Of a DNA stretch of 55,180 nt, positions 1 through 55,180 are shown piece by piece. The DNA lies in contig CACOIM010000005.1 in assembly GCA_902627325.1 (NCBI GenBank), forward strand, positions 1 through 55,180, written 5' to 3'. The notes beneath the pieces are model-generated. The model worked only from the letters and a program-made list of their open reading frames with translations. It was not told the DNA's origin and ran no database searches. Each line of letters starts with the position of its first letter. The stretch's first letter is position 1. This DNA comes from an uncultured Prochlorococcus sp. (GTDB lineage: Bacteria > Cyanobacteriota > Cyanobacteriia > PCC-6307 > Cyanobiaceae). Position numbers and translations under genes: made by a program.

Positions 1-12
1 ATTTTTTAAAAT

Positions 13-396
13 TTGATGTTAAATAAAATAAAAAATTTTCATGGAATAAAAAATTTTATTCAAATAATTTTAGTTTTTGTATTTCTTATTATCTTCCCAA
101 TTAATGCAAATTCTGCGGAGCTCTTACAAATAAATGATGTGAACACTATCTTAGTAGGTGATCAAAATAGATCAATATACATAAGTTTATATTGCATAGA
201 TATAAATGAAAAAGATAAGGTAGAAGCTACAGAGATCTTGAGGAGAAATTTTCCAAGAGGCACAAAAGTGAAAATAAAACCATATGGATCTAACGGTCAA
301 AGGTTGTTAGCAAAAGTTTTTAGAGTTGATGAAGAGACTGAAATGACTGAATTATTAGAAACTTATAACTCATCAGAGAAAAATTGTATAAATTAA
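13..396 (+). CDS. Small exported or membrane-anchored protein with degenerate staphylococcal nuclease-like (SNase/OB) fold
   Basis: ORF 127 aa; N-terminal hydrophobic segment; 'EATEILRRNFPRGTKVKIKPYG..GQRLLAKVF' resembles an SNase-like domain. Confidence 0.5.
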   Translation: MMLNKIKNFHGIKNFIQIILVFVFLIIFPINANSAELLQINDVNTILVGDQNRSIYISLYCIDINEKDKVEATEILRRNFPRGTKVKIKPYGSNGQRLLAKVFRVDEETEMTELLETYNSSEKNCIN

Positions 397-1187
397 ATAG
401 AAGAGCAAATAACGCTCCACTGCCTATTATTTGTCTTAGATCTTCTCCAAGAATGAAATTCATAAGGTAACGAATAGGTACATTTATTAGATATATCAAT
501 GTTATTTGGATCTAGATTCTCTCCTAGTAATTGTAAATATGCATATTTTTTTATATCTAACGAAATCAATTCATTATTATTTAGATCATTTATAAAATTA
601 ATATCTCTATTAACTTTGCTTAAAGATGCATTGTTTCCTGAAAAAAAATTAAAAAAAGTTTTTCTATCCAATAAATAATTATCTCCTGATATGGATGGCC
701 CAATCGAAACTAATATATCCTTTCTTGAAGATCCCATTATTTCAAAGCATTTAATAGCATTAGAAATTATATTTTTTTCTAATCCTATTCTGCCGCAATG
801 AATAGCTGCAACTCTTCTCTTGAATTTATCTGCAAATAAAATTGGCATGCAATCAGCCGTATAGATCCATAAATTTTTATTTTTGTTATCACAAAATAAA
901 CCATCGGCGTGAACAATCATCTTGGAATTCAATTTACTGGTAAAAACAATATTGTTACTGTGAATTTGTTTGATTAGGCAATTATTGTGTTTATTTCTTA
1001 TTAGTTTTTCTCCATGTGAATTAATATCGATTTTTGAGCTCTCCTTTGTAAAAAAAGCATGAGTAAAGTTATTTTTTTTTAATAAAGGAGATAAATAATA
1101 ATTAATTTTGATGTTGTTTAATAAAGTAAAGTTTTTTGGGAATTTACTTATTGAATATAAATTATTTTGACTCGCGGAATAATTCAA
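393..1187 (-). CDS. YfiH/PgeF-family (COG1496, laccase-domain) protein
   Basis: ORF 264 aa; 'ADCMPILFAD', 'AAIHCGRIGLEKNII', 'IGPSISGDNYLLD' are typical of the family. Confidence 0.85.
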   Translation of the reverse strand: MNYSASQNNLYSISKFPKNFTLLNNIKINYYLSPLLKKNNFTHAFFTKESSKIDINSHGEKLIRNKHNNCLIKQIHSNNIVFTSKLNSKMIVHADGLFCDNKNKNLWIYTADCMPILFADKFKRRVAAIHCGRIGLEKNIISNAIKCFEIMGSSRKDILVSIGPSISGDNYLLDRKTFFNFFSGNNASLSKVNRDINFINDLNNNELISLDIKKYAYLQLLGENLDPNNIDISNKCTYSLPYEFHSWRRSKTNNRQWSVICSSI

Positions 1188-1195
1188 ATTATTTT

Positions 1196-2101
1196 TTAAT
1201 TTAGTAAGTCAACATCTTTAAGCATCCAAAATCCGGCAAACTTTTCAATGTAAGGTGTAGATTGAATAGATATAAATTGATAACCAGAGCTGTTTGATTT
1301 AGAAGTAATAAATTTTTGATGTATTTCTTGGGCTTTATTAGAAGGTAAATCAGTAACTAACCATTTATCATCCTCAAGCGCTTCAAGTATAAGTCTATCC
1401 TTATCAATGAGAAGCTTTACAGGTTCAAGACTGCTAAACCACGCTGCAAGTGCAATTGCTCTGTCTTTGCTAAATAGTCTGAGCCCTGGGATAAGATGAT
1501 CATCCTTGATGTGTTCCTCTACAGGAAAAATATCTCCAAATTCTATAGGCCAAGATTGTGCTGTTCTTAAATCTCTGATTGATATTTCAGAGAATGTTAA
1601 TGATTCTCCTCTGACGGCTTCAGGTAAAGGTTTGGGTTCGTTTGCTATTTGAGCTGTAAAATTAGGAGCTAATACCCCTTTCACAAACCCTTTCTCTTTC
1701 GGATATATATCATTTTCGAAATAATTAAGCCTTTCAAATAATGTGTATGTTCTCCTGCTCACTAAGGCCTCAAGTTTTAAAGTCTCAAGGGATTTCTTTA
1801 TTATTGATTTCATAGATGATCTCCAAAATCTAACTTTTTCAGGTTTTCTCCAGCCCTTTAATTCAGCCTCAATAATTGCCTCTTTTAAGGCACTAGTCAG
1901 CCAAAGAGAATTAACCTTATCCGCGGGACAAATTTTATTCCAATAGAAAATTTCTGGTGATTCAAAACTTTTTGTTGATGAAATTACCAATTCCCATCTT
2001 TTTTTACCATTCTTCTCAATTATTGGTCTTGAATAAAAATCTATTTCCCAATCAGAACTTTTAAGATTTAATTTTGAACTATGTGTTTTTGAAGATATCA
2101 T
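1196..2101 (-). CDS. Tab2/Atab2-family RNA-binding protein
   Basis: ORF 301 aa; 'WEIDFYSRPI', 'KPEKVRFWRSSM', 'ALAAWFSSLEPVKL' match the cyanobacterial Tab2-like family. Confidence 0.8.
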   Translation of the reverse strand: MISSKTHSSKLNLKSSDWEIDFYSRPIIEKNGKKRWELVISSTKSFESPEIFYWNKICPADKVNSLWLTSALKEAIIEAELKGWRKPEKVRFWRSSMKSIIKKSLETLKLEALVSRRTYTLFERLNYFENDIYPKEKGFVKGVLAPNFTAQIANEPKPLPEAVRGESLTFSEISIRDLRTAQSWPIEFGDIFPVEEHIKDDHLIPGLRLFSKDRAIALAAWFSSLEPVKLLIDKDRLILEALEDDKWLVTDLPSNKAQEIHQKFITSKSNSSGYQFISIQSTPYIEKFAGFWMLKDVDLLN

Positions 2102-2106
2102 TTTAT

Positions 2107-3315
2107 TTAATCGTTCCCTTGAAATAGAGCTTGAGCCTTTTCCGCTCTTTCCTTTGCTTCATTCATGACTTTCTCTTTTTCTATTAACAATTCTCCCGGA
2201 GATTTTTCTAATAAGGCTGTATCTAGTCCTATTCTCCCTTTCTCTCGATCAATATCTGTAATTAGTGCTTTTATAAATTCTCCCTCTACAAAAACTTCTC
2301 TTAAATCTCTGATATTACCTTTTGTCACTGATGATTGGTGAAGTAATCCACTGGCTCCTCCCAAGTCGATGAAAAAACCATAAGGCTTTACAGCTAAAAC
2401 CTTACCTTCGATTAATTGACCTATCTTAAGCTTTTCAAATTTTTGTAGTAATGTGGCTTTCTTCTCAGATAGGACCAATTTTTTTGATTCTGGATTTACT
2501 TCTAGGAATGCTACTTTTAAAGTTTTATTAACAAGTGATTGATAATTTGCACCATCTTCTAATTGCGATCTTGGAATAAAACCTCTTAATCCTTCAACAT
2601 CACAAGTTAATCCTCCCCTATTGAATCCATTTGCTAATACATCAACTAATTGTCCGTTCTCGGAGATTTTACGAACTTTATCCCAACTCTTCCTTAAAAT
2701 TAGTGCTCTTGCACTTACTGTAACCATCCCATCCGCATTTTGCTCCTTTATCACTAATACTTCCATTTCTAAACCGATTGGAAATTTATCTTTAAAGTTT
2801 GTGATTACTCCTAATCCACATTCTTTTTTAGGCATATAACCGGGAGCTTTTCCTCCAATATCTATATAAACTCCATCACTCTCTAATGCAATTATTTTCC
2901 CTCCTATGGTTTCTCCAGTGAGCCCAATTGGCTCATTATCATTTAAAGCCTCTAAAAATTGATCTTCATCGAAGTCGAAATCATCAACTGTTCTTTCGAA
3001 TTCAAATTCTTTATTTTTCTCAATTTGAATAGTTGGCTTTTCTAAATCATTAAAGATTGAATTTGATTGATCACTATTTTTATATTCAGGTTCTTTTTCT
3101 AATGAATTTGTATTTAATTCATCATTCCTTGATTGAATTGAAGTCGAGACATCAGTATTATCAGGAGATTTCTCATTATCTAAAAAATTTTTAGATGTAT
3201 CATGAATAGTGGGTTTTTTATTTAATTGAAGAACTTGTAAAGGTCTCTTCAATTTACTTTGATTGCCCTTCGATTTAATCTTCTTTGGGGCATTATTATC
3301 ACTTACTCCCTTCAT
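2107..3315 (-). CDS. rps1b: 30S ribosomal protein S1-like protein (S1 domain repeats, extended acidic N-terminus)
   Basis: ORF 402 aa; S1 motifs 'GGKIIALESDGVYIDIGGKAPGYMPKKE', 'EGKVLAVKPYGFFIDLGGASGLLHQS'. Confidence 0.8.
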   Translation of the reverse strand: MKGVSDNNAPKKIKSKGNQSKLKRPLQVLQLNKKPTIHDTSKNFLDNEKSPDNTDVSTSIQSRNDELNTNSLEKEPEYKNSDQSNSIFNDLEKPTIQIEKNKEFEFERTVDDFDFDEDQFLEALNDNEPIGLTGETIGGKIIALESDGVYIDIGGKAPGYMPKKECGLGVITNFKDKFPIGLEMEVLVIKEQNADGMVTVSARALILRKSWDKVRKISENGQLVDVLANGFNRGGLTCDVEGLRGFIPRSQLEDGANYQSLVNKTLKVAFLEVNPESKKLVLSEKKATLLQKFEKLKIGQLIEGKVLAVKPYGFFIDLGGASGLLHQSSVTKGNIRDLREVFVEGEFIKALITDIDREKGRIGLDTALLEKSPGELLIEKEKVMNEAKERAEKAQALFQGND

Positions 3316-3376
3316 AGGTAAAATAAAATTAGATAAATTTTACACATTCTAAGATAATTCCTTAGAAATCAAAATA

Positions 3377-4168
3377 ATGAACCATAAATCAATACGTAAT
3401 CAATACGAATATTTATCTTGGACAGAAATAAATAATATTGCTGCAGAAAAAAGGTCAACCATTATTTGGCCATTTGGCGCCGTTGAACAGCATGGTCCTC
3501 ATCTCCCTTTGTCGACAGATAGTATTTTTGTTGATGAAATTGTAAAAGAAGTTTTAAAAATATTGCCTGATGAGTTACCAATCTTGAAAATACCTACACA
3601 ATATATCGGCTTCTCTCCTGAACATTTAAGCTTTGATGGTACTTTATCTATATCCTCAAATCTAATAACATCAATAATTCTCGAAATAGGCAAACAACTC
3701 TCTGAAATGGGTTTTAAAAGATTAATACTATTAAATGCTCATGGTGGGCAAATATCTCTATTAAATACAGCCGCCAGAGAATTAAGGAAAGTTGCCCCTG
3801 AATTAAATATTTTTCCTTGTTTTATCTGGAGTGGAGTCAAAGGTTTGAGTGATCTTTTACCTCAGAGTGAAATGGACAATGGTCTTCATGCCTCTCTCGC
3901 TGAAACAAGCCTGATGTTAGCAATTAAACCAGAGATCGTTGGGACTGAGCGACCTTTTGAGGGGTTTTCACAAAAGATACCAGAGGGATGGAGTCTTGAA
4001 GGAGATTCTCCAACTGCTTGGATGACAAATGATTTAAGTAAATCAGGCGTAGTAGGTGATAGTAGAGGGGCAAATGAAAAACTAGGCAATGAGTTAAGAA
4101 ATTTATTAGTGAAGCATTGGTATAAATTGTTTCTTAGTTTGATGTCTTCTGATTGGCCAAATGAATAG
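3377..4168 (+). CDS. Creatininase family protein
   Basis: ORF 263 aa; 'WPFGAVEQHGPHLPLSTD', 'LNAHGGQ', 'HASLAETSLML'. Confidence 0.9.
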   Translation: MNHKSIRNQYEYLSWTEINNIAAEKRSTIIWPFGAVEQHGPHLPLSTDSIFVDEIVKEVLKILPDELPILKIPTQYIGFSPEHLSFDGTLSISSNLITSIILEIGKQLSEMGFKRLILLNAHGGQISLLNTAARELRKVAPELNIFPCFIWSGVKGLSDLLPQSEMDNGLHASLAETSLMLAIKPEIVGTERPFEGFSQKIPEGWSLEGDSPTAWMTNDLSKSGVVGDSRGANEKLGNELRNLLVKHWYKLFLSLMSSDWPNE

Positions 4169-4260
4169 TTACTAAGTAGTTAATAATTAATAATTTCTTA
4201 TGCGATTAAAGAAGTGGTTTAATAATTGAAACTATTTTCATGATTCCTACATATTTTCAT

Positions 4261-4266
4261 TATAAT
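4261..4266 (+). promoter_or_regulatory. Putative -10 element (TATAAT) upstream of ado
   Basis: TATAAT about 20 bp upstream of the ado ATG at 4286; no clear -35. Confidence 0.35.
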
Positions 4267-4285
4267 TGTGTAAACTCATTGCATA

Positions 4286-5038
4286 ATGAACAAAAGCTTT
4301 ACTGACATGCAAACATTAGAATCTAGTAAAAAACCTAATTTACAGCATCAAGTTGATGAAAATTCAGGAAACTTACCTGACTTTACAACTGATGCTTACA
4401 AGGACGCATACAGTAGGATTAATGCAATCGTTATTGAAGGAGAACAAGAGGCCTACGATAATTACATATCTATAGCTTCTCTCCTTCCAAAAGATAGTGA
4501 AGAATTAACTAAGCTTGCCAAAATGGAATTAAAACATAAAAGGGGTTTTATAGCGTGTGGTAAGAATTTAAGTGTTGAAGCAGATATGGTTTTCGCAAAA
4601 GAATTCTTCTCAAAATTACATGGTAATTTTCAAGAAGCACTTGAGAAAGGAAATCTTACAACTTGTCTTTTGATTCAAGCGATATTAATCGAGGCTTTTG
4701 CCATCTCTGCTTATCACGTTTATATAAGAGTTGCTGACCCATTTGCAAAAAAAATAACTCAAGGTGTTGTAAACGATGAATATTTGCATTTGAATTACGG
4801 TGAAAAATGGTTAAAAGAAAATTTACATACATGCAAAAGTGAATTAATAGCTGCTAACAAAGCAAATCTGCCTTTAATTAAAAAAATGTTAGATAGAGTT
4901 GCTGATGATGCCGCTATACTTTCAATGGATAAGGAAGAACTTATGGAAGAATTCATGATCGCTTATCAAGATGCTTTACTTGAGATGGGTCTTGACAACA
5001 GAGAAATAGCCAGAATGGCCATGGCTGCTATTGTTTAA
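4286..5038 (+). CDS. ado: Aldehyde deformylating oxygenase (alkane biosynthesis)
   Basis: ORF 250 aa; 'EGEQEAYDNYISIASLLP', 'KMELKHKRGFIACGKNL', 'DEYLHLNYGE' diiron motifs; followed by AAR. Confidence 0.95.
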   Translation: MNKSFTDMQTLESSKKPNLQHQVDENSGNLPDFTTDAYKDAYSRINAIVIEGEQEAYDNYISIASLLPKDSEELTKLAKMELKHKRGFIACGKNLSVEADMVFAKEFFSKLHGNFQEALEKGNLTTCLLIQAILIEAFAISAYHVYIRVADPFAKKITQGVVNDEYLHLNYGEKWLKENLHTCKSELIAANKANLPLIKKMLDRVADDAAILSMDKEELMEEFMIAYQDALLEMGLDNREIARMAMAAIV

Positions 5039-5085
5039 TTTAAATAACCTGTTTAATATTTTTTTTAAATTTTAATTACTTTACA

Positions 5086-5108
5086 AATAGCTATATGCTA
5101 TTGTTTTT
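5086..5108 (+). terminator. Putative hairpin plus U-tract between ado and aar
   Basis: AATAGC-TATAT-GCTATT followed by GTTTTT in the ado-aar intergenic region. Confidence 0.35.
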
Positions 5109-5135
5109 ACCGTAAGTTTTATTTTTAAAGTCTAA

Positions 5136-6176
5136 ATGTTTGGGCTGATTGGGCATTCCACAAGTTTTAAAGATGCTAAAAGAAAAGCTTCAATTTTAGG
5201 CTTTGATCATATTGCTGAAGGTGATTTGGATGTGTGGTGCATGGCACCTCCTCAATTAGTAGAAAATGTTGAAGTTAAGAGTGCAAGCGGTATTTTAATA
5301 GAGGGTTCATATATTGATTCATGCTTCGTTCCTGAAATGCTTTCTAGATTTAAAACAGCTAGAAGAAAAGTACTTAATGCGATGGAATTGGCTCAAAAAA
5401 AAGGTATTAATATAACAGCATTAGGGGGATTTACTTCAATTATTTTTGAAAACTTTAATTTACTACAACATAAACAGATAAGAAACACATCTCTAGAGTG
5501 GGAAAGATTTACAACAGGTAATACTCATACTGCCTGGGTCATATGTAGACAACTTGAAATAAATGCTCCAAAAGTAGGAATTGATATTGAAAGATCTACT
5601 GTCGCAGTAGTGGGAGCCACAGGTGATATTGGTAGTGCTGTGTGTAGATGGCTTACTAAAAAAACTGGGATAGGGGAATTGATTATGGTGGCTAGACAGC
5701 AAGAACCCTTACTTGCTCTCCAAAAAGAATTGAATGGTGGGAAAATTAAAACGTTAGATGAGGCTTTACCTCTAGCCGATATTGTCGTTTGGGTGGCAAG
5801 TATGCCTAAAACGATGGAAATTGATATTACTAGACTAAAAAAGCCATGTTTAATGATTGATGGAGGTTATCCTAAGAATCTTGATGAGAAATTTAAAGGT
5901 AATGATATTCATATTCTAAAAGGGGGGATAGTAAAGTTTTTCAGTGATATTGGTTGGAATATGATGGAATTAGCTGAAATGGAAAATCCCCAAAGAGAGA
6001 TGTTTGCATGTTTTGCAGAGGCAATGATTTTAGAATTTGAAAAATGTCATACTAATTTTAGTTGGGGTAGAAATAATATTACGATTGAGAAAATGGAGTT
6101 TATTGGCTCAGCTTCAGAAAAGCATGGATTTTCTGCAATAGGACTTGATAAGCATATCAATCCATTACCAGTATAG
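5136..6176 (+). CDS. aar: Long-chain acyl-ACP reductase (alkane biosynthesis)
   Basis: ORF 346 aa; '[11 protein letters not shown]', '[18 protein letters not shown]'; downstream of ado. Confidence 0.95.
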
Positions 6177-6181
6177 TTTTT

Positions 6182-7168
6182 ATGCCAAGAAGATTTCTTC
6201 TCGATTTTGAAAAACCTCTAGTAGAACTTGAGAAACAAATTGAACAAATTCGGGAATTGGCTCGTGACTCAGAAGTTGATGTAAGCCAACAACTCCTTCA
6301 GTTAGAGACTCTTGCAACAAGAAGAAGAGAAGAAATTTTTAGATCACTCACCCCATCTCAAAAAATTCAAGTTGCAAGACATCCTCAAAGACCAAGTACT
6401 TTCGATTTTATACAGATGTTTTGTGATGATTGGATAGAACTTCATGGAGATAGAAATGGTGGAGATGATATGGCTTTGATTGGAGGTATAGGTTTAATAA
6501 ATAACAGATCAGTACTATTATTAGGTCATCAAAAAGGACGTGATACCAAAGAAAATGTGATTAGAAATTTTGGGATGGCAAAACCAGGAGGATATAGAAA
6601 AGCCTTAAGGTTAATGAATCATGCAAATAGATTTAACCTTCCAATATTAACTTTTATTGATACTCCCGGAGCCTATGCTGGTCTTTCAGCAGAAGAACAA
6701 GGACAAGGAGAGGCAATCGCCAGAAATTTAAGAGAAATGTTTGGATTCAAAGTTCCAATTATTGCTACTGTAATTGGAGAAGGAGGTTCTGGTGGTGCCT
6801 TAGGTATAGGAGTAGCGGATAAATTATTAATGTTTGAACATAGTGTTTATACAGTTGCCAGCCCTGAAGCTTGCGCCTCTATTTTATGGAGAGATGCTGC
6901 TAAGGCACCCGAAGCGGCATCAGCATTAAAAATTACTGGCGAAGATTTATTAAAGTTAGGAATTATTGATGAAGTTTTACCTGAACCAGCAGGTGGCAAT
7001 AACTGGGCTCCTCTCCAAGCAGGTGAGACACTAAAAAATTCAATTGAAAAGCACTTAGATGAATTACTTAAAATGACAAATGAAGAAATACTAGAAAAAA
7101 GATACTCTAAATTTAGGGTTTTAGGAAAATTTATTGAATCTGTTAATCTTGAAGAAATTCGAGATTAA
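6182..7168 (+). CDS. accA: Acetyl-CoA carboxylase carboxyltransferase subunit alpha
   Basis: ORF 328 aa; '[31 protein letters not shown]', '[10 protein letters not shown]'. Confidence 0.97.
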
Positions 7169-7191
7169 ATTATTAATTTATTATTTTTAAA

Positions 7192-7899
7192 TTGAAACTA
7201 GCACTTATCACTGGAGCAACAAAGGGTATAGGAAGATCAACTGCCCATACTTTTGCTAAAGCAGGTTGGAATTTAACTTTGCTAGCAAGAGACTTAAACA
7301 AACTACGAGATTTAAAAAATGAATTATCAAACACTGGGGTACAAATAAATATATTGATGTGTGATTTGTCACAATCTGAGAATATAGATCAACAGTTAAA
7401 TCAATCCATTAAAAGTTATGGATGTCCAACAGTTGTCATTAACAATGCTGGCTTTGCTTTTAATGGAGACTTGGTAAGTATGCCGTTAGATAAGTGGCAG
7501 GAAATAATTCAAGTAAATCTTACTAGCATTTTTCAAATATGCTCATGTATAGTTCCCTTGATGAGAAGTAAAGGAGGTTTAATTATCAATGTTAGTAGTC
7601 ATGCTGCAAATAATGCTTTCCCTCAATGGGGTGCATACTGCGTGTCAAAGGCTGCTTTAGCTAGTTTCACAAAGTGCTTGAGAGAGGAGGAAAGAAAAAA
7701 TTCTATAAGAGCATGCACTATTACCTTAGGTTCAGTAAATACTCCCCTTTGGGATTCTGAATTTGTAAATTCTGATTTTAATAAGGAATCAATGCTTTCT
7801 TCCGATAAAGTATCAAATACTATTCTTTTTATTGCTGAGCAACCTGATTCTCAGCTGATTGAAGATCTTACTCTTATGCCAGCGACTGGAGCTTTCTAA
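7192..7899 (+). CDS. Short-chain dehydrogenase/reductase
   Basis: ORF 235 aa, TTG start; 'ITGATKGIG', 'NNAG', 'YCVSKAAL'. Confidence 0.9.
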   Translation: MKLALITGATKGIGRSTAHTFAKAGWNLTLLARDLNKLRDLKNELSNTGVQINILMCDLSQSENIDQQLNQSIKSYGCPTVVINNAGFAFNGDLVSMPLDKWQEIIQVNLTSIFQICSCIVPLMRSKGGLIINVSSHAANNAFPQWGAYCVSKAALASFTKCLREEERKNSIRACTITLGSVNTPLWDSEFVNSDFNKESMLSSDKVSNTILFIAEQPDSQLIEDLTLMPATGAF

Positions 7900-7970
7900 T
7901 TATTTCATAAACTTACTGATTGGGAAAACTTATAGTTAGCAAATCTCATTAATTAAACATTCCTGTGTGA

Positions 7971-7976
7971 TATAAT
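7971..7976 (+). promoter_or_regulatory. Putative -10 element (TATAAT) for folE
   Basis: GTGTGATATAAT about 65 bp upstream of the folE ATG. Confidence 0.3.
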
Positions 7977-8042
7977 TTCTTAGTGCATTTAACTTTAATA
8001 TATAAAGTATTAATAACCCTTACAGGATTTAAATAATTATTC

Positions 8043-8786
8043 ATGACTATCACTCCAAGTGACAATATTAAAAAAGAAATAGATGAAAATATCTCAAATA
8101 AACTCATTTCTGAAATTATAAGAAATAGAATTCAGCTTCACAAAAAAAGGTTTCATGCAAATGATAATATTTCAGAATTTATCAATCCAGGTGAGTTGGA
8201 TGCCTTACAAAATGAAGTTGCTTCAAGAATTAGAGATTTATTGAAGTCACTTGTTATTGATATTGATAATGATCATAATTCCCAAGAAACGGCAGAAAGA
8301 GTAGCAAAAATGTATCTAAAAGAAGTTTTCAAAGGCAGATATCATAGAAGGCCTACTGTTACTGATTTCCCCAATGCTAGTAATCTAGATGAGATTTATA
8401 CTCTAGGTCCAATCAGTGTGCGTTCAGCTTGCTCTCATCATATGGTGCCAATCATTGGAGATTGTTGGATTGGTATTAAACCTGGAGATAAAGTTATAGG
8501 AATTTCTAAGTTCGCTAGAGTAGCAGACTGGGTCTTTTCCAGACCTCATATTCAAGAAGAGGCAGTCATGCTTCTGGCAGATGAAATAGAACGGCTATGT
8601 GAACCAAAGGGTCTGGCTATCCTTGTTAAAGCAAAACATTATTGTATGTGTTGGCGTGGTGTTAAAGAACCTAATACAAGTATGATAAATTCTATTGTCA
8701 GAGGAGACTTTAGGCATGATCCTAGCCTAAAACAAGAATTCTTTGAACTTGTTAAAAATCAGCCTAATGGTTTATCTTGTTATTAG
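8043..8786 (+). CDS. folE: GTP cyclohydrolase I
   Basis: ORF 247 aa; 'SACSHHMVPIIGDCWIGI', 'GISKFARVADWVFSRPHIQEE', 'AKHYCMCWRGVKE'. Confidence 0.96.
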   Translation: MTITPSDNIKKEIDENISNKLISEIIRNRIQLHKKRFHANDNISEFINPGELDALQNEVASRIRDLLKSLVIDIDNDHNSQETAERVAKMYLKEVFKGRYHRRPTVTDFPNASNLDEIYTLGPISVRSACSHHMVPIIGDCWIGIKPGDKVIGISKFARVADWVFSRPHIQEEAVMLLADEIERLCEPKGLAILVKAKHYCMCWRGVKEPNTSMINSIVRGDFRHDPSLKQEFFELVKNQPNGLSCY

Positions 8787-8822
8787 TTTTGAAAAAAAGA
8801 AGTTTAAAATTTATATAAATAA

Positions 8823-9482
8823 TTATCTTATCCCCTTAATTAAATTTAAAAGTTTCTTGGTTTTATTCAAATCTTTAATGCCTGGGGAGCTTTCAATACT
8901 GCTTGAGACATCAATACCATCTGGTTTGATATCTGTAAGAATTTGTTTTAACCAATCTATAGATATACCACCAGCAAGTATCCAAGGTTTGCTAAATTTT
9001 AATGCTTCTAAATATGTAGACTTTATTCTTACTCCTGAACCTCCATATGTTTTTTCGTTCCAAGAATCTAAAAGCACAGCATCAATGAAATCAGAAAAAA
9101 GCTCAACTTCTCTGGTATCCTCTTTATCTTTTATTCTAAATGCTTTCCATATTTCAATATGAGGTAATTCCCTCCGAAGTCTTCTGCAATATGAAAGATC
9201 CTCATCTCCATGAAGTTGGATTACATTCTCAAAATCCAAAGAATTTGTGGAAATAAAATCTAGAGGTATATTCTTTACAACCGAAACTCTTTTTATTTTT
9301 GGAAAATTTTTCTGTAGATTGCTAAAAATATCTTTTTTCCCAAGTGGCGAAACATATCTTGGTGACTCTTTTACTGAAATAACTCCTATCGCATCGACTC
9401 CTAGTTTAGCAATTTCGAGTGCTTGATCAACAGAAGTTATTCCGCAAATCTTTACAAGAGTTTTAGCGTTTGACATTTTCAA
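8823..9482 (-). CDS. trpF: Phosphoribosylanthranilate isomerase
   Basis: ORF 219 aa; 'VKICGITSVDQA', 'VQLHGDED', 'LAGGIS'. Confidence 0.93.
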   Translation of the reverse strand: MKMSNAKTLVKICGITSVDQALEIAKLGVDAIGVISVKESPRYVSPLGKKDIFSNLQKNFPKIKRVSVVKNIPLDFISTNSLDFENVIQLHGDEDLSYCRRLRRELPHIEIWKAFRIKDKEDTREVELFSDFIDAVLLDSWNEKTYGGSGVRIKSTYLEALKFSKPWILAGGISIDWLKQILTDIKPDGIDVSSSIESSPGIKDLNKTKKLLNLIKGIR

Positions 9483-9540
9483 ATTATTATTTTTTTAATA
9501 GGTAGAATGTACTTATTAATCACTATAACGGAGTTTATTT

Positions 9541-10761
9541 TTGAAAGGCTGGCAAGTTTTTAAAATAAGGGGTATACCTTTTAATGTCCATCCTTATTGG
9601 ATCGGTCTCCTTTTTTTATTCTCATGGAGCATTAGTGATCAAATTAATCTTATATATAGTGATTTATTTAACAATCAAGAGGCTTGGTTGATAGGTTTCT
9701 TCACATCATTTTTATTTTTATTTTCAATTATATTCCATCAGATTTTTCATACATATATTTGCCTTAATGAAGGAGTTAAAATTAAGAATATTACCTTCTT
9801 TTTTCTAGGAGCAGTTTTGCAAATAGAAAAAGATTGTCAAACTGCTTTAGGCAATATAAAAATATCTCTTGTAAGACCTCTTTTATGTTTTATAACATCT
9901 TTCTTTTTATTCTTAATAAGCAATTCTAGCGAATCCAAAGAGCAAATTTTCATAAATATAATAACCAGAGTTGGAGTTTTAAATTTATTTCTTGGACTAT
10001 TTAATTTAATCCCTTTTGGGACTTTGGATGGTGGCAACTTAGTTAAAAGTATCATTTGGCATTATTCTGGTAGCAAGAACAAAGGCAGAATTATATTAAA
10101 TAAATTTACTCTGTTTTTATCAATATTTCTGCTTACTGTCGGCGTTTTTTTACTATTTAGTTTAAATTTTTATTATGGATTAATATTATTTTTATTAGCA
10201 ATATTTGGAATTAATATTTCTAAATCTGATGATCAATATTTGAAAATTGAGAAAATTTTAAAATCTAATAATCTTCGTGAATTATCATTAAAACCGTTAA
10301 GAAAAATTGAATTTGATTTAACTTTAAGCCAGTTTAATAGATTGATAAAAGATGAAAATAATTTAGATAAATATTTTTTTATTACTAAAAATGGTAGATG
10401 GGATGGTTTTATCTCGGTTGATATTTTGAAGGATATTCCTGTTAAAAAATGGGATCTAAAAATTGTAAGTGAATTTAATAAATCAATTAAAAATTTCCCA
10501 TGCATTTTTGAGAAAGCACCGCTGTGGCAAATTATCGAAAAAATTGAAAAAACTAATGGAGGTACAGTATTAATAATTAATCCTTATGGTATTCCTATAG
10601 GATTATTGGATAGGAAAAATATTGGTTTCTTTGTTCTAAAGAAGCTTGGCTTTAATATTACTAATGAAATCTTAAATAAGATTAAATCAAAAAATAATTA
10701 TCCTTTAGGTATTGAGTTACCAAAGATAATCAAATTAATGAAGAGCAAAGGTGATATTTAG
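9541..10761 (+). CDS. Site-2 protease (M50)-like membrane protein with C-terminal CBS-like region; HExxH altered to HQIFH
   Basis: ORF 406 aa, TTG start; 'FHQIFHTY', 'NLIPFGTLDGG', several hydrophobic segments. Confidence 0.8.
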   Translation: MKGWQVFKIRGIPFNVHPYWIGLLFLFSWSISDQINLIYSDLFNNQEAWLIGFFTSFLFLFSIIFHQIFHTYICLNEGVKIKNITFFFLGAVLQIEKDCQTALGNIKISLVRPLLCFITSFFLFLISNSSESKEQIFINIITRVGVLNLFLGLFNLIPFGTLDGGNLVKSIIWHYSGSKNKGRIILNKFTLFLSIFLLTVGVFLLFSLNFYYGLILFLLAIFGINISKSDDQYLKIEKILKSNNLRELSLKPLRKIEFDLTLSQFNRLIKDENNLDKYFFITKNGRWDGFISVDILKDIPVKKWDLKIVSEFNKSIKNFPCIFEKAPLWQIIEKIEKTNGGTVLIINPYGIPIGLLDRKNIGFFVLKKLGFNITNEILNKIKSKNNYPLGIELPKIIKLMKSKGDI

Positions 10762-10773
10762 TAATTATTGATT

Positions 10774-11481
10774 TCACAAAATATTTTTTATTTCACAAGG
10801 TTTTAAAAAAATATTTTCTATTGATGAATCGGAATAATTTTCTAAAAAAGAGTTTTTTAAGTGTTTAATAATTTTCTTTTTACTTAAGTAGAGATTTAAT
10901 GGCTCTGGTGGTTTTTTATCAAATATTTTTATCCATAAATCTAATGGAGGATTTAGTTGTATCTCTCCATGTTGCAGAAATGAACCTTTTTTCCAATACT
11001 GAGCACTACCAATTATCTTATTACCATTTTCATCTACTAGGTCAGAAACATAATTCGTTCCGAAACAATGTTCCTTTATGCTCCCTTTTTTGACAGATCC
11101 ATTTTGTAAAGAAATACCTAAAAAAGCGAAACTTTTTATAAGCCAACTATTTATAAACTGATAACTGAATTTTTTATATTCAGGCTTATTAAAAGTTAAG
11201 GAATAAGTAATGCCTCCAGAGTGTAAAACTGCTCCTCCGCCTGAGGGTCTTCTTACTATATTAATTAAGCCTTTTTCTCTCAAATCTTTCCAATGTTCAG
11301 GAAACTCTTTTTGGTGAAAACCCAATGAAATCCAATTGCCTTCCCATAAGTAAAACCTTAAAGTAAAAAGAATATTATTATTTAAAATAGTTTTTTCTAG
11401 TAAATCTATATCAATAGACATTTGTTCATGACCTGATGTTTTAATGGTTGAAATAATTAATGCTTTTTTCTTATAATTCAA
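10774..11481 (-). CDS. Lipoate-protein ligase A family (BPL/LplA/LipB fold)
   Basis: ORF 235 aa; 'RRPSGGGAVLHSGGITYSL', 'KIIGSAQYWKKGSFLQHGEIQL'. Confidence 0.85.
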   Translation of the reverse strand: MNYKKKALIISTIKTSGHEQMSIDIDLLEKTILNNNILFTLRFYLWEGNWISLGFHQKEFPEHWKDLREKGLINIVRRPSGGGAVLHSGGITYSLTFNKPEYKKFSYQFINSWLIKSFAFLGISLQNGSVKKGSIKEHCFGTNYVSDLVDENGNKIIGSAQYWKKGSFLQHGEIQLNPPLDLWIKIFDKKPPEPLNLYLSKKKIIKHLKNSFLENYSDSSIENIFLKPCEIKNIL

Positions 11482-11722
11482 AATATGTTTTAGATGATAG
11501 TTAAAATTTTTTAATGATATATTTTAAGTCTATAAGTTTAACTAACTATTTAAATCATTTATTGTGAATTTCTATCTTAATTAATATAAAAAATTTTATT
11601 ACTATAAGTTAATATTATTTATATTATTTAATTTTAAAGAATATTTAAATTTGGCTTTTAATTTTTATATGTTATTAATAAATATATAAACAAGTTCTTT
11701 AAATTTCTAAAGTCTTCATCAC

Positions 11723-12082
11723 ATGATTTTAAATAAATATGTTGAGGGATCAAAAGTTATTCATTTCTTAAATAAGGATGAACTTCATAAGAAAAATGTA
11801 GTCAAAAAAAAAGAAAAAAATCTACTAACATCAACCTATTTACTATTAAAAATTTGTTTGTTTTTATTATCTTTTATAAGTTTGATTAAAATAGTAAACA
11901 TAACACAATTGAGAATGTCGAGGCTAAAGGAAATTAAAGATTCTTATTTATATGAAAAAGATAGATTTCAAAAATTAACAAATAGGTTTGATAACTTATT
12001 GTCCCCTCAAGGTCAGCAAAGATTTATGAAGGATCAAGATCAAATGATATCTCGTGACGTTATGAGAGTAATATGGCGTTAA
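11723..12082 (+). CDS. Conserved-looking hypothetical, one TM helix then a charged coil-like tail
   Basis: ORF 119 aa; one hydrophobic segment (STYLLLKICLFLLSFISLIKIV) then a charged helical region. Confidence 0.6.
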   Translation: MILNKYVEGSKVIHFLNKDELHKKNVVKKKEKNLLTSTYLLLKICLFLLSFISLIKIVNITQLRMSRLKEIKDSYLYEKDRFQKLTNRFDNLLSPQGQQRFMKDQDQMISRDVMRVIWR

Positions 12083-12130
12083 TGCAATTGAACTTTTTAT
12101 TTGCATTATCGAAAGTGTTAGTGAGGCTTA

Positions 12131-13141
12131 TTGCTAGTGGAAAAGTTTAAACAAGGGGTTGTTCTTATTACGGGGACTACATCTGGAGTTGGATTAAATA
12201 CCCTAAAACCCTTATTAAGTTCTGGTTGGAAGGTTGTTGCGATAAATCGTTCGAATAAGAGAGCTATCGATGCAGCATCAATGTTTTTAGGTAAAGATGA
12301 TTTAAACAAAATAAATTTTATTGAAATTGATTTATCAGATCTAAATCAAGTAAGGAAAGGTGCTCAAGAAATTTCAATAAAGTTTAAAGGTGCATTAAAA
12401 ATACTTATTTGTAATGCGGCTGTTTATAAACCACGATTGAGGAGACCAGATAGATCTGTCCAGGGCTTTGAGAATTCAATGGCAGTTAATCATTTTGGTC
12501 ACTTTTTGTTAATTAATCTTTTAATTAATGATTTAGTTAATTCTGATAAAGAGATTAATTTGAATGGAAAAAATATTTTATTTACTCCGAGAGTCACCAT
12601 TTTAGGAACTGTGACTGCAAATTATCTTGAATTAGGAGGAAAAATACCCATCCCAGCGCCTGCTGATTTAGGAGATTTGGCTGGTTTTGAAAAAGGTTTC
12701 CTCTCTCCAATAAGTATGGCAAATGGAAAGAAATTTAAGCCTGGGAAAGCTTATAAAGATAGTAAATTATGCAATATGATAACGGTTCAAGAATTAGCCA
12801 AAAGATATTCTTCTGAAAAAATTATATGTAATTCCCTCTATCCTGGTTGTGTGGCTAATAGCAAGTTGTTTAGGAATACTCCTTGGATTTTTAGATTACT
12901 ATTTCCACTATTTCAGAAATATATTACTAAAGGTTATGTTACTGAAAAGTTAGCTGGTCAGAGAGTTGCTTCGGTCGCAACAGATAGTGATCTGTTTCAA
13001 TCAGGAGTTCATTGGAGTTGGGGAAATAGACAAAAATTAGTTGGGAATGTATTTTCTCAGAAACTTTCAAAAAGGATAATTGATCCTGAACTTTCAAAGA
13101 AAACTTGGGATTTATCTATGAAATTGGTTGGCTTAAAATAA
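12131..13141 (+). CDS. por: Light-dependent protochlorophyllide oxidoreductase
   Basis: ORF 336 aa, TTG start; 'ITGTTSGVGLNTLKPL', 'NAAVYKPRLRRPDRSVQGFE', 'AYKDSKLCNM'. Confidence 0.95.
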   Translation: MLVEKFKQGVVLITGTTSGVGLNTLKPLLSSGWKVVAINRSNKRAIDAASMFLGKDDLNKINFIEIDLSDLNQVRKGAQEISIKFKGALKILICNAAVYKPRLRRPDRSVQGFENSMAVNHFGHFLLINLLINDLVNSDKEINLNGKNILFTPRVTILGTVTANYLELGGKIPIPAPADLGDLAGFEKGFLSPISMANGKKFKPGKAYKDSKLCNMITVQELAKRYSSEKIICNSLYPGCVANSKLFRNTPWIFRLLFPLFQKYITKGYVTEKLAGQRVASVATDSDLFQSGVHWSWGNRQKLVGNVFSQKLSKRIIDPELSKKTWDLSMKLVGLK

Positions 13142-13156
13142 TCTTAAGTATTTAAT

Positions 13157-14044
<888 letters not shown>

Positions 14045-14161
14045 TTAAGCTTAAATTATCTTATTTATATTCATTCTTACAGGGTAAATGCCACCTTGGA
14101 TATATTTATAAATAAATATTTATTTATTAATAATAAACTTCTAAAAGCAAGGATATAAAAG

Positions 14162-14208
14162 AGCATTTTAGAGTAATTCTTTATACTTTAAGTGTAAATA
14201 CTCATGCT
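14162..14208 (-). terminator. Long bulged hairpin between chlB and chlL
   Basis: + strand 5' arm AGCAT-(ttta)-GAGTA-(attc)-TTTATACTT pairs with a continuous 3' arm AAGTGTAAATACTCATGCT, with one G.U pair; minus-strand RNA continues as CTCTTTTAT. Confidence 0.45.
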
Positions 14209-14232
14209 TTAGTTTTACATATTATGTAAGAG

Positions 14233-15801
14233 TTAACTGAAAAATGCTTTTGCATCGTAAAGAGTCTCATCACTAATTTCTACTAGCCCTTTTGATAAGG
14301 CATATTTTTCGGTATTTGTCTTTACTTTTCCTCTAACAAAAAATGGAACTTTCGTTAATTCTGCTTTCCCAGAGTCCGTCCAAATTATTTCTTTAATGCA
14401 TGACTCGATGTTTTGTGAATTATTTTTATTCTCTTCAGTATTAACAGCTGTGTGTCCCAAATGGCTTTGGTGGCCATCAACGAATTCAAAATCATGTTTG
14501 AACATATCAATTAAATGTTCTTCCAATCCCATCATTAATGGATGTACCCAGTCATCAAAAATTACATTTGCGCCTTCCCATCCCATTTGAGGGCTATATC
14601 TTGCTGGCACATCTTGAACATGCATAGGTGTACTTATAACTGCGCATGGTATACCAAGTCTTTTAGCACTATGTCTTTCCATTTGGGTTCCTAAAACTAA
14701 TTCAGGTGATGTCTTTTTTATCGCATCTTCGACTTCAAGGTAATTGTTTGTTATGAGTGCTTCTAAATTTAAATCTTTTGCGACTCCTCTAACTTTTCTC
14801 GCTATCTCTCTACTATAAGTGCCTAATCCTACTACTTCAAAACCAAGCTCCTCCTTGGCTATTTTTGCGGCTGCAATTACGTGAGTTCCATCTCCAAAAA
14901 TAAAAACCCTTTTGCCTGTCAAATAATTAGAATCAACTGACTTTGAATACCATGGAAGTTTTGATTTATTTTCTAACTCGTCTTTATTTGTTAAAGGGAG
15001 ATCTAATTTTTTATGTACTTCATTGATAAAATTAATTGTATTCTCAATTCCTATTGGGATTGTAGTGGTATACTCCATTCCAAAATTTCTTTTAAGCCAT
15101 TCACATGAAGCTTCTGCAATTTCAAGATATAAACAGATATTTAAGTCCGCGTCAATTAATCTTTTAATATCATCTGGACTCGAATTAAGAGGAGAAACTA
15201 CATTTGTATCTATACCTTGCTCAGAGAGGATTCTCTGAATTTCTATTACATCATCTCTACATCTAAAGCCAAGAAGAGTCGGCCCTAATAAATTTACTTT
15301 TGGTCTTCGACCCAGTTCCTTCCACCTTTGTGGACTTATTTTGCTATTTTCTGAAGCAGCCTCTTTTAATAAAGTTCTTATTAATTGATAAAAAGTTTCT
15401 GAGGCCCCCCAATTCTCTTTTTTACTATAAGCGGGCAATTCTAAGTTAACAATTGGGATGTCAAATCCCATACCTTTTGCAAGTGCTCCTGGTTGATCTT
15501 GTATTAATTCTGCAGTACAACTCTCACCTATCAAAAGTGCTTTTGGTTTAAAGCGTTCCACAGACTCTGAAATATTTCTTTTAACTAATTCTGCCGTGTC
15601 ACCACCTAAGTCTCTTGCCTGAAAAGTTGTATATGTTACTGGAGGCCTTTTCCCTCTCCTTTCTATCATTGTAAAAAGGAGATCAGCGTAAGTATCACCT
15701 TGTGGAGCATGAAGTACGTAGTGCAAATCTTTCATTGAGGATGCAATTCTCATCGCCCCGACATGTGGAGGGCCTTCATATGTCCAAAGAGTTAATTCCA
15801 T
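14233..15801 (-). CDS. chlB: Dark-operative protochlorophyllide reductase subunit B
   Basis: ORF 522 aa; '[20 protein letters not shown]', '[18 protein letters not shown]'. Confidence 0.98.
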
Positions 15802-15808
15802 GATTTTG

Positions 15809-17068
<1,260 letters not shown>

Positions 17069-17226
17069 TCAATAAGTTTTGGATCTTATTTCTAAAGCAT
17101 GCATAAATTTCTAATTTAAAGAAAGTAATTGATTAAGTTCTCTTACAAATTGCATATATTTTAAAAACTTATATGAATGTTTAAAAACGCAAATGATTAA
17201 ATTTTTTGATCTAAAAAAGTGCAATT

Positions 17227-17595
17227 TTAATTTCTCCAATAATTATTTTCATCATTTAACTTAGAGATTTTCCAAACATTCCTTGCGATTTTTGTGGCTA
17301 ATAAACCTCCTCTTTCGACCTTAGATTTTCCCGGTTTAGCCCCCATCAAAACTGAAACTTCTGAAGTGCTTAAAGGCGCACCTGTTTTTATTGCTAGTTC
17401 TGTTAATTCAAGTCTATTTCTAAGGTTATTGAGGTTCTTACTCTCAGAATCTTCACCTGTAAGCCAGCTAAATGTAGGATCTTTTTGAGATAATTTCTGC
17501 ATCAAACTTAAACTAACTAATCCGAGAGTTTTGTCTGTAGTTAATTCTTCTGTTCCTAATGTTGAACTGATTGATTTATTTTGAGAAGATGCCAT
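17227..17595 (-). CDS. Hypothetical protein with possible winged-helix-like C-terminal half
   Basis: ORF 122 aa; divergent from csoS1D; 'LSTSEVSVLMGAKPGKSKVERGGLLATKIARNVWKI'. Confidence 0.65.
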   Translation of the reverse strand: MASSQNKSISSTLGTEELTTDKTLGLVSLSLMQKLSQKDPTFSWLTGEDSESKNLNNLRNRLELTELAIKTGAPLSTSEVSVLMGAKPGKSKVERGGLLATKIARNVWKISKLNDENNYWRN

Positions 17596-17692
17596 AATTT
17601 TGAGACTATTTAAATTGAAGTTATCGGTTCATAGGAACTATGCAAGTAAATTTAATAGAAAAATGGATCGATAATAAGTTATAGTCTCATGA

Positions 17693-18460
17693 ATGGAACC
17701 AACATCTAGCTTAAATAGGGCAGACAGAAAGAATAAACGTACTGTAGTTACAGGCTCTGAGATCCAATCTCAGGCGAATGCTGGTGGATTTATTACGACT
17801 GACTCAGAAAAGTCATTAGTTTCGAGGCAAGCAAGCCAAGTAGAACAGATTGAATTAAGAACATATGTTTTTCTTGATTCTTTACAGCCGCAGTTAGCTG
17901 CTTATATGGGTACTGTAAGCAGAGGTTTTTTGCCAATCCCGGGAGATTCATGCTTATGGATGGAAGTTTCTCCTGGAATGGCGATCCATAGGGTTACTGA
18001 CATAGCTTTAAAAGCTAGTAATGTTCGTCTAGGCCAGATGATTGTGGAAAGAGAATTTGGTTCATTTGCTCTCTACCATAAGGACCAAAGTACTGTTTTA
18101 CATTCTGGAGATGTTGTTCTGGACGCTATTGGGAGCGAAGTAAGAAAAAGAACAAAACCTACAACAAGTTGGACCGAGATTATTCGAGCGATAACACCTG
18201 ATCATTCAGTATTAATTAACAGACAAAATAGAAGTGGCTCAATGATTCAATCAGGTATGAGTATGTTTATTCTTGAAACTGAGCCAGCAGGTTATGTCTT
18301 AAAAGCAGCTAATGAAGCAGAAAAGGCTTCAAATATAACTGTTGTTGATGTTAAAGCTGTTGGAGCTTTTGGTAGATTAACTTTAGCAGGAAAAGAAGGC
18401 GATGTTGAGGAGGCGGCAGCAGCATCTATTAATGCTATTGAACAAATATCTAATTATTAA
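17693..18460 (+). CDS. csoS1D: Carboxysome shell protein CsoS1D (tandem BMC domain)
   Basis: ORF 255 aa; two BMC-like halves; 'RTYVFLDSLQPQLAAYMGTVSRGFLPIPGDSCLWMEVSPGMAIHRVTDIALKA'; next to the cso operon. Confidence 0.9.
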   Translation: MEPTSSLNRADRKNKRTVVTGSEIQSQANAGGFITTDSEKSLVSRQASQVEQIELRTYVFLDSLQPQLAAYMGTVSRGFLPIPGDSCLWMEVSPGMAIHRVTDIALKASNVRLGQMIVEREFGSFALYHKDQSTVLHSGDVVLDAIGSEVRKRTKPTTSWTEIIRAITPDHSVLINRQNRSGSMIQSGMSMFILETEPAGYVLKAANEAEKASNITVVDVKAVGAFGRLTLAGKEGDVEEAAAASINAIEQISNY

Positions 18461-18463
18461 AAT

Positions 18464-19048
18464 TTAATTTAAACCTAATTCTTTTTTTAGGAAAGGAGCA
18501 AGCTCTCTGGCAGCTTTCCCTCTGCTTCCTAATTTTGATAATTGAGAATCATTTAACTCTCCGTATACTCTATTAGCTTCTTTAACCCAAAAAATTGATT
18601 CAAATTCTCCGTCAGGATATTTTGGCTTTTTAAGAATTTCTCCCCAACAAATTCCAGTAGATTCTTTAACTAATTCTCCATTTGGATCGCATAGGACCAT
18701 ACAGCTAATAAGTCTTGCACTCCTATATGGTGTATCTCCAAGTTCATTTAATAGCTTTTTTACTTTTTCAGAATTGTTTTTGGCATATCTTGCTGAAAAA
18801 ATACCTGGTTTGCCTTCTAAAAAGTCAACTTCTAATCCTGAGTCATCAGCCAAAGCCCATGAGTTTGTCTTTATAGAAGCTGCTTTTGCTTTTAGTAATG
18901 CATTCTCCAAATATGTTTTGCCTGTCTCTTCTACATTTAGAGAATCAGGCTGTTTTATTACCTCTAAATTTAAAACATTAAGCATTTCAGAAATTTCTGA
19001 AACTTTTTTTAAATTGCCGCTAGCAATAATTAATCTTGTTTTACTCAA
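18464..19048 (-). CDS. rdgB: Non-canonical purine NTP pyrophosphatase (RdgB/Ham1)
   Basis: 'TRLIIASGNLKKVSEI', 'WALADDSGLEVDFLEGKPGIFSARYA'. The supplied ORF extends to 19114, but homology starts near a TTG at 19048. Confidence 0.9.
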   Translation of the reverse strand: MSKTRLIIASGNLKKVSEISEMLNVLNLEVIKQPDSLNVEETGKTYLENALLKAKAASIKTNSWALADDSGLEVDFLEGKPGIFSARYAKNNSEKVKKLLNELGDTPYRSARLISCMVLCDPNGELVKESTGICWGEILKKPKYPDGEFESIFWVKEANRVYGELNDSQLSKLGSRGKAARELAPFLKKELGLN

Positions 19049-19127
19049 CTTGCGAAAATAAATATTATTTATCTTAACTGAAAGATTGATACAGAGACAG
19101 GAAAGGTTGAACATTCCACACCTGAGC

Positions 19128-19150
19128 AGACAGGGCCTGTCTCGTACGAG
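19128..19150. promoter_or_regulatory. Two adjacent perfect palindromes in the rdgB-csoS1 intergenic region
   Basis: AGACAGG-G-CCTGTCT (19128-19142) and CTCGTACGAG (19141-19150) in otherwise AT-rich DNA. Confidence 0.6.
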
Positions 19151-19370
19151 GTTAAGTTAATGTAAATTTTTTATTAACACAACTGTATGTTTTGATGCTC
19201 TAACCAAATATTGTTAAGGAGAAATTTATCAATTATATCAAGGGTGATAAGCTGAACTTATATATCATAGTAAAAACATTAATCGAATTTTAGGTAAAAA
19301 TGCTTGACTTTTAAGGCCTCAATAGATCATTCTTCGATATGAACATTCCACATTTAGTAATTAGTAGGCA

Positions 19371-19682
19371 ATGGCTACAGAAACAATGGGTATCGCTCTC
19401 GGCATGATCGAGACACGCGGACTTGTACCTGCAATCGAAGCAGCAGACGCAATGACAAAGGCAGCAGAAGTTCGCCTTATTGGTCGTGAATTTGTTGGAG
19501 GCGGTTATGTAACCGTTTTAGTTAGAGGAGAAACTGGAGCAGTAAACGCAGCAGTTAGAGCTGGTGCTGATGCTTGTGAAAGAGTTGGTGATGGCCTAGT
19601 AGCTGCTCACATTATTGCTCGTCCTCATAGAGAAGTAGAACCTGCTTTAGGTAATGGAAATTTCCTTGGACAAAAGGACTAA
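19371..19682 (+). CDS. csoS1: Carboxysome major shell protein CsoS1 (BMC domain)
   Basis: ORF 103 aa; 'GMIETRGLVPAIEAADAMTKAAEVRLIGREFVGGGYVTVLVRGETGAV'. Confidence 0.97.
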   Translation: MATETMGIALGMIETRGLVPAIEAADAMTKAAEVRLIGREFVGGGYVTVLVRGETGAVNAAVRAGADACERVGDGLVAAHIIARPHREVEPALGNGNFLGQKD

Positions 19683-19745
19683 TTTTAGATAATTAAAAGC
19701 AAAAGGCTTTTGAACAATTTCCCTATAAAAACCTAAGGAGTATCT

Positions 19746-21161
19746 ATGAGTAAGAAGTATGACGCTGGGGTTAAGGAGTACAGAGACACCTACTGGACTC
19801 CTGAATATGTGCCCCTAGACACTGACCTATTAGCGTGCTTTAAATGCACAGGTCAGGAAGGTGTTCCCAGGGAGGAAGTTGCAGCAGCGGTTGCAGCAGA
19901 ATCATCAACTGGTACTTGGTCCACTGTTTGGTCTGAGTTATTAACAGACCTTGAATTTTATAAAGGTCGTTGTTACAGAATAGAAGATGTTCCTGGAGAT
20001 CAGGAATCTTTCTATGCATTTATAGCTTATCCTTTGGATCTATTTGAAGAAGGTTCTATCACAAACGTACTAACTTCATTAGTTGGTAACGTATTTGGTT
20101 TTAAAGCTCTAAGGCATCTACGTTTGGAAGATATTCGCTTCCCTATGGCTTTCATTAAGACATGTGGCGGACCTCCAAACGGTATACAAGTTGAGAGGGA
20201 TCGTCTTAATAAGTACGGTAGACCGTTACTTGGTTGTACCATCAAACCTAAATTAGGTTTGTCTGGTAAAAACTACGGTCGTGTTGTCTACGAATGCTTA
20301 AGAGGCGGACTCGATCTGACAAAAGATGATGAAAACATTAATTCTCAACCTTTCCAAAGATGGAGAGAGCGTTTTGAATTTGTTGCTGAAGCTGTAAAAC
20401 TTGCTCAGCAAGAAACAGGCGAAGTTAAAGGGCATTATTTAAATTGTACAGCTACAACTCCTGAGGAGATGTACCAACGTGCTGAGTTCGCTAAAGAACT
20501 TGATATGCCTATCATCATGCACGACTACATAACAGGTGGTTTTACTGCAAATACTGGTCTAGCTAACTGGTGTCGTAATAATGGAATGCTTCTCCATATT
20601 CATAGAGCTATGCATGCTGTTATTGATAGGCATCCAAAACATGGGATACATTTCCGTGTATTAGCTAAGTGTCTTCGCCTCTCAGGTGGTGACCAGCTAC
20701 ATACTGGAACAGTTGTAGGAAAGCTTGAAGGTGACCGTCAAACAACTCTTGGATTTATTGATAATTTAAGAGAATCTTTCGTTCCTGAAGATAGATCTAG
20801 AGGTAATTTCTTTGATCAAGATTGGGGATCAATGCCTGGAGTATTCGCAGTTGCATCGGGTGGTATTCATGTTTGGCATATGCCTGCACTTCTTGCGATT
20901 TTTGGAGATGACTCTTGTCTTCAGTTCGGAGGAGGAACACATGGACACCCATGGGGTTCAGCTGCTGGAGCTGCCGCCAATAGAGTTGCCCTTGAAGCTT
21001 GTGTAAAAGCACGTAACGCTGGTAGGGAAATCGAAAAAGAAAGTAGAGACATCCTTATGGAAGCTGCGAAGCATAGTCCAGAATTAGCTATTGCTTTAGA
21101 AACATGGAAAGAAATCAAGTTTGAATTCGATACTGTCGATAAGCTTGACGTTCAAAACTAG
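19746..21161 (+). CDS. rbcL: RuBisCO large subunit, form IA
   Basis: ORF 471 aa; '[24 protein letters not shown]', '[17 protein letters not shown]'. Confidence 0.99.
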
Positions 21162-21236
21162 CTCTCATTATCAGAGGGATATATTTACCCTCTGATTTGA
21201 ATCTTAAATTTCAAAACATTTTACAAATTTTTTATT

Positions 21237-21578
21237 ATGCCTTTCCAGAGCACAGTCGGCGACTACGCAACGGTAGCAACCCTGGAAACATTCGGTTTCT
21301 TACCACCGATGACCCAGGATGAAATATATGATCAAATTGCATACATAATTGCTCAAGGTTGGAGTCCTGTTATTGAACATGTCCATCCAAGTGGTTCAAT
21401 GCAAACTTATTGGTCATATTGGAAATTACCTTTCTTTGGTGAAAAAGATCTTAACCTTATCGTAAGTGAATTAGAAGCATGCCACCGAGCATATCCTGAT
21501 CATCATGTAAGAATAATCGGTTATGACGCATATACACAAAGCCAAGGTACAGCGTTTGTCGTTTTCCAAGGTCGCTAA
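21237..21578 (+). CDS. rbcS: RuBisCO small subunit
   Basis: ORF 113 aa; 'ETFGFLPPMTQDEIYDQIAYII', 'YWSYWKLPFFGE'. Confidence 0.98.
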   Translation: MPFQSTVGDYATVATLETFGFLPPMTQDEIYDQIAYIIAQGWSPVIEHVHPSGSMQTYWSYWKLPFFGEKDLNLIVSELEACHRAYPDHHVRIIGYDAYTQSQGTAFVVFQGR

Positions 21579-21596
21579 TCAGAGCACCTAAATAAC

Positions 21597-21634
21597 TTTC
21601 TCCATAAAATTAAAATTGATTTTTTGGAGAAAGA
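21597..21634 (+). terminator. Hairpin followed by a U-rich run between rbcS and csoS2
   Basis: 8-bp perfect stem CTTTCTCC/GGAGAAAG, extendable inward through A/T pairs, then ACTTTTTAAGAATTTTTTATTT. Confidence 0.5.
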
Positions 21635-21662
21635 CTTTTTAAGAATTTTTTATTTGAAGACT

Positions 21663-23936
21663 ATGACAAAAAAAACAAGTAGACAAATTGCATTAGAACG
21701 AAGAATTGCTATGAGTGATGGAGGGAAAAAATCACTAGCCAAATCAAGTTCAAAGCAAGATAGGGTTCGCTCTGCATCAGATGCGAGATTAAGTCCTACT
21801 GTTGTCGTAAAAAAGTCTTCTGTAGTTTCAAAAAATAATAATCCTGTAAAAAAACGTCATATTCCTCAAAAAAACTCAACTCTTACAAGTAGACAACTTG
21901 TTCTTCAAAGAAGGAAGGCCTTATCAACTCATGGTAAACCAGCAATGAATTCCTCTGATAGAACAAGGTCAGAATCTGTTTCAAAAAAGAATAATGAAAC
22001 TTCTGCAAATTTTGTTGATAAACCTGAGACTACTGTAAAAGTTGAAACCTCTTTGTCTGTTCAAAAGGTAAATCAAAAAAGAAGGATAGGACCAAAGAAA
22101 AAAGTAATCACTAATACAAGCAGAGATATTGTTTTAGCTAGAAGAGAGGCACAGTCTAAGCATGGTAAATCAGCTATAAAGCAAAATCCAAGTGCTGCCT
22201 CATTAGCAAGAAGAGGTGATCCTGACCTTTCTAGTAAAGAAATTGCATTGAGAGTGCGTGAATTGAGAAGTAAAACTGGTGCTTCATCCATAAAAGGTAA
22301 TGGCAAATGTAGACCTTGTGGTCCAAATAGAAATGGCGCTAAACAAAAAGTAGATGCTCATTGGAAAGTTGGTGAAAGTGGAACAAATTCAGGTCAAACT
22401 GTTACAGGCACTCAAGCTAATAGGTCCTCAAAAACGACAGGAAATGAGTCAAGCACTTGTAGAGATATTACCGGAACTCAATATTTAGGAACGGAAGTTA
22501 TTAATGAATTTTGTAATTCAGAATTAAAATATACTCAGCCTTCAAAAATTAATGTAAGTTCAACTACTTCTGGTAATAAAGTTACTGGAAATGAAGTTGG
22601 TAGGTCAACTTTAGTCACTGGAAATGAACCCGGGACATGCAAAAATCTTACTGGTACAGAATATGTTTCCGCAAACTTATCTCAAGATTATTGTGGAGGT
22701 GTAAGTAAAACTCCTTCAAAAATAAGACATAGTACAACTTTAGATGGTCAGCATGTCTCTGGTTCATTGCCAGGGAGATCAACTCTTGTTACTGGAGATG
22801 AGAGTGGATCTGGTCATCAGCTAACAGGTGATCAGTATCTTGGCGCAGATCCATTACCTGATGGCAAATCTTATGAGAAAGTTGGTTCTCATAATACTCT
22901 TAACGGGAATTTAGTAACTGGTACTGGAGTAGGAAGATCAGAAAGAATGACCGGTAATGAAAGCGGTAGTTGTATAAATGTTACTGGAGATGAATATATT
23001 GGATCACAGCAATTTGAGAGTTTCTGCGGGTCAAAGCCTTCTCCAGAACCTAGAAAGGTAGGTTTAAGTATTTCTCAAAATAATAATTACATTAGTGGAA
23101 CTATGACCGGAAGATCCAATAATGTCACTGGTGATGAGCCTGGAACTTGTAAAAATGTTACTGGTACTCCATATGCAGGTGTAGAACAACTAGAAAATAA
23201 TTGTGATTCAAATGCAAAAAATGAGTTAAGAGGAAAAGGTAAAATTTATTTAGGAAATAGTTCGAATGCTCGCCTTACTGGAAAACAGCCTGGTATTGGA
23301 GGGCAAATGACTGGAGCGACTAAAGGAGCTTGTTTAAATCCTACAGGAACGCCTTATGTCGGAGGAGATCAGTTAAATTCCAATTGCTCTAATCAAAATT
23401 TAACTCAATCTTATGCAAATAATGAAAAAGTAAAACATAATACTTGGGATGATTTCTCAGTTAATTCTCCCTCTAGAGATAGGTATTCTGAAAAATCACG
23501 TGACTCAGTAACAGGCAATCAATACGAAAGTGGATCAAATATTACAGGTCCCTTTGATATGGCAATAGATAAAGTTACAGGAACTGAACAATTCAGATTC
23601 GATAAAAATAAATTAAATTCTTTGAAACCAAAGCAAGATATTGAAGATGTAGATATATCAAAAGAGAGAGCGCTTTCTCGTATTACAGGTGAAGGACAAT
23701 CTGCTGGTCTTAATATTACTGGTGATGACTGGGATAGAGGAGATCGCGTTACAGGAACCGAAGGGGCTTCATCAAGAAGGAGAAATCCATCTAGAGCAGG
23801 TTTTACAAGTGCAATGCCTCCAATGGAAATAAAAAGAAACGACAAGATGAAAGAGCCTGATTTTCTTATTACTGGATCAAGTGGTAATACTAGAGAAGGG
23901 CAGCTTGTAACCTTCTCTGGTGGAGCAAGAGGATAA
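21663..23936 (+). CDS. csoS2: Carboxysome assembly scaffold CsoS2
   Basis: Start set to ATG at 21663 (MTKKTSRQIALERRIAMS). Four N-terminal repeats, six middle (V/I/L)TG repeats, C-terminal region; between rbcS and csoSCA. Confidence 0.95.
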   Translation: MTKKTSRQIALERRIAMSDGGKKSLAKSSSKQDRVRSASDARLSPTVVVKKSSVVSKNNNPVKKRHIPQKNSTLTSRQLVLQRRKALSTHGKPAMNSSDRTRSESVSKKNNETSANFVDKPETTVKVETSLSVQKVNQKRRIGPKKKVITNTSRDIVLARREAQSKHGKSAIKQNPSAASLARRGDPDLSSKEIALRVRELRSKTGASSIKGNGKCRPCGPNRNGAKQKVDAHWKVGESGTNSGQTVTGTQANRSSKTTGNESSTCRDITGTQYLGTEVINEFCNSELKYTQPSKINVSSTTSGNKVTGNEVGRSTLVTGNEPGTCKNLTGTEYVSANLSQDYCGGVSKTPSKIRHSTTLDGQHVSGSLPGRSTLVTGDESGSGHQLTGDQYLGADPLPDGKSYEKVGSHNTLNGNLVTGTGVGRSERMTGNESGSCINVTGDEYIGSQQFESFCGSKPSPEPRKVGLSISQNNNYISGTMTGRSNNVTGDEPGTCKNVTGTPYAGVEQLENNCDSNAKNELRGKGKIYLGNSSNARLTGKQPGIGGQMTGATKGACLNPTGTPYVGGDQLNSNCSNQNLTQSYANNEKVKHNTWDDFSVNSPSRDRYSEKSRDSVTGNQYESGSNITGPFDMAIDKVTGTEQFRFDKNKLNSLKPKQDIEDVDISKERALSRITGEGQSAGLNITGDDWDRGDRVTGTEGASSRRRNPSRAGFTSAMPPMEIKRNDKMKEPDFLITGSSGNTREGQLVTFSGGARG

Positions 23937-23943
23937 CTAAAAA

Positions 23944-25473
23944 ATGGTTTTAAGAGGATTGGCTAAAGCCAAGAACTTCACTTTGGGACCTACGGCACCA
24001 TTGAAATCATTCTCTCAAAATATTAAAACGGTCTCTGATAAAAATAAATTAATAAATATATCCAATGAGAAACATGCTCTAAGTAACACTATTCAAAATA
24101 ATAAACTTTATGAATATGAGAAAAAGACAAAAAGAAGCTTTGACAATATCGTTTCTACATTAAAGGAAATTGCTTACATTCAACATAATGAAGATTTTCT
24201 TGAAAATGCCCAAGAAATATCTCAAAAAAATTTAGGAATAGATTTACCCACCCATATCTTAGATAAATCTTGGGTTAAACCTCTCGATATGAGAGGTTTA
24301 TATGCATGGTGTGTTTTTAAACAGCATGAAAAATTTAGTGATGATTTTTTCAAAAATGATCCCTTATGTGGTGCAGCAAGTAGCACTGAGGCCAAAGATT
24401 TTGAAAAGTTTCTCATGGATTGTGGTTTTCATCTTTTAGATATAACACCTTGCTCTGATGGAAGACTTGCTCATACTGTTGCTTATGTACTAAGAATTCC
24501 ATTTAGTTCTGTTAGAAGAAGATCGCATGCTGGAGCCCTTTTTGATGTTGAGAACACTGTTAATAGATGGATTAAAACAGAGCATAAAAGATACAGAGAA
24601 GGTTTGCCCAATCTTGCCAGTAAAGATACGAGATATTTAAAAATAGTTACCTATCACTTTAGCTCTGTTGATCCTCTTCATCAGGGTTGTGCTGCCCACG
24701 GGAGTAATGATGAATTGGCAGCTCAAGAAGGACTTAATAAATTATTGGCATTCAAAGAGTCTGTTGAAAATAGCTTTTGTTGTGGTGCATCTGTAGATTT
24801 AATGCTTATTGGATTAGATACAGATACAGATGCTCTAAAAATTCATTTAAATTCAAAAGAAGGAGAGATTAGTTTAGAACATACAATTTCAACTATGGAT
24901 ATTTATAATTCAACAATAGATAAATCCGAAGAGGCTTCAAAGAGAGAAATTTGTAATCTCATTTCTAAATATTCATCTGAGAATCAACTTAAAGGAATGG
25001 AAAAATTCATTTATAAAATTATTAAAAATAATATTTCTCAAATTGATTACGTTAAGTCATTTCACAAGGGGTCATATGAAGATATTGGACATGCAGAGAG
25101 ATTCATAGGTGTAGGTATAGGTTTCAAAGAAGTTCATTTAAGAAACCTTACCTATTTCTCTCATCTAGATACTGTCGAGGAAGGAGCTCCTGATTTAGAT
25201 GTAGGAATAAAAATATTTTCAGGTTTAAATGTCTCAGAGGATTTACCAATCCCTATCGTAATTAGGTTTGATTATTCAGGAAAAGTTCCTGGAGCAAAAG
25301 AAAGAGCGATTAAAGATTGTGATAGGGTTAATAATGCAATATCAATTAGATATAAAGATTTAGTGGATCAAGGTTTGTTACATACCTGTCTCACAATAAG
25401 AGATAGAGACAAAACTGATTCTGCTCAAATAATTAGCATGTCTTTAGATAAAAAAACAAAGGAGGCTCATTAA
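23944..25473 (+). CDS. csoSCA: Carboxysomal carbonic anhydrase CsoSCA (CsoS3, epsilon-class)
   Basis: ORF 509 aa; 'CSDGRLAHTVAYVLRIPFSSVRRRSHAGALFDVENTVNRW', 'HGSNDELAAQEGLNKL'. Confidence 0.96.
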   Translation: MVLRGLAKAKNFTLGPTAPLKSFSQNIKTVSDKNKLINISNEKHALSNTIQNNKLYEYEKKTKRSFDNIVSTLKEIAYIQHNEDFLENAQEISQKNLGIDLPTHILDKSWVKPLDMRGLYAWCVFKQHEKFSDDFFKNDPLCGAASSTEAKDFEKFLMDCGFHLLDITPCSDGRLAHTVAYVLRIPFSSVRRRSHAGALFDVENTVNRWIKTEHKRYREGLPNLASKDTRYLKIVTYHFSSVDPLHQGCAAHGSNDELAAQEGLNKLLAFKESVENSFCCGASVDLMLIGLDTDTDALKIHLNSKEGEISLEHTISTMDIYNSTIDKSEEASKREICNLISKYSSENQLKGMEKFIYKIIKNNISQIDYVKSFHKGSYEDIGHAERFIGVGIGFKEVHLRNLTYFSHLDTVEEGAPDLDVGIKIFSGLNVSEDLPIPIVIRFDYSGKVPGAKERAIKDCDRVNNAISIRYKDLVDQGLLHTCLTIRDRDKTDSAQIISMSLDKKTKEAH

Positions 25474-25475
25474 TT

Positions 25476-25733
25476 ATGCTTATTTGCAAAGTGATAAAAC
25501 CACTTGTTTCAACAAATAGAATCCCTGGTTTTGAACATAAACATTTACAAGTTGTTTTAGATGGCTCTAGTAATAAAGTTGCTGTAGATTCTGTTGGATG
25601 CAAACCTGGAGACTGGGTGATTTGTGTAGGAAGCTCTGCTGCAAGGGAAGCTGCAGGTAGTAAATCATATCCAAGTGATTTAACAATTGTTGGGATTATC
25701 GATCACTGGGATCCAGATAATATTCAAAAGTAG
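25476..25733 (+). CDS. csoS4A: Carboxysome vertex (pentamer) protein CsoS4A
   Basis: ORF 85 aa; BMV/EutN-CcmL fold; 'MLICKVIKPLVSTNRIPGFEHKHLQVV'. Confidence 0.95.
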   Translation: MLICKVIKPLVSTNRIPGFEHKHLQVVLDGSSNKVAVDSVGCKPGDWVICVGSSAAREAAGSKSYPSDLTIVGIIDHWDPDNIQK

Positions 25734-25747
25734 CGGAGATAGTTATT

Positions 25748-25996
25748 TTGGAAATAATGAAAGTGTTAGGAAAACTGGTTTGTACGCAAAGAGTTGAAGG
25801 TTTGGGACATATGCATTTGAGAATATTGCAAAATAATAAAGGAAAAAAATTAGTTGCAGTTGATCCTGTCGGGGCAAGAGAAGGAAATTATGTATTTACT
25901 ACAACTGGAACAGCTGCAAGATTTGCTTGCCCTAATAATCCAGATACAATTACGGATCTAACAATTGGTGGAATAATTGATTTTTGGGACGCTTAA
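25748..25996 (+). CDS. csoS4B: Carboxysome vertex (pentamer) protein CsoS4B
   Basis: ORF 82 aa; 'MKVLGKLVCTQRVEGLGHMHLRIL', paralogue of CsoS4A; an ATG at 25757 is an alternative start. Confidence 0.94.
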   Translation: MEIMKVLGKLVCTQRVEGLGHMHLRILQNNKGKKLVAVDPVGAREGNYVFTTTGTAARFACPNNPDTITDLTIGGIIDFWDA

Positions 25997-26078
25997 AACT
26001 TACTTGAGCAAAAGTCATCCTTTTGAGTTTGTCAAAATCTCTTTTAGATTTAAAATAAAGTTGATTAATGAAAAATAA

Positions 26079-26327
26079 ATGTGGGACGAAAAAAAATCTC
26101 CTTTGAGATTAGAAAGGAGATTTGAATTTGATAATTACCAACAGTCAAGTAAATTTATGAAAGAAATTGATTCCTTATGTAAAGAAAACAAAATTTATCC
26201 AAATATTAGTTTTGGAACTAAATTTGTGAGTATAACAATACTTCCAGATATTGAAGAAATTTCAGTAGAGGAAAGAGAATTTACAGTAAAAATTAATGAG
26301 AAATTTACAAATTTGATGTCAGAGTAA
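26079..26327 (+). CDS. Pterin-4a-carbinolamine dehydratase-like protein (acRAF-like RuBisCO assembly factor)
   Basis: ORF 82 aa; PCD-like 'LRLERRFEFDNYQQSSKFMKEI'; downstream of csoS4B. Confidence 0.8.
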   Translation: MWDEKKSPLRLERRFEFDNYQQSSKFMKEIDSLCKENKIYPNISFGTKFVSITILPDIEEISVEEREFTVKINEKFTNLMSE

Positions 26328-26332
26328 ATAAA

Positions 26333-26560
26333 TTAATATTTATCAGGTTTTTCAATATCTCTTTTTATTAATGCCATTAAATATGATGGTGCTTTGTATC
26401 TTCCTGGTAAACATCTATTAAGTGTTTCAAGATGTCCCCAACATACAGTTCTTTGGATCTCTTTAATTGTTCGACCCTTTAAAATTAATAATCTAAGAGC
26501 TTTACAAAATAACGGATAACCAGCTTCTAATTCATCTATATTTAAATTTGCTGTTGTCAT
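26333..26560 (-). CDS. Small hypothetical protein, convergent with the carboxysome operon
   Basis: ORF 75 aa, HTH-like 'LKGRTIKEIQRTVCWGHLETLNRCLPG'. Confidence 0.6.
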   Translation of the reverse strand: MTTANLNIDELEAGYPLFCKALRLLILKGRTIKEIQRTVCWGHLETLNRCLPGRYKAPSYLMALIKRDIEKPDKY

Positions 26561-26644
26561 AGATAAATCTCCGTGTAAGTTTTAATCTAAACAACTATGG
26601 TGCAAAATTGGCGCTAATAATAACTTTCTACATAATTTTTGGGA

Positions 26645-27037
26645 TTAAGGAATGTATGCTACACAATCAATTTCAATTAATACACCCTTAGGTAAAGAAG
26701 ATACTTCCACACAAGCTCTAGCAGGAGAAGGTTCGTTTTGAAAAAATTCAGAATAGATATCATTTACTTTTTGAAAATTTTTTAAGTCTGTTAGAAATAT
26801 AGTTGTTTTAATAACGTCTTTTAGACTGGCTCCACTGGCAGTTAGAACTGCTTTCAAATTATTTAATACTTGAGTGGTCTCTCCTTTTATATCTCCCAAG
26901 CAATCTATTTGATTATTACTAGGATTAATAGCAATTTGACCTGAACAATAAATAAAGTGACCAGCTTTAATAGCTTGATTATATGGTCCAACTGGATCTG
27001 GCGCTGTATTGGTTTTTATAGGAATTGGAGAAGACAT
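26645..27037 (-). CDS. ridA: RidA/YjgF family enamine/imine deaminase
   Basis: ORF 130 aa; 'PVGPYNQAIKAGHFIYCSGQIAINP', 'PSPARACVEVSSLPKGVLIEIDCVAY'. Confidence 0.93.
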   Translation of the reverse strand: MSSPIPIKTNTAPDPVGPYNQAIKAGHFIYCSGQIAINPSNNQIDCLGDIKGETTQVLNNLKAVLTASGASLKDVIKTTIFLTDLKNFQKVNDIYSEFFQNEPSPARACVEVSSLPKGVLIEIDCVAYIP

Positions 27038-27061
27038 TAATTTTTGACTAGTTCTAATAAT

Positions 27062-27805
27062 CTATACCCAAGAGTCTTTTTTAGCTCTTAAATAACTAAA
27101 TTCATTTAAACTTTTTGCTTTTAAAAAAAGATTAATATGCATTTCTTCCTCTAAAGTCGTTGGGATAGTTAAATTCTTTGCTAAGATTTTCTTTTTAGTT
27201 TCCTCAAGCTTTTTCTTAATTAATTTGTCATTGGGATATATATCAAGAGCCCATAGCAGATTCGATTTCGTATATTCATGAGCACAATAAATGATCGTAT
27301 TTATTGGTAAAGATAATATTCTTTTTAATGAATTGTACATTTCTTGATTGGTGCCTTCAAAGATCCTTCCGCAACCTCCTGAAAATAATGTATCTCCGAC
27401 AAATAAAATTGGATTTTCAAAATCTTTAGAGTAGAAAGATATATGTGTACTTGTATGCCCTTTTAGTTCAATAATTTGGAACTCTTTTTTTAATATTTTG
27501 ATGCGATCGCCATCATTTAATGAGATATTTTGAAGAGGAATACGTTTTTTATCTTTTTTTGATGCGATAATTTTTACATTTGGCCATTTTTTCAATAATT
27601 CTTGAGTTCCCCCAATATGATCATGGTGATGATGTGTTTGAAATATATATTCTAATTTAAGATTTCTACTTTCTATCCAATTTATAACCGGTTCAGAAAT
27701 ACCTGGATCAACAACGATAGCAGATGTATTTTCTTCCCAGATCCAAATAACATTATCTTCAAGAACGGGAATCCCAAATATTCCTTTTTCTTTATTTATT
27801 GTCAT
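27062..27805 (-). CDS. gloB: Hydroxyacylglutathione hydrolase (glyoxalase II)
   Basis: ORF 247 aa; '[10 protein letters not shown]', '[19 protein letters not shown]', 'YCAHEYT'. Confidence 0.93.
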
Positions 27806-27851
27806 TATTAACTTAGAATTAGAGAAGCTTAGAGGAAAGATAAAGGCATTT

Positions 27852-28496
27852 ATGATTACTATAGCTTTAGCAAAAGGAGCTCTGTTAAAAGATTCGATTT
27901 TAATATTTAAAAAAGCTGGTTTGGATTTCTCTGAAGCTTTATTAAGTGATAATAGATCTTTAACTATTTATTCAAAATGCGGAAAAGCAAAAGCTTTATT
28001 GGTGAGAAATGGTGATGTACCTGTTTATGTCAGTTACGGACAAGCCGATCTTGGAATAGTGGGATATGATGTTCTTCAGGAATCTGACACTAAAGTTGCA
28101 AAATTATTAGACTTAGGTTTTGGTGGATGTCATATGTCTTTAGCTGTGAAAAATAATAGTGGTTATTCGAAGCCAACTGATTTACCAGCTAATTGCAATG
28201 TAGCAAGTAAGTTTGTTAAAACTGCACGTTCTTACTTTGAAAAACTTAATATGCCAGTGGAAATAGTTCATTTAACTGGGTCTGTAGAGTTGGGTCCTAT
28301 TACAGGAATGGCTGAAGCAATAGTTGATTTGGTTGCTACTGGTAAAACTTTAAAAGAAAACGGCTTAATTAAGATCGATGATATCTATTATTCAACTGCT
28401 CGTTTAATTGCTAATCCACTATCTTTAAGGCTTGATAATACCCCTCTCCGAGATGTGATTTTGGCAATAGAATCATGTAGTGCAACAAAGAATTAA
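27852..28496 (+). CDS. hisG: ATP phosphoribosyltransferase (short form)
   Basis: ORF 214 aa; '[15 protein letters not shown]', '[13 protein letters not shown]'. Confidence 0.94.
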
Positions 28497-28501
28497 ATTT
28501 A

Positions 28502-30283
28502 ATGTTTTTTAAGGATTTTAAAAGAATTAAAAGGTTAGGTAGATATTTAACTAATGATAAAAAAACATTATATCTAATTGTTATTATCCTTATCCCAGTT
28601 GCTTTCGCGGGAGCGATTCAGCCACTTCTTGTTGGTCAAGCAATTACAATATTGAAAAATGAAAGTTCGAATGTATGGCTCAGTAAAACTTTTATTGGCC
28701 AATCAATAAATCTCATAATTATTAGCCTTTTTGTAACTGTTCTTTTAAGGTTAATCCTTCAAGGTTATCAGACTTACAATATTCAGGCAGTAGGACAGAA
28801 ATTAACGGCGAGAATTAGAAGAGAATTATTTTCACATTCGATATCTTTATCTCTAAGGTATCACGATAAAATGCCTGTTGGTAAGTTGCTCACTAGATTA
28901 ACTAATGATGTTGACGCTCTGTCTGAGGTTTTTGGTAGTGGAGCTGTTGGAGTAATTGCTGATCTTGTTAGTTTGATTGTTATATCATTGACAATGCTAT
29001 CAATAGATAAAGGCTTAGCTATAATTCTTCTCTTGACTCAAATACCTGTTTCTTACTTCATTATATGGCTGCAAAAACGCTATAGGCGAGCAAATTATCA
29101 AGTAAGAGAGGAGTTGTCACAGCTTAATTCTGATTTTCAAGAAAATTTGCAGGGATTAGAAGTTGTACAAATGTTTAGAAGAGAGGAAATTAATAGTAAT
29201 AGATTTAGTAGAACTGGAGAATCCTACAGAAAAGCTGTAAATGGGACCATTTTTTATGACAGTAGTATATCTGCATTTATTGAATGGATATCTCTTGCGG
29301 CAGTATCTTTTGTACTCGCAATTGGAGGATATTTAGTCACATCAGGGAACATAGGATTAGGAACTCTTACAACTTTTATACTTTATTCTCAAAGACTATT
29401 TGAACCATTAAGGCAGTTAGCCGAGAGATTTACTCAGATTCAAGGAGGATTAACAGCTATTGAAAGAATTAATGAATTATTAGAGGAAGAGATTGAGATT
29501 AAGGACACAATTATAAAAAAAGATGAAGTCAAATATACTAGTGTTAAAGGTAAAATTGAATTTAAAAATGTATCTTTTTTTTATAAGGAAAACGATTATG
29601 TAATCAAGAATTTATCTTTTAAAGTTAATCCTGGACAACGGATTGCTTTCGTTGGTCCAACAGGATCAGGCAAAACTACTTTAATAAGGTTGCTATGTAG
29701 ATTATATGAACCACAAAAGGGCGAAATTTTGATAGATGATATTAATATCAAAAATATCCCTCTAATAGATTTGAGAAATATGTTAGGAGTTGTTCTTCAA
29801 GATACATTTATATTTAGCGGCAATGTTGCTCAAAATCTAAAATTAAGTTCTGACATAAAAGATAAAGAATTAGAAATCCTGTGTCAAAAACTTGGCTTGA
29901 ATGAATTACTTAAAAAACTGCCAAATGGACTTCAAACTCCCTTAAGAGAAAGAGGAGGGAATCTCTCCTCTGGAGAAAGACAATTATTATCTGTAGCTCG
30001 TGTCGCAATAAGAAATCCGAGTATCTTAATAATGGACGAGGCAACTGCTTTTATGGACCCTACAACAGAAGCAACACTACAAAAAGATCTAAATAATATA
30101 TTAGAGAATAGAACGGCTTTAGTAATAGCCCATCGATTAGCGACTATAGAAAAATCAGATAATATTATAGTTTTAAAGGGAGGTTCTCTTGTTGAACAAG
30201 GTACACATCAAGAACTAAAAGAAAAAAAAGGCTTATATTTTCAACTCTCAGAACTTCAAGAAAAGGGATTTGCCGATTTCTAA
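28502..30283 (+). CDS. ABC exporter, fused TMD and ATPase (MsbA-like)
   Basis: ORF 593 aa; Walker A 'GPTGSGKTT', signature 'LSSGERQLLSVARV', Walker B 'ILIMDEAT'. Confidence 0.93.
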   Translation: MFFKDFKRIKRLGRYLTNDKKTLYLIVIILIPVAFAGAIQPLLVGQAITILKNESSNVWLSKTFIGQSINLIIISLFVTVLLRLILQGYQTYNIQAVGQKLTARIRRELFSHSISLSLRYHDKMPVGKLLTRLTNDVDALSEVFGSGAVGVIADLVSLIVISLTMLSIDKGLAIILLLTQIPVSYFIIWLQKRYRRANYQVREELSQLNSDFQENLQGLEVVQMFRREEINSNRFSRTGESYRKAVNGTIFYDSSISAFIEWISLAAVSFVLAIGGYLVTSGNIGLGTLTTFILYSQRLFEPLRQLAERFTQIQGGLTAIERINELLEEEIEIKDTIIKKDEVKYTSVKGKIEFKNVSFFYKENDYVIKNLSFKVNPGQRIAFVGPTGSGKTTLIRLLCRLYEPQKGEILIDDINIKNIPLIDLRNMLGVVLQDTFIFSGNVAQNLKLSSDIKDKELEILCQKLGLNELLKKLPNGLQTPLRERGGNLSSGERQLLSVARVAIRNPSILIMDEATAFMDPTTEATLQKDLNNILENRTALVIAHRLATIEKSDNIIVLKGGSLVEQGTHQELKEKKGLYFQLSELQEKGFADF

Positions 30284-30813
30284 TGATTTTAAGAAATAAT
30301 CGAACATCAATAAAAAAATCTAATGTTTTAGATAAAAATATCCTTTTAGAAAATTATGGCTTAGATTCATTTGACTTTAAGGTTAAAAATGATGAAGCTA
30401 TTTTTGTATGTAGTAAATTTAGAGAACTAGATTTAATTGAACTTGATCAATTACTTCAAACTGTTGGATGGAGCAGAAGACCAATGAGAAGAGTTAAAAG
30501 AGCTCTCGAGTTTAGTGTACTTGTCGTTGGTGTATGGCGTCATGATGATAAATTCCCAAGACTTGTTGGGTTCGCAAGATGTACTGGTGATGGTATTTTA
30601 GAAGCAACAATATGGGATGTTGCGATTAATCCTGTTTATCAAGGACTTGGTTTAGGCAAAGTATTAATGAAATATTTATTAAATAAATTAAAAGCAACAG
30701 GAATTTCTAAAGTTACTCTTTTTGCGGATTCTGGAGTAATAAAATTTTATAAGAATCAAGGTTGGACATTGGAACCAAAAAGTACTAAATGCGCTTTTTG
30801 GTATGCAAACTGA
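30283..30813 (+). CDS. GNAT family N-acetyltransferase
   Basis: ORF 176 aa; 'IWDVAINPVYQGLGLGKVLMKYLL'; starts at the stop codon of the ABC exporter. Confidence 0.9.
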   Translation: MILRNNRTSIKKSNVLDKNILLENYGLDSFDFKVKNDEAIFVCSKFRELDLIELDQLLQTVGWSRRPMRRVKRALEFSVLVVGVWRHDDKFPRLVGFARCTGDGILEATIWDVAINPVYQGLGLGKVLMKYLLNKLKATGISKVTLFADSGVIKFYKNQGWTLEPKSTKCAFWYAN

Positions 30814-31545
30814 CTATTTCTGAATTTTGTAGTAATTTTTGTAAATTCTATTAATAGAGACACCTTTAAGCATTAATCTTCTTAAATGCCAATTTTTTAA
30901 AGATTGCCATACAAAATTTATTTCCTCCCATTTTCTACTACTCGTGAAGATAGGAGTTTTTAAAGACCTTAAATTTTTTTTATTTATTCTGCTAATGAAA
31001 TCAAAATCTTCCATTAAGGGTATTTTTTTAAATCCTCCATAAGTTTTAAAATTTTTTTTGCTAATTAAAAGGCCTTGATCTCCATAGGGAGTTTTAAATA
31101 AAAAACATCTTAAATTAACAAAGAATTCAAGAAATCGATAAGTGAAGGATTTGTTATTAACTTTAAAATTGAAATAATAAATAAAATTTGAATCTCTTTT
31201 TAAAATATCTTCAATTTTTCTCGACCAGTTTAATTTTAATCTTGAGTCTGCGTGTATGAAAAGAAGCCATTCCCCCTGTGCTTTTTGGGCGCCATAATTT
31301 AATTGCAAGCCTCTATTTTTTTTATTTACTTTATAAAATCTTGTACCATTAATGAAAGCAATATCTCTTGTCTTATCTTTACTATTAGAGTCAATAATTA
31401 AGATCTCTGATTTATTATTAATTTCTGATAAATCTGAAAGTAGTAATGGTAATCTTTTTGATTCATTTAAAGTTGGTATAATAATTGACAATTTTATAAT
31501 TGATTTATCCTCTTTTATCAATATCATGTATCGTATCAATATCAA
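30814..31545 (-). CDS. Family 2 glycosyltransferase (TIGR04283-like)
   Basis: ORF 243 aa; 'LSIIIPTLNESKRLPLLLSDL', 'ILIIDSNSKDKT', 'WLLFIHADSRL'. Confidence 0.85.
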   Translation of the reverse strand: MILIRYMILIKEDKSIIKLSIIIPTLNESKRLPLLLSDLSEINNKSEILIIDSNSKDKTRDIAFINGTRFYKVNKKNRGLQLNYGAQKAQGEWLLFIHADSRLKLNWSRKIEDILKRDSNFIYYFNFKVNNKSFTYRFLEFFVNLRCFLFKTPYGDQGLLISKKNFKTYGGFKKIPLMEDFDFISRINKKNLRSLKTPIFTSSRKWEEINFVWQSLKNWHLRRLMLKGVSINRIYKNYYKIQK

Positions 31546-32140
31546 TTTTAGTATTTAAAAAATCAATATTTATTTCTTGTTGATTTAAATTATCAATAGT
31601 TCTTTTTAAAACGACATTGCTACTCCATTTAATATTGATAAATGGTAGATAATTATTATTAGAAATAAATCTTTGAGAAAAGGCAATAAGCCAATATCCG
31701 CCATCATTTGAAGGCCCAATAACAACATCTTTGTTTTCTAACTTAGAAATTGTTTTTACAATATCTAAATGACATAAATTTGGTAAATCAGTACCTATGA
31801 AAATTATATTCTTCTTCTGATAAGTTCCTAAAATCCTTTGAGATTTATATATTTGTCTTTTCATTTTTTCTCCAAGGCAACCTTCGCCTTGAAAGCAGAA
31901 ATTGTTAATTCCAAGATCTTTACACCATCTTCGACTGCTATTAAAACCCATGCCAGTAATAGCCATTCTGACCTCTGCAATTTTTCTTTCCTTTACATTT
32001 TTTGATACAGATAAGGTATGACTCAACATTTTGTTTTGAATTTTTAAAGCATTTTTTTTACCAATATCTTTAGATAATCTTGTCTTGCAACTTCCAAATC
32101 TAGGCCACTTGACCATTATTATCAACAAAGTTTTAATCAC
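31505..32140 (-). CDS. DUF2064/TIGR04282-like glycosyltransferase
   Basis: ORF 211 aa; 'KWPRFGSCKTRLSKDIG', 'IFIGTDLPNL', 'DVVIGPSNDGGYWLIAF'. Confidence 0.85.
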   Translation of the reverse strand: MIKTLLIIMVKWPRFGSCKTRLSKDIGKKNALKIQNKMLSHTLSVSKNVKERKIAEVRMAITGMGFNSSRRWCKDLGINNFCFQGEGCLGEKMKRQIYKSQRILGTYQKKNIIFIGTDLPNLCHLDIVKTISKLENKDVVIGPSNDGGYWLIAFSQRFISNNNYLPFINIKWSSNVVLKRTIDNLNQQEINIDFLNTKIDIDTIHDIDKRG

Positions 32141-32302
32141 GCTAACATTTAAAAATTATGAATATTATATATTTACAAACAGGTTAAAAATATACATTTA
32201 TTTGTTATCCAATCACATTAATGTTAAAAATTTTTGAAAATCGCTTCAACTTGTAATGAGATAATAGCCAATTTCAAAAAAACTACTAGATTGAATATCT
32301 AC

Positions 32303-33703
32303 ATGACAAATATTGTGCAAACTAAAAATCTTATTTGGGCAGAAGTTCAAAAATCGTTGCAAACAAATTTAAGTAAACCTTCTTATGAGACTTGGATAAG
32401 ACCTGCTAAATTTAGTTGCTTTGAGAATGGATTACTTACGTTGATTGCTCCAAATACCTTTTCAAGTGATTGGTTAAGAAAAAACTATTGTGAGACCATA
32501 GAAAAAGCAGCAGAAAAAGTATGTGGTGAAACTGTAAAGGTTATTTTTAAATCTGAAAATTTTAGTAATGCAGAATCTAATTCAGGAAATGTCTCGAGTG
32601 AAAATAATATTAGTAATCCTCCTGCGAATTCAGATAATCAGCAAAAATTTATTCATAACAAATCAAAAATATCTCCTTGCTTAAATTTACGATATGTTTT
32701 TAATAGATTTGTTGTTGGCCCAAATAGTAGGATGGCTCATGCGGCTGCTTTGGCAGTTGCAGAGTCGCCAGGAAGAGAATTTAATCCACTTTTTATTTGC
32801 GGAGGAGTAGGTTTAGGTAAGACTCATTTGATGCAAGCCATTGGTCATTATCATGTTGAAATTAATCCAGAAGCAAAAGTACTTTATGTTTCTACTGAAA
32901 CATTCAGTAGTGATCTAATCCAATCTATACGAAAGGATGGAATGCATGCATTTAAAAATAAATATAGATCGGCGGATTTACTATTAATTGATGATATTCA
33001 ATTCTTAGAGGGTAAAGAATATACTCAAGAAGAATTTTTTAATACTTTTAATGCCTTATATGAGGCAGGTAAACAAATTGTTATTGCGAGTGATAGGCCT
33101 CCTAGTCAAATCCCTAAGTTGCAGGAAAGATTGGTTTCAAGGTTCTCGATGGGCCTGATAGCTGATATTCAACCACCTGATATTGAAACTAGAGTAGCTA
33201 TTTTACAGAAAAAAGCAGAACATGAAAAAATGAATCTCCCGAGAGATCTAATTCAATTTATTGCAGGAAGATTTACTTCAAATATTAGAGAGTTGGAAGG
33301 GGCTTTTACCAGAGCAGTAGCTTTTGCCTCAATCACTGGTTTACCTATGACAGTTCAATCAATAGCACCTATGCTTGATCCAAATAGCGTAGGAGTTGTG
33401 GTCACTCCTAAGCAGGTAATAGATAAGGTTTCAGAGTTTTTTGATGTCTCTTCAGATGAATTAACAAGTTCAAGTAGAAGAAAGCCTGTTAGTCAAGCAA
33501 GACAAATTGGTATGTATTTAATGCGGCACGGAACAGATTTAAGTCTTCCAAGAATTGGAGATGCTTTTGGTGGAAAAGATCATACAACTGTAATGTATGC
33601 AATTGAGCAAGTTGAAAAGAAGTTATCTAGTGACCCAAGTGTTGCAAGTCAAGTACAGAAAGTAAGAGATCTATTACAAATCGATTCAAGAAAGAATTTA
33701 TAA
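32303..33703 (+). CDS. dnaA: Chromosomal replication initiator DnaA
   Basis: '[20 protein letters not shown]', '[27 protein letters not shown]', '[16 protein letters not shown]'; start taken as ATG at 32303 rather than ORF start 32234. Confidence 0.97.
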
Positions 33704-33718
33704 GATCTTCAATCAAAA

Positions 33719-34948
33719 CTAATTAAAATCTTTAGGATTTTGATCATATCTGTGATTAAAAGGTATTGGATATGTCTCGTTAGACTTATCAAAGGATGCA
33801 ATTTTTTCGAGGGATTGTCTAAGTCTCCTTGCTGAGAGCAGAGGCATATCTCTTGGAACTGAAATGCGATCCCTTAAATACCTTAATCCTTTACCGCAGC
33901 AATTCTCGGGAATATTTAATTCATTATTTACCATGAAGGTGAGAGCCGATCTTAATGCGATATCAAATACTTCATTATCAGTAGGATTAACATTTATTAT
34001 CTTTTCTTTATGCTTAATTACTCTCATTAAGGCAAATCTTGAGTAGTAATCGTCACAAATTTCTTGATTTAATTCAAAATTACCTAACCCTTTCCCATTA
34101 TTTATTGATTTGGAAAAATTAAGCTGCTTCTCATTTACCTCCTTAAAACATCCGCCCATTTGGGGAGGTAAATCATGTGAATGGGTATGAAAATCTCCTT
34201 GAGTTCCCAGATAAACTTTTTCCTTCTCAAGAAGAGAAAACCATTTGTTAATTAGAGGGGACTCAATCCTTAAATTAAAACCTTTGTAATAACAAAGTGA
34301 AGCATTTATTCTCTCTAAATAAGGGATGAAAATTATGTCTCCTGTTCCTGGCTTTACTATTCCATTTGAATCATAAAAAGGATCAATCAATCCAGTCTCT
34401 GATTTTTCTATTAAAAGTTCTAATTTTTGAAGACTTTTTTTGAAATTCATCTTTCTGATATCAACTGGAGAAAATATAGAGTTTCTCCTACAAAGCCAAT
34501 CACACCAACTTCTAAAAATATCTCTCTCAATATTTCTCGTCTCTTGGAATTCATTAGCATTTATTGAAGTCCCTAAAAAACCATACTCTTTCTCTAAAAA
34601 ATAAATTATCTCATCACTTTCAGTTATTAATTTTCCATTTAATTCAATAGCAGGTAATTTACCAGATTTTACTTTATCTAAAAACCAAGGTTCTTTTTTC
34701 CCATAACAAAACATATTTATTTTTCTTATTTTGTAAGGAATTTGTTTTAGTTCTAACCAAAGCCAAATCTTCTGGCAATATGGACACCATGCGTGTCTAT
34801 CTCTATAAAAGATTAAATTTGAGTCCGATTCTTTATGGCCAAATAGTCTTAAATTTGAGTAAGAATTTGTAATACCATTGACTCTATCAATATCATTAGC
34901 TTGTAAAGCTGATAAATCTTCCCAAGAAAGAATATTTTTTAGGGGCAT
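33719..34948 (-). CDS. Glutathione S-transferase-like protein with CPYC motif
   Basis: ORF 409 aa; 'YRDRHAWCPYCQKIWLWLELKQIPY', 'KLPAIELNGKLITESDEIIYFLEKEYG'. Confidence 0.88.
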   Translation of the reverse strand: MPLKNILSWEDLSALQANDIDRVNGITNSYSNLRLFGHKESDSNLIFYRDRHAWCPYCQKIWLWLELKQIPYKIRKINMFCYGKKEPWFLDKVKSGKLPAIELNGKLITESDEIIYFLEKEYGFLGTSINANEFQETRNIERDIFRSWCDWLCRRNSIFSPVDIRKMNFKKSLQKLELLIEKSETGLIDPFYDSNGIVKPGTGDIIFIPYLERINASLCYYKGFNLRIESPLINKWFSLLEKEKVYLGTQGDFHTHSHDLPPQMGGCFKEVNEKQLNFSKSINNGKGLGNFELNQEICDDYYSRFALMRVIKHKEKIINVNPTDNEVFDIALRSALTFMVNNELNIPENCCGKGLRYLRDRISVPRDMPLLSARRLRQSLEKIASFDKSNETYPIPFNHRYDQNPKDFN

Positions 34949-34986
34949 TTTTAGTTCTTTTTAAGATATGATAATAAAAAAAAACA

Positions 34987-36348
34987 GTGAATAAAAAATT
35001 TGATTTAATAGTAATTGGAGCTGGCTCCGGGGGATTAGCTGCTGCAAAAAGAGCAGCAAAATACGGAGCTAAAGTTTGTATTATTGAGGGTGATAAGATT
35101 GGTGGAACATGTGTAATCAGAGGATGCGTACCAAAGAAATTAATGGTATATGCTGCTAATTCAAGGAAAAATATACTAAATTCAAACGGTTATGGCTTAA
35201 CTCATGAGCAACTTTCTTTTAACTCAAAGTATCTCTTAAAAAGTATTAGGAATGAGGTGGATAGATTAAGTGAGTTACATTTGAATGCTTTAGAAAAATT
35301 AAATATTAGTATTTTTAAAGGATGGGGTAGATTTAAAAATAAAAATGAATTAGATGTTATCACTTCGGATAAAAAAAATATATTAAAGACTATTAGTGGT
35401 GAAAAATTTTTAATATCAGTAGGGGGTAAACCAATAAAATTAAATATTCCAGGTTCAGAATTTTCTTGGTCTAGTAACGACATATTTGAATTAGAAAAAT
35501 TACCAAAATCAATACTAATTATTGGAGGTGGATACATTGCATGTGAATTTGCTTGTATATTTAATAATTTAGGAATACATGTTACCCAGTTATTAAGAAG
35601 TAATAATCTGCTAAATGGTTTTGATTTGGATTTATCTTCTTCATTAAAAGAAACAATGAAATCTTCAGGTGTTAGATTAATTTTTAATGATGAGCTTATA
35701 AAAATTCAAAAAAAAGAGGAATTTTTTGATTTTATTTTGAATTCTGGGCAAAAATTGAATGCGGAAAGTTTTCTTTATGCGATTGGGCGAGAGCCTAATC
35801 TAGATTCTTTAAACATCCAAGAACTAAAATTGAAAATGAATGGAAAATTTATAGAAGTAAATGAATTTAATCAAACTAACCAATCAAATATATTTGCTAT
35901 TGGTGATGTAGTTGATAGACCAAATCTGACTCCAGTTGCTATAGAGCAAGGAAGAGTTTTTGCCGATAATTTTTATGGCAATTTAAAAAGGTCAATTAAT
36001 TTTGAATATATACCCAAAGCGGTTTTTTCTAATCCAGAAATTGCCACTGTAGGTTTAACAGAAAAAGAGGCAAATAATTTATACGGTAGTGAAAACATTA
36101 AAATTTTTAAATGTAAATTTAAACCAATGTCAGATACTTTTAAAAATATAAATTCAAAATGCTTACTAAAGTTAGTTGTAAATAAATCAAATGACAAAGT
36201 TATAGGATGCCATATGTTTGGTGACTCTTCCGCTGAGATAATACAAATGGCCTCTATCGCTCTAAGTATGGGAGTGACCAAAAAACAATTCGATTCAACT
36301 ATGGCTTTGCATCCCACAATATCTGAGGAATATGTAACTATGTATTAG
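34987..36348 (+). CDS. gor: Glutathione reductase
   Basis: ORF 453 aa, GTG start; 'VIGAGSGGLAAAKRAA', 'GGTCVIRGCVPKKLMVYAA', 'LHPTISEEYVTM'. Confidence 0.94.
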   Translation: MNKKFDLIVIGAGSGGLAAAKRAAKYGAKVCIIEGDKIGGTCVIRGCVPKKLMVYAANSRKNILNSNGYGLTHEQLSFNSKYLLKSIRNEVDRLSELHLNALEKLNISIFKGWGRFKNKNELDVITSDKKNILKTISGEKFLISVGGKPIKLNIPGSEFSWSSNDIFELEKLPKSILIIGGGYIACEFACIFNNLGIHVTQLLRSNNLLNGFDLDLSSSLKETMKSSGVRLIFNDELIKIQKKEEFFDFILNSGQKLNAESFLYAIGREPNLDSLNIQELKLKMNGKFIEVNEFNQTNQSNIFAIGDVVDRPNLTPVAIEQGRVFADNFYGNLKRSINFEYIPKAVFSNPEIATVGLTEKEANNLYGSENIKIFKCKFKPMSDTFKNINSKCLLKLVVNKSNDKVIGCHMFGDSSAEIIQMASIALSMGVTKKQFDSTMALHPTISEEYVTMY

Positions 36349-37426
36349 ATTCAAATCCAATTATTTTAGATTTATTTTTAGTAAATAAAATAAGAAGCAA
36401 TACAGTGGAATAAATAAATATGAATATCCTAAACTCATATATCAGTTCAATTTTACTTAATATCAATATTTTATCAAGAATATAAAAACTATAAATATTT
36501 AAAAGAATAAATCCCTCTGCTCTTGTGATCTTACCTTTTGTCCAAAATATTGGCATACATGCAAAAGTTGTTAAAACCATTATTGGAAGATCGGTTCTAA
36601 TTAAATCACTATTAATTTTTAAACCTTCAAGTCCAGAGAAGAGGCTACAGCTACCAAGTATTAAGAGCTGATTTAAAAGGTTACTCCCTATTACGTTTCC
36701 TATCGCAAGATCTGTCCTGCCTTTAATGGCGGCAACTATAGAAGTTATTAATTCTGGCAGTGATGTTCCTGTCGCTACAATAGTAAGACCTATAATCGTT
36801 TCATTTATTCCAATCAAAAATGCTAAGTCCCTCGATCCATTGACTAAAATATTTGAACCAAAAGCAAGTAATAAAATTCCAAGTAATAACTTTCCAAATA
36901 TATTGAATTTATTCTTTTTTGAAATTGAATCATTTATTTCTGGTTCAGCTGTTTTTGTGTCCTCATCCTTTTCATTTATTGTATTAATTTCCCAAATAGT
37001 ATTTAAGATTAAACAAAAAATAAGAAAGATTCCTGATTGCCAAGTTAATAATCCTGTAGATGACATCGCCCAAACTGCACAAGAAATAGCAATTAAAAGT
37101 GGAACATCACGTCTAACTATTCTGCTTTTAACTTTTAATGGTCTAATTAATGAGCTGATTCCTAGAACTACGAGAATATTAAATATATTACTTCCAATGA
37201 CATTACTAACTGCAAGACCATCACTTTCTTTTAATACAGAATTCAAACTAACTAATAATTCAGGTGAACTTGTCCCTAATGCAACTACAGTTAATCCAAT
37301 GACAATTTGAGGGATACCAAGCATCAATGATAATGCGACTGATCCCTGAATAAAAAATTCGCCTCCAGCAAAAAGTAAAATAATTCCTATAAAAATTTCA
37401 ACTATAGGGATTATAAATTCACTCAT
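36338..37426 (-). CDS. CaCA family sodium/calcium exchanger (YrbG-like)
   Basis: ORF 362 aa; two inverted repeats 'VALGTSSPELLVSLNS', 'VATGTSLPELITSIVA'. Confidence 0.92.
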   Translation of the reverse strand: MSEFIIPIVEIFIGIILLFAGGEFFIQGSVALSLMLGIPQIVIGLTVVALGTSSPELLVSLNSVLKESDGLAVSNVIGSNIFNILVVLGISSLIRPLKVKSRIVRRDVPLLIAISCAVWAMSSTGLLTWQSGIFLIFCLILNTIWEINTINEKDEDTKTAEPEINDSISKKNKFNIFGKLLLGILLLAFGSNILVNGSRDLAFLIGINETIIGLTIVATGTSLPELITSIVAAIKGRTDLAIGNVIGSNLLNQLLILGSCSLFSGLEGLKINSDLIRTDLPIMVLTTFACMPIFWTKGKITRAEGFILLNIYSFYILDKILILSKIELIYEFRIFIFIYSTVLLLILFTKNKSKIIGFESNT

Positions 37427-37549
37427 TTTTAAACTAATTTAAAATTATTTATAAAGATTTCCACATAATAAAAATATAATCTATCTACAAACATGTATAT
37501 ATGATTGTTAAAAAAAATTTACTGTTAAAATTTACTAAAGACTAAAATC

Positions 37550-38590
37550 TTGAAACAGCTCACTATTATAAAACCTGATGATTGGCACTTGCATTTAAGG
37601 GAAGGATTTATATTAAAAAATATCATTAAATTTTCATCAGATCTTTTTTGTAGAGCAATTATTATGCCAAATACAAAGATCCCAATTACTACTACTGAGC
37701 AAGCAATTTCTTACAGAAACTCAATATACGCTGCATTGCCTAAAAAAGCTAAGTTTCATCCTCTAATGACAATTTATCTAACTGATAATATTTCATTAAA
37801 TGAACTTGAGAACGGATATATAAATGATATATTTTTTGCAGCAAAATTATATCCAGCTAATACGACTACCAATTCAAGTTATGGAGTAAAAAATATCAAG
37901 AATATCTATAAAGTATTTGAGTTGATGGAAAAAATAAAAATGCCTTTGTTAATTCATGGTGAAGTCAATGATCCCACTGTTGATATCTTTGATAGAGAGG
38001 AGGTATTCATTGATGAAGAATTGACATCAATAATTAAACATTTTCCTAAATTAAAAATTGTTTTGGAACATATTACAACTTCTTATGCTGTTGATTTTGT
38101 TAAAGAGAATAATATTGGAGCAACTATAACCCCTCATCATTTACACATTAATAGAAATGCTATGTTTCTTGAGGGATTAAATAGTGATTTCTATTGCTTG
38201 CCTGTCGCGAAAAGAGAGTCTAATAGAGCTTCTCTAATAAAAGCTGCTACAAGTGGTGAAGAATGCTTTTTCTTAGGAACTGACTCTGCCCCTCACCTAA
38301 GACAATGGAAAGCTTTTTGTGGCTGCGCTGGAATATTTAATGCCCCAGTTGCTATATCAAGTTATTTAAAGATTTTTGAAGAGGAGAATGCCCTTGATAA
38401 ATTTGAAAAATTTGCGAGCTTAAATGGACCTAAATATCATAATCTTCCTACGAATAATGAAAAAATCACTTTTATTTATGAACCACATACAATCAAAGAT
38501 TTTATTGGAATAAAGGATAATGATAAAGTTCTAGGAAAGATTAAGCCATTCCACTCTTCAGAAACACTGAACTGGAAATTAAAGTTGTAA
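37550..38590 (+). CDS. pyrC: Dihydroorotase
   Basis: ORF 346 aa, TTG start; 'DDWHLHLREG', 'LIHGEVND', 'FFLGTDSAPH'. Confidence 0.95.
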   Translation: MKQLTIIKPDDWHLHLREGFILKNIIKFSSDLFCRAIIMPNTKIPITTTEQAISYRNSIYAALPKKAKFHPLMTIYLTDNISLNELENGYINDIFFAAKLYPANTTTNSSYGVKNIKNIYKVFELMEKIKMPLLIHGEVNDPTVDIFDREEVFIDEELTSIIKHFPKLKIVLEHITTSYAVDFVKENNIGATITPHHLHINRNAMFLEGLNSDFYCLPVAKRESNRASLIKAATSGEECFFLGTDSAPHLRQWKAFCGCAGIFNAPVAISSYLKIFEEENALDKFEKFASLNGPKYHNLPTNNEKITFIYEPHTIKDFIGIKDNDKVLGKIKPFHSSETLNWKLKL

Positions 38591-38711
38591 TTAAATTTTT
38601 TTTAATATTTTCTTGTATTTGATAGTTTAATTGTGAAAAGTGTAAATATTCAAATTTTTGATGGTTAAATTCAGTACTTTTCGCTACGCTTAAAGAGCGC
38701 AAATTCCACTT

Positions 38712-38797
38712 GGGAGTGTGGCGGAATTGGTAGACGCGCCGGACTTAAAATCCGTCGAGCGATTTAGCTCGTGAGGGTTCAAGTCCCTCCACTCCCA
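38712..38797 (+). tRNA. tRNA-Leu (anticodon UAA)
   Basis: Acceptor GGGAGTG/CACTCCC; anticodon arm CGGA-CTTAAAA-TCCG; long variable arm; T arm AGGGTTCAAGTCCCT. Confidence 0.96.
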
Positions 38798-38873
38798 TGA
38801 TTTTTCAAGTTGAAGTACAATGTTAGAATTTAATAGTTATATTTGATGTATTATTTGTAAAATCTTTTTCTGC

Positions 38874-39107
38874 ATGGAAAATTTATTGAATAATCCTTTT
38901 TTAACTTTAGGAGCTTATGTTCTTATATTAACTATCTATTTAGCAGTTGTTCCTTTGTCACTGTTCTATTGGATGAATAATAGATGGAATGTTATGGGTA
39001 AATTTGAAAGATTAGGAATTTATGGTTTAGTCTTTCTTTTTTTTCCAGGACTAATTTTGTTTTCTCCTTTTTTAAATCTCAGATTAAATGGAGAGAATAA
39101 GGGGTAA
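38874..39107 (+). CDS. ndhL: NDH-1 subunit L
   Basis: ORF 77 aa; '[45 protein letters not shown]'. Confidence 0.9.
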
Positions 39108-39112
39108 ATTGT

Positions 39113-39430
39113 TTGACTAAGTTAAAAGTTTTACAGGTAGGACTGTTTTTCTCAATATTAGGTATTTTTAGTTATAAATTATTTCCTTTTTTTGGCTTGA
39201 GTACGATAAATTCAGGTTCTATTTCTAATTTAATATTGATAACAATTGTGCTTATTTGGGTATTTAGTTATTTATTGAGAGTTATAAATGGAAATATGAC
39301 TTTTATGGAACAAAGAAAACGTTACAGAGAAGTATACGAAAAGAAATTTGCTGAGAAATTAGAAAAGAAATTTGAATCACTTTCCGATGATGAACAAAAA
39401 AAATTGCTTGAAGAATTAGATGAAAAATAA
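39113..39430 (+). CDS. DUF3007-like membrane protein
   Basis: ORF 105 aa, TTG start, two hydrophobic segments then a charged tail; 'NMTFMEQRKRYREVYE'. Confidence 0.75.
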   Translation: MTKLKVLQVGLFFSILGIFSYKLFPFFGLSTINSGSISNLILITIVLIWVFSYLLRVINGNMTFMEQRKRYREVYEKKFAEKLEKKFESLSDDEQKKLLEELDEK

Positions 39431-39503
39431 CAAATTTTTTAATTAATAAACGTATACTTATTAATTTGTGCCATGATATTTACTAATACGTTTACATAAG
39501 GAT

Positions 39504-40310
39504 TTGTCATTAATAAATCAAAAGTTTAATGAATTGAGAAAAAAAGGTAAATTTGCCTTAATGCCTTTTTTGATGGCTGGTGATCCTTCTTTAGATATTA
39601 CATATAATATCTTGCTAAAATTACAAGAAAAAGGGGCCGATTTTATTGAATTAGGTATCCCTTATAGTGACCCACTTGCAGATGGACCCATAATTCAATT
39701 ATCAGCTTCAAGAGCTCTAAAATCTGGCACTTCAATAGCACAAGTGCTTAAGTTGTTAAAAACTTTAAAAGGTAAATTAAATATACCCGTAATACTTTTT
39801 ACATACTTTAATCCTCTGCTAAGTTTTGGTTTTAAAAGATTCTGTGAAATCGCTTCAGATGTTGGTGCGGCAGGCATAATAATTCCAGATTTGCCTCTAG
39901 AAGAAACAACGCAATTTTCACAAATAGCTAATAATTTTAATCTGGATTTAATATTATTAATAGCTCCAACAACGCCATTAGAAAGAATGAAAATGATATC
40001 TAGCAGGACAAGAGGATTTACTTACCTTGTTAGCGTTACTGGCGTAACTGGTGAGAGGAATAATCTTGAAAATCGTGTTGAGAATCTTATAGGGAAATTA
40101 AAAGAAATAAGCTCAACTCCCATAGCAGTTGGATTTGGAATCTCAACTCCCGAGCATATTATCAAGGTTCGGAATTGGGGGGCTGATGGAGTAATAATTG
40201 GAAGCGCTTTTGTTAAAAGAATTTCTGAAAGTAAATATTCTCAAATAGTAAATGAATTAGGTGAGTTTTGCTCTGAGATGCGCTCAGCTGCGGATAAAAT
40301 TTTAGATTAA
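39504..40310 (+). CDS. trpA: Tryptophan synthase alpha chain
   Basis: ORF 268 aa, TTG start; 'ALMPFLMAGDPSL', 'ELGIPYSDPLADGPIIQ'. Confidence 0.96.
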   Translation: MSLINQKFNELRKKGKFALMPFLMAGDPSLDITYNILLKLQEKGADFIELGIPYSDPLADGPIIQLSASRALKSGTSIAQVLKLLKTLKGKLNIPVILFTYFNPLLSFGFKRFCEIASDVGAAGIIIPDLPLEETTQFSQIANNFNLDLILLIAPTTPLERMKMISSRTRGFTYLVSVTGVTGERNNLENRVENLIGKLKEISSTPIAVGFGISTPEHIIKVRNWGADGVIIGSAFVKRISESKYSQIVNELGEFCSEMRSAADKILD

Positions 40311-40418
40311 TTAAATAATAAAACCCATAAAAATTAAAGATTAAAAAATTTTATTTTCTCGATACAGTAATATAAATTTTAAGTTGACTTTATTATATCT
40401 TTGAATATTAAATTTTAT

Positions 40419-40781
40419 TTAATCTTCTGATTCTCCTGCAGGTAATAGTCTTATTTGCTTTCTTCCAAGTTTAATTTCAAATTCATCCCCTGCTTTCAAA
40501 TCAAGCAAAGCTGTATAAGCTTTACCAATTAAAAGATTTCCATTACCTTGAACAGTTGCTACATAGCTTAATTTTCTTCCGCCTTTGCCAATTCCAGCAA
40601 CTCCAGAATCTCCAAGATTAACTCCTTTTGCTTCAAGCAGTGCCTCATAAAAAGCGGTGAAATTCAATCGCTCGCTACCATTCTTTTTTGTGGAAACATA
40701 ACCACAAGAGCGAACAAGATCTGACTTGCTAACGTCACCAAGCTCTTTAACTTTAGCAAGTAGATCACTACCAGTAAGCAT
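40419..40781 (-). CDS. cyAbrB-family transcriptional regulator
   Basis: ORF 120 aa; 'SGVAGIGKGGRKLSYVATVQGNGNLLIGKAYTALLDLKAGDEFEIKLGRKQIRL'. Confidence 0.93.
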   Translation of the reverse strand: MLTGSDLLAKVKELGDVSKSDLVRSCGYVSTKKNGSERLNFTAFYEALLEAKGVNLGDSGVAGIGKGGRKLSYVATVQGNGNLLIGKAYTALLDLKAGDEFEIKLGRKQIRLLPAGESED

Positions 40782-40877
40782 AATAAGTAATAAAAAGATC
40801 TACTTAATTAACATAGCAATTAGTGTGTATTATATGCAATTATTAATTATGAATTTAATCAATTAGTTATCAAAATT

Positions 40878-41147
40878 ATGGAAAAATTTGTAGTATGGGG
40901 TCAATATTGTAAAGATGCAATTACTAAACGCGAACAATTTCGAAATGATCATTTGAATAGGCTTTTAAAATTAAAAGAACAAAACATTTTAATTACTTTA
41001 GGACCTACTAAATGTACAAGATATCTTTTTGGTATCTTTAATGCTAATAACGAAAAAGATGTAAGAGAATTATTAGAGAAAGATATATATTGGGAAAAAG
41101 GAATATGGATATCGCTTGAAGTTTATCCATGGATTCAAGCTTTATAA
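40878..41147 (+). CDS. YciI-like protein
   Basis: ORF 89 aa; dimeric alpha/beta barrel YciI-type pattern. Confidence 0.75.
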   Translation: MEKFVVWGQYCKDAITKREQFRNDHLNRLLKLKEQNILITLGPTKCTRYLFGIFNANNEKDVRELLEKDIYWEKGIWISLEVYPWIQAL

Positions 41148-41193
41148 GCCATTTATTTATTCTCAATTAAGTTTATATTTATTAGTTAAGATT

Positions 41194-41226
41194 ATTTACT
41201 AATTATTAATTTAGTAAATGTTTTTA
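41194..41226 (+). terminator. Putative intrinsic terminator downstream of the yciI-like gene
   Basis: 9-bp perfect stem ATTTACTAA/TTAGTAAAT, 8-nt loop, then GTTTTTAT. Confidence 0.5.
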
Positions 41227-41318
41227 TAGGATTTCTTTTACTAAGATAAATAATCTAATTTGATAATTTTTAGAAGAATTGACTAAATTAATCTTTAATA
41301 AATTTTATAATTATGTAT

Positions 41319-41693
41319 CTAATTGATTTTATGATCCTTTTCCATTTGATCCATTAATTCATCTAAATCTAACTTGTAGTTAAAATTCAATTGATTATAT
41401 CCTTGTGTGTTTTCTTCTTCTGAATAAGAAGATTCTTCATTATTATTCTCTTTATTGTTATTATTATTTTTAGTACTTAACCAATTCTGCTCGATTTTTA
41501 TCAAGTTTTTTGCAATATTAATAATTCCTCCTTTATTATGTAAATCTCTAAGTTTTTTTATAATTTCAGATGTTCTGCTAGATTTAATTTTTAATTGTGC
41601 AGCTAAATCTTTTTGAGAATATCCATGGCATCTAAGCCAATCTTTTACGAATGCAATCAATTCTTTCTCTTCTTGTGAAGATAATTTATTCAT
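41319..41693 (-). CDS. Hypothetical protein: HTH-like N-terminus, Asn/Glu/Ser-rich linker, acidic tail
   Basis: ORF 124 aa; 'WLRCHGYSQKDLAAQLKIKSSRTSEIIKKLRDL'; 'NNNNNKENNNEESSYSEEEN'. Confidence 0.65.
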   Translation of the reverse strand: MNKLSSQEEKELIAFVKDWLRCHGYSQKDLAAQLKIKSSRTSEIIKKLRDLHNKGGIINIAKNLIKIEQNWLSTKNNNNNKENNNEESSYSEEENTQGYNQLNFNYKLDLDELMDQMEKDHKIN

Positions 41694-41696
41694 GAT

Positions 41697-42065
41697 TTAA
41701 AAAGGAAAAAGTTTGTTAAGTTTTTCCTCTGCTCTAATTTTAATTGCGGGAGTCATGTATTTACTCCAAATACTCAAGACAGCCGTTAAAGCTACAAAGT
41801 CATCGCTAAAGCCAACTACTGGCATAAAGTCGGGGAATAAGTCTAATGGCATTATTAGATACGCTAAGGCAGCCATCAAAGATATTCGAACATTCGTTGG
41901 GGTTAAGGGGTCTATAGCCATCTCTAATACCTCTAATGCTGGTTTAGCGATTGATCTACCAGCTTTAATTAGAATTTTGAGAATTATATTTGAATCTATA
42001 GTAGAACTTTCAATAACTTCAGCTTCATATATCTTTTGATTAGATTTATATGAATTGTTGCTCAT
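41697..42065 (-). CDS. YkvA/DUF1232 family membrane protein
   Basis: ORF 122 aa; 'LAYLIMPLDLFPDFMPVVGFSDDFVALTA'. Confidence 0.88.
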   Translation of the reverse strand: MSNNSYKSNQKIYEAEVIESSTIDSNIILKILIKAGRSIAKPALEVLEMAIDPLTPTNVRISLMAALAYLIMPLDLFPDFMPVVGFSDDFVALTAVLSIWSKYMTPAIKIRAEEKLNKLFPF

Positions 42066-42093
42066 TTTATAAAGAATATGCTAGCCACTTGTA

Positions 42094-43017
42094 TTAACTT
42101 AAACTATCAACTAGGCCATTTTGGATTCCTGCTTTTCTGAGCTTTCTCAATGCTCTTTGCACAACTTGCCTGCAATATTCTCGACTACAATTCATATGTC
42201 TTGCGACTTCTGCGAGAGTCCTCCATTCATTTGAACCATCTAATCCAAATCTGAGGCTAACAATCTTCCTTTCTTTTTCTGTTAAGTTGGCTTTATCCAA
42301 TAATTTCCAAGCAGAAGCTGTCCTTTCAGCTAACTCTGCTAATTCCATTGGAGGTGTTTGTTCGCTTGGCAATATATCGACCAATTCTGATGGGTCTGAT
42401 TTAGATTTGACTGTACCTTGAAGGCTTATAGTTATACTTCTAAGCTCGCATGATAATAATTCATCGACTTCCTCTTTAGTGATTTTCATCTCTTCTGCTA
42501 AATCTAAACTTGTAGGAGGTATACCCTTACTTTGCATTAACTTAGATTTAGCGGATCTTAATTTTGTTAATTTCTCATTTATGTTAACTGGAATTCTAAT
42601 AGTTCTGCTTTGTGTTGATAAGGCTCTATTTAATCCTTGTCTAATCCACCAGTAAGCATAAGTTGAGAATCTATGCCCTCTTGATGGGTCATATTTCTCA
42701 ACTGCCCTTGTTAAACCAAGAGTACCCTCTTGTATTAAATCCAACAATTCAAGCCCTTTCCCTTGATAACGTTTAGCAAGATTTACAACAAGTCTTAAAT
42801 TAGCTGTGATCATCGCATTTTTTGCTTTTTCACCAATCCTTATAGTCTTCTTCTCACCTTCAGAATATTCACATGCAGGTCCTTTCCCTCCAGCAGACTG
42901 ACATCTATTTATTAAAACAACCATCTCTTGAACTTTTCTTCCCATAGTGAGTTCTTTCTCTGGGGTCAAAAGTTGATGGCGTCCAATTTCACCTAGAAAA
43001 TCGCTTAGTGAACTCAA
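42094..43017 (-). CDS. Group 2 RNA polymerase sigma-70 family factor
   Basis: ORF 307 aa; 'NLRLVVNLAKRYQGKGLELLDLIQEGTLGLTRAVEKYDPSRGHRFSTYAYWWIRQGL'. Confidence 0.95.
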   Translation of the reverse strand: MSSLSDFLGEIGRHQLLTPEKELTMGRKVQEMVVLINRCQSAGGKGPACEYSEGEKKTIRIGEKAKNAMITANLRLVVNLAKRYQGKGLELLDLIQEGTLGLTRAVEKYDPSRGHRFSTYAYWWIRQGLNRALSTQSRTIRIPVNINEKLTKLRSAKSKLMQSKGIPPTSLDLAEEMKITKEEVDELLSCELRSITISLQGTVKSKSDPSELVDILPSEQTPPMELAELAERTASAWKLLDKANLTEKERKIVSLRFGLDGSNEWRTLAEVARHMNCSREYCRQVVQRALRKLRKAGIQNGLVDSLS

Positions 43018-43080
43018 GATTTATACCTTAAAGTTATTTCTTTTAACTTAAGCTCAAATCGATAATATGCTACACATGTA

Positions 43081-43113
43081 ATAATTAATTAATAATTAAT
43101 TAATAAATTATTA
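43081..43113. repeat. Short AT-only 11-bp tandem repeat (three units)
   Basis: ATAATTAATTA ATAATTAATTA ATAAATTATTA upstream of the sigma factor gene. Confidence 0.6.
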
Positions 43114-43149
43114 TTTAAACAATTTCCTTATTTAAATTTCCATAATCTT

Positions 43150-43809
43150 TTATTTTCGTCTAGATTCTAAGACTTCAAGAACATCCCTCCAATCAACACC
43201 CCTGTGAAGGAGAGCTACTTGAAGGTGATAAATAATATCAGCAGCCTCATTAGAAATTTCGTTCTTGTCATTTTTCATGCATGCCATTACAAATTCAGTT
43301 GTTTCTTCTCCAATTTTCTTCAGTATTGTATTGCTACCTTTTGTTAACAATTGATTTGTATAACTATTCTCTTTTGAAGATAATGATCTCTCTTTAAGGG
43401 TATTAAATAATTCTGAGCATACATTAGACAATGGTAAAGATTTTTTTTGCTTTTCAAACCCTTCTGAAGTCTTAGTGATTTGATTAAAGAAACAACTTCT
43501 TTCACCTGTATGACAGGCACCTTCTCCATGTTGTTCTATATAAATAATTAAGGAGTCGCTATCGCAATCAAATCTAATTTCTTTTAGTAATTGCGTATTC
43601 CCACTTGTTGCTCCTTTTCTCCATAGCTCAGATCTTGATCTACTCCAATAATGAACTTGATTAGTTTCAATAGTTTTTTTAAGCGACTCTTTATTCATCC
43701 ATGCAAGCATTAGAATTGTTCCGTCTAACCAATCTTGTGCAATGGCTGTAATTAACCCATCTTTATCAAATTTAAGATCATTTAAAGCGAAATTTTTTGT
43801 ATAAGTCAT
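43150..43809 (-). CDS. hisIE: Bifunctional phosphoribosyl-AMP cyclohydrolase / phosphoribosyl-ATP pyrophosphatase
   Basis: ORF 219 aa; '[33 protein letters not shown]', '[27 protein letters not shown]'. Confidence 0.95.
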
Positions 43810-43872
43810 TATGTTTAAATTGTTTAAGTCTTGACTATTTTGTCCTAATTAATTTCATCTAATTATAAAGTA

Positions 43873-44346
43873 ATGTCTATTCATTCCTCAAAATTTTCTT
43901 GCAGTAAAAGTTATCATAACTTTCCATGTTCTCATCGACAGTGGCAACATTCGGGACATTGCAAATTTGTACATGGATATTCGAGATCATTCACCTTCTG
44001 GTTTGTCGCAAAAAACTTAGATATTAATGGTTTTGTTGTAGACTTCTCAAGTTTAAAACCTCTTGAAAAGAAATTAAAAGACCAATTTGATCATACTTTT
44101 TTAATAAATAAAGATGATCCTTTATTAGCACACTGGCAGAAACTTAATGAATTAAAGGCATTAGACTTAAGAATAATGGATAACGTAGGAATGGAGTTCT
44201 CTTCTCAAATGATTTGGCATTGGGCTAATGATTATTTGAAAACTAAAGATAATGGGAGAACTTGTTGCTATAAAGCAGAGTCAAGGGAAAATGAATTTAA
44301 TAATGCTTGCTTTGAGAGCGTGCCAAGTTGGTATGTTGCCAATTAA
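43873..44346 (+). CDS. 6-pyruvoyl-tetrahydropterin synthase/QueD family protein (HGY variant)
   Basis: ORF 157 aa; 'GHCKFVHGYSRSF', 'VVDFSSLK', 'FDHTFLI'. Confidence 0.85.
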   Translation: MSIHSSKFSCSKSYHNFPCSHRQWQHSGHCKFVHGYSRSFTFWFVAKNLDINGFVVDFSSLKPLEKKLKDQFDHTFLINKDDPLLAHWQKLNELKALDLRIMDNVGMEFSSQMIWHWANDYLKTKDNGRTCCYKAESRENEFNNACFESVPSWYVAN

Positions 44347-44360
44347 ATAATTAAGTCTGA

Positions 44361-46943
44361 TTAATCTATAATGAGATTATTTTCTTCTACATAGATTTTT
44401 ATAAGATTATTTTTCAAATATTGATTTTGTAAAATATTATTTGCAATTTTTGTTTCAATTTCTTTTTTTATTATCCTTTTTAGAGGTCTTGCACCATATA
44501 TGTGGTCAAAACTTCTATCAACGAGAATATTTATAGCATCATTGGTTATTTCTAATTTTAAATTTTTTTTATTGAGTCTTTTTTCTAAATCTTTGAATTC
44601 AATTTTTGCGATTTTAGCCAATTCTTCTTTGTTAAGATTATTAAAAATCACAATCTCATCTAATCTATTTAAAAATTCAGGTTTAAAAAATTTCCTAAGT
44701 TCTCCATCAATTACTTTTTTAATTTCATGTTGGTTTTCATTCCTTATTGATAAATCATTTATAGATTGACTTCCGAGATTGCTGGTAAGAACAATAATTG
44801 AGTTTTTAAAACTAACTGTTCTACCTTGGCCATCCGTAATAATTCCATCATCAAGAACTTGTAAAAGTATATCTAGAATGTCTTTATGAGCTTTTTCAAT
44901 TTCATCAAGAAGGATTAATGAGTAGGGGTTTTTCAGTACCGCCTCCGTTAATTGTCCTCCAGATTCAAAACCTAGATATCCTGGGGGTGCGCCTATTATT
45001 TTACTTACTGAATGTTTTTCCATATATTCAGACATATCTATTCTGATAATTGAAGATGATGAATCAAAAATTGTATTAGCCGTAACTTTACTTAACTCAG
45101 TTTTTCCAACTCCAGTAGGACCTAAAAAAAGAAAACTTGCTATTGGTTTATTTGGATCGTTAAGACCTGTTCTTGATCTTTTAATAGAATCTGCAACAGA
45201 ATTAATAGCTTTTTCTTGGCCGATTATTTTTTCTTTAAGACTGATTTCAAGTTTTAAGAGTTTTTCTTTTTCGGATTGATTTAAATCGTTAACCGGTATT
45301 GAAGTCCATTTAGATACCACTTCGGCGATATCACAAAAATTCACTTCTTGCCTCAAAAGACTTTTATTGCCATTTTTATAATCATTTTCTAAATCTTTAC
45401 TCTTAATAGTTAGTTTATTTTGTAATTCATTTAAAGTTCCAAACTCTAATTCTGCCGCTTTATTAAGATCAAAACTTCTTTTGGCTTGTTCAATTTGTAA
45501 TTGAGTTGATTCAATTTCTTCTTTTATATTGCTAATTTCATCGATATCTGCCCTCTCTTTTTTCCATTGAAGATTCAATTCATTTTGTTTTCCTTTTAGA
45601 CTTTTTAACTCATTAGTAATTTTAGTTAACCTTTCCAATGATGAAAAATCTGTTTCTCTTTTCAAAGATAAATTTTCCATTTCCAGCTTTAAAACTTTCC
45701 TATCAATTTCATCGATTTCCTCAGGCTTAGAAGTTATAACCATATTTAATCTTGAAGCTGCTTCATCAATTAAATCAATTGCTTTATCAGGTAAGAAGCG
45801 GTCATTAATATATCTTTCACTTAGGTTTGCAGCGGCCACTAAAGCATTGTCTGATATCCTTACACCATGATGTACCTCATATTTTTCTCTAAGCCCTCTC
45901 AAAATAGAAATAGTATCATCAACAGAAGGAGCTTTAATTTTAATTTTCTGAAATCTTCTTTCTAATGCAGGATCTTTTTCAATATTTTGTTTGTGTTCAG
46001 TAATTGTTGTAGCTCCTATACACCTTAATTCACCTCTTGCAAGCATTGGCTTTAAGAGATTGCTGGCATCCATAGATCCACCACTTGCTCCAGCTCCAAC
46101 AACTGTATGAATTTCATCAATAAATAAAATTATTTTACCTGCAGAATCTTTGACACTTTTTAAAACATCTTTTAACCTTTCTTCAAATTCTCCTCTGTAT
46201 TTTGCGCCTGCTAGTAGAGAGCCCATATCTAAAGAGATTAATTGACGATTATGCAACAAGGAAGGGACATCACCATTAATAATTCTTTGAGCTAGCCCCT
46301 CTACGATTGCAGTTTTCCCTACTCCAGGGTCGCCTATTAAAACAGGATTATTTTTTGTCCTTCGGCTAAGAATCTGTATTGTTCTTCTAATTTCTTCATC
46401 TCTACCAATAACCGGATCTAGGACTCCATCTCTCGCGGATTTTGTAAGATCAACTCCAAACTTTTCCAATGAATCATTGTTTTGATCTAATTTTGGCTCG
46501 ATTGGGTTATCTTTATTCATCTTTTGAAGGAAATCGAGAAATTCTGGAACAGTTTTTTTGTTTAAAATTAAATGTCCAATACTTTTATCATAAATTAATC
46601 CCAGTAGGATGTGCTCTGTTGATATTACTACTCTTCTAGAATTAACTTTAATTTCATCTGCCTTTAGAAAAACTTTATGAAGGGTATCACCTATAAAAAG
46701 AGTATCTTGTTTGTCTTTCATTTTACCCTTATTTTTTATTTTCTTCAAAACAATTCCTTCTATAACTTTGAAGTTTAATTCGTTTAGCTCAAGTATCTTT
46801 TTTACAGATTTATCATTATGAAGGATTGATAAAAATATATGTTCAGAATCAATATTTTGATGAGAAAATTGATAAGCAATTTTTTTTGCATAAAGAAAAT
46901 AGTTCCAAGCAGTTTTAGAAAATGCACTTGGAACTATATTCAT
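44361..46943 (-). CDS. clpB: ClpB-type AAA+ disaggregase
   Basis: ORF 860 aa; two Walker A motifs 'GDPGVGKT' and 'GPTGVGKT'; M-domain coiled coil. Confidence 0.93.
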
Positions 46944-47006
46944 TTGAATTTTAAGCTTATGATTATTAAATTATTTCATAAAACTTAAGTAATTTTTTAA
47001 AAAATT

Positions 47007-47357
47007 TTATTCGACAATTACTTTTCCAACCATTCCTGCACCTCTATGAGGTTCACAATAGAATTCATAGGTACCTGCACTGTCAAAAGTCGTCTCCCAA
47101 GATTCTCCAGGAGCAAAAGCTAAGTCAGCATGACTTAACTCTTCATGTCCATCAAAAACTGCATTATGTGGTGCGAGTTTATTATTAACGAATTTAACTG
47201 AATCGCCTGCACTTATGTTAACAGTGCTTGGTTCAAAAGCTAACATGCCGGCATCTGTTCCAAGCTTTACTTCAACAGTTGCAGCTGATACTGAGGAGAT
47301 TCCTAAACCTAAGGAAAGAACTATTGCAAAAAATCCTGCAAAAAATGAACGTAACAT
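47007..47357 (-). CDS. petE: Plastocyanin
   Basis: ORF 116 aa; signal peptide; 'APHNAVFDG', '[20 protein letters not shown]' copper ligands. Confidence 0.97.
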
Positions 47358-47416
47358 AATTTAAAATTTCTTTTTAATATATCTTACAAGATTTTAGTGA
47401 CCAACCCGTGAGAATT

Positions 47417-48397
47417 TTAATTGATATTACATCTTGGTAACTTTGCTAACTTAAGAATGTCTTTAAGTGATTTTGCATAGCTCTTTAACCCAAAGGTCTC
47501 AGGATTTGCAATGGGTTTGTGATCAAAATTATATTTATTAATACTGAAGTTATCCCAACTTGTAGTTTGAATAGGCAATACTTTTAATAAAAACTTTATA
47601 ATTGGTTTGTTAATCTTTAGTGCAAAATATCTTTTGATTCCATAATTCTTTATAAGAGTAAGGATTGCTTCATCAATAGTTATGAAGTTTTGACCTAGGA
47701 TGTATTGTTTAAATCCATAATCACTCTTATCAGTACTTTTTATTAGAAATCCACATATTTGTGCGATATCTTTAGCATGAATAAAATGGAATTTTGCATC
47801 AATTTTTAAAAATCTTGCAATCCAAAGCCACCGTTTTGCTTGTTTGAGTCCCTCTGTTAAATAACTTACTGGATACCTACTCTTCCCCTTTAGAGTTCCT
47901 CCAAATACCAATGTGGGAAATACTACACATGTTTTTTTTGCAAATGAACTTTTTCTAAGATTTTCATAACACTGATATTTTGTTTGAATATATTCTGTAC
48001 CGTAAATTAATGATTCACGCATTAATTCTGCTTTATTGTTTAGTAGGCTCGCGGTTGAAAAATAAATTATTTTTTCTAATATATTTTTTTTGAGTAATCC
48101 AAGAAGTTCTTCAAATGCAGTTACATTGACTTCATATGCTCTTTTCTTTCCTCCCCAAGCTGTAGCTGTATGGATTAAGTAATTAATCTCTTTTAATTCT
48201 TTTTTGAATTTTTTGCAATCTCTAATATCGCAAGCTAATAAGGTAATTCTTTTATTTTTTTGAATTGATACAGGTAATTTATTAGGATCTCTTACCATTA
48301 GAAATAGTCGATAATTAGAATTTTTTAAAAACCAATCTATTAGATATTGTCCAACGCATCCATTTGAGCCAGTAATTAATAGTTTTTTATTTCTCAA
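47417..48397 (-). CDS. NAD-dependent epimerase/dehydratase (extended SDR)
   Basis: ORF 326 aa; 'LLITGSNGCVGQYLIDWF'; YxxxK-type 'YIQTKYQCYENL'. Confidence 0.85.
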   Translation of the reverse strand: MRNKKLLITGSNGCVGQYLIDWFLKNSNYRLFLMVRDPNKLPVSIQKNKRITLLACDIRDCKKFKKELKEINYLIHTATAWGGKKRAYEVNVTAFEELLGLLKKNILEKIIYFSTASLLNNKAELMRESLIYGTEYIQTKYQCYENLRKSSFAKKTCVVFPTLVFGGTLKGKSRYPVSYLTEGLKQAKRWLWIARFLKIDAKFHFIHAKDIAQICGFLIKSTDKSDYGFKQYILGQNFITIDEAILTLIKNYGIKRYFALKINKPIIKFLLKVLPIQTTSWDNFSINKYNFDHKPIANPETFGLKSYAKSLKDILKLAKLPRCNIN

Positions 48398-48403
48398 AAT
48401 GAT

Positions 48404-49444
48404 TTAATAATGTAGAGATTTTCCGTATTCAAAAAAAGTTTTTGCACTTTCCTCTGGGGTCCCAGGTAAAATTCCATGTCCTAAATTAAGAATATATTTT
48501 CTACCTTGAGCCTTTGAAAAGGTTTCATCTATTCTATTTCTTATGGAATCTACATTGCCGAAAAGTATTCCAGGATCTACGTTACCTTGGATGCCAATAT
48601 TATTAGGAATCCTTTTAGAAGCCTCCTTAATATCTACTGTCCAATCTAAAGAAATAATATCAACGCCAGTACTAGCCATCCTTTCAATTACTCCTGCACT
48701 GCCTGATATATACAATATGATGGGAGTATCTGGGTATTCTTTTTTGACGATATCAATAACTTTCTTCTGATAAGGGCCTGCAAAAATATCATAATCTTGA
48801 GGGCTTAATTGACCTGCCCAAGAATCAAATATTTGAACAATCTGAGCTCCAGATTTTACTTGATACTTTAAATATTCACCTATGGATTTTGCAAAATGAT
48901 CAAGGAGATTATGCAGTAAATCAGGCTCTCTAAAAGCCATCGATTTTATAATGGAATAATTTTTACTACTTTTCCCTTCAACCACATATGCAGCAAGCGT
49001 CCAAGGGGCACCTACGAAACCGAGCAGTGTTGATCTATTTGCAATGTCTTTTCGAAGATTGGTAAGTACATCTCCAACAAAACTTAAACTTTCACTCGGA
49101 ATTAATTTTTTCAAGTTTTTTATTTGTTCAAAAGTTCTTATAGGATTCTCAATTAATGGACCTTTACTTTCCACTATTTCAAAATTTATCCCCATTCCAG
49201 GAAGAGGTGTAAGAATATCTGAGAAAAGTATCACTCCATCAGGCTTGAAAGCATGAAAAGGTTGCATTGAAATCTCATATGATAAATCTGGATTCTCAGA
49301 TCTTTCCCTAAAGCTTGGATACTTATCTCTTAAATCCCTATATATCTTCATATAACGACCAGCTTGACGCATCATCCAAACAGGAGGCCTTTCCACTTTC
49401 TGGCCTAAAGCGGTTCTTAGAAGCAACGGTAAATCTTTTCCCAT
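48404..49444 (-). CDS. hemE: Uroporphyrinogen decarboxylase
   Basis: ORF 346 aa; '[13 protein letters not shown]', '[16 protein letters not shown]', '[15 protein letters not shown]'. Confidence 0.98.
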
Positions 49445-49557
49445 TTATATTATTAATAATGTTTTTAAATAAATCAAAAACTTTAACTTAAAAATACTAC
49501 AACGGGAAGATGATCAAAATCACTTTAAATTTAAATAAATAAATACTATTGAAAAAT

Positions 49558-51828
49558 TTAATCTGATATATTGGGCAAATATTTAAAAATACTTACGCTA
49601 AGAGGAGGTAAGGTAAGATCCAATGCATTTTCGTAGTTATGTATATTGAAATCTATCGTAAGTTTTCCACCAATATTACCCTGATTACTTCCACCATAAC
49701 GGGACGCATCAGAGTTAAATATCTCTTTGTAAAAGCCTTTTAAAGGAACTCCAATCTTATAGGTTTCATGTAAATTAGGAGTAAAGTTAGCTACTACTAC
49801 TAACCATTCATTTGTATTTGTTTCCCTTCTCATAAAACTAATAACAGAATTAGACCGATCCTCACAATCGATCCATTGGAATCCGTAGGGATCAAAGTCA
49901 TTTTTCCAAAGGGCCGGTTCAGATTTATAGAGTTTATTAAGATCATCAACTAAATTTCGTATACCTAAATGAGGTTGGAATTTTAACAACTCCCACTGAA
50001 GGTCGTCCCAAACATTCCATTCTGATCTCTGCCCGAATTCCATCCCCATAAAAATTGTTTTTTTGCCAGGATGCGTCCACATATAAGTTAGTAGAGCTCT
50101 CGTATTTGCATATTTCTTCCAATCATCACCTGGCATCTTGTGAAGCAAATGACTCTTACCATGAACTACTTCATCGTGACTTAAAGCAAGCATAAAGTTT
50201 TCTGTATAGTTATAAGTAATAGAAAAGGTGACGCTATTTTGATGAAATTGTCTAAACCATGGATCAATTTCAAAATAATCGAGCATATCATGCATCCAAC
50301 CCATATTCCATTTCAAGTTAAAACCAAGACCTCCAACATCAGTTGGTTTAGTTACCATAGGCCAAGTGGTTGATTCTTCTGCAATTGAGAGAGCACCAGG
50401 AAAGTGTTGAAATAATACATGATTAGCTTGTTGAAGGAATTTGACTGCCTCAATATTCTCATTACCACCATTTTCATTAGCTATCCACTCTCCATCAGGG
50501 CGAAGATAATCTCTATACAACATTGATGCAACAGCATCAACTCTTATCCCATCAATATGGAATTCTTCAAACCAGTAAACAAGATTTGCTACTAGGAAAT
50601 TTCTAACCTCATTACGACTGTAATTAAAAATTAGAGTTCCCCATTCTTTATGTTCACCTATCTTTGGATCAGCATGTTCATAAAGATGACATCCATCAAA
50701 GAAAGCAAGGCCATGTTTATCTTTTGGGAAATGTCCTGGAACCCAGTCTAGTATTACACCAATTTCTTCTTCATGACATTTGTTTATAAATTCCTTAAAT
50801 TCATTAGGGGTACCATATCTACTTGTTGGAGCATACCAACCCGTCACCTGATATCCCCATGAACCATCGAAGGGATGCTCTGAGATAGGCATTAACTCAA
50901 TATGTGTAAAACCTCTTTCCTTAACGTATGGAATCAGTTTTTTAGTTAATTCAGGATAAGTTAATAATCTTGATCCTGGTTTTAGATCAGCCGCAGGAAC
51001 TGGTTCCCTTCTGGATCCATTATTTTCAACATATGAATTTTCAGTTGATTCATGCATCCAACTACCAAGATGCATTTCATAAACAGATATTGGCTTATTT
51101 AATTGGTCACTAGAATCTCTATCCTTAATCCATGTTTTATCATTCCAATTAAAATTATTTAACTTTGAAATTATAGATCCATTTTGAGGTCTAACTTCGT
51201 GTAAAAAACCATATGGGTCAGACTTCTCGTAAATATGACCTTCTTGAGTTCGGATCTCATATTTATAAGTATCCCCTTCGTTCATAAGAGGCATAAATAG
51301 TTCCCATATTCCACCTAATCTTTTTTGCATTGGATGATGTCTACCGTCCCATGAATTGATGTCGCTAATAATTGAGATAGTTTTGGCGTTGGGAGCCCAA
51401 ATACAAAACATTACTCCTTTACTGCCATCCATTTCAGTGATGTGTGCCCCCATCTTCTTCCAAATGTGATGGTGATTCCCTTCAGCAAAAAGATGCCTAT
51501 CTATCTCACCCATCCATTCGTCTTTAAAAGCCCAGGGATCTAACTGTGTATGTTTAATGCCTCCTCTTAATACATTAATTGAGTAATTAGATTGAGGATC
51601 CTCTGGGACATATGCTTCAAAAAGCCACTTGTGATTTGGATTAGTTGTGGCAACTTCCTGATTTTTGAATAATATGCTTACTTGATCTGCCTCCGGCATC
51701 CAAACTCTAATAACCCATGAATTTTGAATTTGATGTGGACCTAAAATATTTAAAGGATTATCATTGCAACAATTTTCAAGGTTGAAGGCTTCTGATTTAA
51801 TCCAGTCTATTTGTAATGTGTTCGTCAT
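49558..51828 (-). CDS. glgB: 1,4-alpha-glucan branching enzyme
   Basis: ORF 756 aa; '[23 protein letters not shown]', '[16 protein letters not shown]', '[24 protein letters not shown]'. Confidence 0.98.
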
Positions 51829-51883
51829 GACTGGTTGTTATTAAGGATTAAGCTTATCAAATTTTCTAGTATTTTTATGAGAA

Positions 51884-53455
51884 TTATTTAAAAAATGGAT
51901 TGATTTTCATAATTGATTTTTTTAGATTGAAATTTAATGTGGTGATTTTGTGATCAATACTTGTATTTCCACCTCTAACTTTATTGTGACCAGAGTTTAC
52001 TCCAATTGCTGGCCACGCAGATGCTGATAGTGATAAGCGTAATTTACTCCCCTTCGTAATAGAAATATTTGTTGGGTGTAATTTGATTGTATAGTCCCTT
52101 TCAGTATCTTTAATGTTTTTTTTAATTCTTAGAAATCCAGTGGTAAATTGATTAATAATTTCTTCTCCTTCACTGATTAGTGATAATGCAACACATATAT
52201 CAAAACTTTCTTGATCACATGTTACAGAAGCATGTAATGTCGGAATGCCGGATAAGTGTATATTTTCTTTCAGATAATGTGTTTGAAAAACTGCTACATC
52301 TAATCTTTTATCTATATTAATTCTATTAAATAAGCCTGGATTTTTCCCTAAATGTCCTCCCTCTGATGGTACTGGGCGCCAAGGATCATGCACAATTGAG
52401 ACAAATCCAGAACTCTTTGAATTCATTGATAAACTTCCATCTTTTATTTCAAAATTAGCATTTCCATTACTTTCTAATCCAAACTCATAATTTAATGGAA
52501 GCTGTTCAATGCTTTCCCATCTTTTGAGAGAGACATTCCATATTATTTTATTTTTTTTGGTTACTTTTACTGTTGATTCATTTTCTTTTAAATGTTTTTC
52601 AAAGAAATTCAAAAGAGTGTTTTGTGAATCTTTCCACCAATTTAGATGTGATGAGTTACTAATAATTATTTCAGGATCGCCACCAATATTCTTTGACTGT
52701 TTGTAAAGATCTAAAGCTCCACGCAAGTGAGGATCCCAAATTCCACCAATAATAAGCATCGGCTGCCTTAACCAAGAATCAACAAACTTAATTTTTTCAA
52801 AATCTTTTTCCTCATCAAGAACATCTATCCATTTAATAATAAAATTATCTGGATCAAATTTTTGTATTAATTCCAAACCGTTGAATAAATGTCTATTTTC
52901 ATCTAGCGCTGATTTTATTGCTATCCATCCTTCTTTATTTTTGCAGCGTTTCATTTTTAGTGCTGCAATTTGCAAGCCCCATGTAATATTGTTATGCCAC
53001 CAAAAAGCACCACCATCAGAACACCAATGATTTTTTATATCCAAACCTGTCATCGCAGGGGATAAACAATCAGGAGGTTTTGTTAGATCTCTACCTGTTA
53101 GTTGGGTTAGGCCCTGATAAGAAAATCCATATAGACCTAGTTTGCCATTACATTCTTTTAGTGATCTAACCCATTCATGTGTCTCAGAGGTATCATTAGC
53201 TTCTTGGTAAAAACCTTTAAAGATTCCTTCTGAATCTCCTTGACCTCTCACATCTTGAATTACAACCATGTATCCTTTGGAGGCCCACCAAGTTGGGTGG
53301 GCATATGTAATCGTTGAAGCTATTTCTCTTCCATAAGGTTGTCTCATTAATAAAGCAGGCCAAGGACCTTCTTTATCAGGAAGCCAAATTCTTGAAATCA
53401 ACCTAACCCCATCAGATAACTTCATATGAGTATCGAAATATTTAGACGAAATCAT
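51884..53455 (-). CDS. CocE/NonD (X-Pro dipeptidyl-peptidase S15) family hydrolase
   Basis: ORF 523 aa; 'MRQPYGREIASTITYAHPTWWASKGYMVVIQDVRGQGDSEG', 'GLYGFSYQGLTQL'. Confidence 0.92.
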   Translation of the reverse strand: MISSKYFDTHMKLSDGVRLISRIWLPDKEGPWPALLMRQPYGREIASTITYAHPTWWASKGYMVVIQDVRGQGDSEGIFKGFYQEANDTSETHEWVRSLKECNGKLGLYGFSYQGLTQLTGRDLTKPPDCLSPAMTGLDIKNHWCSDGGAFWWHNNITWGLQIAALKMKRCKNKEGWIAIKSALDENRHLFNGLELIQKFDPDNFIIKWIDVLDEEKDFEKIKFVDSWLRQPMLIIGGIWDPHLRGALDLYKQSKNIGGDPEIIISNSSHLNWWKDSQNTLLNFFEKHLKENESTVKVTKKNKIIWNVSLKRWESIEQLPLNYEFGLESNGNANFEIKDGSLSMNSKSSGFVSIVHDPWRPVPSEGGHLGKNPGLFNRINIDKRLDVAVFQTHYLKENIHLSGIPTLHASVTCDQESFDICVALSLISEGEEIINQFTTGFLRIKKNIKDTERDYTIKLHPTNISITKGSKLRLSLSASAWPAIGVNSGHNKVRGGNTSIDHKITTLNFNLKKSIMKINPFFK

Positions 53456-53461
53456 ATGCAG

Positions 53462-53731
53462 TTACATCACATTCGGACAATGTATACCTATTACATAAAT
53501 AGAAAGGATTTCTGCATTAACGGGTGTTAGCTTGTTTTTTTTTGAAACGTAACTCACTGCTTCATCGGAACTAGCTGAAATACCTCTTTTATTTAATTCC
53601 TTAAATTTATTACACATTTCTATTGCATCTTTTGGATTTTTCTTAACGCTTTCCAAAAGATTAGATTGAGCATGAACAATATTCATACTTAGTAGAAAAA
53701 AGACTGAGAAATAAAGAGAATTTTTGATCAT
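53462..53731 (-). CDS. Small secreted hypothetical protein
   Basis: ORF 89 aa; N-terminal signal peptide (LYFSVFFLLSMNIVHAQ), two cysteines in the mature region. Confidence 0.6.
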   Translation of the reverse strand: MIKNSLYFSVFFLLSMNIVHAQSNLLESVKKNPKDAIEMCNKFKELNKRGISASSDEAVSYVSKKNKLTPVNAEILSIYVIGIHCPNVM

Positions 53732-53785
53732 ATTATTAATCCTATTAAATTCTACAATAAAAAAAATCTTTTACAAAAAAAAACT

Positions 53786-54184
53786 CTAAACAAGATCTTT
53801 TGATTTTTTAATCCAATCTTTTAATACTTTTTGATTTAAATCTGACTTTGTTCTAACTCCCATTCTTCTCTCTAGTCTACCTATCTTTTGTTTTAAAGAA
53901 TATGGATTTAATGTTGATAAAGTTTTTAAAGACCCTATACCTGCATGCAAAAGTAAATAGGCTTGATGAGGTGTCAAATTTAATTCGATTATGAATAGTG
54001 CTATTGCTCTAATTTTTTTTAATCTACTTTCTGTACATAAAGATTTCTTTTGCAGAAGGTGACTTATATTCATGTCATTTAATTTGTGAATGCTTTCCCA
54101 AGTATTCAAATTATTACTTTTTAGAAATTCTTTCTCATGTCTAAAGTTTGAAGGAAGAATTTCCAAGTCACTAATCTTACTCAT
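53786..54184 (-). CDS. DUF4332-like protein
   Basis: ORF 132 aa; two helix-hairpin-helix-like halves; overlaps the Ycf51-like gene by 8 bp. Confidence 0.7.
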   Translation of the reverse strand: MSKISDLEILPSNFRHEKEFLKSNNLNTWESIHKLNDMNISHLLQKKSLCTESRLKKIRAIALFIIELNLTPHQAYLLLHAGIGSLKTLSTLNPYSLKQKIGRLERRMGVRTKSDLNQKVLKDWIKKSKDLV

Positions 54185-54635
54185 CAGTTTTTGATTGCAT
54201 TAAAAAACTTTTTTCAATTTCGCCAAGAACAATAGGTTTACTAATACCTTCGGAAATCTTTTCAATAGCTCTGATTTTTATCTTTACTTTTTGACCAGAT
54301 CTACTTCCTCTTTTTAGATTTAATGATATCTGCTCTAATGTTGGTTCAACTGAAATCCCTTCAAAACCTTTATTCGCTTTGGCTATTATTAAATTCGTAC
54401 CATTATCATAGACTATTGGAGCATAAACAGCTCCTTCTACCTTGACGGTTTCAGTATAGCTTTGCAAAAAAGCCCAACTAAACAAAGATAATAAAAAAGA
54501 AAAAATTGTTGCTCCTGTCAAACGAAATTTTATTTTTAGATTAAAAAAAAATGTGATAACAGTTATCAAGAAAAGTATAATTCCTATAACACCAAATATT
54601 TTGGGGGTAGATTTTAATAGTTCAAAAAAAGACAT
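54177..54635 (-). CDS. Ycf51/DUF2518-like protein
   Basis: ORF 152 aa; two hydrophobic segments then 'LIIAKANKGFEGISVEPTLEQISLNLKRGSRSGQKVKIK'. Confidence 0.75.
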   Translation of the reverse strand: MSFFELLKSTPKIFGVIGIILFLITVITFFFNLKIKFRLTGATIFSFLLSLFSWAFLQSYTETVKVEGAVYAPIVYDNGTNLIIAKANKGFEGISVEPTLEQISLNLKRGSRSGQKVKIKIRAIEKISEGISKPIVLGEIEKSFLMQSKTDE

Positions 54636-54699
54636 TGACTGGCCTTAATCATTTTAATTTCTTATATTTTGATAGCCTACTCTATTTTAGGATTCTATT

Positions 54700-55180
54700 T
54701 TGAAAAAGAATGAATCTTCTAGAATAAATAAAAAATTACTTACTGTTTCTGCAATATTTGCGGTGGGTTTTTCCTTCTTGAACGGTTTGGAAGAAATATC
54801 AAAAAATATTTATCACTCGAAAAAAAATAATCTAGAACAACAAATAGGTCTAAACATAAATAAAAAAGTTGATTTAGGAAGTTTTGCTGGTTTAAGTTTT
54901 TTAGGCTTTTCACTAGATAATTCAAAAATTATTGGTAACCAAACAGATGGATCAGAGCTTAAAGCAGATAATATTATAGTTAGGTTTATGCCTTTAAGAT
55001 CCTTTTTTGGTAGGAAATGGGTTTTTAATATAGATGCTCGCAAGCTAAATATTGTTCTGCAAGAAGATTTTAATAAAGTAGGAAAGAGAAATTTTGATCA
55101 AAAAAGGTTAGCTAAGAAAAATTTTAATTATGAGTTTTATTTTAATCTAAGAAATAAATCTGATATGCAGTTATATGGTC
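54700..55180 (+). CDS. N-terminal part of a TamB/DUF490-like envelope protein, truncated by the window end
   Basis: Open frame from TTG at 54700 to the window edge; 'KKNESSRINKKLLTVSAIFAVGFSFLNGLEEI..' then a beta-rich TamB-like region. Confidence 0.65.
   Translation, partial: MKKNESSRINKKLLTVSAIFAVGFSFLNGLEEISKNIYHSKKNNLEQQIGLNINKKVDLGSFAGLSFLGFSLDNSKIIGNQTDGSELKADNIIVRFMPLRSFFGRKWVFNIDARKLNIVLQEDFNKVGKRNFDQKRLAKKNFNYEFYFNLRNKSDMQLYG

Follow-up and report, generated by a model that had tools for sequence, protein, structure and literature searches.

A conserved structured RNA element between rdgB and csoS1 in Prochlorococcus and its relatives, predicted to pair with the start of the csoS1 mRNA

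We found that the spacer separating csoS1, on the plus strand with its ATG at 19371, from the minus-strand gene rdgB/ham1 holds an element of ~60 nt that comparison across the family leads us to regard, with little room for doubt, as a conserved structured RNA on the minus strand. The start of the csoS1 mRNA is very probably paired functionally by this RNA, and the element as a whole is probably a regulatory RNA that sets csoS1 expression by this base-pairing. Given that the antisense match to the predicted csoS1 mRNA start is exact, such an RNA would probably tune the making of the CO2-fixing machinery. Positions (Table 1) are those of the window, by which we mean the whole 55,180-nt stretch of DNA from an uncultured Prochlorococcus sp. 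that was analysed.

Table 1. Features of the rdgB-csoS1 region, in window positions
Feature	Position	Strand	Remarks
rdgB/ham1 ORF	18464..19114	-	called from first ATG
Conserved structured RNA element	19090..19147	-	core of predicted RNA, 5′ end 19147; CM matches and covariation
P1 closing stem, 3′ arm CCUGUCUC	19090..19101	-	one bulged base, GUA
Predicted pairing segment (seed) UGUGGAAUGUUC	19109..19120	-	exact complement of csoS1 leader
Inner hairpin P2, CCUG...CAGG	19121..19134	-	covaries family-wide
Palindrome 1, AGACAGG-G-CCTGTCT	19128-19142
P1 closing stem, 5′ arm UACGAGACAGG	19136..19146	-
Palindrome 2, CTCGTACGAG	19141-19150
Predicted -10 box TAACTT of the minus-strand RNA	19154..19159	-	TANNNT pattern
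Predicted -35 box TTGTGT of the minus-strand RNA	19177..19182	-	17-nt spacer
Predicted csoS1 promoter TTGACT-N18-CATTCT	19304..19333	+	pattern conserved family-wide
Predicted target GAACATTCCACA, csoS1 mRNA 5′ end	19341..19352	+	18 nt before start codon; start inferred from promoter pattern
csoS1, carboxysome shell gene	19371..19682	+	first gene before rbcL/rbcS

Conservation and fold of the minus-strand element

Covariance models were used to search 400 family genomes for the element. Model R1 (minus strand) found it in 240 of them and model R2 (diverse members) in 272, the latter covering 45 of the 59 sampled genera, with almost always one copy per genome; at the named loci it lay on the minus strand at a near-constant distance of ~215 nt upstream of the csoS1 ATG. 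Extra matches in some genomes turned out to be partial and to fall on the antisense strand of the csoS1 leader itself (e.g., L272, 1469-1499), and no phage or viral copy of the element was found. Within the genus, the rdgB-csoS1 spacer was ~81-84% identical in most genomes, some of the misses being contigs that end inside or beside the region. BLAST matches of the neighbouring segment 19202-19248 in other genomes were set aside as chance matches inside coding sequence.

The two stems, P1 and P2, were assessed on a structure-blind alignment of 44 diverse sequences. Their pairs were retained in 96.6% of cells and two-sided changes occurred at 9 of 13 pairs, amounting to 45 cells compared with 9.8 in shuffles, counts which, like the seed-target statistics given below, take no account of shared ancestry. 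When partners were slid out of register, pairing fell to 56% or less, and the CM-based alignment agreed (13 of 15 pairs). P1 was swapped almost whole in several lineages (GGCGTCAG/CTGACGCC, GCAGCGGT/ACCGCTGC, GAAACGGG/CCCGTTTC), with a further replacement by GCGTGC/GCACGC, while its UAC/GUA extension occurred mainly in the HL-type genus. As to strand, G-U pairs were compatible with a minus-strand RNA in 35 cells and with a plus-strand RNA in 5, and RNAalifold recovered P1 on the minus strand (-11.6 kcal/mol) but no fold of similar strength on the plus strand (-1.7). Folded by itself, the window sequence had an unremarkable energy and no significant z-score, so that the case for RNA structure rests on comparison; by that comparison, the element has the conserved secondary structure looked for in bacterial base-pairing regulatory RNAs.

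The first-pass annotation had singled out CCTGAGCAGACAGGGCCTGTCTCGTACGAGG, at 19121-19151, as a GC-rich island holding two abutting perfect palindromes. The segment is there and is non-coding, with a GC content of 65% against 26% just downstream and 32% in the window, and both palindromes are real, though they share 2 nt instead of abutting. That such symmetry would be unlikely by chance was not borne out. The window contained 22 palindromes with 7-bp arms where a first-order Markov model predicts 17 (sd 3.5), and although only one of these was GC-rich (expected 0.28), at least one such palindrome arose in 16 of 60 simulations, leaving the palindromes weak by symmetry alone. The base following CGTACG varies within the genus, the outer part of palindrome 2 being unconserved, and palindrome 1 is broken by a T-to-C change (CCTGCCT for CCTGTCT) in about half of the genus strains, so neither palindrome is the conserved object; in the comparison with family loci, both were gone outside the genus. 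It is the larger element at 19090-19147 whose conservation far exceeds chance; the interval 19121-19151 clips it, and the palindromes are its by-product. The absence of the palindromes from sister strains had been proposed as grounds for rejection: they do vary within the genus and are absent outside it, yet the RNA is conserved, and this test would have discarded the site.

Three roles had been offered for the segment. Of these, part of an unannotated small RNA is the one that agrees with our results, albeit one of the minus strand that reaches 19090 and whose fold differs from the visible palindromes. An operator for a dimeric regulator does not fit palindromes that are unconserved and stems whose two sides both change, as is usual for RNA stems, and a structured 5′ leader of csoS1 is disfavoured by the G-U pattern and RNAalifold, which point to the minus strand, and by a csoS1 promoter that lies downstream of the element. 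Separately, we noted that an inverted repeat ahead of the csoS1 -35 box, at ~19245-19268, is conserved. It is degenerate in the window and clean in L006 and L003 (TGATAAGTTTAACTTATCA); it looks like a LysR-type (RbcR/CbbR) operator and would be a better operator candidate than the reported palindromes.

Complementarity to the csoS1 mRNA start

The seed is exposed between P2 and the 3′ arm of P1, and UGUGGAAUGUUC is the exact complement, over 12 nt, of GAACATTCCACA. The latter should be the extreme 5′ end of the csoS1 mRNA, as judged from a promoter pattern (TTGAC, 17-18 nt, CATTGT-like) that is conserved upstream of csoS1 across the family. Among 63 distinct non-HL pairs of seed and leader, complementarity held in 62-63 at each of positions 1-9 and in 9 at position 0, a sharp onset which places its beginning where the csoS1 mRNA should begin. 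Variation at position 11 was of the kind expected of pairing: leader C occurred with element C in 37 cases, leader T with element C (a G-U pair) in 11 and leader T with element T in 10, while the mismatched combination of leader C with element T was never seen (Fisher 7e-6). Duplexes formed within the same genome also outperformed swapped ones, none of 5000 permutations being as strong. The core seed is too conserved to yield many co-changes, but one Synechococcus group (L097, G376, G388) carries GAACATCCC in both seed and leader. In short, the element exposes a conserved segment that is complementary to the start region of an mRNA, as is looked for in a base-pairing RNA.

The match persists where the two sites are far apart. 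In the Cyanobium-like genera g36 and g40 (including L174 and L175), sbtA, a sodium-dependent bicarbonate-transporter gene that we identified by eye from sequence, lies between the element and csoS1; at these loci the element stays beside rdgB and away from csoS1, and the csoS1 leader keeps GAACATTCCACCCC. Cyanobium-like leaders also show AGGAG within a few bases after the predicted hybrid. In the complete genomes G160 and G107, the element and the leader are the only two GAACATTCCAY sites, and such sites elsewhere in complete genomes are mostly inside genes. In several HL genomes we observed a third conserved copy, TTGAACATTCCACA, in the long 5′ leader of an rpoD1/sigA-like gene, ~300 nt before its ATG (L252, L253, L254 and L270, in G042, G041 and G022; G015 with one mismatch), which could be a second target of the RNA.

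We also compared leaders between genomes with and without the element. The leader core was intact in 83 of 85 genomes with the element versus 5 of 15 in which none was detected (Fisher 1e-8). The core is mismatched in L129 and L177. Those with an altered core and no element found were G122, G123, G128, G130, G133, G135, G143, G146, G149 and L093; those with an intact core despite no element found were G106, G116, G127, G147 and L156 (the last searched at its locus only), some of which may hold an undetected element. Where no element was detected, we looked up to 1.5 kb from csoS1 and ahead of rdgB for a changed element with a matching changed seed; the only find was in G121, whose P1 stem is wholly replaced. 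At the usual place in G127 (L278, 2018-2103) there is a weak match to the element that is without the seed, possibly a decaying copy, and the csoS1 leader there retains GAACATTCC.

The mechanism that we propose is as follows. The 5′ end of the RNA would fold so that P1 encloses the small hairpin P2 and the exposed segment UGUGGAAUGUUC, which would pair with the csoS1 mRNA over its first 12-16 nt (5′-GAACAUUCCA...). The duplex would cover ~+1 to +14 and stop ~15-19 nt short of the AUG, bordering the ribosome-loading region, and in this way pairing would set the expression of csoS1, the first gene of the carboxysome-RuBisCO operon. Sequence comparison supports the minus-strand fold, the promoter-like signal and the upkeep of complementarity; we infer the existence of a discrete RNA, its pairing in the cell and the outcome. 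We judge lower translation initiation to be the most likely outcome, and favour it somewhat; 5′-end protection from RNase E or destabilization of the mRNA would come next.

Extent of the transcript and competing explanations

A TANNNT motif lies 11-16 nt ahead of P1 in 84 of 86 sequences, and many of these have a TTG-type -35 element ~17 nt further upstream (TTGTGT-N17-TAACTT in the window). The position of this promoter-like signal suggests that the predicted RNA starts at the base of P1, near 19147. As for its other end, no terminator-like site was found in 18600-19700, nor a U-run after P1 in the window or its relatives. An intrinsic terminator of its own is typical of a stand-alone sRNA, if not strictly defining, and since the element is followed by none we do not claim that label. 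In 85 of 86 loci the element is followed by rdgB on the same strand, as an rdgB 5′ leader element would require, the gene beginning 46-443 nt after the element (~690 nt in G160). With no terminator seen between the two, the RNA may either stand alone as an sRNA or form the 5′ portion of the rdgB/ham1 transcript. The true start of rdgB is probably closer to 19050, so that the 5′ stretch of the called ORF that overlaps the element is unlikely to be coding. The interval between the element and rdgB in G160 contains a strong inverted repeat (L174, 831-889); matches of this hairpin to animal microRNA families were sub-threshold and were dismissed as chance.

These observations raise the question of whether the element serves rdgB only, as a cis-acting structured 5′ leader involved in stability or in protein or ligand binding, with the match to the csoS1 leader being functionless. 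The position of rdgB just described, directly downstream on the same strand, the lack of a terminator before it and the fact that the element remains with rdgB where sbtA intervenes before csoS1 would all suit such a role. It does not account for an exact match to the predicted csoS1 mRNA start with a sharp boundary and pairing-type variation, for the co-change of seed and leader, or for decay of the target where the element is not found, and the spacing between element and rdgB varies from 46 to ~690 nt; we consider it unlikely. The lasting linkage to rdgB and the same seed-leader complementarity could also mean that the action runs in reverse, the csoS1 mRNA start acting on the rdgB leader so that carboxysome transcription regulates rdgB or titrates the RNA. 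Here the geometry is unfavourable, as the seed is at least 40 nt from the rdgB start whereas the target is near the csoS1 start codon, and we give this possibility still less weight.

The operator idea might also be moved from the palindromes to GAACATTCC, as a DNA site bound by a regulator dimer at both divergent promoters: GAACATTC has GAA-NN-TTC symmetry and is present at both. Against this, the flanking stems covary as RNA, conservation runs past the symmetric part in the pairing register and tolerates G-U, and both copies are downstream of the predicted starts, which makes such an operator very improbable. Least credible of all, to the point of being almost dismissed, is a plus-strand RNA or csoS1 leader element; the stems of the window sequence could form on either strand, but the G-U pattern (35 to 5) favours the minus strand, the plus strand does not keep the consensus fold and the promoter signals face the other way. 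We return, then, to a minus-strand RNA that pairs with the csoS1 mRNA. A more specific version of it, which we put forward tentatively, is that the ham1 transcript regulates the csoS1-rbcLS mRNA through its 5′ part, forming a lineage-wide RNA link between ham1/rdgB and the alpha-carboxysome operon.

Implications and comparison with known systems

Much of the carbon fixation in the ocean is due to Prochlorococcus and Synechococcus, which have few regulatory proteins, and to our knowledge little has been established about how they set RuBisCO and carboxysome levels; we likewise know of no carboxysome role for ham1. If our reading is true, an antisense RNA aimed at the start of the csoS1-rbcLS message would be a direct control point in 45 of 59 sampled genera. 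If it also holds that the ham1 transcript is the regulator, this would be a main post-transcriptional control of RuBisCO and carboxysome supply in Prochlorococcus, marine Synechococcus and related freshwater forms, and the ham1-csoS1 RNA link would explain the consistent presence of ham1 beside cyanobacterial cso loci. Ham1 has been reported to accompany the cso locus, with no explanation given (PMC4207490), and has been listed there as a 'protein with unknown function' (PMC12918739); the RNA link would supply the first functional reason for this linkage.

The region has very probably been noticed before. A 336-nt region of MIT9313 and WH8102, cluster 87 in Table 1 of Axmann et al. (2005; PMC1242208), was scored as structured and is very probably the same rdgB-csoS1 spacer; the table explains it as 'upstream of the rbcLS cluster containing conserved promoter' and gives no structure, strand or target, and those authors did not take it to a test. 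An sRNA at this spacer is not listed by Steglich et al. (2008; PMC2518516), but one may figure among the candidates of Lott et al. (2020; PMC7368042). A search of Rfam 15 (4227 families) with the window and eight diverse relatives gave no match above cut-off, including to Cyano-1 (RF01701) and Cyano-2 (RF01702), which resemble the element in being structured RNAs of marine cyanobacteria.

The closest parallels are Yfr1 and Yfr10, short structured base-pairing sRNAs of picocyanobacteria in which a conserved motif is exposed. Yfr10, too, acts on csoS1: it pulls down the csoS1 mRNA, which is reported as its target (Lambrecht et al., 2019; PMC6778093). Their motif, however, is ACUCCUCACAC, which was absent from the aligned elements, while that of the element is GGAAUGUUC; the locus differs as well, and unlike them the element has one dominant, co-varying target next door. 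RblR of the beta-cyanobacterium Synechocystis PCC 6803, an asRNA of rbcL (PMC5306279), is likewise an antisense RNA acting on RuBisCO expression, but in the present case a short seed on a separate folded RNA would address the csoS1 leader, and in alpha-cyanobacteria. Yfr28 of Prochlorococcus MED4 is also an sRNA that adjoins its main target and pairs with the 5′ UTR of that target, but it lies beside ftsZ and overlaps the ftsZ 5′ UTR in cis by 46 nt (PMC7368042), whereas the two pairing sites described here are separate, ~230 bp apart (or >1.5 kb). Set beside these systems, the element is best read as an undescribed base-pairing RNA.
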